In this document: piece by piece, positions 1 to 43,160 of the stretch
Layout: each line of letters begins with the position of its first letter
Numbering within the stretch: the first letter of the stretch is position 1
Notes under the pieces: model-generated
Told to the model about the DNA's origin: nothing
Databases searched by the model: none
The model's input: the letters and a program-made list of their open reading frames with translations, nothing else
Program-made: the position numbers and the translations under genes
Origin: Acetobacteraceae bacterium
GTDB taxonomy: Bacteria > Pseudomonadota > Alphaproteobacteria > Acetobacterales > Acetobacteraceae
Length of the DNA stretch: 43,160 nt
Direction: 5' to 3'
Assembly (NCBI GenBank): GCA_027353465.1
Contig: DAIEHR010000262.1
Span: 1-43,160 of the forward strand

Positions 1-1691
1 TCGATCCAAGCATCTGTGGCGTGCGGCAGCACCTCGCGGGAGAAATATGCCTCCACGGACTCCTCCAGCGGCACCGTCTCGGTATCACGCAGGGCGGGAT
101 CGGGCTGCCTAAGGCCCTTCTGCTTGCCCTTTAGGCCCAACACCACCTTGCCAGCCTCGTCCCGCAGAGGCCGCTCCACGGTGATGCTGCGATACCCAAA
201 GGCCTCGTTTGGGAACAGCCTAGACAGAGGTGCCAGCCGGACCTTGCCGCCCTCGGGAGCCTGTGGCGGGGCCTCGCCATCAAATACCGGCTGGATCGTG
301 CTGCGGCCTTCGGCGTCCGTGATGGTGGCCAGTCGGGCCTCCGCCGCATCCCCGAACAACCGGGTGACCAAGGCGATGTTATCGTCGGACATCTCCCGCC
401 GCTTGGACCCGAGGCTCTTGCGCATCTTTTGCCACAGCGCCGACCCATCGATCAGTTGCACTTTGCCCTTACGGGCTGCCGGCTTGCGGTTCGAGACAAT
501 CCAGACATAGGTTGAGATGCCCGTGTTGAAGAACATGTCGGTCGGCAGCGCGATGATCGCCTCCACCAGATCGTTCTCCAGCACGTAGCGGCGGATTTCG
601 CTCTCGCCCGAGCCGGCCCCTCCGGTGAACAGGGGGGACCCATTGAGGACGATGCCGAACCGGCAGCCGCCCTCCTGCGCCGGCCTCATCTTGGACAGGA
701 GGTGCAGCAGGAACAGCATGGACCCATCCGACACACGCGGCAGCCCAGGCCCGAACCGGCCGGCATGGCCCATCTGTTCGTGTTCCTTGCGGACCTCCTT
801 CTCGACCTTTTCCCACTCCACCCCGAAAGGCGGGTTGGACAGCATGTAGTCGAACTTCCGGCCAGCGTGGCCATCATCGGAAAGCGTGTTGCCTGCGACG
901 ATGTTCCGCACATCCTGGCCCTTGATCAGCATGTCGGCTTTGCAGATCGCGTAACTCTCGTCGTTCAGTTCCTGCCCGAACATGGTCAACTGTGCGGCCG
1001 GGTTGTGCTCCAGCAGGTGTTCGGCTGCGACCGACAGCATGCCTCCTGTGCCCGCAGTGGGGTCGTAGATGGTCCGCACGACAGGTTGCCCGGGCGTCAG
1101 GATGTCGTCGTCCTCGATGAACAGCAGATTGACCATCAGCTTGATGGCATCGCGCGGGGTGAAGTGTTCCCCGGCCGTCTCGTTCGATGCCTCTGCGAAC
1201 TTCCTGATCAGTTCCTCGAAGGCGAGGCCCATGTCGTGGTTAGACACCCGAGCGGGGTCGAGGTCGAAGCCGGCGAACTTCTCGGTGACCTGATACAGCA
1301 GTCCGGCCTTGCGCAGCCTGTCCACCTGCTCCGCGAACCGGAACCGTTCGAAGATGTCACGGACCGAGTCGGAGAAGCCCTGGATGTAGGAGGTCAGGTT
1401 GGTGGCGAGGTTGTCCTGGTCCCCCATCAGCTTCTTCAGGTCCAGGGACGAGGTGTTGATGAACCGCAACTTGGCCACCCGGAGCATGAACGGCTCGGGA
1501 TTGACCCCCTGGGCTTCCCGCGTGGCCTTTTCAGCCAGCACTGCGGCCTTTGTGGGGGCCAGGACGCAGTCCAGGCGGCGGAGCACAGTGAAGGGCAGGA
1601 TGACCTTGCCGTAGTCGGCGGGCTTGTAATCCCCCCGCAGGAGGTCCGCGACGGACCAGATCAGGGCAGAGATGGATGCGGGCTGGCTCAT
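1..1691 (-). CDS. hsdM: Type I restriction-modification DNA methylase (HsdM), C-terminus cut by window edge
   Basis: This is the modification subunit of a type I restriction-modification system; it methylates adenine at N6 using S-adenosylmethionine and works with HsdS and HsdR. It is absent from the ORF track because it runs off the left edge without a stop. Translating the minus strand from the ATG at 1691 (MSQPASIS...) gives about 563 codons without interruption. An HsdM-type helical N-terminus is followed by the AdoMet-binding motif [10 protein letters not shown] near residues 210-219 and the catalytic NPPF motif at 286-289. The coding frame is confirmed by N286 at 834-836. hsdS and hsdR would lie to the left, outside the window. 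The 247 bases between it and the upstream gene hold no other ORF I can support. The family assignment is secure; specificity cannot be read from this subunit. Confidence 0.93.
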
Positions 1692-1938
1692 CGTATTGTT
1701 CTGGCTCCGGCACGGAGGGGGACGCGGACGGTTCGTGCTGTTCAAAGCCATGTTGTCCCCCACCAGGAGGGAAATGTCGATGAGGGCGAGACCTTAGCCG
1801 GGGCAGAAACGAAGGTGCCCTCATACGGCTCCCCGGGAGGCCGCCTACGCCGTCCGAGGCCCGCCCCCACCCTAAAGTCATAATAACATACGACCGCCGC
1901 CAGAAACCTTCAGGGCACCCCACGGCGCATCTTGAATG

Positions 1939-3750
1939 TTATGCTGTCGTAGGCAGTCCAACGGTGGTCCGAACCTCGATCCCGGCATGATACCCGAATG
2001 ACCCCCTGATCAGCATCTGGGCGTTCTGGACGGCCGACTGGGCCACGATGATGCCGTCGAACATCGACAGGGCCAGCGCCGGGCCTGGGGCTTGGCTCCA
2101 GTTCTTCAGCAGCATCATCACGGTGGTTAATGCCCGGGCCTCGATACCCTGGAGCCGCAATGCAAGGAGGCGCTCCGGTGACCCGAGATGAGACAGCTTC
2201 GTCAAGCCGGCAGGGACCGCCACAGCCTGTGCAGGTGTCGACAAGAATGGATATTTTGCGCAGACAACAGCCTTCACCGCCGATGCATCGAACGATCTGA
2301 ATAATTCTGCTTCCTCGGGCGAGGCGTTTTTCAACTGGCGTTTCGGCCATGACGTGACCCCGACCCCGTTCCCCAACGACGCGAGAATCCACTTCTTGAC
2401 GATATCGCGTGGCACCTCGGGGACCTCATAGGGATCGCCTTCAGGCAATTTCAGGCCGAGCAGGCCATGCATGATGGATAGGTGGGAGGCCTGAATGTCG
2501 ATCTCGGCTACAGGTTCGCCGTTAATCCTGATGTCCGCACGGCGTTGAGCCTTGGGCATTGACTGATAGGGTCGATCCGCCGATCCCCCAAGGGCATACC
2601 ATCGGCCATGAAGGGCATCGCAGGCTTGAAATACCCGCTTCCAGCGAGGCGGCAGGCAGCCCTCCACAGCCTGTTCCGCAGCGAAGGCATTGAAACTCTG
2701 GACCTCCCTGATCAGTCGCTCTGCATTATGACCGAGGGCGCTAATCGGTAATAAGTCCTTGCCCACATCCCTTGCTGCCGGGTCGTATTGTCTGGAGGTC
2801 ACCCTACGGACCAATACAGGTTCAGGCGGGAGCGGCGGGGCCTTGGTGGACGGCTGGGACCTAAAGTCGGCATTGACGGTCGCCGCTGTGACGCCGTGCA
2901 ACGTCGCCATGTCCAGCAGGTCCAAAGTCGGCCAGTAGCGGGTTACCGCGCCGCTCCATGATCGAACGCCTTCTTCCCAGTCGATCGGTGGCTTCGTGAT
3001 ACCTTCAGCAACCCCCAGGAGGCGCAGGCCACGCAGCGCGGTGGTTGCAGCCTCGAATGCTCGCCTGCCTATCGGTTGGCCGGTAAACGACGCGGCTTGA
3101 AGTTTCCTGTAGCTTGGTATGGTCTGTGTCCAAGCCCTGAGAACTCCCCCAACCACCGCACCTACGGCTCCCCTGAGAAGTTTCCTTCCGGCCTCACCCC
3201 GACGGACAGGTGTCGTCAGCGCCTCCTGGACTGCCACGTGGGTGGTTAGCTCCTCCACCAGGGCAACAGCAGCGGGCGTCACCGGGATGTAGTTCAGAGG
3301 CATTTGGGTCGCCCTACGGAGCCAAATGGCGAACTCCCGGTTCTCGGCAGGATTGCCCTCCGGCGGCGGAAGAGAGCCGGGCCACGGTGGTTCGGGAAAA
3401 TTGGTTCCAGTTACCCCTGAGGGGCCTTCTGGGCCGTGGAGGATCGAGACAGCATCACCTCCATCATCACCCCCCTCATCAGCGCTATTAGGGCATAGAG
3501 GTTGGGAGGTTTCCTGGCAGGCCATTAAAGGAACATCAGGTCCAGTAGGCGCTATTCGGGGTTTCGGTCTTTGTGGGGGTGAGATCGGATGTTCATCAGT
3601 GCCACCCCGTTGCTGGACCTTGCTTTGGTCAACGTCTGCTGACGACGAAGCGTTTATATCGGCTCCGAGGGCCTGAAGCGGGGTTGTTATGGTCCCAGTC
3701 GAGTATGAGGCGCGTGCGGCTTTAGCGGCGGGCGAAACGTGTTCAGTCAT
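1939..3750 (-). CDS. Uncharacterised protein with a polymerase-palm-like C-terminal half (family A-like motifs A, B, C)
   Basis: This 603-residue protein is unnamed in my knowledge. Residues 1-140 are low-complexity, proline-rich and probably disordered; about 160-300 is helical. The C-terminal half carries three spaced motifs resembling DNA polymerase family A and T7-type single-subunit polymerases. The first is RINGEPVAEIDIQASH (about 408-423), with an acidic residue where motif A has DYS. The second is DIVKKWILASLGNG (449-462), a lysine helix ending in a small-residue turn like motif B. The third is LSMFDGIIV (561-569), where motif C normally reads HD. Proteins with GRFY..., INGEP.VE.DYS.LH and HDS.IV strings occur on phages and plasmids, usually as hypotheticals. 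Here motif C has Phe instead of His. The polymerase call is inference from motif order and spacing. It starts at an ATG and lies upstream of hsdM on the same strand, in the mobile segment. Replication, defence or template-independent synthesis are all possible. Confidence 0.6.
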   Translation of the reverse strand: MTEHVSPAAKAARASYSTGTITTPLQALGADINASSSADVDQSKVQQRGGTDEHPISPPQRPKPRIAPTGPDVPLMACQETSQPLCPNSADEGGDDGGDAVSILHGPEGPSGVTGTNFPEPPWPGSLPPPEGNPAENREFAIWLRRATQMPLNYIPVTPAAVALVEELTTHVAVQEALTTPVRRGEAGRKLLRGAVGAVVGGVLRAWTQTIPSYRKLQAASFTGQPIGRRAFEAATTALRGLRLLGVAEGITKPPIDWEEGVRSWSGAVTRYWPTLDLLDMATLHGVTAATVNADFRSQPSTKAPPLPPEPVLVRRVTSRQYDPAARDVGKDLLPISALGHNAERLIREVQSFNAFAAEQAVEGCLPPRWKRVFQACDALHGRWYALGGSADRPYQSMPKAQRRADIRINGEPVAEIDIQASHLSIMHGLLGLKLPEGDPYEVPEVPRDIVKKWILASLGNGVGVTSWPKRQLKNASPEEAELFRSFDASAVKAVVCAKYPFLSTPAQAVAVPAGLTKLSHLGSPERLLALRLQGIEARALTTVMMLLKNWSQAPGPALALSMFDGIIVAQSAVQNAQMLIRGSFGYHAGIEVRTTVGLPTTA

Positions 3751-4085
3751 CGGAATACGTTGGCAGAAGCTCGGTCATGGAGGGCCATCGATAATGCCAC
3801 ATGAATGAGGTCTTCGCTGCATTTTTGTTCGTCGGCGCTGTTGGCCAAAGGGGACCCGCCAGCCGCCGAGTATGAGCATAGCAGGTCTACGCTCGTGACA
3901 TAGATGAACCATTTAAGCTATGCTTCCTCGGCCTGCCGTCATGCTTTCGCGGGACTAAAGGGTGATGGTGTTGTTCGCTGAGGTTGGCCCTCGCGACCCC
4001 CGGTGATCATTTAGCCTTAGGATCGGACGTTCTGGCGGCGCTGACGCGCGTATGGGCGGGTCGTTGATCCTCGCCCGCCCGTAGG
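3751..4085. other. Intergenic region, 335 bp
   Basis: No ORF or RNA gene is supported here. It contains the upstream region of the palm-like protein, an 8-bp inverted pair AGCATAGC / GCTATGCT about 45 bases apart, and a GC-rich hairpin near 4054-4080. Confidence 0.5.
4054..4080 (-). terminator. GC-rich stem-loop downstream of the small ORF
   Basis: The arms GGGCGGG and CCCGCCC form a 7-bp stem with a 13-base loop, six bases after the stop of the minus-strand 73-codon ORF. There is no T-run on either side, so intrinsic termination is only plausible. Confidence 0.3.
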
Positions 4086-4307
4086 TCAGGTCTCACACAT
4101 GGCGGTGCAATGCAGATCGGATCGCGTCGCATTCGTCACCGAGTTTATTAGCCCCCCACGGCCCGCCAGCGCCTCCAGCCGCCGATACAGCCCGCACGGC
4201 GGCCACATCGAAGCCCCGTAGCGGTTGTCGGTGGTCTCGTCCATGTAGAGGTCCCGTCGAACCTTCAGCGTCGCCAAACGGACCCATTTCGCTTTACTCG
4301 TCCTCAT
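4086..4307 (-). CDS. Possible small hypothetical protein (73 aa), coupled to the gene upstream
   Basis: I do not recognise this ORF. It is the tail of a longer track ORF (to 4814) whose upper part is only a shadow of the Tat-signal gene. An ATG at 4307 lies inside the last codons of that gene, giving a 14-base overlap that could allow coupled translation. The product has a cysteine-containing middle (MWPPCGLYRRLEALAG) and no clear domain. There is no obvious Shine-Dalgarno sequence. It may be real or simply chance openness; the only support is position and overlap. Confidence 0.28.
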   Translation of the reverse strand: MRTSKAKWVRLATLKVRRDLYMDETTDNRYGASMWPPCGLYRRLEALAGRGGLINSVTNATRSDLHCTAMCET

Positions 4308-5208
4308 CAGACTGGTTCCAATTCGGGTGATACAGACTTGGATATCGGCGGACTTCAGCGTTCGGCTTGGGGCCTGGAGGAACTGGCCGTGGCTCATTAA
4401 GCAGGTAATCCAGGTCTTCCTGCTCGGGCTGTAGGGGAAGGGTCGCCGAAGTAATGGGCGCGACAAGCGGACTGTTGTCTGTCTCCAGGTCAGCATTAGC
4501 ATCATCAATGAGTTCGAGGGTAAATCGGATTGGAATACCGGCTGCCTCCGCCCGGCGGTTTGCCTCCTCAACCGACACGGTGAGTTCAGCAGCGTAGTAG
4601 GTGCTGCCTGGGCGATCCCCTTCGACGACGATGACCCCCAGCAGTTCCTCGGGGTCCCCAGGGAAGTGGCTCTGGAAGAACCTGAACGCGTAATCGTCCC
4701 CGTCCGCTGGGGTGGCGAAATACTCGTTCTCCTCGTTCTGATAGTCGGGTTCGGCGTCCAGCCATGCGTGAACCGTCTGCCGCAGGTTGGCGAACGCCAG
4801 CGGGTCCAACCCATCCACCCAGGCTTCTACCCCGTCCTCGGGTTCCTCAGGCCACCGCTCCTGATCGATCTCGGGCAGGCTGTCGCGGAATTCGGCGTAT
4901 TCAGAGTAAAGATGCCACATCAGTGGCTGCACGTCGTCGGCGGCCAGCAGTAAGGCAGCAGAGGTCGCCGCATCGTCGTAGCCGAGATCGAACGCGTCGG
5001 CCCTGGTCTCCGGGTTGGAGTAGTCCGACTGGCCAATTCGGCCGTCTCCGTTGACGGTGAAGGTGACCGGATGCAGTTCCATCAGCCTCCAAACGTCTGG
5101 GGTTACCTCGGCGGCCTCTACAGCCTTCTCCGGGATCACGGCGGGCAACAGCAGGCACGCGGCGAGACCCCGAAGGAAGCCCCGGCGGTCGAGTTTGAAC
5201 GACGGCAT
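4294..5208 (-). CDS. Tat-exported acidic hypothetical protein
   Basis: This 304-residue protein begins with a twin-arginine signal: KLDRRGFLRGL, a hydrophobic stretch (AACLLLPAVI) and a likely cleavage site near VEAAEV. It should therefore be exported folded to the periplasm. The mature part is strikingly acidic (repeated EEPEDG, QNEENE, ADGDD) with no catalytic motif or domain I can name. The proline-rich C-terminus (PRPVPPGPKP) ends in an acidic tail. The start is the ATG at 5208, preceded by a strong GGAAGGAG about 11 bases upstream. The gene follows the recombinase relic by only 18 bases, so it may be cargo of the mobile segment. Substrate and role are unknown. Confidence 0.7.
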   Translation of the reverse strand: MPSFKLDRRGFLRGLAACLLLPAVIPEKAVEAAEVTPDVWRLMELHPVTFTVNGDGRIGQSDYSNPETRADAFDLGYDDAATSAALLLAADDVQPLMWHLYSEYAEFRDSLPEIDQERWPEEPEDGVEAWVDGLDPLAFANLRQTVHAWLDAEPDYQNEENEYFATPADGDDYAFRFFQSHFPGDPEELLGVIVVEGDRPGSTYYAAELTVSVEEANRRAEAAGIPIRFTLELIDDANADLETDNSPLVAPITSATLPLQPEQEDLDYLLNEPRPVPPGPKPNAEVRRYPSLYHPNWNQSDEDE

Positions 5209-5226
5209 GGTGATACGGCTCCTTCC

Positions 5227-5508
5227 TTAGAACTTCGAGTAAGACGCTGACTCGTTGCGGATGAGGACCTGCCTGACTGCGTCGGCACTCCAGGCCCCGC
5301 CACGTGACGTGCGGGTGCCCCGTGCGGTCAATTCAGCGGCGATCTGGCGCAGGCTCTGTCCATACGAACGCATGTCGGTGATCATCGGCCCCACTGCCCC
5401 CGCAAAGGCCCTGGCGCGGTCCTGGAGGGCCTGTGCTCCTGCCAGGGAGAAGGGGCCGCCTTTCCAGCCCCCAGCGTGACGCCATGGGACTTTGCGGCCA
5501 CTTCCCCT
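5227..5508 (-). pseudogene. C-terminal remnant of a second serine recombinase
   Basis: Reading through the TAA of the resolvase upstream (5509-5511) in the same frame gives 93 more codons to a TAA at 5227-5229. The stretch contains DRARAFAGAVGPMITDMR, SLRQIAAELTARGTRTS, then RGGAWSADAVRQVLIR. That SLRxIAxxLNxRGxxTxRGGxW...VxxVLxR pattern is the typical C-terminus of larger serine recombinases, not of the small resolvase it follows. There is no N-terminal catalytic part and no sensible start codon, so it is absent from the ORF track. Either a larger recombinase was broken and overlaid by the small resolvase, or a chimera acquired a stop. It ends 18 bases before the Tat-signal gene. Confidence 0.7.
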
Positions 5509-6084
5509 TTATGCTGCATCCCGGACCCTCATAATGGTCTGGCGGCTGGTGCCGTGCTGTTTGGCTAAAGCCGATACGCTAATGCCAGCGGCCAAGGCAT
5601 CCCGCACAGCATCCCGCTGGGCAGCATTCAAGGTTGCAGGCCGGCCCAGAGTCGCCCCCTCAGCCCTCGCCCTTTCCAGCCCCGCCTGGGTCCGCTCAAT
5701 CAGCAAATCCCGCTCGAACTGCGCGACGGCATTAATCACGCCCATGGTCATGCGGCCCGCTGGGCTGGTCAGATCAACTCCTCCTAGCGCGAGGCAATGA
5801 ACCCGGACACCCATGGCGGCCAGCCTATCGACCGTAATGGCCACGTCGATGGCGTTACGGCCCAACCGGTCCAGTTTGGTGACGATCAGCACATCATCCG
5901 CCTCAAGCCTATCCAGCAGCCGCGTGAAGCCGGGTCGCTGCTCAATCGCGGAACTCCCGGAAACCGTCTCCGCGATCACACGTCGGGTGTCCACGCGAAA
6001 CCCGGCGGCTTCGATCTCCCTGATTTGGTTTTCCGTAGTCTGGCCAGCGGTGGACACCCTGACGTAGGCGAAGGTGCGAGACAT
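5509..6084 (-). CDS. Small serine site-specific recombinase (Tn3-type resolvase/invertase)
   Basis: This 191-residue serine recombinase cuts and rejoins DNA at paired res or inversion sites. The true start is the ATG at 6084 (MSRTFAYVRVST...); the track ORF extends 92 codons too far, into the res site. The catalytic serine is in YVRVST (residue 10), with the conserved arginines in TKLDRLGRN. The dimer E-helix region reads MTMGVINAVAQFERDLL, and a C-terminal helix-turn-helix includes VSALAKQHGTSRQTI. Length and layout fit TnpR of Tn3-like elements or Pin-like invertases. Half-site repeats lie 14-116 bases upstream, supporting a resolvase acting at its own promoter region. No transposase is visible, so it may serve a plasmid or island dimer-resolution system or be a leftover of a transposon. 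Confidence 0.93.
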   Translation of the reverse strand: MSRTFAYVRVSTAGQTTENQIREIEAAGFRVDTRRVIAETVSGSSAIEQRPGFTRLLDRLEADDVLIVTKLDRLGRNAIDVAITVDRLAAMGVRVHCLALGGVDLTSPAGRMTMGVINAVAQFERDLLIERTQAGLERARAEGATLGRPATLNAAQRDAVRDALAAGISVSALAKQHGTSRQTIMRVRDAA

Positions 6085-6097
6085 ACGTGGAACTCCA

Positions 6098-6200
6098 TGT
6101 CCGAAAACGATGTCCGTATCCAAGGCAATGCCCGTAATGTCGTCAAGCTGTTTTTCGGACAGTTTGACCGGGCCCGTCCGAAATCGTTCGTTTTTGGACA
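6098..6200. other. Putative res recombination site of the adjacent resolvase
   Basis: Several copies of the half-site TGTCCGAAA, similar to the Tn3/gamma-delta half-site TGTCYGATA, lie just upstream of the resolvase start. The copies are TGTCCGAAAACGA (6098-6110), TGTCCGTATC (6111-6120), an inverted TGTTTTTCGGACA (6149-6161), and an inverted pair CGTCCGAAATCG...TTTTTGGACA (6175-6200). The last resembles subsite I, and the others could form subsites II and III. The layout is seen in the sequence; the subsite assignment is inferred. Confidence 0.65.
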
Positions 6201-6224
6201 GGGTAAGGCCCCACAACGCACTTT

Positions 6225-6542
6225 TTAGAACGGGAAGGCGCCTAGCTTGTGCGCGATCGTAAACAATATGACTGCAATCACGGCCAGGGTGGTGCGGATT
6301 TCCGCAAGTAGGCCCCCGGTCTTGTCCGTCGTGCGGTTGATTGCCCCTTGCACGTCCCACAGCTTCTCTCGCACTCCGTCCCGGACGTTCCCCAGGCCGT
6401 CTATTATCGCTGCACAGCCGGGATGGCTGGCTAGATATGTGTCCTTCTCCATCCCCCGGTGAGCGTCATAGGCGTCCTGGACCTTCCGCCAGCCTGCCGC
6501 TTCGTCCCACGGCTCTTTGCGGTATCTCGGTTCCCGTTCCAT
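6225..6542 (-). CDS. Small tail-anchored hypothetical protein
   Basis: The start is set at the ATG at 6542 (MEREPRYRKEPWDEAAG...), giving 105 residues, because GGGAGAA lies six bases upstream; the track start 25 codons earlier is less likely. The N-terminal half is charged and rich in W, R and E. A single hydrophobic segment at the end (LAVIAVILFTIAHKLGAF) would make it a tail-anchored inner-membrane protein. The middle (GLGNVRDGVREKLWDVQ) looks helical. I recognise no family. It lies upstream of the resolvase on the same strand and may belong to the same mobile segment. Confidence 0.55.
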   Translation of the reverse strand: MEREPRYRKEPWDEAAGWRKVQDAYDAHRGMEKDTYLASHPGCAAIIDGLGNVRDGVREKLWDVQGAINRTTDKTGGLLAEIRTTLAVIAVILFTIAHKLGAFPF

Positions 6543-7221
6543 GGTGTTCTCCCGTTGCCCGACCACTACGGCCCGGCCGCACGCCGCATCGTTGCGAGAG
6601 AGAAAAAGCGGCGTCAACGGTCCCTAGGCGGCATTCCCTGGGTCCTGAAGGATTTCAAAGAAGGGTTAAAGGTTCGCCATGTTGTTGTTCGGTTCTGGCA
6701 TGAAGAGTGGGCGCCCCAAAAGCCCCTGGTTCCCCTTGGGTCCCATCCCCGGTCCCTCCCGGCCTCCTTCCAGCCCGTCTCATTTTATGAGACATTTGCC
6801 GCCTTCTGCTGGGTCCTCTCGTTGGGTTCCCATCCCGACCGATCTCTTCAGTCCCATTCAGGTGGTGCCGCCTCTGTTATACGCGGGGAGGGTTCAATGC
6901 GGGCTTCCGCTGCTCCCGTGGGCGGGTGGCAAGCTTCCATTTTGCACCAACGATTGCACCAACTACAGGCAAAACAAATTCTTATTTTGAGCCGCTTTAT
7001 GCGATTTTTCCGGTTCGGAATGAGTATCTCATCCCCTCCGCCAATCTTATCATTCAAGCACTTGATTTAACCCCATTGTTCGCGGATCGGAGCGCTGCTG
7101 CGCTTTGCGCTACCGCAACATCTTTGCGATTGTCTTTGCACGTTCGCGCACGCGGCGCGCCCACGGGGGTCAGCGTCACTGGCGCGATGGAGTAGCGAAC
7201 GGTCGGATATACCAACCCGAG
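6543..7221. other. Intergenic region between mobile segment and T6SS (679 bp)
   Basis: No convincing gene is seen on either strand; track ORFs here are low-complexity shadows. The segment contains a perfect 10-bp direct repeat (6942-6963) and a locally AT-rich stretch near 6970-7060. A string at about 7012-7042 (GGTTCGG...CCCCTCCGCCA) recalls a tRNA T-arm and acceptor end, but has no matching 5' half. It marks the boundary between accessory DNA and the secretion cluster. Confidence 0.45.
6942..6963. repeat. Tandem 10-bp direct repeat TTGCACCAAC
   Basis: TTGCACCAAC occurs at 6942-6951 and again at 6954-6963, separated by GA. It sits near the junction of the mobile segment and the T6SS operon. 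It could be a binding site or part of an attachment core; the function is unknown. Confidence 0.6.
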
Positions 7222-8226
7222 TCACAAAACGGAATCGAAGGTAGCATCGGTAGCATCGGGCAACGCCAGTCCAACGGGCACGCTCGTCCAGGTATTCCAC
7301 CCAAGACGCGGCGGGGCCGCTCCATTCAGCGACAGTGGAAACCTAGCGCCCGCGCCCAGCACGGGATTGATGACGAAGCCCACCTCCAAACCGAGGAATG
7401 CCTGAACCAGGCTAACGAGGCGGCGATGCGCCGGTTGGTCCGGCAGCAGCGCCTCAAAATCGTTCCGGTCCAGCGGGCCGATCCGCAGTACAATTCGGCC
7501 CTGGGTTTCCCAAGCTCGGTCTCCGACCACCGCATCGACGCCTAAACGGTTCCACGCACCCGCGTCCATCAGCCGCGGCAGGCAGGTCTGCTGGTCGGGC
7601 GGCAGAACGATCCAGCCGCCCGTGAATTGGCGGACTTCAACCGGCCTGCCGATCCAGTCGCCGACCAAGGCCGACAGACGCTCGGCGGAACGCGGATGCA
7701 TCGCGAACGATCCCGCATAGTGAAGCAGCGGGTCCGGACCAGCCTCCAGCCGCGCGAGCAAACCGGACGTGCCGTAGCCGGACACCGCAAGCAACGACGT
7801 GCTGATCGGGTCGGCCCGCGGCGGGACGGCCATGGCTGACACCTCGGCAGCACGATGCAGGCGATACTTGAAACCGGCCCGTCCGAACGCGGCCACCATG
7901 CGGTGCGACAGAAGATCCAGGAAATCGTGCAACGCGCTTGATCCGCGCCGGGACGTTTCCGCGGCCAGGGACTCATACAAACGCGGGAGGACGCCGCCGG
8001 CCCCGATCAGGCCAATCAGGGACACCGTGACGCGCGGTTCGGCCTGCCGATCAACCGCCGTGACCTCGCCCGCCGGAAACGCTCGGCCGGGTTGGGTGCG
8101 AAAGCGCGCCGCCTGCGATGGATCGCAGGTCTTCCGCAAACGCATCAACACCCGCAAGGCCGCGTCGAAGCCAAAGCGGTGCGGCTGTGTCAGAAGCCGG
8201 TGATGCACGGACGGTGCGCGCCTCAT
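7222..8226 (-). CDS. tssG: T6SS baseplate protein TssG (ImpH/VasB)
   Basis: TssG (334 aa) is a wedge component of the type VI secretion baseplate, binding TssF, TssE and TssK in the cytoplasm. The family pattern is clear: a basic N-terminus with RFGFDAALRVLMRLR, the segment VSLIGLIGAGGVLPRLY (family: L.G..G.LP..Y), FLDLLSHRM for the usual FLD.F.HR, then GRPVEVRQFTGGW and the C-terminal LGLEVGFVINPVLGA region. Length matches the family (about 300-350 aa). It is the last gene of the tssA operon, and its ATG overlaps the tssF stop by four bases (ATGA), implying coupled translation. No abnormality is seen. Confidence 0.95.
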   Translation of the reverse strand: MRRAPSVHHRLLTQPHRFGFDAALRVLMRLRKTCDPSQAARFRTQPGRAFPAGEVTAVDRQAEPRVTVSLIGLIGAGGVLPRLYESLAAETSRRGSSALHDFLDLLSHRMVAAFGRAGFKYRLHRAAEVSAMAVPPRADPISTSLLAVSGYGTSGLLARLEAGPDPLLHYAGSFAMHPRSAERLSALVGDWIGRPVEVRQFTGGWIVLPPDQQTCLPRLMDAGAWNRLGVDAVVGDRAWETQGRIVLRIGPLDRNDFEALLPDQPAHRRLVSLVQAFLGLEVGFVINPVLGAGARFPLSLNGAAPPRLGWNTWTSVPVGLALPDATDATFDSVL

Positions 8227-10031
8227 AGAAGCACCTGTGCACCGGCCCTTGCCGGCCAGGATACCACCTGCTGCCCCTGAACCATGACCCGCGTGCGGAC
8301 GAAAGCATTGACAGTGGCGTGCAGCGCCAGAAACCGGTCAAGGACGGAAGCCAGGAGAAACAAGCCGCTGGTCTGCCATAGGCGGGCATCAAAGCCGAGG
8401 CTGACATCAACGCCACGGCAAAAGGAACCGGGCCTGGCACCTGGGACGCGGGCAACCCCTGGTTGCGCCGACACCGAAACCAGGCCTTCGATGACGGCGC
8501 GGGTTTCCGGCGTGTCACGCCGATCGTAGAGGCGGAGTACCTCCTTCAGTGCCGTCGCTGCCGCTTCGCCGCCAACGATGGAAAGGTGGCCCAGCGACAG
8601 ATGCGAAACCAGGCGCCAGAGAGTCCCCTTACCCGGCGGCAGCCCTAGTGTAGGTGTTGGCGCGGTCATGCAATTCACCTTACCTATCGCAGCGTGGCCT
8701 TCCACGATTTGCAGGGTCGGATGACCGCCGCCGAACGGCAAGGCGGCCGGAAGGTCGCGGTTGAAGCACAGTGCATCCACGGACAGGACGCTGTCGGCGG
8801 GATCGTCGGGATCGAAGTCGGGATCCGACGTGCCAAGATAGGTTTCCGAACCGCCCATCGGCGATGGCCGGCGGATTGTGATGAAACTGCCGCCCGCCCC
8901 ATCCATGTCGCCGGAGAGCCCAGACAGGCGGTAGAACGGCCGCCAGGGCCGTGACTTGCCATCCCCCAGTATCTCCTGCACCCGCTCCACCTGCCACACT
9001 TCCATCGATGCCGTTCGGCGGGCATCCGGCACGACGCGATATTCGGTATCAGTGTGGGTCAGGGCGATTGGTTCGCAGCGCTGCTGGAACAGATTGATAG
9101 CGGGCGCACAACCCAGCGCCAGGGTATCATCGCCGACCATCCGTTCCAGGTCTGGCACCGCGCGGTCCATATAGACGAATATGTCCAGTTCCTTGCCGGC
9201 TTGCAGCAGGGTCTTGGCCTCGATTCCGGTAAAATCCAGGAACAGGAATTTTTCCGGAAAAGCGAAATATTCCGTCAGCAGGCGAAAACCCGAGAAGCCA
9301 CGAGGCGACCACGGGATCAAGGCATCCTCCGATGCGTAGCCCACCGGTTCAATCGCGGATCCCGGCAAGATGGCCGGCCTGGGGTCGGCTGGACCATCGG
9401 CATAAGCCACTGAAATTGCTCGGGTTGACAGCAATTCCAGCAGGGGCAACGACACGTTGGGGCTGGCGCGCAGAAAGAACCGCAGGCGGTCAAGCCGCAG
9501 CGTGGTGAAGTCAACATCAGCGGTGCAACGCAAGCGGATCCGCAGCACCGAAACGGCGCCAGCCGCGTGCGGATTGGCCGGTGCGGCGAGGGGCAGGCCT
9601 GACAGGCGAACGGACTCGATCTCGATGGGCCAGATGGTTTGCGGCCACGCGGTGCGAAATCGGCAGACCTCGCCGCGGACCGGTTCGGTGGCCAGGGCGA
9701 GGCCAGCCGGCAGGGTGACTGGCCGGTCCAGACCTGGCTGACTCTGGAATCTGGCGATCATGCATGACGGCACCGGGGCAAGGTAGTGCGGGTAAAGGAT
9801 TCCCAGCAGCGCCTCGGTGAGTTCGGGGAATTCATCGTCCAGCCGTTGCTGCACGCGGGCGCCGAGGAAGGCAACGCCTTCCAACAGGCGGGCGACGTGA
9901 GGATCATCGACAGTGTCGGCGGACAGGCGCAGGCGGGCGGCGATCTTCGGATGCGCCTCCGCGAACCGGCCCGCCAGCGAGCGGATGGCGGCGAGTTCCT
10001 GGTTGTAATATGGCAGCAGAGAGTCAGACAT
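8223..10031 (-). CDS. tssF: T6SS baseplate protein TssF (ImpG/VasA)
   Basis: TssF is the large baseplate wedge subunit that assembles with TssG. The real start is the ATG at 10031 (MSDSLLPYYNQELAAIR), giving 602 residues, the usual length; the track ORF adds 58 spurious residues. Family hallmarks are the opening YYNQELAAIRSLAGRFAEAH, HPKIAARLRL, DPHVARLLEGVAFLGARV, then FPELTEALLGILYPHYLAP and PSCMIARF. The first codons overlap the end of tssE by eight bases and the stop overlaps tssG by four, so E, F and G are tightly coupled. The gene appears intact. Confidence 0.96.
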   Translation of the reverse strand: MSDSLLPYYNQELAAIRSLAGRFAEAHPKIAARLRLSADTVDDPHVARLLEGVAFLGARVQQRLDDEFPELTEALLGILYPHYLAPVPSCMIARFQSQPGLDRPVTLPAGLALATEPVRGEVCRFRTAWPQTIWPIEIESVRLSGLPLAAPANPHAAGAVSVLRIRLRCTADVDFTTLRLDRLRFFLRASPNVSLPLLELLSTRAISVAYADGPADPRPAILPGSAIEPVGYASEDALIPWSPRGFSGFRLLTEYFAFPEKFLFLDFTGIEAKTLLQAGKELDIFVYMDRAVPDLERMVGDDTLALGCAPAINLFQQRCEPIALTHTDTEYRVVPDARRTASMEVWQVERVQEILGDGKSRPWRPFYRLSGLSGDMDGAGGSFITIRRPSPMGGSETYLGTSDPDFDPDDPADSVLSVDALCFNRDLPAALPFGGGHPTLQIVEGHAAIGKVNCMTAPTPTLGLPPGKGTLWRLVSHLSLGHLSIVGGEAAATALKEVLRLYDRRDTPETRAVIEGLVSVSAQPGVARVPGARPGSFCRGVDVSLGFDARLWQTSGLFLLASVLDRFLALHATVNAFVRTRVMVQGQQVVSWPARAGAQVLL

Positions 10032-10536
10032 CGGGGCGTTCCCCTTGATCGCGGACGGTGACCGTGGCGGCGGCGGTGTCGATGACGGTTTCAAATGCAA
10101 CGGGTTCCTCGGCCGGTTCGGCCCGCAGCAGGGCTTCGACCCGCAGACGCAGGCGCGGGTCCAGCGGATCGCTATTGTCGAGCAGCGCGACGCGGAGGCG
10201 CGCAAAGCGCGGTTCGAACCGGCGCAGCGTGATTTCGATTTCGGTGCGAAGGTGTTCGCGCTGGGCTGGGTCGTTCAGGACGCCGGAGGCGAAGTCGGGG
10301 ATGCCGTAGCCGATCGACGATACCGCGAGTTCAGTCAGGTGCGGCGGGCACGATCGCCAGCGGCGGCGCGTATTCAGCAGGGCTTCAAGGTCCCGCTGCA
10401 CGCTGCGGCGCAAGGCAGCCAGCGCCCGGGCTGACGACATCGGCTTATCCTTGGACTGTTCAGGTTCAAGGTCCAGCAGGCGGTCCAACAGCGGCAGGCT
10501 GGCACGTGGAGCTTCGGTATGACCGGGACTTTGCAT
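10024..10536 (-). CDS. tssE: T6SS baseplate protein TssE (gp25-like)
   Basis: TssE (170 aa) is the gp25-like lysozyme-fold protein that initiates sheath assembly at the baseplate. Visible signatures are LLDRLLD near the N-terminus, SVQRDLEALLNTRRR, the gp25 core LAVSSIGYGIPDF, and the conserved glutamate and arginine in IEITLRRFEPRF (family: I...I..FEPRL). The start is the ATG at 10536 with GGAAG upstream. It lies 12 bases after the second tssC gene and overlaps tssF by eight bases. In imp clusters this gene is impF; impE (tagJ), normally just before it, is missing here. Confidence 0.93.
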   Translation of the reverse strand: MQSPGHTEAPRASLPLLDRLLDLEPEQSKDKPMSSARALAALRRSVQRDLEALLNTRRRWRSCPPHLTELAVSSIGYGIPDFASGVLNDPAQREHLRTEIEITLRRFEPRFARLRVALLDNSDPLDPRLRLRVEALLRAEPAEEPVAFETVIDTAAATVTVRDQGERPDV

Positions 10537-10548
10537 GGACGGGCTTCC

Positions 10549-11931
10549 TTACGATCCAGGGGCCGCGAGATCGGTGATCATACGGAACGTCGCCGATACG
10601 CCATCGAGTTGGAAATGCGGCTGCAGGTGGACGGTGCAGGTAAAGGTGCCGGGCTTTCCGATCTTCTCGCGCACGGAAACCCGAGCGGTGGCAAGCGGAA
10701 AACGGGCACGTACATCGCTGGGAGCGGACATGCTGGGGTTCACGTAGCCCTGCAACCACGCATGCAGCCGCTGCTCGATGTCCGCCGCGTCGTGGAACGA
10801 TCCCACCGCCTCGCGCCCGAGCAGTTTGACGTAATGCGCGAAGCGCGACACGCAGAGCATGGAATTGAGTTGGGAGGAGAAGCGCGCGTTGGCATCCGCG
10901 ACCGCGCCGTCGGGTCCGGCGTAGCGCTGCGGCATGTGCAGGGTGCGAACGCCGGCAAATACCCCCTGTTCCCCGAACGGGAGCGCGGTCAGCGGCATCA
11001 GTCCGGCCTCGATCAACATGCGCTCCTGGCGATCGGACAGGGCGACATCGAGGCTGGACCGGAACCAAGCCGGATCGGTGGGGAACAATTGGGCCGGCAT
11101 GTCGGTGACGAGACCGCCGCCCAGCCGGTTTGTCTCCGCGCCGCGGACGTCGGCGGGCCAGTGGTGGTTTGCGAACGCGCGCGTGGCGACGGCGGCGAAA
11201 GGAAAGCCGGCGGTCATCCATACGTTTTCGTCGGGGCCGGAGACTGTTTCGGCATAGCGGAAGCCGTCGCCTCGCGCCGGGTCATCGGCCCAGGCCGGAC
11301 GCGCCAGCGCGCGCGGCAGGGTTACCGCCACGAAACGCATGTCGTCCTGCCGCGCCAGTCCGCGCCAGCGCACGAATTCGTCGGAGCGGAACGGGTCGGC
11401 CAGGTCGCCGGCCAAGGCGAGGTCGCCGAAACTGTCCACCTGCAACAAGGCAGGGGCGGCACCGATCACAACGGGGGCAAAGGCCGCCGCGGCGACGCCG
11501 GCCAGTGCGGCCATAGCATTGACATCGTCGGTCGGGGCCTCGGCCACGGGGCGGTGGCGGAGTTCATGGTCGATCACCAGAAGTCCATATGGTTCGCCGC
11601 CGGGCATGCCGAATTCCTCCTCGTACACCTTCCGGAACAGGTGGCTGCGATCGAATTCGGTTGCCCTGGCCAGATCGCGGCAAAGGTCCCGCCAGGGCAG
11701 GTTCAGCACCTTCACCCTGACGGTTCCGCCGGGATCCAATCCCTGCACTAGCCAGGCGAGGCCACGCCAAGACCCTTCCAGACGCCGCAACCGGCTGTGG
11801 TGCAGGATCGCATCCAGTTGTCCGCTAACCAGCGCATCGATCGCCGCGATGCAGCGATCAAGCGCTAGTCGGAATGCCTCCATCGTGCCGGCGGACCGGG
11901 CGGTCGCAAGGAGTTCGGAGACGGGCAGCAT
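10549..11931 (-). CDS. Second TssC-family sheath protein (ImpD-like paralogue)
   Basis: This 460-residue paralogue of the large contractile sheath subunit shares the TssC/EvpB architecture with its neighbour. It has IDALVSGQLDAILHHSRLRRLEGSWRG in place of the Tss[28 protein letters not shown], followed by EEEFGMPGGEPYG and a C-terminal WLQGYVNPS near the conserved WI..YV... of TssC. Rhizobium imp clusters also carry two tandem TssC-like genes (impC and impD), and this occupies the impD position. It starts seven bases after the tssC stop. Whether it incorporates into the sheath or acts as a regulator or cap is unknown. It seems more diverged than TssC but is intact. Confidence 0.88.
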   Translation of the reverse strand: MLPVSELLATARSAGTMEAFRLALDRCIAAIDALVSGQLDAILHHSRLRRLEGSWRGLAWLVQGLDPGGTVRVKVLNLPWRDLCRDLARATEFDRSHLFRKVYEEEFGMPGGEPYGLLVIDHELRHRPVAEAPTDDVNAMAALAGVAAAAFAPVVIGAAPALLQVDSFGDLALAGDLADPFRSDEFVRWRGLARQDDMRFVAVTLPRALARPAWADDPARGDGFRYAETVSGPDENVWMTAGFPFAAVATRAFANHHWPADVRGAETNRLGGGLVTDMPAQLFPTDPAWFRSSLDVALSDRQERMLIEAGLMPLTALPFGEQGVFAGVRTLHMPQRYAGPDGAVADANARFSSQLNSMLCVSRFAHYVKLLGREAVGSFHDAADIEQRLHAWLQGYVNPSMSAPSDVRARFPLATARVSVREKIGKPGTFTCTVHLQPHFQLDGVSATFRMITDLAAPGS

Positions 11932-11937
11932 CCGCTG

Positions 11938-13425
11938 TCAGCTTTTCTGCGGAATGCTGGCCACCATGCGCAAGCTGGTGGTGAGTTCCTCCATTTGCAG
12001 CCAGGGGCGCAGATAGGCGATGGCGTTATATGAGCCCGGCTTGCCTGGGATTTCCCGCACCTCCACCTTTGCCTCCCGCAACGGATAACGGGCCTTGGTC
12101 TCCGCGCCGGCGCTTTCGTTTGGGTTCACGTAGTTCATGATCCAGCGGCTCAGCCAGGTCTCGCACTCCGTTGCTTCCATGAAACTGCCGATCTTGTCGC
12201 GGGCGATCACCTTCAGGTAATGGGCGAAACGACCGCTGGCCATGATGTAGGGCAGACGAGCGGAAATCGCGGCATTGGCCGTCGCCTCGGGGCGGTCGTA
12301 CTTCTTCGGCTTCTGCGCGGACTGGGCACCGAAGAACACGGAATAATCAGTATTCTTGTAGTGACAGAGCGGCAGGAACCCGAGATTCGACAGTTCAAAC
12401 TCACGCCGGTCGGTGATGCCGATTTCGCTCGGACATTTCGTATCCGTATCGCCATCATCCGAGGTAAAAATGTGAGTGGGCAGGTTGTCCACCCGGCCGC
12501 CGCCTTCGGCGCCACGGATCGCCACGCAGAAACCGGATTTGGCATAGGCGTCGGTCAAGCGGGCGCCCATGACATAGGCGGCGTTCATCCAGCAATACTC
12601 GTTGTGCTCCAACGCGCGGGCAGCGCCGGTATCGTCTTTCGGGGCCTCCTCATAAGCGAATTCCTCCACCGGGCGGGTCGCTGCGCCGTAAGGGAGACGG
12701 GCGATGACGCGTGGCATCACCAGTGAAACGAAACGCGAGTCCTCGCTGTCGCGAAAGCTACGCCATCTGGTGTATTCCTGGGTTTCGAAGATCTTCGCCA
12801 GGTCACGCGGCTTTGACAGTTCGGTCCAGTCGTCGAAGCCGAACATCTTGGCGCCCGCGGCAGAAATGAACGGCGCGAAGGCCCCGGCGGCGACGTTGGA
12901 AACAAGACGCAGGGTTTCGACATCTTCGGGATGCGCGGTCCATTCATAGTCGCCGATCAGCGCGGCATATGGCTCGCCGCCCGGGGTGCCAAATTCATTT
13001 TCGTAGATCTTCTTGAAGAGCTGACTTTGATCGAATTCGACCGCGCGGGTCAGGTCGCGGGTAAGATCGCGCTTGCTGGCGTTCAGCACCCGCAACTTCA
13101 GGCCGGTGCCGGTTTCGCTGTTCATCACCAGGTGGTTCAAGCCACGCCAGCTTCCTTCCAGTTGAAGAAAGCGCGGATCGTGCATGATCGCGTTCAGCTG
13201 GCTGGATAGTTTCATATCAATCGCGGCGATAGCCCGATCGATGGTGCGCGACAGGTTGCGATCGAACGTCACCGTGCCGGTCATCGCCTGTTCAACGAGG
13301 GTCTTTACCAGCTCCTGGGCGCGATCTGGTTCCGTCTGCTTCGTCGCGGCGACGACCTGGTCCAGCAGATTGATAGTCTCGGTCTGACCAGACGGCGTTG
13401 CCGTCTGCATCTGTGTTCCCGACAT
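11938..13425 (-). CDS. tssC: T6SS contractile sheath large subunit TssC (VipB/ImpC)
   Basis: TssC (495 aa) pairs with TssB to form the contractile sheath around the Hcp tube. Diagnostic strings are [21 protein letters not shown] in two runs, [36 protein letters not shown], and the C-terminal WIMNYVNPN followed by [12 protein letters not shown]. Length is typical. A strong AAGGAGG lies upstream of the ATG at 13425 and overlaps the end of tssB, three bases away, ensuring matched translation. The gene is intact. Confidence 0.97.
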
Positions 13426-13428
13426 CGG

Positions 13429-13938
13429 TCAGCCCTCCTTCGTTTCCAGGCCAAGCTGGCCGGACAATGCCTTAAGTTCTGTTTCGCTCTTGAGAATTTC
13501 TTCCAGCAGTGATTCGAGCTGGGTAGAGCGATCGGCCTTGCTCATCAGGTCGCGAAGCTTTTCGCGCACGTCCAGCAGCGCCTTCAAAGCGGGGACCTGC
13601 GCGGCGATTCGGGCCGGTTCAAAATCCTCCATGGCGTTGAATGCGAGGGCGACAGGTATTTGCGTGCCGTCATCGTTCAGTTTGTTATCGACTTTCAGGT
13701 TCAAACCAGGGGACATCCTGGACATGACGTCATCGAAGTTGTCGCGATCGACCTGAATGAACTTCCGCTCCGCCAGCGGACGCAGGGGCTGCGTCGGGTC
13801 ACCGGAAAAATCGCCGAGCACGCCGACGACGAAGGGAAGTTCCCGGAGGACCTGGGCACCTTCCGTTTCGACATCGTAGGTGATGTGGACGCGCGGTTTA
13901 CGCACGCGCTTCAGCTTGTCATGAATACTGCCGCTCAT
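13429..13938 (-). CDS. tssB: T6SS contractile sheath small subunit TssB (VipA/ImpB)
   Basis: TssB (169 aa) is the small sheath subunit; its N-terminal region is recognised by ClpV during disassembly in the family. Key features are [25 protein letters not shown] split around the conserved RV.I.YDVE string, [26 protein letters not shown] and a C-terminal helical segment ending in LSGQLG. GGGAGAGG lies just before the ATG at 13938. The 124 bases between it and tssA are longer than other gaps in the operon and hold a palindrome and a possible promoter, so tssB-onward could have its own transcript. Confidence 0.97.
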
Positions 13939-14051
13939 TTGCCTCTCCCGTGGGAATGTTTCGCCGTTTCAAGTATAGAATGGCCTTGATCTCGCGGTTT
14001 AAAGGTAGAGATCGGCTGCCAGCAGGGTCAACAAGACAAACAGGTGATTTT

Positions 14052-14067
14052 AGTGACGCACGTCACT
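14052..14067. promoter_or_regulatory. Palindrome AGTGACG-CA-CGTCACT at the tssA/tssB junction
   Basis: Two 7-bp arms separated by two bases overlap the last codons of tssA, about 115 bases upstream of tssB. On the coding strand it is followed by TAAAATC. It could be an operator or a weak attenuator. A GTGAC-N4-GTCAC core also occurs in the hcp terminator, where it is explained by the stem. Confidence 0.35.
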
Positions 14068-15130
14068 CCGAAGACGAATGAGGACGAATACCAAGGCTGC
14101 TGAGGATCGCGGCCCGGCTGTCATTGTCCGGCACGATCTCCTCAAGCAGTTCAGGCCAGGTGAGGCGCCCCCGGCGGACAGCCTCACGCAAGGTATAGGC
14201 AAGCGGCGAATGGGGCTCAGTGCGACGAAAGAATTCGGCGACTTCATCCAGGACACGCAGCGCGTCCTCGCGTGTGCTGACGCGGCCAGTAAAAGTGGTG
14301 GCGGGCGCGGCGTCATCCGCCACTGGTTCGGTTGCTTCGCTATCGGCCATTTCCGGCGATGCGTATCGACCGGCCACCTCGGCGATTTCCATAAGAATCT
14401 GGCGCACACGTCCCATCGGCGGGCCGTCGCGTTCGGTCAGATCGGCGAGAAGCATGTCCAACCTGCCCCAAGCCGCAAGGGCGCTGCCCGCCGCCTGTCG
14501 CACCTCACCCATGCGCGCGCTTGCCGCGCGGGCGCCGCGTTCAACATCCTCAAACGGTATGACGCCAGCATTCAGGCGCTGACGCTTCCGTTCCGTGTCA
14601 GATATGGTCAGCAGCTCAGCCGATTGCTGGTATTGCCACAGCCCAATCGTTTCACCTGTTGGCATATTGAACAATGGAACCTTGCGGAGAGGCTGGATCA
14701 GCAAGCCTTCCGCCCCCTCACCATTCAGCCCGGCAATGGGCGCAAGGCGGCGCGCCAGACCTTCATCGTCGGGCATTGGGTGCAAATCGTCCCACCATCT
14801 CTCCACCAGTCCCACCATCAATTCAAAACCGACGGCGAGCCCCGCCAAATCGTTGGTACGCAGCAGTGCCTCGGCCAGCCAGACGGCCACCTCCAGATCC
14901 TTGGCTCGGGTCTTGAGCAATTCAACCGCCATTCGGCGGACTGGGCCCCACTCAGCGGATGCGGTGTCATCCGCGGCATCCGCGCGTCGTTCCGCCGCCC
15001 GGGCCTCGGTTCGCGCATCGCGCAGCCGGAAATACAAAGCATCCGGGGCGAGATCTTCGCGCGGGTCCGTGCCGGTTGGGCTGTCACCCGGAAGCGGGGC
15101 AAGCATCGCGGCCAAGTCGAGTTCTTCCAT
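14063..15130 (-). CDS. tssA: T6SS protein TssA (ImpA family)
   Basis: TssA (355 aa) primes and coordinates tail-tube and sheath polymerisation. The ImpA N-terminal domain is clear: LLAPLPGDSPTG-like start, DPREDLAPDALYFRLRD, then WGPVRRMAVELLKTRAKDLEVAVWLAEAL (split here) and FELMVGLVERWWDDLHPMPD, with the classic W..L.P.P.DE. It also has LIQPLRKVPLF. The C-terminus (VSTREDALRVLDEVAEFFRRTEPHSPLAY) is the short form of the domain with R..P.SP..Y. It heads the minus-strand structural operon and diverges from clpV with an 83-base gap. The start is the ATG at 15130, preceded by a GGGGGAAGG-type purine tract. Confidence 0.95.
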   Translation of the reverse strand: MEELDLAAMLAPLPGDSPTGTDPREDLAPDALYFRLRDARTEARAAERRADAADDTASAEWGPVRRMAVELLKTRAKDLEVAVWLAEALLRTNDLAGLAVGFELMVGLVERWWDDLHPMPDDEGLARRLAPIAGLNGEGAEGLLIQPLRKVPLFNMPTGETIGLWQYQQSAELLTISDTERKRQRLNAGVIPFEDVERGARAASARMGEVRQAAGSALAAWGRLDMLLADLTERDGPPMGRVRQILMEIAEVAGRYASPEMADSEATEPVADDAAPATTFTGRVSTREDALRVLDEVAEFFRRTEPHSPLAYTLREAVRRGRLTWPELLEEIVPDNDSRAAILSSLGIRPHSSSE

Positions 15131-15213
15131 CTACGCCTTCCCCCTGCGATCACGCCCGCGTTCGGGCGCCGCGCACGCTTTTCGTAGCTTAATACAACCC
15201 CGGGAGCAGAATC
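15131..15213. promoter_or_regulatory. Divergent tssA / clpV control region
   Basis: This 83-base gap must hold the promoters of both T6SS operons that diverge here. It contains a short GC-rich inverted repeat (CGCCCG-CGTT-CGGGCG) in the middle and CGGGAG as the clpV ribosome-binding site. No FNR-type box or clear sigma-54 element is visible. Confidence 0.5.
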
Positions 15214-17823
<2,610 letters not shown>

Positions 17824-17835
17824 AAGGTATATCCG

Positions 17836-18321
17836 ATGGCCATCTACATGAAAAACGACAAGATTCCCGGCAACACCTCCACCGAGGGATTCAAGAACCA
17901 GATCGAGCTTCACAGCGCCAGTTTCGGCGCCGGTCGCATGATGGGCATGAGCAAGCGCAGCGATGCCAACCGCGGGCATGCCGAACCGCACCTGTCCGAG
18001 ATTTCGTGCTCCAAGGAATGGGACTCGGTGGCGTCAGGCAAACTCCTGCAGGACTCGCTGGCCGGCGTGGGCGACCACACCGTAACGATCAGCTTCACGA
18101 CAACCAGCAAGAACGTCGTTATCGCGTTCATGACCTATGAGTTGGAGGGCGTTGTCATCAGCAACTACTCCGTCGGCGCCGGCGGAGACTCGCAGCCCAG
18201 CGAGTCGTTCACCTTGAACTACACCAAAGTCACAGTCACCACCTTCGAAGTTAAGGACGGCAAGGCGACGAAGAAGGACGTTATCGTTTACTCTCTGCCG
18301 GAGATGAAGGCGAACGGCTGA
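17836..18321 (+). CDS. hcp: T6SS tail-tube protein Hcp (TssD)
   Basis: Hcp (161 aa) forms hexameric rings that stack into the inner tube and carries some effectors. Family features are the opening MAIYMKNDKIPGN, the basic loop region around GRMMGMSKR, ISCSKEWDSVASGKLLQ, VTISFTTT, and the beta-strand pattern YELEGVVISNYSV...ESFTLNYTKV. Length is standard, without extension, so this is a structural rather than a fused effector Hcp. AAAGG lies upstream of the ATG, and the gene is followed after about 30 bases by a strong terminator. Confidence 0.97.
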   Translation: MAIYMKNDKIPGNTSTEGFKNQIELHSASFGAGRMMGMSKRSDANRGHAEPHLSEISCSKEWDSVASGKLLQDSLAGVGDHTVTISFTTTSKNVVIAFMTYELEGVVISNYSVGAGGDSQPSESFTLNYTKVTVTTFEVKDGKATKKDVIVYSLPEMKANG

Positions 18322-18350
18322 TCTGTCTTCCTACAACGCGCACAACAGGT

Positions 18351-18376
18351 AGGCCCGTGACATGTGTCACGGGCCT
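18351..18376 (+). terminator. Intrinsic terminator after hcp
   Basis: AGGCCCGTGACA and TGTCACGGGCCT form a 12-bp perfect stem with a tiny loop, followed by TTTGTCTTT. The stem lies about 30 bases after the hcp stop. Because it is symmetrical it may also end leftward transcription from the tssM operon. Confidence 0.85.
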
Positions 18377-18414
18377 TTGTCTTTGCGGAGCGAGGCTGGG
18401 ATGGCCGCATCGGC

Positions 18415-18780
18415 CTACGTCGCGTCAGTCACCACCGCTCGCGCATCAGTCTCTTGTCGCGGCAGCGCTGCTAGTTCCGCGACCGGCACCGCCCTGCTGA
18501 TGCCGTCGCCGCACAACAGGAAACGATCGCCGGCCGAGGGTCAGTTGTTCGATTGGGCCGCCCTGTAAACAGCCGGCCGCGACGTCGGCACCGATGCAGG
18601 CGATAGTCAGGGGAAAGCAGCGGCCGACGCGGTCAACACAGGCCAGCCGACAGACGGAAGAACCAGGCGTCCCAATGGTCGGTGAAGTGCCTCGGCAGGT
18701 CGGTTCGGACGAAATTGCCGCGCGAATGCTAACTTGCCGAAGTACCCCAGTGCCGGCGGGGTCAGTGCACGGCCGGGCAT
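18415..18780 (-). pseudogene. Decayed tagF-pppA (TagF/ImpM fused to PP2C phosphatase) remnant
   Basis: The ATG at 18780 overlaps the end of tssM by 19 bases, and the frame opens with LGYFGKLA, the start of TagF/ImpM. After one extra base in a TT pair the sequence continues in another frame as RGNFVRTDLPRHFTDHWDAW, the conserved TagF N-terminus, and soon stops. Most of TagF and the phosphatase N-terminus are gone. Further along come IGADVAAG...GGPIEQLT (the PP2C GDSR.Y...G.LEQLT region) and, in a third frame, AGDRFLLCGDGISRAVPVAELAAL, the PP2C core strand, ending at an in-frame TAG (18415-18417). A TagF-PppA fusion at this position is known from Agrobacterium-type imp clusters; there TagF represses the T6SS by binding Fha and PppA dephosphorylates it. 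At about 0.37 kb this copy cannot be functional. Confidence 0.82.
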
Positions 18781-21700
18781 CGGAATGCCTCCAGCGCGGC
18801 CGGTTGCAGTGGATTGATCACCGACCCGGTGCGGATGGAGAATACCGCACGCCGCGGCCCCTGCTGGAATGTCAGCGTGTAATGGTCGGGCGAACCGTCC
18901 CCGGTCAGCGTGCCTTTTTGGAGCAACCGGAACAGTGCCCAGGGGCCGGAGGCGTGCAGGCTGCCGCCGCTCGCGGGCGGATCGAAGACCAGCCGGGCCG
19001 CGCTGCCCCCCTCCCTCGGCCACGCAACCTGCGTCGCCTGCTCCGGCCCGTGGGCGTAGACGATGCTCTCATCGCCGAGATCCAGGGTCACCTGCCTGGC
19101 GCCGGGATCCAGATCGACCGGAGTGATTTCCAGGTGAACCGATGGTGTCGATCCGCCGCCGGCGAAGAACATCTGGCGGATCAGTGAGGCTCGCTGGAAC
19201 TGCGCCAGTTCACCATCCGAGACCGGCGCGGCAATGCCATCGGCCGCCCGGGCGCGCCAGACAGGGCCGGTGGTGTCAGCATACGGGCGAATCTGGGTGT
19301 TGAAGTAGCCGTCGATCAGCCCGTTCGGCGCGAACAGGCGACCGAAATCGTCCAGCGGGATGCCGGCGGCAGCGGTGGTAGCGAATGGGTAATGGCCCTG
19401 AACAGTCTGCACGCACAACGCGGCCGGGCCGCCCTCCCCGTTAAACGCGGCGGCGGCCTGCTGACGGGCGCCCCCGGTGCGCAGGGCGGTAGCGGCGCTG
19501 GCCACGGACATCAGCCAGCGCTGCACCGGCTGCGGCGCCTGTGTGGCGACAGCCCGCAGCGTCGGGACCGGATCGGCGCCCCCCGGAGGCGTGGTCCCGG
19601 GAGGCGCGGCCGCGAGTTGCGCCAAGCTCTGCTGCACGCCGTTGATGGCGGTCAGCGCCTGGTCGATGCCCTGGCCAAGGAAATCGCTAAGCGGCTTGAA
19701 GTGCGCCTCAATCGCGGCTCCGGGTTGGACGACCCCGGCATTGGCGGCAGGGACCAGCAGGCGTTGCAGTTCGGCGGCGGCGCCGGTCGTCGCGGCCGGG
19801 GCGGCGGCCGGTGGCGCCATGGTCAGTTCGTGCGCAATCGACGCCAGCAAGGCGCGCATCGGCGATTGCGGGGACCCTAGCACATACAGCGCCTGTGCCG
19901 CCTGTGGCAGGGACTGTTGCGGCGCCAGGTTCAGGTCAGCCAGCAGGGCGTCCCACCGCCGGATCACGTCGGCCTCATAAAGTCCCACCACGGCGCTTTG
20001 CAGGCTCGCCAAGGCCGGACCGGAGAGATCGATCTGGCTCTGCTTGCCAAGCACCCAGCTTTCAGCCGCGACCTGCTTTGCCATCGCGGGAACCGAGGGC
20101 AGCAACACGGTATTGAATCCGATCTGGGTGTAGAGGCCCGGGACCCCGTCGGTCAGTGGCTTGCCGGAGGCTCGGACAAACAACGATGCGCCCGCCGCAC
20201 CCAGCGCGTCGGACGGGCGCCAGGGCGGCAGGGCCTGCGACGCGGCGGACAGGGCGATGCGGGCATAGACGCGTTGTGCGACCGAAACGCGGCTGAAGGT
20301 AACGCGCGCGGTATCCACCAGGGCGCCGTCGAGCGCGATGCTTGGCAGCGGCATTGCAAGCAGGGCGTTCAGGTGGCCAAGCAGATCGGCGCGCACGGGG
20401 GCGAGTTCGGCGCCGGGCAGTCGTTGTGCCCAATCCAGCCGCATCCAGGCGGTAACGAAGTCGCGGTCGAGCGGGCCCTCGCTGCCAAGCATCAGGTAAA
20501 CCCGGGTGGCCTCGTAGAGGAAATCGGGCTTGTCCCGGGCGGCGCGCATCTGGATTTCCAGCCGCACGATCAGACGGGGCAGTAGGATGTTCTGCAACGC
20601 GTTGCGGTAGACCGCTCGACCCGCGGCTGCGAGTTTATCGTGCTGCGACAGGCCGAGGCTGATCCGATCACTGCCGGCCGCTTGCAAGAGGCCACGGGCC
20701 TGGTTCAGCACAGGCACGATGGCGCGCAAATCCGCACTGGCGACCGGGGTCAACGTCCGCTGCGAAACCGTGTTGTCATATGCCGAGACCGCCCGCGCGA
20801 ACCGGCCAATATCGCCCTGGTTTACGGAGCGGGCGCTCCACAGCGCCAGGCCGCCGCCGGCGGTGGCCAATGCCAGGGTGGCATACCCGGCCGCCAACAG
20901 CAGGCGCCGCTTGCGGGCGGTACCGACCGGTTCCGAGACCAGCATGGCCTCACCCAGCACAACCTGGCAAAGCAAACGATTGAGGAAGAAGCTCTTCCCG
21001 TGATCGGGCCGCAGGCTGGGCATCCGGCGCTGATCGATGCCGAATCCCCCAGCCAGAACGCCGGTCAACCGATCGATCGGCGTACCCTGCTGGGTGCCGG
21101 AGGTCAGATAGACGCCACGCAGCATCGGCGCCGGGGCAAGCCGGGAGCCGCCGAAGGCCGCATCCAGGAACTGTTGCAGCGAGGTGCCAAGACTGGCGAC
21201 CTGGGCCGGGAAACCGGCGATCAGCGCCCGGCGGTCGGGGCTGCGCTCCGCCTGCATGCGGTCGAGCAAGCGGGCATCCAGGCGTTGCACCAAGCCCTTG
21301 AACGCGGCGGCAAAGCCGGACGTTACACCCGTGTCGGGTTGGGACAGCGGGAACGTGGTGCCCCACACTTGCGCCCGCTTTTCGCGATCGAGGTCGTCAA
21401 AGAACTCGGTGAAGCCGGCGATCAGGTCGGCCTTGGTGAAGACCGCATAGACCGGCAGGCGGACGCCCAGGCGGTCACGCAGTTCGTTCAACCGGCGGCG
21501 GATGGCGGCGGCGTGCATGGCAGAGGCTTCCGGCGAGTCGGTGGCGATGTCCGGCAGGGCAATCGCGACGATCACGCCGTTCAGCGGCTGACGGGTCCGG
21601 GTGCGCTTCAACAGATCGAGAAAGCTCTCCCAGCCAGCGCGGTCAACGGCGGCATCGGAATCCTGCGTGGTGTAGCGGCCGGCGGTGTCGATCAGCACGG

Positions 21701-22193
21701 CGTCATCGGTGAACCACCAATCGCACAGGCGCGTGCCACCGACGCCAGGGATCGCGTCCTCGCCCATCTCGTCGGCCAGGGGGAACCTCAGGCCAGAGTT
21801 CAGCAGGGCGGTGGTCTTGCCTGCGCCGGGCGGCCCGATGATGACGTACCACGGCTCCTGATACAGATAGCCGCGCTGGCCACGCGCCTTCCTCAGCAGT
21901 GCCATCGCTCGGCCAAGCCGCTCTTGCAGGGCGTCGGCTTCCTCGGCTGAGGCGACGGCAGCCGGGTCGGCCTCGGCAACGCCCGTGGCCAGTGCCGTGT
22001 CGCGCGCCCGACGGCGCCAGTCGATCGCCAGGTTGGCAACAACCCAGACGCCGAACAGCACAGCGATTACGGCGGCGCGGGGCAGCCATGGTTCCAGCGC
22101 GGCCAGGAACGGGCCGAACACCCAGACCAGGGCGGCGAGCAGCGCGGTGCCGATAAAGGTCAGTAACCAGCGGGAGAACTGGATATTGCGCAT
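18762..22193 (-). CDS. tssM: T6SS inner-membrane complex ATPase-like protein TssM (IcmF/ImpL)
   Basis: TssM (1143 aa) spans the inner membrane and periplasm and links TssL to TssJ in the trans-envelope complex. Two N-terminal membrane segments lie at about residues 9-30 and 40-57, then a GTPase-like cytoplasmic domain with Walker A GPPGAGKTT (120-128), VLIDTAGRY and FTKADLI. A third membrane segment (LLLAAGYATLALATAGGG) precedes the large periplasmic part. The C-terminal DUF1215-type region contains FGRLFAPNGLIDGYFNTQIRPY. AAGGAAA lies seven bases before the ATG at 22193, 11 bases after tssL. Walker A is intact. It is the last functional gene of the second operon; tagF-pppA decays right behind it. 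Confidence 0.97.
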   Translation of the reverse strand: MRNIQFSRWLLTFIGTALLAALVWVFGPFLAALEPWLPRAAVIAVLFGVWVVANLAIDWRRRARDTALATGVAEADPAAVASAEEADALQERLGRAMALLRKARGQRGYLYQEPWYVIIGPPGAGKTTALLNSGLRFPLADEMGEDAIPGVGGTRLCDWWFTDDAVLIDTAGRYTTQDSDAAVDRAGWESFLDLLKRTRTRQPLNGVIVAIALPDIATDSPEASAMHAAAIRRRLNELRDRLGVRLPVYAVFTKADLIAGFTEFFDDLDREKRAQVWGTTFPLSQPDTGVTSGFAAAFKGLVQRLDARLLDRMQAERSPDRRALIAGFPAQVASLGTSLQQFLDAAFGGSRLAPAPMLRGVYLTSGTQQGTPIDRLTGVLAGGFGIDQRRMPSLRPDHGKSFFLNRLLCQVVLGEAMLVSEPVGTARKRRLLLAAGYATLALATAGGGLALWSARSVNQGDIGRFARAVSAYDNTVSQRTLTPVASADLRAIVPVLNQARGLLQAAGSDRISLGLSQHDKLAAAGRAVYRNALQNILLPRLIVRLEIQMRAARDKPDFLYEATRVYLMLGSEGPLDRDFVTAWMRLDWAQRLPGAELAPVRADLLGHLNALLAMPLPSIALDGALVDTARVTFSRVSVAQRVYARIALSAASQALPPWRPSDALGAAGASLFVRASGKPLTDGVPGLYTQIGFNTVLLPSVPAMAKQVAAESWVLGKQSQIDLSGPALASLQSAVVGLYEADVIRRWDALLADLNLAPQQSLPQAAQALYVLGSPQSPMRALLASIAHELTMAPPAAAPAATTGAAAELQRLLVPAANAGVVQPGAAIEAHFKPLSDFLGQGIDQALTAINGVQQSLAQLAAAPPGTTPPGGADPVPTLRAVATQAPQPVQRWLMSVASAATALRTGGARQQAAAAFNGEGGPAALCVQTVQGHYPFATTAAAGIPLDDFGRLFAPNGLIDGYFNTQIRPYADTTGPVWRARAADGIAAPVSDGELAQFQRASLIRQMFFAGGGSTPSVHLEITPVDLDPGARQVTLDLGDESIVYAHGPEQATQVAWPREGGSAARLVFDPPASGGSLHASGPWALFRLLQKGTLTGDGSPDHYTLTFQQGPRRAVFSIRTGSVINPLQPAALEAFRCPAVH

Positions 22194-22204
22194 GACGGGT
22201 TTCC

Positions 22205-23563
22205 TTAGCCCAGACGGTGCAGAATGATTTCGATGCGGCGGTTTGCCGCGCGCCCCCGCGGCGTGGCGTTGGAGGCGATCGGGTCCGCGTCCGCTCGGCC
22301 CTCGGTGGACAGCCTGGCGCGGTCGCCGATCGCGGTGGCGAGGATCGCGGCGGCGGCATCGGCCCGCGCCGCGGAGAGCTGGAAGTTGGAGGGGAAGCGG
22401 ACGGTGCGAATCGGTTCGTTGTCGGTATAACCGAGCACCTGGACCGGGCCGGGTTCGTCCTTCAGGGCGGCGCCGATGCGTTGCAGGACGGGCGTGGCCT
22501 TGGCCAGCACGACGGCACTGCCGGCATCAAAGGTGGCCCCCCCATGCAGACGCACGATCGGGGCGGATTCGGTCCCCACCACCTCCACCAGTCCGGCCTG
22601 GATTTCTGGTTGCAGGAAGGCTCTCAGCCGGTCGAGGGCGCCGGGTTCGATCGAGGCCACCGTGGCTGGGGGCTGAACCGGGCTGGGGCGCGTGATTTCC
22701 GGCATGGTGACCGGCGGAGCCCGCAGCGCCGCTTCATAGGCCGCGTCCGAAGCCGTGTTCAGGCCGAGGCTGGACCACACGAACAGCCCACCGAGAACTG
22801 CCAGTCCGGCAACGCCGGCGACCCAGAAAGGCAGACGGCGGGAGGTTGGGCGATACGGGGCATCAACCCCGCGCCAGGCGGCGGAAAGATCTGGCTCCGC
22901 GCCGGGACGCACCCCGGCGATGACCGCGTAAAGCTCCTCCCGCAAGCGGTCCACCTCGGCGGGGCCCCGCGGCGACAGGCGGTAGCGGCCCATGAATCCC
23001 AGCGAGAGGCAGACATACATGATCTCCAGGACGGGGAGATTCGCGGCCGGGCTGGCGCACAGACCCATCAGCAGTTCGTAGAAGCGCTCGCCGCTGCTGA
23101 CCTCGTTATGGAAGGCCGAGATCAACGATTGCGAGGCCCAGTTGCCCTGGCTGCCCCACGGGGTGTTCAGCACAATATCGTCCAGGCTGGCGCACAGGGC
23201 GTAGTGCGCTGGCCGCAGCAGGCCCTCCGGAACGCCACCAGCTTTGCCGTGGCGCTCAAAGTCGCGCAGGGCCGCGGCGGCACAGGCGCGCAGGTCCCCG
23301 GAGTCCGGTGGCGTGAGCGTGTTGCGCAGGCGCGCCAGCAGTTGCAGCAGTGGAGCAGCCGCCGCTGCGAGCGGTGATTCGACCCCGGATGCCAGCGCGA
23401 CCGATACGGCCGGGCTCACTGACGCGGCACGGCGCCGCGGCGGGACGACGGCAACCGTTGCATCCGGGGACGACGGTCTGGTCGCCTCGGGATGCGGTTT
23501 GATCAAGGACCGGACCACGGTGCGATCGTTGTCGTCCGGTTCGGCGAAGGGATTCTCTTTCAT
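22205..23563 (-). CDS. tssL: T6SS membrane protein TssL with C-terminal OmpA domain (DotU/ImpK)
   Basis: TssL (452 aa) is the extended form carrying its own peptidoglycan anchor. A disordered N-terminal region (1-60) is followed by the DotU domain, with LRPAHYALCASLDDIVLNTPWG and NLPVLEIMYVCLSLGFMGRY, a transmembrane helix (LPFWVAGVAGLAVLGGLFVW), then a periplasmic OmpA/MotB domain with VLGYTDNEPIRT, NFQLSAARADA and the terminal GRAANRRIEI. The domain order is the classic TssL-OmpA fusion, so no separate tagL is needed. It sits between tssK and tssM in the operon. The start at 23563 is an ATG with only a distant purine tract. Confidence 0.96.
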   Translation of the reverse strand: MKENPFAEPDDNDRTVVRSLIKPHPEATRPSSPDATVAVVPPRRRAASVSPAVSVALASGVESPLAAAAAPLLQLLARLRNTLTPPDSGDLRACAAAALRDFERHGKAGGVPEGLLRPAHYALCASLDDIVLNTPWGSQGNWASQSLISAFHNEVSSGERFYELLMGLCASPAANLPVLEIMYVCLSLGFMGRYRLSPRGPAEVDRLREELYAVIAGVRPGAEPDLSAAWRGVDAPYRPTSRRLPFWVAGVAGLAVLGGLFVWSSLGLNTASDAAYEAALRAPPVTMPEITRPSPVQPPATVASIEPGALDRLRAFLQPEIQAGLVEVVGTESAPIVRLHGGATFDAGSAVVLAKATPVLQRIGAALKDEPGPVQVLGYTDNEPIRTVRFPSNFQLSAARADAAAAILATAIGDRARLSTEGRADADPIASNATPRGRAANRRIEIILHRLG

Positions 23564-23594
23564 GGGCGCTGCCTCTGTTCAGCGCCCGCCGTGG

Positions 23595-24923
23595 CTATCC
23601 GCGGATTGCCCAGAGTTCCAGGCGCAGGTTGGGAAATTCGCCGGACACGTGAATCGCGAAGCCGCCCGATGACTGCATCTGCTGCCAATGGGGACTGTTG
23701 CGATCCAGCTCGAAATAGGACGCTCCGGCATGGAACGGTATCTGCCGCGGCGCGACGGGCAACGGACGAATACCGATGCCCGGCAGCGCAACGTTCACCA
23801 GCTCGCGGATTTGCTCCACGGCGCCGATCTTGACCTGCGCCGGGAACAGCCGGCGCAGCGTTTCGGTGGGCAGGTCGGCCTGCACCGACAGCACGAAATT
23901 CGATCCCCGCAGGATCCCGCGATCGGCGATCGGGCCGACGCGCACGCCCTGCCGGCGTTCCTGCAACGGGATGGCAACAGCGTTCTGCTCGATCACCGCC
24001 GAAAGCGAGCGGCGCAGATCGGCGATCACCGGGGCAAAGCTCCGTTGCAGATCCTCGTGCCGGTACGACGGATACTGAGAGGGCCGTCGTGTCGTTTCCG
24101 TGAACGTGGCGAACTCGCCGACCATTTGCACCAGCGCGGCGTAAAGCTCGACCGGATGAATGCGCGGCGCATCCGCCCAATGCGCCAGCAGCTTCTGCCA
24201 GCGATTGATCGATTGCAGCAGCAGGAAGTCGGCGACATCCGACACGCCCCGTCCGGCCGGTGCCGTCAATCGGGCTGCGAGGGCCTCGCCGCGTTGGTTC
24301 AGCATGCCGGTGAGTTCGGCAATCAGACCAACCAGAGGCAGTGATGCGGATGATGTGATACATGGCGTGATCCACCGATCATCCAGGATCACCCGCCGGT
24401 CGGATGTAACCTCGGTCACCTTCGCCAGCGGAATGCAGAAAAACCCCGCGCGATCCTCGGTTTCCAGCATGTAGCGCAGCCGCAGACGGCCAATCAGCAG
24501 ATCAGCTGGCTTAGGCGAGGCGGAATGCGTGTCGTAGGCTTCGAAATCACGAACGGTGAAACGGCCCTCGGTCGATCCGGCTTGCACCATCTCCACGCCG
24601 CCGGCCTGGGCGATCGGCACGGCCAGATTGACTATTGTATCGCGGGTGCCGTCTGGCAGGTCCAGCGGCGATGGATGATCGGTGTCGCCCGGAATGGTAA
24701 AGGCAGTTCCATCCTCGAACAGGCCCGTTGCGCTCGACAGGGCGAAGCGGCCGGTTGCCAGCAGGTCGCGATCGATCACCATGCTGGCGACGCCCCACGG
24801 ATAGGGGTGAAGCATGGCTAAACTGGTTCGCAGCCGATGATCCAGATGCCGGTCCTGTTGCTGGAAATGCTGTGCCCGCAGGAACATGCCCTCCTGCCAG
24901 ACGACGCGATTGGTCCATGTCAT
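23595..24923 (-). CDS. tssK: T6SS baseplate-membrane adaptor TssK (ImpJ/VasE)
   Basis: TssK (442 aa) connects the baseplate wedges to the TssL/TssM membrane complex. The opening NRVVWQEGMFLRAQHFQQQD is diagnostic. LIGRLRLRYMLE, FCIPLAKVTEV, WAD-A-RIHPVELY-type spacing, and a C-terminal region FHAGASYFELDRNSPHW with GGFAIHVSGEFPNLRLELW match the family. Length is normal. It starts at the ATG at 24923, 18 bases after tssJ, and is followed by tssL after 31 bases. No lesion is seen. Confidence 0.96.
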   Translation of the reverse strand: MTWTNRVVWQEGMFLRAQHFQQQDRHLDHRLRTSLAMLHPYPWGVASMVIDRDLLATGRFALSSATGLFEDGTAFTIPGDTDHPSPLDLPDGTRDTIVNLAVPIAQAGGVEMVQAGSTEGRFTVRDFEAYDTHSASPKPADLLIGRLRLRYMLETEDRAGFFCIPLAKVTEVTSDRRVILDDRWITPCITSSASLPLVGLIAELTGMLNQRGEALAARLTAPAGRGVSDVADFLLLQSINRWQKLLAHWADAPRIHPVELYAALVQMVGEFATFTETTRRPSQYPSYRHEDLQRSFAPVIADLRRSLSAVIEQNAVAIPLQERRQGVRVGPIADRGILRGSNFVLSVQADLPTETLRRLFPAQVKIGAVEQIRELVNVALPGIGIRPLPVAPRQIPFHAGASYFELDRNSPHWQQMQSSGGFAIHVSGEFPNLRLELWAIRG

Positions 24924-24941
24924 GTCTGGCTCTTCCCTCGA

Positions 24942-25397
24942 TCAGCTCGGCGAAACGGTCAGTTGAAGGCCGCTGGTAACCAGCGTCAGCCGGGTCGGCC
25001 CATTCGGCGCGGCCGGGACGTGCACCCGCCATGTCGCCCGGTCGATCGCGCGAAACAGCGCGACGGCGCCGATGAAGCGGGTGTTCGGCTTCAGGTCCAT
25101 GACCTGCGTGTGCGTCGCGCCCTGGGCGACAATGATTTCGTCGGAGGCCAAGCGGTCCGACCCCAGCGCCTCGGCTTCCCGGTCCATCAGCGTGTACACG
25201 TCAGCCCGTTCGAACGCCCCCAGCGCGGCAAGTTGATAGATACGGATCGCCACCGGCGTTGGCCGGCCGGCCGGGTCGGGATTCTGGTCGGCGCCCGCGT
25301 GGATGGTCAGCGCCAACGTGGGGGGCTGTGGCGGTGGTGCGGCACAGCGCGCCACCAATAGCAGCGGCGCCAGCAGGACGGTTCGACGATGCGGCAT
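24942..25397 (-). CDS. tssJ: T6SS outer-membrane lipoprotein TssJ (VasD)
   Basis: TssJ (151 aa) anchors TssM at the outer membrane. The start is placed at the ATG at 25397, sharing one base with the tagH stop (TGATG), rather than the TTG chosen by the track. A short signal (RRTVLLAPLLLVARC) leads to Cys18, the presumed lipidation site, but the residue before it is Arg, unusual for a lipobox. The mature part has the family pattern of conserved beta strands: TPVAIRIYQLAALGAFERAD, a DREAEALGSD-type L1 region, and WRVHVPAAPN. Position between tagH and tssK supports the call. Confidence 0.87.
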   Translation of the reverse strand: MPHRRTVLLAPLLLVARCAAPPPQPPTLALTIHAGADQNPDPAGRPTPVAIRIYQLAALGAFERADVYTLMDREAEALGSDRLASDEIIVAQGATHTQVMDLKPNTRFIGAVALFRAIDRATWRVHVPAAPNGPTRLTLVTSGLQLTVSPS

Positions 25398-26503
25398 CAA
25401 CTCGCCGCCCGCGCTTCACGCAGCGCCTGCTCATACGCTCGGGCGAAGGATCGGCCAAACGCACTTTCAAAGCTGTCCGACAACGCGCTGGTCAACCGGC
25501 CGTGCGCGACCTCGAATGCTTCCCATGCGCGCGCCTTGCGTTGCGCCTCCAGCAGGCCGCCACCGCTGCTCTCGCGCAGCTTGGCCGGGTCGAGTTCCCT
25601 CAGCAGGGCACGCACGGCGCTCTGCATTGCGGCAATGGCGGCCAGTTCGTGCAGGCGAATGTCCTGGAATGCCTCCGCGACGGCGGCGGCGGGGGCCATT
25701 TCGGTGCGGCGTCCGGCGCCCACCAGGGCAAGCAGGGCGTCGTCATCGCTGGCCGAGAATTTCAGCGGGTTGTTGCCATGTGCACGGATTACCGTCTGGT
25801 CGATGCGGAATTCGCTTTTGACCGCGGCGCGGGCGGCCAAGGTCTCGCGCAGGCCGCCGGCCATGGCCCGAAACGCCGCACCGAGGCGTTCCATGGCGGC
25901 GACCGGATCGGCGGGATAAGCGTCCGGCATCGCCGCACCGCGCAGGAACGCTGCCATTAGGTCGGTGGTGGACGACGCTGGCACCGGCGCGGGCGCCAGA
26001 TCTGGCGTGATCGCGGCCACGAGTGGCGGCGCGGGTGAGTCGGAAAGGTCCCAGTCGTCATCCAGCAGGACCACGGGACGAGGCGGCCGGAAGGCGTCCT
26101 CGACGCCCGGCGTGTGATCCGGTTGGACAGGGCCGGCGAACACCTCTGGCTCCAATGAACCGAACAGGTCGATGGGCTGTGACGCGGGTTCAGCTATGCT
26201 GACGCCGATCTCATAGCCGCCCAGACGGACACGGTCTCCGTCACGTAGGTCGCGGACGCCGTGGGCACCGATCGGATCGCGTTCGTCGTTGAGGAAGGTG
26301 CCGTTTGTGCTGAGATCAGTGACCTCCCAGGCGCCATCCCGGAAGCCGACGGCGCAATGACGCTTCGACAGGTGGCGTTGGGGGTCGGGCAGCACCCAAT
26401 CGTTGTCCGCCCCCCGTCCAATGGCGAACGTGCCGCGCGGGATGTCCCGCGTGTCGCAGCCGGCGCTGCCCGGTCCGGCCAGAACGGAAAGTGTCAAGCG
26501 CAT
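25397..26503 (-). CDS. tagH: T6SS FHA-domain regulator TagH (ImpI/Fha)
   Basis: This FHA protein (368 aa from the ATG at 26503; the track begins at a TTG four codons earlier) is the phosphothreonine switch of the T6SS in systems where it is studied: PpkA phosphorylates it and PppA reverses this. The N-terminal FHA domain shows FAIGRGADNDWVLPD, HLSKRHCAV and STNGTFLN, the canonical phosphothreonine-binding signatures. A proline-rich linker follows. The C-terminal region includes FRAMAGGLRETLAAR, SEFRIDQTVIRAHGNNPLKFS and a terminal FGRSFARAYEQAL helix, typical of type VI FHA proteins. It starts five bases after the PAAR stop. Confidence 0.93.
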   Translation of the reverse strand: MRLTLSVLAGPGSAGCDTRDIPRGTFAIGRGADNDWVLPDPQRHLSKRHCAVGFRDGAWEVTDLSTNGTFLNDERDPIGAHGVRDLRDGDRVRLGGYEIGVSIAEPASQPIDLFGSLEPEVFAGPVQPDHTPGVEDAFRPPRPVVLLDDDWDLSDSPAPPLVAAITPDLAPAPVPASSTTDLMAAFLRGAAMPDAYPADPVAAMERLGAAFRAMAGGLRETLAARAAVKSEFRIDQTVIRAHGNNPLKFSASDDDALLALVGAGRRTEMAPAAAVAEAFQDIRLHELAAIAAMQSAVRALLRELDPAKLRESSGGGLLEAQRKARAWEAFEVAHGRLTSALSDSFESAFGRSFARAYEQALREARAAS

Positions 26504-26507
26504 GCCA

Positions 26508-26795
26508 TCACCCAATCAACACGCGAGGCCAGCCGAACACGATCGTCCCTCCGTGGCCAGTAACATCCCCCATACGAGCAGCCGGCAGCTTGCCGATCAG
26601 CACGGTGGGCGACCCAAGGGCGATCAGGTCGGGCGGGCCGACGCAGACCAGTTGGTCGGTGGCGCGCGCGGCGGGCAAGCCGCCGACCAGCACCGTCGGT
26701 TGGCCCTTGATGATCGGACCGCCGACATGCGGGACCGGTCCGTTGCACATCGGGCAGATGTGCATGTCGGTGATGCGGGCGGCTGGCTGTCCCAT
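26508..26795 (-). CDS. PAAR-repeat T6SS spike-tip protein
   Basis: This 95-residue PAAR protein sharpens the VgrG spike. Three PAAR-type repeats are visible: PAARITDMHICPMCNG, LPAARATDQLVC and LPAARMGDVTGHGG. The metal-binding histidines and cysteines expected at the cone tip are present (H12 and the cysteines nearby). It has no extension, so it is not itself an effector. Its ATG shares a base with the DUF6931 stop (TGATG), and tagH begins five bases after it. The gene is intact. Confidence 0.93.
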   Translation of the reverse strand: MGQPAARITDMHICPMCNGPVPHVGGPIIKGQPTVLVGGLPAARATDQLVCVGPPDLIALGSPTVLIGKLPAARMGDVTGHGGTIVFGWPRVLIG

Positions 26796-27373
26796 CAGGC
26801 TGCCTCCGGGTCCAGATGGCCGGCACCACCGGCGGCGATATCCAAGGCGCTGCCGACAAATCGGCGCAGGCGTTCAGCTTGCCGTTCAGGATGCGCTCGG
26901 ACCGAGGCCAGGATCACCGCGCCGGCAACGGCGGTGCCGGGGAGATGCGGCGCCGGCGGGACTTTGGGTTGGTCCGGCGGCGACATGGAATCGCCGCTCC
27001 AAAAGGCGGCGACAGCGGCCCAGGCTTCCGGCGAGGCGCAACCGGCGCTGATAGCCTTGTCCATGCCCGCGCGGCGGGTTTCGTCGGTGCGGCGGCGCAC
27101 CCATTCCTCCGCCAAACCGCGGGCCTGCTGGTCCAGATCAGGCAACCCGGCGGCGGACGTTGCCCTAGCGCAACGGGTTGCCCACCAGACGCGTTCACGT
27201 GGTGGCAGGGCGTGGGCGCACAGGCGGGCGGCTTCCAACAGCAGATCCGACTTCAACAGGTGGTCCAGGGCTTCGGGAACGGCTCGGCAGGCGCCGATGG
27301 CAGCGGCGGTTTCCGTTGGCAGTTCCAACCGCGGGAGGATCGATTGCAGGTCGGCGGAGTCCAGCTTGTTCAT
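26795..27373 (-). CDS. DUF6931-like protein between VgrG and PAAR
   Basis: This 192-residue protein resembles the DUF6931 family seen beside VgrG/PAAR genes. The core ARLCAHALPPRERVWWATRCAR and the alanine-rich helical segment SPEAWAAVAAFWSGDSMSPP fit that group. It has no membrane segment or catalytic motif. By position (vgrG, this gene, PAAR, with one-base overlap) it is probably an adaptor or chaperone that loads PAAR or cargo onto VgrG, as DUF4123-type chaperones do in other clusters; that function is inferred only from context. The family name is from memory and should be checked by profile search. Confidence 0.65.
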   Translation of the reverse strand: MNKLDSADLQSILPRLELPTETAAAIGACRAVPEALDHLLKSDLLLEAARLCAHALPPRERVWWATRCARATSAAGLPDLDQQARGLAEEWVRRRTDETRRAGMDKAISAGCASPEAWAAVAAFWSGDSMSPPDQPKVPPAPHLPGTAVAGAVILASVRAHPERQAERLRRFVGSALDIAAGGAGHLDPEAA

Positions 27374-27381
27374 GGCACGCC

Positions 27382-29289
27382 TCAGTTCAGCATCATGATG
27401 CCGCCGGAAGCCTTGAGCATCCCGTCGGCATCCAGTTGGGTAATCGGCGCCTTGATACTTGTCATGATCTGACCCTCGACTTGCACCTGCATGCCTTTGA
27501 TGGTCACGCCGGTTTGATCGAGCGTAATGGTGGATTGTCCGACTTTCAGGGTTAGCGACCGCATGGCTTCGACACTGACCGCGCCGAGGCTGGTCTTGAT
27601 GGTGATGTCGCCCATGTCTGTCTGGAGCGCGATGTTGCCCTGCTTTGACTTGATGGTGTGGTCGCCCATTGGCACATCGATCGTGCGGCTGCCCTGCTGA
27701 ACAGTGACGGTGTCGTTGCCTTCGGCAATCGTTGCCCTGCGGTTTTTGGTGATTTCGTGGGTCGAGTCATTCTCCACCTCCACCTTCAAGTCACGTTCGG
27801 CATGCAGGCAGACAAGTTCACTGCCTTTCTTGTCATCAAACCAGAATTCGGAGCAGTTCTGCTCCCCACCGTCGGGGGTGGAGCGCGTCCGCAGGCCGCT
27901 GCGGGTTTTCTGTTCGGGCAGCGGCCAGGGTGGATGCTGCTCGCCGTTGTGGATCTGGCCGACAACGATGGGGCGGTCGGGGTCACCGTCCACGAAGTTG
28001 ACGCCAACCTCGGTGCCGACTCGGGGGATGAAGGTCCATCCAGTGTTGGCGCCGCTCCATGGCTGCATGACGCGGACCCAGATCGCCCCGCCGGGGGTTG
28101 CGTCCTTGCGGCGGTCCCAGCGGAACCGGATCTTTACGCGACCGAGTTCGTCGGTATGGATCTCCTCATTATCCGGTCCAATGACGAGGGCGGAATGGAG
28201 GCCTTCCATGCGTGGACGCGGAGGCGATTGTGCCGGACGCCAAGGCATGTCGCCGGGAAAGGCGCGAAACGTGTTGGTGTAGCTGGGCGGCTTTTCGTCG
28301 TTGCACCAGGTCCCGTCGGTTGCCTGGTGGGTGACGCTTTGCAACAGGTATTCAAGCGGGTCGGCGCCGGTTCGGGCGACTACCTGGATGCGGCCGCCGG
28401 CGAAGAAGGCCGGGTTGAAGCCGGCGCCCCGGGCAAGGGCGGCCTCGGCCTCGGCGGCCTCGATACCGCGACGGGTGCGCTGCTCGATCTGGTCATTTGT
28501 CAGCGCTCGGGCCGGCCAATGAAAGTGGTCTCGCTGAGCAGCGCCGGCGGTTCGGGACGTGGTGTTCGTCTCGCCGTTAAGTGTTGTTGAGGGCTTTTCG
28601 GCATCGTAATCACCCAGCATGACCTTGCCGTGGGCGGTGGCGCGGCCCGGCCGCCATTCGGAAAGGATGGTTCGACCTTGGCCGGGACCGAGGGTAACGG
28701 TTGCGTCGGCGATCTTGTTGAATGACGCGTTCGAGTCGGTGATAACCAGGGTATGAGAGGCCGCTTCGTGGCGGAACAGATAGAACCAGCCTTCCTCGGC
28801 CATCAGACGCGTGATGAAATCCAGATCGGTCTCGTTATATTGCACGGTCAGCGGGCGCGGCTTCGGGTTGCCAACGCGGAAGGCGAACCGAATGCTGTGT
28901 TCGGTCAGGATGGACTGGACGATATCCTTGGTAGATTTGTTTTCGAAGATGCGGCAGTCCCCGGTTTGTTGCAGGAACCAAAGGCTGGCAACAATTTCCA
29001 GGCGATAGCCGAACAGGCCACGGATTTGCGGGCCGGTGGACTCGAAGTAACGGACCAGACCTTGTATGTAACGAGTCGGGCACTCGGACAGTGTCACGCG
29101 CACGCACGCTGGTTGGTGCAGCAGATCGTCCGGATCGATCGCCTCGCGGGTGGACACCAGGTCCACCGTACAGCGGAAAGGCGCGGACAGAGCTTCCTCC
29201 GCGCGCATCGCCACGGGGACCAGCACATCCGCGCCGAGAGGGCTGGTGATCGAAAGCAAAGCGCGGTCGCGGTTGATGTCGGTCGCCAT
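27382..29289 (-). CDS. vgrG: T6SS spike protein VgrG (TssI)
   Basis: VgrG (635 aa from the ATG at 29289, with AGGAAC upstream; the track start adds 28 residues) is the trimeric spike at the tube tip. A gp27-like N-terminal domain includes VSTREAIDPDDLLHQPA, YRLEIVASLWFL and TLVITDSN, followed by the gp5-OB segment with EIHTDELGRVKIRFRWDRR and SGANTGWTFIPRVGTEVGV (split). The C-terminal DUF2345-like beta-helix has the alternating pattern ITIKTSLGAVSVEAMRSLTL. It ends at about the usual length, without a catalytic extension, so effector delivery would depend on PAAR or adaptor partners. It heads the spike module, nine bases before DUF6931. Confidence 0.96.
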   Translation of the reverse strand: MATDINRDRALLSITSPLGADVLVPVAMRAEEALSAPFRCTVDLVSTREAIDPDDLLHQPACVRVTLSECPTRYIQGLVRYFESTGPQIRGLFGYRLEIVASLWFLQQTGDCRIFENKSTKDIVQSILTEHSIRFAFRVGNPKPRPLTVQYNETDLDFITRLMAEEGWFYLFRHEAASHTLVITDSNASFNKIADATVTLGPGQGRTILSEWRPGRATAHGKVMLGDYDAEKPSTTLNGETNTTSRTAGAAQRDHFHWPARALTNDQIEQRTRRGIEAAEAEAALARGAGFNPAFFAGGRIQVVARTGADPLEYLLQSVTHQATDGTWCNDEKPPSYTNTFRAFPGDMPWRPAQSPPRPRMEGLHSALVIGPDNEEIHTDELGRVKIRFRWDRRKDATPGGAIWVRVMQPWSGANTGWTFIPRVGTEVGVNFVDGDPDRPIVVGQIHNGEQHPPWPLPEQKTRSGLRTRSTPDGGEQNCSEFWFDDKKGSELVCLHAERDLKVEVENDSTHEITKNRRATIAEGNDTVTVQQGSRTIDVPMGDHTIKSKQGNIALQTDMGDITIKTSLGAVSVEAMRSLTLKVGQSTITLDQTGVTIKGMQVQVEGQIMTSIKAPITQLDADGMLKASGGIMMLN

Positions 29290-29382
29290 TGGATGTTCCT
29301 GAAATCCTGAGTGACCCCAGGTTAGAGGCGGTCGCCCTTCGCCGAAGCGACCAGGGTCACATCCAGGCGGCAAAAGCCGTCG

Positions 29383-30780
29383 TCAGGTCGACTTCGCCTC
29401 GATCTCGGTTCGGAGCCTGCGTTGCAGGCGCACGCGTTCATCGGGCTTCTCGACATGGGCGCAAAGGCGTTCGATGAAATCGCTGATCGAGATAGCCTTC
29501 GCGGCCGCGTCCCGGACCAGAACCCGAGCGATCGGCCCCACATGGACCACCAAAGCGGCTTGCGCCGTCGCCGCGGCATCGACGGAAATCAACGCCTGCC
29601 CGCCCCCCATGACAGAGCCCATCATCGGCCCCGGCATCCGGTCTTGGCGGGTGTGCCCAGCGTCCGTGTGCCCCGCTCCTGTCCGGCCCGCCAGTGTCCG
29701 AGCACCGCCGAGGCTCGGTTCGATCCGGCCGCCGCCGACGGCGCGCAGGAAGCGGCTCCGTTCCGCCGCACTCGGCAACTCGTTCGCCAGGGCCGCATAT
29801 AGCTCGCTGGGTGTGACGGCATTGCGCGCGGCCCGCAACACCATGGCGCGCGCCATCGGGCCGACGAATTTGCTAAGCTGCCGCTCCGCTTGCTGCACGA
29901 GCGAGGGGTCCAGCGTCGGTGCCGGATGTCGTGAAGCCGCCAGAACAACCGTGGCTCCGGGGTCGCCGATGGCGGACTGAAGGGCCGCGGAAAACGCGTC
30001 CGCGGTTTGAAAACGCCGGCTCCTGTCTTTGTCCAATCCACGCCGCAGCAACGCCACATAGCCGCCCTGGATGGGGTTGAGATCGACCGGATCCGGACTG
30101 GACAGACGGCCAATGGTCTCGGTCACGGTCCGGCCAACAAACGGGGGCTTGCCGGCGAGCATTTCATAGATGATGGCGGCGACCGCAAACAGGTCCGCCC
30201 GGCGGTCCACCGCGTCGTCTGTCAACTGCTCCGGCGCCATGTAGCTCGGCGTGCCAAGCATGCCGCCGCCGATCGTGGCGTTGCCGTCGGTCAGGCGAGC
30301 TACGCCGAAATCAGCGATCTTCGCCTGACCGGATGTCGTCAGCAGGATGTTCGCCGGCTTGATATCGCGATGGATGATGCCCTGGCCATGCGCGTAACCC
30401 AGACCGTCCAGCACCTGCTGCATGACATCCGGAATGGACAAGGCGGCGCGGCGAACCGGGTCGCGCATGGCGCTGTACAGGCTGCTGCCCTCGACCAGTT
30501 CCATGACGATGGCGGGATCGCCCAACTGTTCCAGGAAGTCATAGACCCCGACGATCGCGGGATGGGTGCAACGTCCCGCGGCCTGCACCTCCGCGCGGAA
30601 ACGTATGAGCGATGCAGTCCGCTCCTCCGGCTCCCCCGCCTCCATGCGCACCACTTTAATAGCGACATTGCGGCCAATGACCGGGTCGTAGGCCTTGAAC
30701 ACGGCCCCCATCGCGCCGCTGCCAAGCATGTCGAGCACTTGGTAGCGTCCGATGTTCACAGGTCGCGGAGGATCTGTCAT
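29383..30780 (-). CDS. ppkA: T6SS serine/threonine kinase PpkA-like, soluble, with a duplicated C-terminal repeat
   Basis: This Hanks-type kinase (465 aa) should phosphorylate the FHA switch TagH. All catalytic elements are visible: glycine loop GSGAMGAVF (20-28), VAIK lysine at 42, HRDIKPAN (137-144), DFG (157-159) and APE (182-184). It lacks a membrane helix, unlike Pseudomonas PpkA. Residues 280-465 hold two copies of an about 55-residue helical repeat: VGPMARAMVLRAARNAVTPS...ERSRFLRAV (306-348) and VGPIARVLVRDAAAKAISIS...ERVRLQRRL (414-456), joined by a GH/T-rich linker. The gene starts 13 bases after a membrane haem-type sensor, suggesting the sensor controls it. ATG at 30780 has no clear Shine-Dalgarno, consistent with coupling. 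Confidence 0.9.
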   Translation of the reverse strand: MTDPPRPVNIGRYQVLDMLGSGAMGAVFKAYDPVIGRNVAIKVVRMEAGEPEERTASLIRFRAEVQAAGRCTHPAIVGVYDFLEQLGDPAIVMELVEGSSLYSAMRDPVRRAALSIPDVMQQVLDGLGYAHGQGIIHRDIKPANILLTTSGQAKIADFGVARLTDGNATIGGGMLGTPSYMAPEQLTDDAVDRRADLFAVAAIIYEMLAGKPPFVGRTVTETIGRLSSPDPVDLNPIQGGYVALLRRGLDKDRSRRFQTADAFSAALQSAIGDPGATVVLAASRHPAPTLDPSLVQQAERQLSKFVGPMARAMVLRAARNAVTPSELYAALANELPSAAERSRFLRAVGGGRIEPSLGGARTLAGRTGAGHTDAGHTRQDRMPGPMMGSVMGGGQALISVDAAATAQAALVVHVGPIARVLVRDAAAKAISISDFIERLCAHVEKPDERVRLQRRLRTEIEAKST

Positions 30781-30793
30781 GTCGCTTGTTTGT

Positions 30794-31693
30794 TCACGGC
30801 TCCAGCATCCTCATGGCGCTGTCCAGGCTGCGGCGCATGCGGTTGAAGGACATCGAAAGCACCGCGATCTCATCCTTGCCCTTCCGTTCGTACTCTTCGA
30901 CGTTCATGTCGCCCAGACTGACCGCGTTCGCCATTCGGGATAGTTTTACGACGGGCTTCACCACGGCGTAATGCAATAATACGTTTAGGATGATGACGAT
31001 AGCGATGAAGACGCCGAACAGGATCGCCATGAAGGTCATGAAGGTGGCATGAGCCTGCCGGAGTGGAAGCGCCATAGGCACCGAAACGATCTGGGCGCCC
31101 ACGACTTCATGCAACTTCCAGCCGAAGCCGTTTGTGCCGCCATAAGTCGCCACCAAGGCAGCGGGCGCCTTCGATGGCGTGCCGTGACAGGCAAGGCAGT
31201 CCGCGCTATCGACCGCGATCGGCCGGGCGAGGCTGAGCACCGCGCCGGTCGGCGTCTCTCGCACGCCCGTCAATTCCTTGAGACCCTGTTTGTCGCGAAA
31301 GGCGTGGATATAGTCCGCCTCCCAGTCGGTTGGCCGATCGTTCAGGTTGGTCGGGTTCAGCGCCGGCTCCCGGTAGGTGTAGTCTGGGAATTGGGCCTGC
31401 ACGTCCTTAAAGGTTGTTTGCGCGGCGAAAAACGGGATCGACGCCGCGACGAACTTGCTGCCGGCGTTGTTGATCGGTTCCGCTAATGGCCCGACATAGG
31501 TGTCGGTAAAGTGACTGACCGCATCCGCCGCGCTCATCATGATACGGGCGTTTTGCAGCACCTGCTCGCGGGCGTTCTCCACGAACAGGCGTTGCAGGAA
31601 CACACCGGCGCCCGCGAAGCCGATCAGAAACGCGGCGACGATGGCCAGATTGAATTTTGTCCTCAGTCCCATGGCGGCACATCCCTCATTCAT
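30794..31693 (-). CDS. Tll0287/DUF3365-type periplasmic c-haem sensor with HAMP domain
   Basis: This 299-residue membrane protein has one helix at about 13-36, a periplasmic domain (40-215), a second helix (217-241) and a HAMP segment running to the end. The periplasmic part matches the Tll0287-like (DUF3365) family, with FRDKQGLKELTGVRETPTGAVLS-like spacing, SLARPIAV and the c-type haem motif CLACH (CxxCH, 166-170). It has no kinase, cyclase or methyl-accepting output domain, so the signal must pass to a partner; the adjacent soluble kinase PpkA is the obvious one. M8 (ATG at 31672) is an alternative start. It heads the second T6SS operon. Redox or gas sensing is inferred from the haem motif and family. 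Confidence 0.85.
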   Translation of the reverse strand: MNEGCAAMGLRTKFNLAIVAAFLIGFAGAGVFLQRLFVENAREQVLQNARIMMSAADAVSHFTDTYVGPLAEPINNAGSKFVAASIPFFAAQTTFKDVQAQFPDYTYREPALNPTNLNDRPTDWEADYIHAFRDKQGLKELTGVRETPTGAVLSLARPIAVDSADCLACHGTPSKAPAALVATYGGTNGFGWKLHEVVGAQIVSVPMALPLRQAHATFMTFMAILFGVFIAIVIILNVLLHYAVVKPVVKLSRMANAVSLGDMNVEEYERKGKDEIAVLSMSFNRMRRSLDSAMRMLEP

Positions 31694-32094
31694 TTTCGTG
31701 GTTCAGGTCGATCGGTTTCGAGTGGCCAGATATATGCGGAACATCGGCGGCCTCGGCGGCACGGGATCAAGGCAATCGATCGCGGTGTTCTCTTCGGTTG
31801 CACTCAGTTTCTGGAACATGAAGTGGCGGTATACCCGAATATCCGGGGAGGCCCTGTGCCACCGGTCACAGTATCTGCGCGTTAAGCCCGCCTCGCACGC
31901 GCAGGGTTGTGCCATCGGACCGTCAATCGGCACGCAAATCACCCCGGTTTGTGTCCAGCCGATGCGGGCCACCTCAACGCACCGGCGCCGATCCCCACCG
32001 GGGCGCGAGTTGTCCCGGCGTTGGAATGTCCGGGAACATGTGGGACAGGACGCTGGCGAAAGGCCTCGTCCATTCCGGCACGGGCGCGACACGT
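31694..32094. other. Divergent intergenic region, about 400 bp
   Basis: This separates the T6SS sensor (minus) from the triple-fusion enzyme (plus). A 129-codon minus-strand ORF (31703-32092) is open but cysteine/arginine-rich, unlike any family I know, and I do not call it. Promoters of both transcripts should lie here; the FNR-type box at the right end is listed separately. Confidence 0.5.
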
Positions 32095-32108
32095 TTGATA
32101 TAAATCAC
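32095..32108 (+). promoter_or_regulatory. FNR/Anr/FixK-type box (TTGATATAAATCAC)
   Basis: This matches TTGAT-N4-ATCAA in nine of ten defined positions. Its centre is about 41 bases upstream of the triple-fusion ATG. A class II activator position (-41.5) would put transcription start at or next to that ATG, implying a leaderless or nearly leaderless message. Confidence 0.6.
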
Positions 32109-32141
32109 TGCGCGATGCTTTCAGGCTGCTGTAATTGCTGA

Positions 32142-34790
32142 ATGACCAGCATTCATTTTAAGTTCGGTGACCGAGCGGATGCAGGCCGCCAATTGGCAGC
32201 CAGATTGGTTACGATGACGCTTGATCGGCCCGTGGTTTACGCTCTGCCCCGCGGCGGTGTTCCCGTCGCCCTGGAAATCGCGCAGGCTCTGCATGCCCCG
32301 CTCGAGCTTATGCTGGTGCGCAAGATTGGGGCGCCAGGCGCACCCGAAGTGGCACTTGGCGCGGTTGTCGAGGGCGAACATCCCGAGACCGTTATCAATG
32401 AAAACATGCGGCGCATTTCCGGCGTGGACGACGCTTATCTTGAGCGTGCCCGCCAGCGCGAACTTCGGGAACTTGAACGTCGCCGTGCCCGATATTTGGG
32501 CGACCGCCCGCGCCTGAGCCCGGCAGGATGCACCGCGATCATTGTCGATGATGGTCTTGCCACGGGGGCCACGGCTAAAGCCGCCCTGATTGCCCTCAAA
32601 CGCCAGGGCGCGGCCAAGACTGTGCTCGCGATCCCGGTTGCGCCGGAGGAAGCGCTGACCGATATCCGCAAGCACGCCGACCTTGTCGTATGCCTGCATT
32701 CCGCCAGGCGCTTTAACGGGGTTGGTGCTTTCTACAGCGATTTCCATCAACTCACGGATGAAGAAACACTCGGGTTGTTGCGTCAGGGTTGGGCGGAGGC
32801 TCCGGGCCCGTCCCAGGTCTTTGCCAGACGGCAGATCGCAGTGCCGCCCTTGGGCCTGGTCGGCGACCTGTGCGTGCCGCCGGAACCGCGCGGCATTGTT
32901 CTGTTCACGCATGGGAGCGGGTCGAGCCGACTTAGTCCTCGCAACATCTCCGTTGCCGACGCATTGAACACAAAGGGCTTCGCCACGCTTCTGCTGGATC
33001 TGCTGACTGTGGATGAGGCGAAGGACCGGCGCAATGTCTTCGATATTTCCCTGCTCGCGGAGCGCGTGCTGGAGGCGGCGCAATGGATCAGTGCTGAGCC
33101 CGACATCGCCGATCTGCCGCTGGGTCTGTTTGGAGCCAGCACAGGCGCTGGGGCGGCTTTACTGGCCGCGGCGGAACTTCGTGGCCGGGTGCAGGCAGTG
33201 GTCTCCCGCGGCGGCCGTCCCGATCTGGCCGGGTCGCGATTGGCTGAGGTCAGCGCGCCGACCCTGCTGATCGTCGGTGGCGACGATCGTAAGGTGCTCA
33301 CCCTGAACCGCCAGGCTCTGGCCGATTTGAGGTGTGAAAAGCTGTTGAGGATTGTCCCCAACGCGACCCATTTGTTCGAGGAGCCTGGCGCGCTGGAAAC
33401 GGTCACCGAGATGGCAGCCGCCTGGTTCCAGCACTATCTGGTGCCGCCAGCACGACGTCACGCCCCTATAGCGCCCTCGGTGGCCCAACCAGTATCGACG
33501 GCGGCATTGCTGCGTGGCGCGGCAGAACCATTGCCTGCCTTGGACGATCCGGCCTTCGCTGACGCCTTCGACCGGTTTGGTCAGTCGCGCATTGTGTTGC
33601 TCGGAGAGGCCTCCCACGGCACGTCGGAGTTCTATCGGGCCCGCGCCGCCATCACGCGCCGGCTGATCGAGCGTCATGGTTTTACGATCGTGGCGGTGGA
33701 GGCCGACTGGCCTGATGCCGCCGCAATCGACCGCTATGTGCGGCGAAGCCCGCATGAGCCAATGAGCTCATCACCGTTCTCGCGCTTCCCGACCTGGATG
33801 TGGCGCAACAAGGATGTCGATGACTTCGTTGCCTTCCTTCGGCGCCACAACGCTACGCGATCGCCCGGCGACAGAGTGGGGTTCTACGGTCTCGATCTGT
33901 ACAACATGACCGCCTCGATTGCCTCCGTCCTTACTTACCTCGATCGCGTCGATCCCAAGGCGGCGGAAGTAGCGCGCCTTCGCTATGCCTGCCTGTCGCC
34001 CTGGTCGCGGGAACCGGCGGCCTATGGGCGGGCTTCGCTCACCGAAGGCTACGCATTGTGCGAACAGCCGGTGACCCGCATTCTCGTCGATCTAATGCAA
34101 AAGGAACTTCGATACGCACGCCACGACGGCGCGGGGTTTTTCGACGCGGCGCAGAATGCCCGTCTGGTGGCTGACGCGGAGCGTTATTACCGGGTCATGT
34201 ATTACGGTTCCCACGAGTCCTGGAACCTGCGCGACCAGCATATGTTTGATACGCTGCGGCACATTCTGGAATGGGCTGGTCCCGACAAGAAAGCCGTTGT
34301 CTGGGCCCACAACTCCCACATTGGGGATGCGCGGTTCACCGATATGGGCATGGAGCGCGGGGAACTGAACATCGGCCAGCTGTGCCGCCAGTCTTATGGG
34401 GGCGATGCTACGTTGATCGGCTTCGGCACGCATACCGGTACTGTTGCGGCGGCCTCCGAATGGGATGCGCCGATGGAGATCAAGACAGTGCGGCCGTCCC
34501 GGCCCGACAGTTACGAGGCGTTGTGTCACCAGGTCGGCCACGAACGCTTCCTGTGGGACCTGCGGGCCGGACATCGTGACGATCTTCGGCATGTTCTGGC
34601 CGAACCCCGATTGGAACGTTACATTGGGGTTATATATAGGCCGGAGACGGAACGCTGGAGCCATTACACCTACGCGACGCTTCCCGACCAGTATGACGCC
34701 TTCGCATGGTTCGATAAGACCCGCGCGGTGATACCGCTGCCTGGGCAGGTGACCGCCGGAGATGATGAGACCTATCCCTTCGGCCTCTGA
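32142..34790 (+). CDS. Triple-fusion enzyme: phosphoribosyltransferase, alpha/beta hydrolase, erythromycin-esterase-like
   Basis: This 882-residue protein joins three enzyme domains in one unbroken frame. Residues 1-215 are a type I phosphoribosyltransferase with PRPP loop IIVDDGLATGATAKAAL (133-149). Residues 230-435 are a dienelactone-hydrolase-like alpha/beta hydrolase with the nucleophile motif GASTGAG (S333), GGDD (D381) and THLFEE (H410), a complete-looking triad. Residues 465-870 are erythromycin-esterase-like (EreA/B), with LLGEASHGTSEFY (E489, H492) and AHNSHIGDAR. Parts of this arrangement occur in proteobacterial stress islands, but the substrate is unknown; macrolide hydrolysis should not be assumed. 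The start follows the FNR-type box and has no good Shine-Dalgarno. It opens the stress island, divergent from the T6SS. Confidence 0.9.
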   Translation: MTSIHFKFGDRADAGRQLAARLVTMTLDRPVVYALPRGGVPVALEIAQALHAPLELMLVRKIGAPGAPEVALGAVVEGEHPETVINENMRRISGVDDAYLERARQRELRELERRRARYLGDRPRLSPAGCTAIIVDDGLATGATAKAALIALKRQGAAKTVLAIPVAPEEALTDIRKHADLVVCLHSARRFNGVGAFYSDFHQLTDEETLGLLRQGWAEAPGPSQVFARRQIAVPPLGLVGDLCVPPEPRGIVLFTHGSGSSRLSPRNISVADALNTKGFATLLLDLLTVDEAKDRRNVFDISLLAERVLEAAQWISAEPDIADLPLGLFGASTGAGAALLAAAELRGRVQAVVSRGGRPDLAGSRLAEVSAPTLLIVGGDDRKVLTLNRQALADLRCEKLLRIVPNATHLFEEPGALETVTEMAAAWFQHYLVPPARRHAPIAPSVAQPVSTAALLRGAAEPLPALDDPAFADAFDRFGQSRIVLLGEASHGTSEFYRARAAITRRLIERHGFTIVAVEADWPDAAAIDRYVRRSPHEPMSSSPFSRFPTWMWRNKDVDDFVAFLRRHNATRSPGDRVGFYGLDLYNMTASIASVLTYLDRVDPKAAEVARLRYACLSPWSREPAAYGRASLTEGYALCEQPVTRILVDLMQKELRYARHDGAGFFDAAQNARLVADAERYYRVMYYGSHESWNLRDQHMFDTLRHILEWAGPDKKAVVWAHNSHIGDARFTDMGMERGELNIGQLCRQSYGGDATLIGFGTHTGTVAAASEWDAPMEIKTVRPSRPDSYEALCHQVGHERFLWDLRAGHRDDLRHVLAEPRLERYIGVIYRPETERWSHYTYATLPDQYDAFAWFDKTRAVIPLPGQVTAGDDETYPFGL

Positions 34791-34977
34791 TGGCAAAACG
34801 ACCGCGAGGGCCAGGTAGAGGCACCGCAGGAACCACGATTGTTTTCATTTAACAAAAAAACCAGTGCATCATAACGGCTCTCGCTGACTTGAGACTGGGA
34901 GCATGATGGCATCGCCCGAGACCCCGTGGCTCAGTCGTTTACCCTACGACACGAATGACGCCACTCTTTAAGCCGTG

Positions 34978-35988
34978 TCATCGCTCACCGCCTAATGCGT
35001 GGGAGACCAGGTTTACCGAACCAACCGTTGGAGTGGCTATCGGAAACGCCGCCGGCGGTTCAGCCTGCCGCGGGACACCACCGTCCAGTGCGCGGCATTC
35101 GCTCTCGCGGCCGCGCACCACCCGACGCCCGCGTGCCGGTCCTTGAGTCTCGTTAACGATGGTCCGCCGTCCTTCGGGCCTGGCGTCGCGATGGAAATAG
35201 ACGACGACCCAATCGCCCGTTCGCTCAAGTTGATGGGCGCGCGCGGTGTTGGAGTAAAGTGCCGTGAAGTGCCAACGGCCACGCATCGTATGCAGCACGG
35301 GCAGCCACGCCGCACCCGTCGGATTGAAGCGCTTGGGCGCGATCCGGTGCAGTGCGTTTGCCGCCGCCTTCTCGCGATATTCACGATCGACATCAAGCAG
35401 TATTGCGACGTCCGGCTCATCCACGACGCGAGACACCGGCGGCCTCGCCCTGGCAAGCAGCGCGGCAAGAGCGCTCCGAATGATCGCCGTCCGACGCTCG
35501 CCGAAGCCGGGCACCTGTCGCAGGCGTCCATCATTTGCCGCGATTTCCAGTGCCTCCAGTGACTCTAAATGCAGCGTTTCCTGGATCCGGTGAGCCAGGC
35601 CCGAGCCTATACCGGGAACGGAGCAAAATAGCGCCTCCGGGTCACTGCTACCCTTCAGCCGCTCAAGAAAACCCCAGCGTCCGGTGGCCAACATTTCCGA
35701 CATGGCACCGGCAATCGATGGTCCGATGCCGGGAATTGCCTCCAGGGCCATTTGACCACCTTCGGTCACCACATCTCGAAGGTCCGCCTCCATCCCCACA
35801 ATTGCGTCGGCGGCACGGCGATAGGCCGCGGTTCGAAACGGGTTGGCACCTTGTGCCGCAAGCAGGCTAGCAGCCTGCCGAAGCCGATCCGCGATCCAGC
35901 CATTGCTTCGTAATGGAAGAAATTCACGCATGGAAACATCGGCGGCGGGAACACCGGGAGACCGCTTAGAGGACGGCTCAGTGCTCAT
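34978..35988 (-). CDS. Helix-hairpin-helix protein with PolX-like N-terminus and non-polymerase C-terminus
   Basis: The start is set at the ATG at 35988 (MSTEPSSKRSPG...), which overlaps the upstream gene by 11 bases; 336 residues. The N-terminal half resembles the 8-kDa plus HhH region of family X DNA polymerases: NPFRTAAYRRAADAI, then IPGIGPSIAGAMSEML and a second hairpin VPGIGSGLAHRIQE, and a third VPGFGERRTAIIRSAL. Where PolX has the catalytic palm with paired aspartates, this protein has a different domain (AILLDVDREYREKA, FNPTGAAWLPVLHTMRGRWHFTAL in two runs, TGDWVVVYFH). No nucleotidyltransferase GS...D.D motif is visible. It is likely a DNA-binding or damage-response factor; its activity is unknown. 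It is third in the yidB-DUF3775 operon. Confidence 0.75.
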   Translation of the reverse strand: MSTEPSSKRSPGVPAADVSMREFLPLRSNGWIADRLRQAASLLAAQGANPFRTAAYRRAADAIVGMEADLRDVVTEGGQMALEAIPGIGPSIAGAMSEMLATGRWGFLERLKGSSDPEALFCSVPGIGSGLAHRIQETLHLESLEALEIAANDGRLRQVPGFGERRTAIIRSALAALLARARPPVSRVVDEPDVAILLDVDREYREKAAANALHRIAPKRFNPTGAAWLPVLHTMRGRWHFTALYSNTARAHQLERTGDWVVVYFHRDARPEGRRTIVNETQGPARGRRVVRGRESECRALDGGVPRQAEPPAAFPIATPTVGSVNLVSHALGGER

Positions 35989-36412
35989 CGACCGGCAGGC
36001 TCGTTTCGCCAAGATCGTAAAGGCCCTTCCTCAGATGAATATGTAGGTCGTGATCTCCCATAAGGTCCGCCGCGATTTCATCCTCCTTCAGTGTCTTGGC
36101 GGAACGGATCGTTGCGTCGCGGTCCTCGATCGCGGCATCGCCTCGACCGATGCGCGCCACGACCCATAGATTTTCCCGAATGTCACGTGGGAGTACCTCG
36201 ATTGCCCGCAGCAAGGCGACGAACGCGGGCTGCGTCCGCGGCACGGCATCCAAACTGCCCCCGGCCGCGGGATCGCGGTCGCCGCGAGCCAGCGCCGGTT
36301 TGCCCAAACCTTTTTCAGGAACCGTTTCCAACAGTCGATCGCGAACCATGCGCGCGTCCAACGCCAGATCGGCTATGTGACGCACTTCAAGAACCTCCAA
36401 TTGATACAACAT
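35978..36412 (-). CDS. DUF3775-like protein
   Basis: This 144-residue protein has an N-terminal helical region (LEVLEVRHIADLALDARMV) and a core, LRAIEVLPRDIRENLWVVARIGRGD, that fits the DUF3775 pattern of L..I..L..D...L....W.GRGD. The family has no established function that I know. It starts 33 bases after the yidB-like gene and overlaps the HhH gene by 11 bases, so the three are an operon likely driven by the FNR-type box at 36865. It is intact, with no membrane segment. Confidence 0.65.
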   Translation of the reverse strand: MLYQLEVLEVRHIADLALDARMVRDRLLETVPEKGLGKPALARGDRDPAAGGSLDAVPRTQPAFVALLRAIEVLPRDIRENLWVVARIGRGDAAIEDRDATIRSAKTLKEDEIAADLMGDHDLHIHLRKGLYDLGETSLPVDEH

Positions 36413-36445
36413 CCCGGGTTCCTTGGTTGCTGGCCCTGACCGCCC

Positions 36446-36790
36446 CTACAGCCGGCCGTCCGGTGTCATATGATGCACAGCCCTCGGCAATTGGCGTGCC
36501 AGATGCACCAGAAAGTCTTCCGAAGACAAGCCGGTCAGGGTTGCCAGATCCTGCGCTCGTTCTTCACCGAGGATGCGCCTCAGATCCGTTGTGCTGATGG
36601 ATAAGTTTGGCCCATTACCGATCCATGAGGCCATGATTCGTCCAAGACCGACCTGAGTAAACCGATCCGCCAGATCAGTTAAAGATCCTCGTTCGCCGCC
36701 GAGCAGTTCTTCCAGTGCCGCACCCATGGGACTTACATCCTCATCCGGCCGGCCTCGCAAATCTTCGATCACCTGATGGATCAACCGCAT
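36446..36790 (-). CDS. YidB/DUF937-family protein
   Basis: I set the start at the ATG at 36790 (MRLIHQVIEDLR), giving 114 residues, because the track ATG at 36865 falls inside an FNR-type box and its first 25 residues do not look like the family. Family features are ALEELLGGERGSLTDLADRF, the core QVGLGRIMASWIGNGPN and LSISTTDLRRILG (usual GLG....SW.G.G.N..I....L..VLG), and the ending LPRAVHHMTPDGRL. Members are small cytoplasmic proteins of unclear role. It heads the yidB-DUF3775-HhH operon. With the box at 36865-36878, a class II promoter would start near 36830 and leave a leader of about 40 bases. Confidence 0.8.
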   Translation of the reverse strand: MRLIHQVIEDLRGRPDEDVSPMGAALEELLGGERGSLTDLADRFTQVGLGRIMASWIGNGPNLSISTTDLRRILGEERAQDLATLTGLSSEDFLVHLARQLPRAVHHMTPDGRL

Positions 36791-36864
36791 TGCCTTGCCC
36801 CATGAACCTGACGAAGAGTGGAATTGCGAAGACTCTCGATTAGAGACGCTGCCGATTCCGAGCA

Positions 36865-36878
36865 TTGATTTGGGTCAA
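36865..36878 (-). promoter_or_regulatory. FNR/Anr/FixK-type box (TTGATTTGGGTCAA)
   Basis: Nine of ten positions match TTGAT-N4-ATCAA (GTCAA in the right arm). It lies about 82 bases upstream of the proposed yidB start at 36790, consistent with control of that operon. Confidence 0.6.
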
Positions 36879-36967
36879 GATCAGGTTGGTTTTTCGAGTC
36901 TTGATCAGGTGGAGATACATCAATGGGCCTGAAGAGGGGAAATCCAGACTACGTGTCGTTAATAATG

Positions 36968-36981
36968 AATGGTTAACCATT
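36968..36981. promoter_or_regulatory. Perfect 14-bp palindrome AATGGTTAACCATT
   Basis: The palindrome is exact and sits in AT-rich DNA between the alcohol dehydrogenase and the YidB gene, about 180 bases upstream of the latter. It is not explained by any gene or terminator and looks like a dimeric repressor or activator operator. Confidence 0.45.
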
Positions 36982-37143
36982 ATGAACATCTCATCGACCT
37001 CCAATGGTTTCTTTTCGTATCTTACAGAATTCTCGCCCTGGTCTGCCCGAACGGGAATTGGATCGCGGCTGTAAGAACCCTGCCGGCCATTCACCACAGA
37101 CGTAATGGGAATGGCTGCGTCCTGGGGTCGCGCGGTCGCCAGT

Positions 37144-38126
37144 CTATGCGATAAGAACCGCGGCTCCCTCAAAGCGTCCGGCCCGTAAATCATCGAGTGC
37201 GCGATTGGCGTCGATAAGTGAATAAACCGTCGTTTTCGTCAGGATGCCGATCCTTGGGGCCAGATTCAGGAAATCCAAGCCGTCACGACGTGTGAGGTTC
37301 GCAACCGAGAGGAGTTGCCTCTCCTCCCAAAGTAAACGATACGGAAAGCTCGGAATGTCGCTCATGTGAATGCCGGCGCATACGACGCGACCTCCCTTCC
37401 GAACCGCGCGCAATGCCAATGGAACAAGGCTTCCCACGGGCGCATATATAATCGCAGCATCCAGCGGTTCCGGCGGCATTTCGTTAGAGCCGCCCGCCCA
37501 TACCGCGCCGAGACCCCGGGCGAAGCTTTGCGCGGCCGTATCGCCGCATCGGGTGAAAGCGAACACGGATCGGCCTTGCCACGCCGCGACCTGAGCCACG
37601 ATGTGGGCAGCGGCGCCAAAGCCATACAGACCGATCGTCTTGCCATCACCGGCCATCGCCAGTGATCGCCAGCCAATCAGGCCGGCGCAAGCAGGGGCGC
37701 GAGCGCCTCATCACTGACTTCCTCTCCAAGGGGAAAAACGTAACGTGAGTCGGCTATCGTCGTCGTCGCGAAGCCGCCGTTTCGGGTGTGGCCGGTAAAA
37801 AGTGGATTATAGCACAAATTCTCCCGGCCGGTCTTGCAATATCCGCAGGCGCCGCATGTGTGTCCGAGCCATGGAATGCCAACCCGCTCACCTATCCGCA
37901 GCCCCGTAACACCCGGGCCAATAGCATCGATGCGGCCTATAATTTCGTGCCCCGGAATGATCGGCGTGATTGCACCAGACAGTTCGCCATCAACGACGTG
38001 CAGGTCCGTGCGGCAGACGCCACACGCCGCCACGTGAACGCGCACTTCAAGTGGTCCCGGCTGCGGATCGGGAAGTTCCGTCCATTCCAGAGGGTGTCCC
38101 AGCGCCTTTAATACCATACCGTACAT
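37144..38126 (-). pseudogene. Zinc-dependent alcohol dehydrogenase, split by a one-base frameshift
   Basis: Two track ORFs (37677-38162 and 37144-37656) are halves of one medium-chain alcohol dehydrogenase. The first has catalytic zinc motifs ACGVCRTDLHVVDGEL and PGHE plus structural zinc CGACGYCKTGRENLC; the second has the Rossmann GLYGFGAAAHI and ends normally. The family junction reads LLCAGLIGW; here CTTGCGCCGGCC gives LLAPA then TGA. Restoring one T (CTTTGCGCC) recovers the family sequence, so a base is missing near 37689. The start is placed at 38126 (MYGMVLKALG), giving about 327 residues when repaired, a normal length. An FNR-type box lies about 120 bases upstream. It is either a recent pseudogene or a sequencing error in a homopolymer. 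Confidence 0.85.
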
Positions 38127-38240
38127 GGCGTTCCCGACTCGCTGGCGAGTGAATGCAAGCATAACCGGCCCGACGCGCCCGTGTCATGGATTGGGCTGTC
38201 TTAAGAGCGAAATTCGTAGCTAAGGCGGACTGCATCTGCA

Positions 38241-38254
38241 TTGTTAGAGATCAA
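38241..38254 (-). promoter_or_regulatory. FNR/Anr/FixK-type box (TTGTTAGAGATCAA)
   Basis: Nine of ten positions match TTGAT-N4-ATCAA. It lies in the divergent gap between the alcohol dehydrogenase and hsp20; its centre is about 120 bases upstream of the adh start at 38126, so a class II start near 38206 is plausible. Confidence 0.55.
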
Positions 38255-38415
38255 ATGTTCGGTGGCCGGCGTGCGGAATAGTCAATCCGCCAAAGGAGGT
38301 GGATTCCCCTCGCATCAAGATCTGGTCGAGACCCCCGACAAAGAACTGTGGCCGCCACGTTGGGGCGTGGCTGCGGCCCGTTCACCGCACAGTGACTTGA
38401 AGAAGAGTGGATCGT

Positions 38416-38429
38416 TGACTTGCATCAAG
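38416..38429 (+). promoter_or_regulatory. FNR/Anr/FixK-type box (TTGACTTGCATCAA)
   Basis: Nine of ten positions match TTGAT-N4-ATCAA. The centre is about 75 bases upstream of the hsp20 ATG; a class II start near 38464 would leave a leader of about 34 bases containing the AAGGAAA ribosome-binding site. Confidence 0.62.
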
Positions 38430-38497
38430 GGCAGTCCACACCGTATCGCGCAAAAAATTCCCGCGTCCATCGTCAACAAAATGAAGGAAATATTGAT

Positions 38498-38995
38498 ATG
38501 GCAACGAATATCGTCCCCGTGAAGCAATCGGCACCGTCGGTCATCGGCACGACGGACGTCTGGCAGTCGCTACGCTCCGAAATGGACCGGCTCTTCGATC
38601 GATTTACCAGCGGCTTTGGCATGGTGCCGTTTCAAACGCGGCGTGCGGAGACGGGATTTAGTATTCCGTCCCCAGCCGTCGACATCAATGAAGATGATAA
38701 ATTCTTCAGGCTGACCGCCGAACTTCCAGGGATGGCGGAAAAGGATATCGAGGTTTCCGTTTCAGGAAATACGCTCGTTATCAGAGGTGAGAAGCGCCAG
38801 GAGAAGGAGCAAAAGGAGAAGGGATATTATTTTTCGGAGCGGAGTTACGGGGAATTCCAACGGTCGTTCGTACTGCCCGATGGCGTCGATGGCACGAAGA
38901 TCGAGGCCAGTATGGCCAAGGGAGTACTAACCGTAACCGTGCCGAAAAATGCTGAGGCCGCGCCCAAGAAGATCGAGGTTAAGGCGGCCGGCTGA
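38498..38995 (+). CDS. Small heat-shock protein Hsp20 (alpha-crystallin family)
   Basis: This 165-residue holdase starts at the ATG at 38498 (MATNIVPVKQ), where AAGGAAA lies eight bases upstream; the track adds 26 spurious residues from a TTG or similar start. The N-terminus has W-SLRSEMDRLFDRFTSGFG; the alpha-crystallin domain covers about 50-145, with PAVDINEDDKFFRLTAELPG, DIEVSVSGNTLVIRGEKR and YGEFQRSFVLP, and it closes with GVLTVTVPK. It lacks an IXI-type tail but ends in PKKIEVKAAG. It is transcribed away from the adh gene, is preceded by an FNR-type box and followed by a strong terminator, so it forms a single-gene unit. Confidence 0.95.
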   Translation: MATNIVPVKQSAPSVIGTTDVWQSLRSEMDRLFDRFTSGFGMVPFQTRRAETGFSIPSPAVDINEDDKFFRLTAELPGMAEKDIEVSVSGNTLVIRGEKRQEKEQKEKGYYFSERSYGEFQRSFVLPDGVDGTKIEASMAKGVLTVTVPKNAEAAPKKIEVKAAG

Positions 38996-39007
38996 ATAAC
39001 GGGGTCT

Positions 39008-39039
39008 GCTCGGGGCGGGATAGAAATCCCGCCCCGAGC
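39008..39039 (+). terminator. Strong stem-loop terminator after hsp20
   Basis: GCTCGGGGCGGGAT and ATCCCGCCCCGAGC form a perfect 14-bp stem with the loop AGAA, 12 bases after the hsp20 stop. There is no T-run, but the stem is very stable. Confidence 0.85.
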
Positions 39040-39341
39040 CAATCAAACCCGGGGGGTCGAAAAGATTGTTGGCGTCACGCTCGTCCCGGAGCAGACCAAC
39101 CAGGCACCGCTTGGTGCGCCCCACAAGACTCCAGGATGCGCAGGGTGGCAGGAAGCACATCTACAGGCCCCAGTCGTTCACGGGGGGCGATCGCGTCGCC
39201 CAGACTACTTAGTTAGGCTTTATCTCACGCCCATCACGGAACTGATAGTCAACGGCGGCCTTGCCCGCACGAGCGATGCTTGTGGTTCAAGCGATAACCC
39301 GGATGCGGACGCCTGCCAGTGGCGAGGCGTCCACGTTGGCG
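39040..39341. other. Intergenic region between hsp20 and BON gene (302 bp)
   Basis: The two genes converge here. Short ORFs on either strand have no recognisable content. Apart from the hairpin near its right end, I see nothing in it. Confidence 0.5.
39307..39332 (-). terminator. Stem-loop after the BON-domain gene
   Basis: GGACGCCT and AGGCGTCC form an 8-bp stem enclosing a second small hairpin (GCCA...TGGC), ten bases beyond the BON stop. It has no T-run on the transcribed strand. Confidence 0.5.
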
Positions 39342-40007
39342 TCAGGCGGCGACGACAAGGTGATTGGCGACCTCGGTAATCCCGGGGGCCGACCAAGCCG
39401 CATTCTCGGCGATCCCGCGCTCCCACCAGCTTTTCACCCGACCCTCCAGGGTAGCCGTTCCGCCGCTGACTTTGACCGTGATATGCGACGCTTCGAACTC
39501 CGCGCTGCGTCGTAATGCGGCCTCGATCTGGTCATGTAAGCTCGCGGCGTGCGCGACTTCCCGAGAACTGCCACGGACCTCGATCAGGTCCAGGATGTCA
39601 ACAACGCCGCTAAGTAGCCTGATGTCGTTTTCGGCGGCCTGCTTCTGAAATTGATGTGAAACAAAGCCGGTCAACGTCACGACGCCTTTTTCGACCTTCA
39701 CCTGAAGCTGTTTATCAGGCACCTCCGCATCCCAACTGAGGATTTTGACCGCCCGTTCAGCAATTTCCTCGTCCGACCGCTTGTGCGCCGCCGGGGGCCG
39801 GACCACGATCTCCTCCGCCAGTCCGCGTACCCCCTTCACGCGGTTGGCAGCTCGTTCGGCGGCAAGTTTTTCGGCATAGGTTGAAACGATACCGCTGAGT
39901 GTTACGACACCGTTCCGTGCGGAAACACCGATATGTGCGGTATCAACATTGGGAACCCATACGAGTTCGTCCATCACCTGGGCTTGCAGTGTTACGTCGT
40001 CAACCAT
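39342..40007 (-). CDS. BON-domain protein with three BON repeats (OsmY-like, no signal peptide)
   Basis: The start is set at the ATG at 40007 (MVDDVTLQAQVMDEL), which has AGGAGAG six bases upstream; 221 residues. Three BON domains follow one another: residues 1-70 (IGVSARNGVVTLSGIVSTYAEK), 75-145 (LQVKVEKGVVTLTGFVSHQFQK) and 150-215 (ITVKVSGGTATLEGRVKSW). Each has the alternating hydrophobic V..G.VTL.G.V pattern. There is no signal sequence, so it is likely cytoplasmic, unlike periplasmic OsmY. It starts 26 bases after the groEL stop and is probably co-transcribed with it. A stress-protective or membrane-associated role is typical of the family. Confidence 0.9.
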   Translation of the reverse strand: MVDDVTLQAQVMDELVWVPNVDTAHIGVSARNGVVTLSGIVSTYAEKLAAERAANRVKGVRGLAEEIVVRPPAAHKRSDEEIAERAVKILSWDAEVPDKQLQVKVEKGVVTLTGFVSHQFQKQAAENDIRLLSGVVDILDLIEVRGSSREVAHAASLHDQIEAALRRSAEFEASHITVKVSGGTATLEGRVKSWWERGIAENAAWSAPGITEVANHLVVAA

Positions 40008-40033
40008 CGTACTCTCCTGTTCAAAAACATCCA

Positions 40034-41655
40034 TCACGCCGCCAAATCCGGCTCCAGGCCGCGGCTTTTCCCCGGTTCCGGAATGTCGGTCATCGTCGCC
40101 TCCGTCAGCAGCAGAACACTGGCGACGGAGACGGCATTCTCCAGGGCGATACGAACCACTTTCGTCGGATCGATGATTCCTGCCTCAAACAAATCGACGT
40201 ATACCTTCCGGGCCGCGTCGAAGCCTTGCGCGCCTTGTCCGGCAAGCATTCGGGCAACCACAACCCCACCATCCACAGAGGAATTCTCAGCGATCTGGCG
40301 GGTGGGCGCCTCCAGCGCGCGTTTAGCACCTGTACGCCTGTGCGCTCATCGCCCTCGCACTTCGCTTCTTCCGCGCCGACCGCTTCGATGCAACGGATCA
40401 GCGCCAACCCGCCACCTGGCACGATCCCTTCCGCGACCGCGGCCTTGGTGGCACTGATCGCATCATCCAGCGCCTCCTTCCTGACCTTCATTTCGGCCTC
40501 GGACGGCGCGCCGACACGGATCACGGCAACGCCGCCGGATAGTTTCGCCAGTCGTTCCTGCAACTTCTGACGGTCATAGTCGGAAGTGGCATTCTCTATC
40601 TGTTGATGTATCCGCTTGCACCTGCCTTCGATATCTTCTTTCTTCCCGGCACCGCCCACGACCGTTGTGTGTTCATTTGTTATGACCACCCTCTTGGCAA
40701 TTCCGAGCGCCTCGATGGTTACAGATTCGAGTTTGACACCGACCTCCTCGCAGATCATCTGGCCGCCGGCCAGCACAGCGAGATCCTCCAGCATCGCTTT
40801 CCGACGATCGCCGAAACCCGGGGCCTTCACAGCCGCGACCTGCAAGCCACCCCGCAGTTTGTTCACCACCAGTGTCGCCAGGGCCTCCCCTTCGACATCT
40901 TCCGCGACGATCAGTAGCGGCCGTCCAGATCGTACGATGGCTTCAAGCAGGGGCAACATAGGTTGCAGACTTGCCAGCTTCTTCTCATGAATAAGGATAT
41001 ACGGATCCTCAAGCTCGACGATCATCTTCTCCGCGTTGGTAACGAAATACGGTGAGATGTAGCCGCGGTCGAACTGCATACCTTCAACCACTTCCAGTGT
41101 GGTCTCCGTTGTCTTCGACTCCTCGACGGTGATGACTCCCTCGCCGCCAACCTTTTCCATGGCGTCAGCGACCAATTCGCCGATCACCCGATCATTGTGG
41201 GCGGCGATGGTGGCGACCTGAGCCTTTTCCTTTCGGGTGCTCACGTCGCGGGAAATCTGACGCAGCACTTCGATCGCGACTTTCGCGGCGCGGTCCAGGC
41301 CACGTTTCAAATCGATCGCACTGGCACCGGCGACAACGTTGCGCACGCCGTCGGCGAAAATCGTCTGGGCGAGGATTGTTGCGGTGCTGGTGCCGTCACC
41401 AACCGTGTCGCCCGTCTTTTCCGCGGCCTGCCGCAAGACCTGCGCACCCAGGTTTTCCTCGGGGTCCTTGAGGTCAAACTCCTTGGCGATGGTGACGCCA
41501 TCGTTGCAGATAACCGGCGACCCCCAGCTTTTTTGGATCAGCACCGACTTCGATTTCGGCCCCAGGGTGACCCGAACGGCATCGCAAAGCAGCGTCGTCC
41601 CACGCAGTATTTTCTCGCGGGCAGCGGAACGGAAAAGTACTTGTTTGTGCCCCAT
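40034..41655 (-). pseudogene. GroEL (Cpn60) paralogue with a one-base frameshift near the C-terminus
   Basis: The track shows residues 1-516 in one frame, but the last 70 are nonsense; the true C-terminus ([23 protein letters not shown]...) is in another frame (40034-40276). The break is at GTGCTAAACGCGCGC, where the family reads VLKRALEAP: one A or G is missing from the lysine codon near 40322. Repaired, the protein is about 540 residues, a normal chaperonin length. [12 protein letters not shown], the apical and hinge segments and [10 protein letters not shown] are intact. The C-terminal tail lacks GGM repeats, and no groES is adjacent, so this is an accessory paralogue rather than the housekeeping chaperonin. 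AGGAG precedes the ATG at 41655. Its last segment, including part of the ATP-binding equatorial domain, would be lost if the frameshift is real. Confidence 0.88.
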
Positions 41656-42054
41656 GGGATGGACTCCTGGTATCGGCAGCTATTCTGCTGTTATACAGAT
41701 CCGGCGGAAACTCACTATATTATTCGTAGAAATATCACTTATACATTCGGTGATGCACAAATATTCAAAGTATAACTGGCCGCATTTAACATTGACCCAC
41801 AAGCGCGCATATCATCTATCATTGCGCCTTGGCGAAACCAATTCCGTCAATGCTAATGGACTGGCGCTGATCAGGATGGCTGCCAACCACCCGTCAGGCC
41901 CCAACTGCATCGTTCATGGCAGGATCCCCGTTGTTTACAGGGCTATTTTATCGAAATTCTCCACGCCGTCTCCGCAAAACCATCCAGCCGATCACGAGAT
42001 ACCTAACTCAGCGGATGCACACCGACAGGAAGACATTAACGACCCTGGCTATCC
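41656..42054. other. Long upstream region of groEL (about 400 bp)
   Basis: No ORF worth calling is present. There is no CIRCE element (TTAGCACTC-N9-GAGTGCTAA). The groEL-proximal part (41690-41790) is unusually AT-rich for this genome, so a promoter or leader is likely there. Confidence 0.45.
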
Positions 42055-42068
42055 TTGATCGAGATCAA
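42055..42068. promoter_or_regulatory. Perfect FNR/Anr/FixK box (TTGATCGAGATCAA)
   Basis: All ten defined positions match TTGAT-N4-ATCAA. It could drive the small exported-protein gene to the right (ATG at 42198, about 136 bases away) or the groEL-BON operon to the left, which would then have a leader of about 365 bases. Confidence 0.7.
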
Positions 42069-42197
42069 TGTAACTGGCAGCAAGTCTTTGGAAGTGATCA
42101 CGACGGCGCGATACAGTCCCGCACGCCACCTTTCGGAAGGTCCGTGAATACAGTAACCACGCCAAAATACAAAGGCCCAAGAAGGCGATGTGGCGGC

Positions 42198-42616
42198 ATG
42201 AGGCCCCTATTTCCAGTCTCTGGCATTCTGCTTGGCGCCGTGGTTTCGGCACCATCGGAGCAGACCGCTGCGACAAAGCTTCCGTTCGGCCTGGATCCAA
42301 TAACAGTGAGATGGGAACGGGACGTTCCCTGCGGAAAAACAACAGCGCCAGCAATATGACGCCCGAAGCTACCCAGTCGATTTTCACGCCCAACCCCCGT
42401 TCAACGGAGAGTGGGAAAATGCCATCCCGTGCGACTACCTTGTGGCTGCGAGCAAATCGTTGGCAGCGGGACAGGCGCGGCAGGCTTTAGCGATGGCCGA
42501 GACACGGCTGCTCGATCGATCGGTGCTGCTGCACCAAGGTAAGGGCGATCACTTGCGTTCAGCCCGACCTATCGAAGCCGCCATGACGAGGACCGCGCTT
42601 CACCGACGGCACCTTC
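42198..42616 (+). pseudogene. Frameshifted small exported-protein gene (alanine-rich, RALETR-type repeat family)
   Basis: The frame starting at 42198 gives MRPLFPVSGILLGAVVSAP, a plausible signal peptide, and continues to 42359. From about 42310 another frame carries the body: QPPFNGEWENAIPCDYLVAA, then SKSLAAGQARQALAMAETRLLDRSV. This resembles small exported proteins of Acetobacteraceae that share A..AL.AG....ALE.AETRLLDRSV; that family link is from memory. The two parts are out of frame, and the following sequence (to about 42616) degenerates. Either an indel has broken the gene or the signal peptide is coincidental. The perfect FNR-type box lies upstream, so it may once have been part of the same regulon. 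Confidence 0.4.
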
Positions 42617-43029
42617 GGTGGCCACGATCCTGCGGCGGAGCTTGGGACGAAAGCGCCGAGACGTCCATCACTTCGAGGCGTTCGCGCGCGACAGTGGCGA
42701 CCCAGCGGTGCCAAGTGCTCGACCGAGGCAATATTCGGCGTCCCAGGCCCATGCTCGTGCGCTCCGCGACGCCAGCGCCCTCGCATTGGCGATCTTCGCC
42801 GCTTGCTCTGCTGCCGCCCTCGCGTCGATGGGACTACCCGGACGGCAGGCAGGCGCCGCGCGTCAGACAGTTCGACAGGAGCCAACGGTAAGGTGACAAC
42901 AGCCTCGGCCGCGGCTTACATTGACTTTCACCCCAACCATCGATCATGTGACGCCGTTTTGACATACAGCCCGCCCGGAAGGGGCTTGCACACGCACGCT
43001 CCAACCGGCCCAAAATCGGCCGCTCAGCC
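42617..43029. other. Intergenic region upstream of coaX (413 bp)
   Basis: Only low-complexity, arginine/alanine-rich ORFs are seen, and I call none. TTGACT (about 42921) and TTGACA (about 42960) could be -35 elements for coaX, but I find no convincing -10 at normal spacing. Confidence 0.4.
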
Positions 43030-43160
43030 ATGCTTCTTGTTATCGACGCCGGCAATACCAACATCGTATTCGCTGTTCATGACCCGTCCGGCTGGCGCGG
43101 GGTGTGGCGCATCCGCACCGATGCCCAACGCACGTCCGACGAATACGCGGTTTGGCTCAA
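43030..43160 (+). CDS. coaX: Type III pantothenate kinase, N-terminal part only
   Basis: CoaX phosphorylates pantothenate, the first step of coenzyme A synthesis, in the cytoplasm. Only 43 codons are in the window. They begin [18 protein letters not shown], the phosphate-binding DxGNT motif of the type III family, and continue [18 protein letters not shown], where the family has W...T......DE. The frame is open to the edge. There is no strong ribosome-binding site just before the ATG. The gene appears to belong to the core chromosome rather than to the island on its left. Confidence 0.95.

Follow-up and report, generated by a model that had tools for sequence, protein, structure and literature searches.

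A probable TV-Pol-type family-A polymerase with mobile-element associations beside a type I methyltransferase gene in an Acetobacteraceae bacterium

What kind of enzyme is encoded by a 603-codon frame, unbroken by stops, that adjoins a type I restriction-modification gene in an Acetobacteraceae genome, and what would it do there? The gene lies in contig DAIEHR010000262.1, of which the window (the whole stretch of DNA analysed) covers 43,160 nucleotides, and a first-pass annotation had described its product as an orphan, unexplored protein with a family-A-like polymerase palm that could serve in defence or replication. Searches of Pfam and NCBIfam gave no match to the query protein, PF00476 (DNA polymerase I) being absent even at E-values up to 10, and in single-sequence searches the only family match was to phrog_4756 (E 5.6e-13), which has no assigned function. 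The query is not PolA itself, as it has no Pfam or NCBIfam match and no exonuclease domain; the host's own full-length polA lies on a separate contig (C105). While single-protein scans of contig collections found no relatives, family members are present in 5 of 98 related genomes and, more widely, in 23 of 300 genomes from the family, 26 of 385 from the class and 28 of 399 sampled across the phylum. Some of these are fragments or are interrupted by stops, and most are annotated as hypothetical proteins without a Pfam model. All 45 aligned members match phrog_4756.

The three motifs noted at the outset, EIDIQASH (residues 416–423), KKWILASLGNG (452–462) and MFDGIIV (563–569), occur in that order in the frame, and D418 and D565 had been numbered correctly. 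Together with R383, R403 and K452, these two residues are invariant across the 45 aligned sequences, even at 12% identity to the query. The hairpin arginine R383, the invariant R403 and K452 and a 'GDPY' element containing D439 add landmarks to the original three, and motif B starts ahead of KKWILASLGNG at R448 (R448-x3-K452); in the fingers, D439 is conserved in 43/45 sequences, R448 in 44/45 and K452 in 45/45. The motifs exceed chance. A loose pattern of their order and spacing did not occur in any of 200,000 shuffled versions of the C-terminal half, which is a weak aid given that the pattern was composed after inspection of the family and matches only 23 of the 45 members. The N-terminus is predicted to be disordered, as proposed initially, and translation could actually start downstream of the codon at position 3750.

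Table 1 Features of the polymerase gene and its surroundings in the window
Feature	Coordinates	Strand	Evidence
hsdM, type I DNA methyltransferase, ends at contig edge	1..1763	-	PF12161 E 7.5e-27; PF02384 E 3.5e-57; PADLOC MTase_I E 1e-240
TV-Pol-type polymerase gene (probable)	1939..3750	-	603 aa; phrog_4756 E 5.6e-13; model and PDB fold matches
Motif C, residues 561-570, F564-D565	2041..2070	-	D565 in 45/45
Fingers, residues 439-462: D439 (GDPY), R448-x3-K452, L456 at presumed Pol I F762 position	2365..2436	-	Alignment
Motif A, residues 412-423, predicted metal-binding D418, H423 at presumed Pol I E710 position	2482..2517	-	Model and alignment
Beta hairpin, residues 370-386, invariant R383	2593..2643	-	Strands 370-375, 377-386; R in 45/45
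N-terminal globular domain, winged-helix-like (predicted), residues 136-332	2755..3345	-	Separate model, mean pLDDT 89.8
Residues 1-117, low-complexity, predicted disordered	3400..3750	-	pLDDT < 50; scarcely conserved among relatives
304-aa ORF, N-terminal RRGFLRG (Tat-like signal)	4294..5208	-	No Pfam match
Serine recombinase, gamma-delta resolvase type, 283 aa	5509..6360	-	PF00239 E 3.1e-37; PF02796
Point where contig C303 of the same genome stops matching the window	7026	.	Likely accessory-stretch edge

An AlphaFold model built on the 45-sequence alignment has high confidence over residues ~139–590 and supports the family-A-like palm. Of 105 PDB matches with E ≤ 0.001, the best 50 all belong to the family-A DNA polymerases, including KlenTaq, T7 DNA polymerase, Pol theta and the apicoplast polymerase, with E-values down to 5e-6. 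TM-scores of the PDB matches are low (0.21–0.27, normalised by query length), values to be expected of a minimal core that carries a disordered tail plus an unrelated N-terminal domain. A viral fold library returned phage relatives (E down to 1.9e-18), one of them named a DNA polymerase, as well as a virophage helicase/primase/polymerase (E 6.6e-5). Judging from strand and turn positions in the model (412–419, 561–563 and 566–570), D418 and D565 are placed at the canonical metal-binding sites of the palm. Profile searches had been proposed as a check alongside structure prediction. Beside the missing PF00476 match, hhalign brought motif A into the correct register with PolA at a P of 0.12, which is not significant and was not used as proof, and the case for homology to PolA is therefore structural. 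Among the 45 members, a single one hit a PHROG annotated as RNA polymerase. Fold and catalytic residues are shared with DNA polymerase I, whereas the PF00476 match and the exonuclease domains are not. The lack of an exonuclease signature noted earlier held in both Pfam and the model, and a fused nuclease of any kind was sought with the same result, Pfam giving no match and the order of elements in the model leaving no space for one. The N-terminal globular domain appears winged-helix-like in its model, its top PDB matches being mostly winged-helix regulators at weak scores (E 0.15 or worse), and such a domain may be new for this kind of polymerase. It contains helices 159–179 and 186–208, and a further long helix (336–358) precedes the hairpin.

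These features point to a kind of enzyme that is already known, to which the query adds a member. The TV-Pol family was described by Iyer, Abhiman and Aravind in 2008 by a hairpin arginine, two aspartates, a fingers aspartate, an RxxxK motif, a thumb of two antiparallel coiled-coil helices, and neighbourhoods with resolvase, integrase or transposase and restriction-modification genes, and was predicted to have both primase and polymerase activity (PMC2579912). The query has the hairpin with its invariant arginine, an RRM-like palm with two aspartates, the fingers aspartate and RxxxK, no fused nuclease domain, and a mobile-element neighbourhood with a resolvase and a restriction-modification gene; it also has an N-terminal domain, as a subset of TV-Pols does. 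It differs in having F564 in place of histidine and in that no D5-like helicase was found nearby, and a coiled-coil thumb could not be made out clearly in the model. In most of the published features the phrog_4756 family agrees with TV-Pol. A profile comparison with the 120 ORFs of Microcystis phage Ma-LMM01, a reported host of a TV-Pol element, gave gp030 as the best match (P 6e-4), aligned from R383 through K452. Since gp030 adjoins transposase genes in that phage, it probably represents the TV-Pol published from there.

The family also has a phage branch. A Vibrio phage protein was found with the query at E 7e-7 and itself matches 242 phage records, 115 of them from Rheinheimera (barbavirus) phages. 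This link, together with the match of all bacterial members to phrog_4756, connects the query to the barbavirus divPolA2, a group of Caudoviricetes proteins described in 2024 (PMC11348598), and the phage branch of the family is divPolA2 itself. Both have an N-terminal domain and a palm, with no exonuclease, and belong to one sequence family, but divPolA2 is phage-borne and forms a separate branch of the tree, whereas the query is bacterial and accompanied by a resolvase. In its section on divPolA2 the paper does not equate the group with TV-Pol (PMC11348598), and the link may be new. Next to the phage copies, a downstream gene (169 aa in both cases) was considered as a partner and rejected, as one product looks HNH-type and the other is dissimilar by inspection. 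The description as orphan and unexplored was thus wrong in part, the family having been described twice and one TV-Pol, CCPol, having been tested: CCPol polymerises and, with MP, primes (PMC7581432), and as of 2020 the literature gave it as the only TV-Pol studied in the laboratory. The CCPol–MP primase of SCCmec (PMC7581432) and the PolA–SSB primases (PMC10061031) resemble the query in their family-A core, their location on mobile elements with serine recombinases and their lack of proofreading. CCPol has an SSB-like partner, whereas no conserved partner gene was found for the query: neither an SSB partner nor a D5-type helicase was identified near it, and the recurrent neighbours at family loci are recombinases and, at three loci, RNase HI, although a very divergent OB-fold could escape such a survey.

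Residue correspondence was assigned by comparing the order of motifs with that in the host PolA and in T7 gp5. We take R383 to be equivalent to Pol I R668, D418 to D705, H423 to E710, R448 to R754, K452 to K758, L456 to F762, F564 to H881 and D565 to D882. E710 and F762 bar ribonucleotides in Pol I, and both are kept in CCPol (PMC7581432), whereas in our alignment the E710 position is His in 28/45 sequences and Glu in none, and the F762 position is Asn, Leu or Thr in 36/45 and Phe in none. The alignment suggests that the family has lost both Pol I residues of ribose discrimination, which may be a new observation. This replacement gives some weight to an enzyme that joins ribonucleotides, i.e. 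a primase or RNA polymerase making primers or transcripts, an alternative that we regard as possible but tentative. Motif C reads HDS in most relatives, as it also does in T7 RNA polymerase, and three separate genomes have an RNase HI gene directly beside the TV-Pol gene (L114:4961-5740, L119:9348-9875 and L131:8981-9475); an RNA polymerase was likewise considered for divPolA2 (PMC11348598). However, the best 50 of the 105 PDB matches are DNA polymerases without exception, a single member of 45 touched an RNA polymerase PHROG, and residue changes alone do not fix the choice of sugar, as a bulky histidine could itself act as a gate.

The phenylalanine at motif C, noted from the start as atypical, is real: the residue before the motif C aspartate is His in 42/45 sequences, Phe in 2/45 and Asn in 1/45. 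It is found in the query and in one relative; the sister of that relative in the tree carries His, which means that Phe replaced His at least twice. From sequence, F564 could leave the query copy weak or dead, and it is conceivable, though doubtful, that the gene is a decayed or inactive passenger of an element remnant. The rarity of F564 and its independent origin from the one other case would fit such decay, as would the long disordered N-terminus, an insert ahead of motif C, neighbours without replication genes, and the fact that several relatives are fragmentary or carry stops. Yet the frame of the query is intact, all its remaining catalytic residues are kept and the core is modelled with confidence. 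Two distant chromosomal TV-Pol copies in one other genome (G319:C1; L122, L144) share 98.6% identity across 2,067 bases, and in each of them the gene is divided between two frames.

The surroundings of the family point to mobile elements. The survey of homologue neighbourhoods covered flanks of ~8 kb in each direction if the contig was long enough, with control regions drawn from the same genomes, and a tyrosine or serine recombinase was found at 36/44 family loci compared with 1/18 controls (Fisher p 2e-8), a contrast that is somewhat flattering because the recombinase profiles were derived from TV-Pol loci. At the query locus the resolvase lies 1.8 kb upstream of the polymerase gene on the same strand. 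A contig of 21,261 bases (G429:C14; L141/L145) holds a ~8.95-kb unit repeated at 99% identity, with a variable number of TPR repeats, that encodes RepA (RepA_C), a ParA-like ATPase, a resolvase, a D12-type methylase and a TV-Pol. It is apparently a ~9-kb circular plasmid whose assembly runs through the circle more than two times, with a chromosomal tandem array as the other reading, and a small RepA/ParA plasmid bearing a TV-Pol may be new.

Methylase genes had a narrower distribution, lying near 9/46 loci including the window. The hsdM gene is 0.2 kb downstream of the polymerase gene on the same strand, the contig end precluding a view of HsdS or HsdR, and it invites the reading that the polymerase takes part in defence together with the type I restriction-modification genes. 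Methylase genes near eight relatives besides the window, against 0/18 controls, and a relative on the Thioclava plasmid pTElox9 (L197, 7896-11396) that lies 150 bp upstream of a methyltransferase–helicase pair on the same strand are consistent with this, but no PADLOC model matches the query protein, the neighbouring methylases are of different types and are missing at most loci while recombinases are general, and the family is widespread in phage genomes; we consider a defence role very improbable. A repair polymerase for gap-filling or translesion synthesis is an unlikely alternative that would suit the missing proofreading domain, and such a role was proposed for divPolA2, which occurs in phages that encode a PolB as well (PMC11348598). 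The host, however, has its own full-length PolA, and the family is patchy (5 of 98 related genomes) and tied to recombinases. The pTElox9 relative also lies near IS21 and AbiE genes.

Replication of a mobile element is the better half of the original suggestion of a defence or replication factor, and we consider it probable that the query is a TV-Pol, a minimal family-A polymerase of a small mobile element that is predicted to prime or extend the element's DNA. Priming or copying the DNA of its own carrier element appears the most likely role. The predicted core consists of hairpin, palm and helix-turn-helix fingers, preceded by the winged-helix-like domain, which would hold the element DNA. 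By homology with Pol I, D418 and D565 would bind two catalytic metal ions, R448 and K452 would contact the phosphates of the incoming nucleotide and R383 the template–primer end. Genomic context and the example of CCPol suggest that the enzyme primes and/or extends DNA during element replication, while the resolvase would perform excision or resolution and hsdM would be a co-passenger in the same accessory region. A more speculative and rather unlikely extension is that these proteins form a self-contained primase–polymerase lineage of mobile elements and phages, which would have lost the sugar-gate residues, gained the winged-helix domain for template binding and made RNA or mixed primers without an SSB partner, RNase HI removing these primers in some elements. 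With the probable TV-Pol/divPolA2 link, the apparent small plasmid and the altered sugar gate, the primase-plus-polymerase prediction of 2008 is now directly testable with a compact protein.

The extent of the accessory stretch is indicated by C303, another contig from this genome, whose end (L189) matches window positions 7026-7404, at the TssG end, with 97.9% identity before running into unrelated chromosomal genes. The edge of the stretch is likely at 7026, and the mismatch is possibly an empty-site variant or could reflect mixed strains in the assembly. The idea that the genus has a conserved insertion site next to TssG was considered and rejected, as TssG relatives are only ~50% identical and give no clean empty site, and no convincing direct repeats flank the element. 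Other parts of the window hold Type VI secretion genes (~7222-30780; TssG, VgrG-type baseplate, ClpV-like AAA, FHA and Ser/Thr kinase), an 882-aa fusion of phosphoribosyltransferase, hydrolase and erythromycin-esterase-like domains (32142-34790, + strand), and a 344-aa protein (34978-36012, - strand) with HHH_8 and HHH_5 as in the N-terminal part of X-family DNA polymerases, in which no polymerase domain was matched. Clustered Hsp20, BON-domain and Cpn60-like genes at 38420-41655 form a stress-type group.
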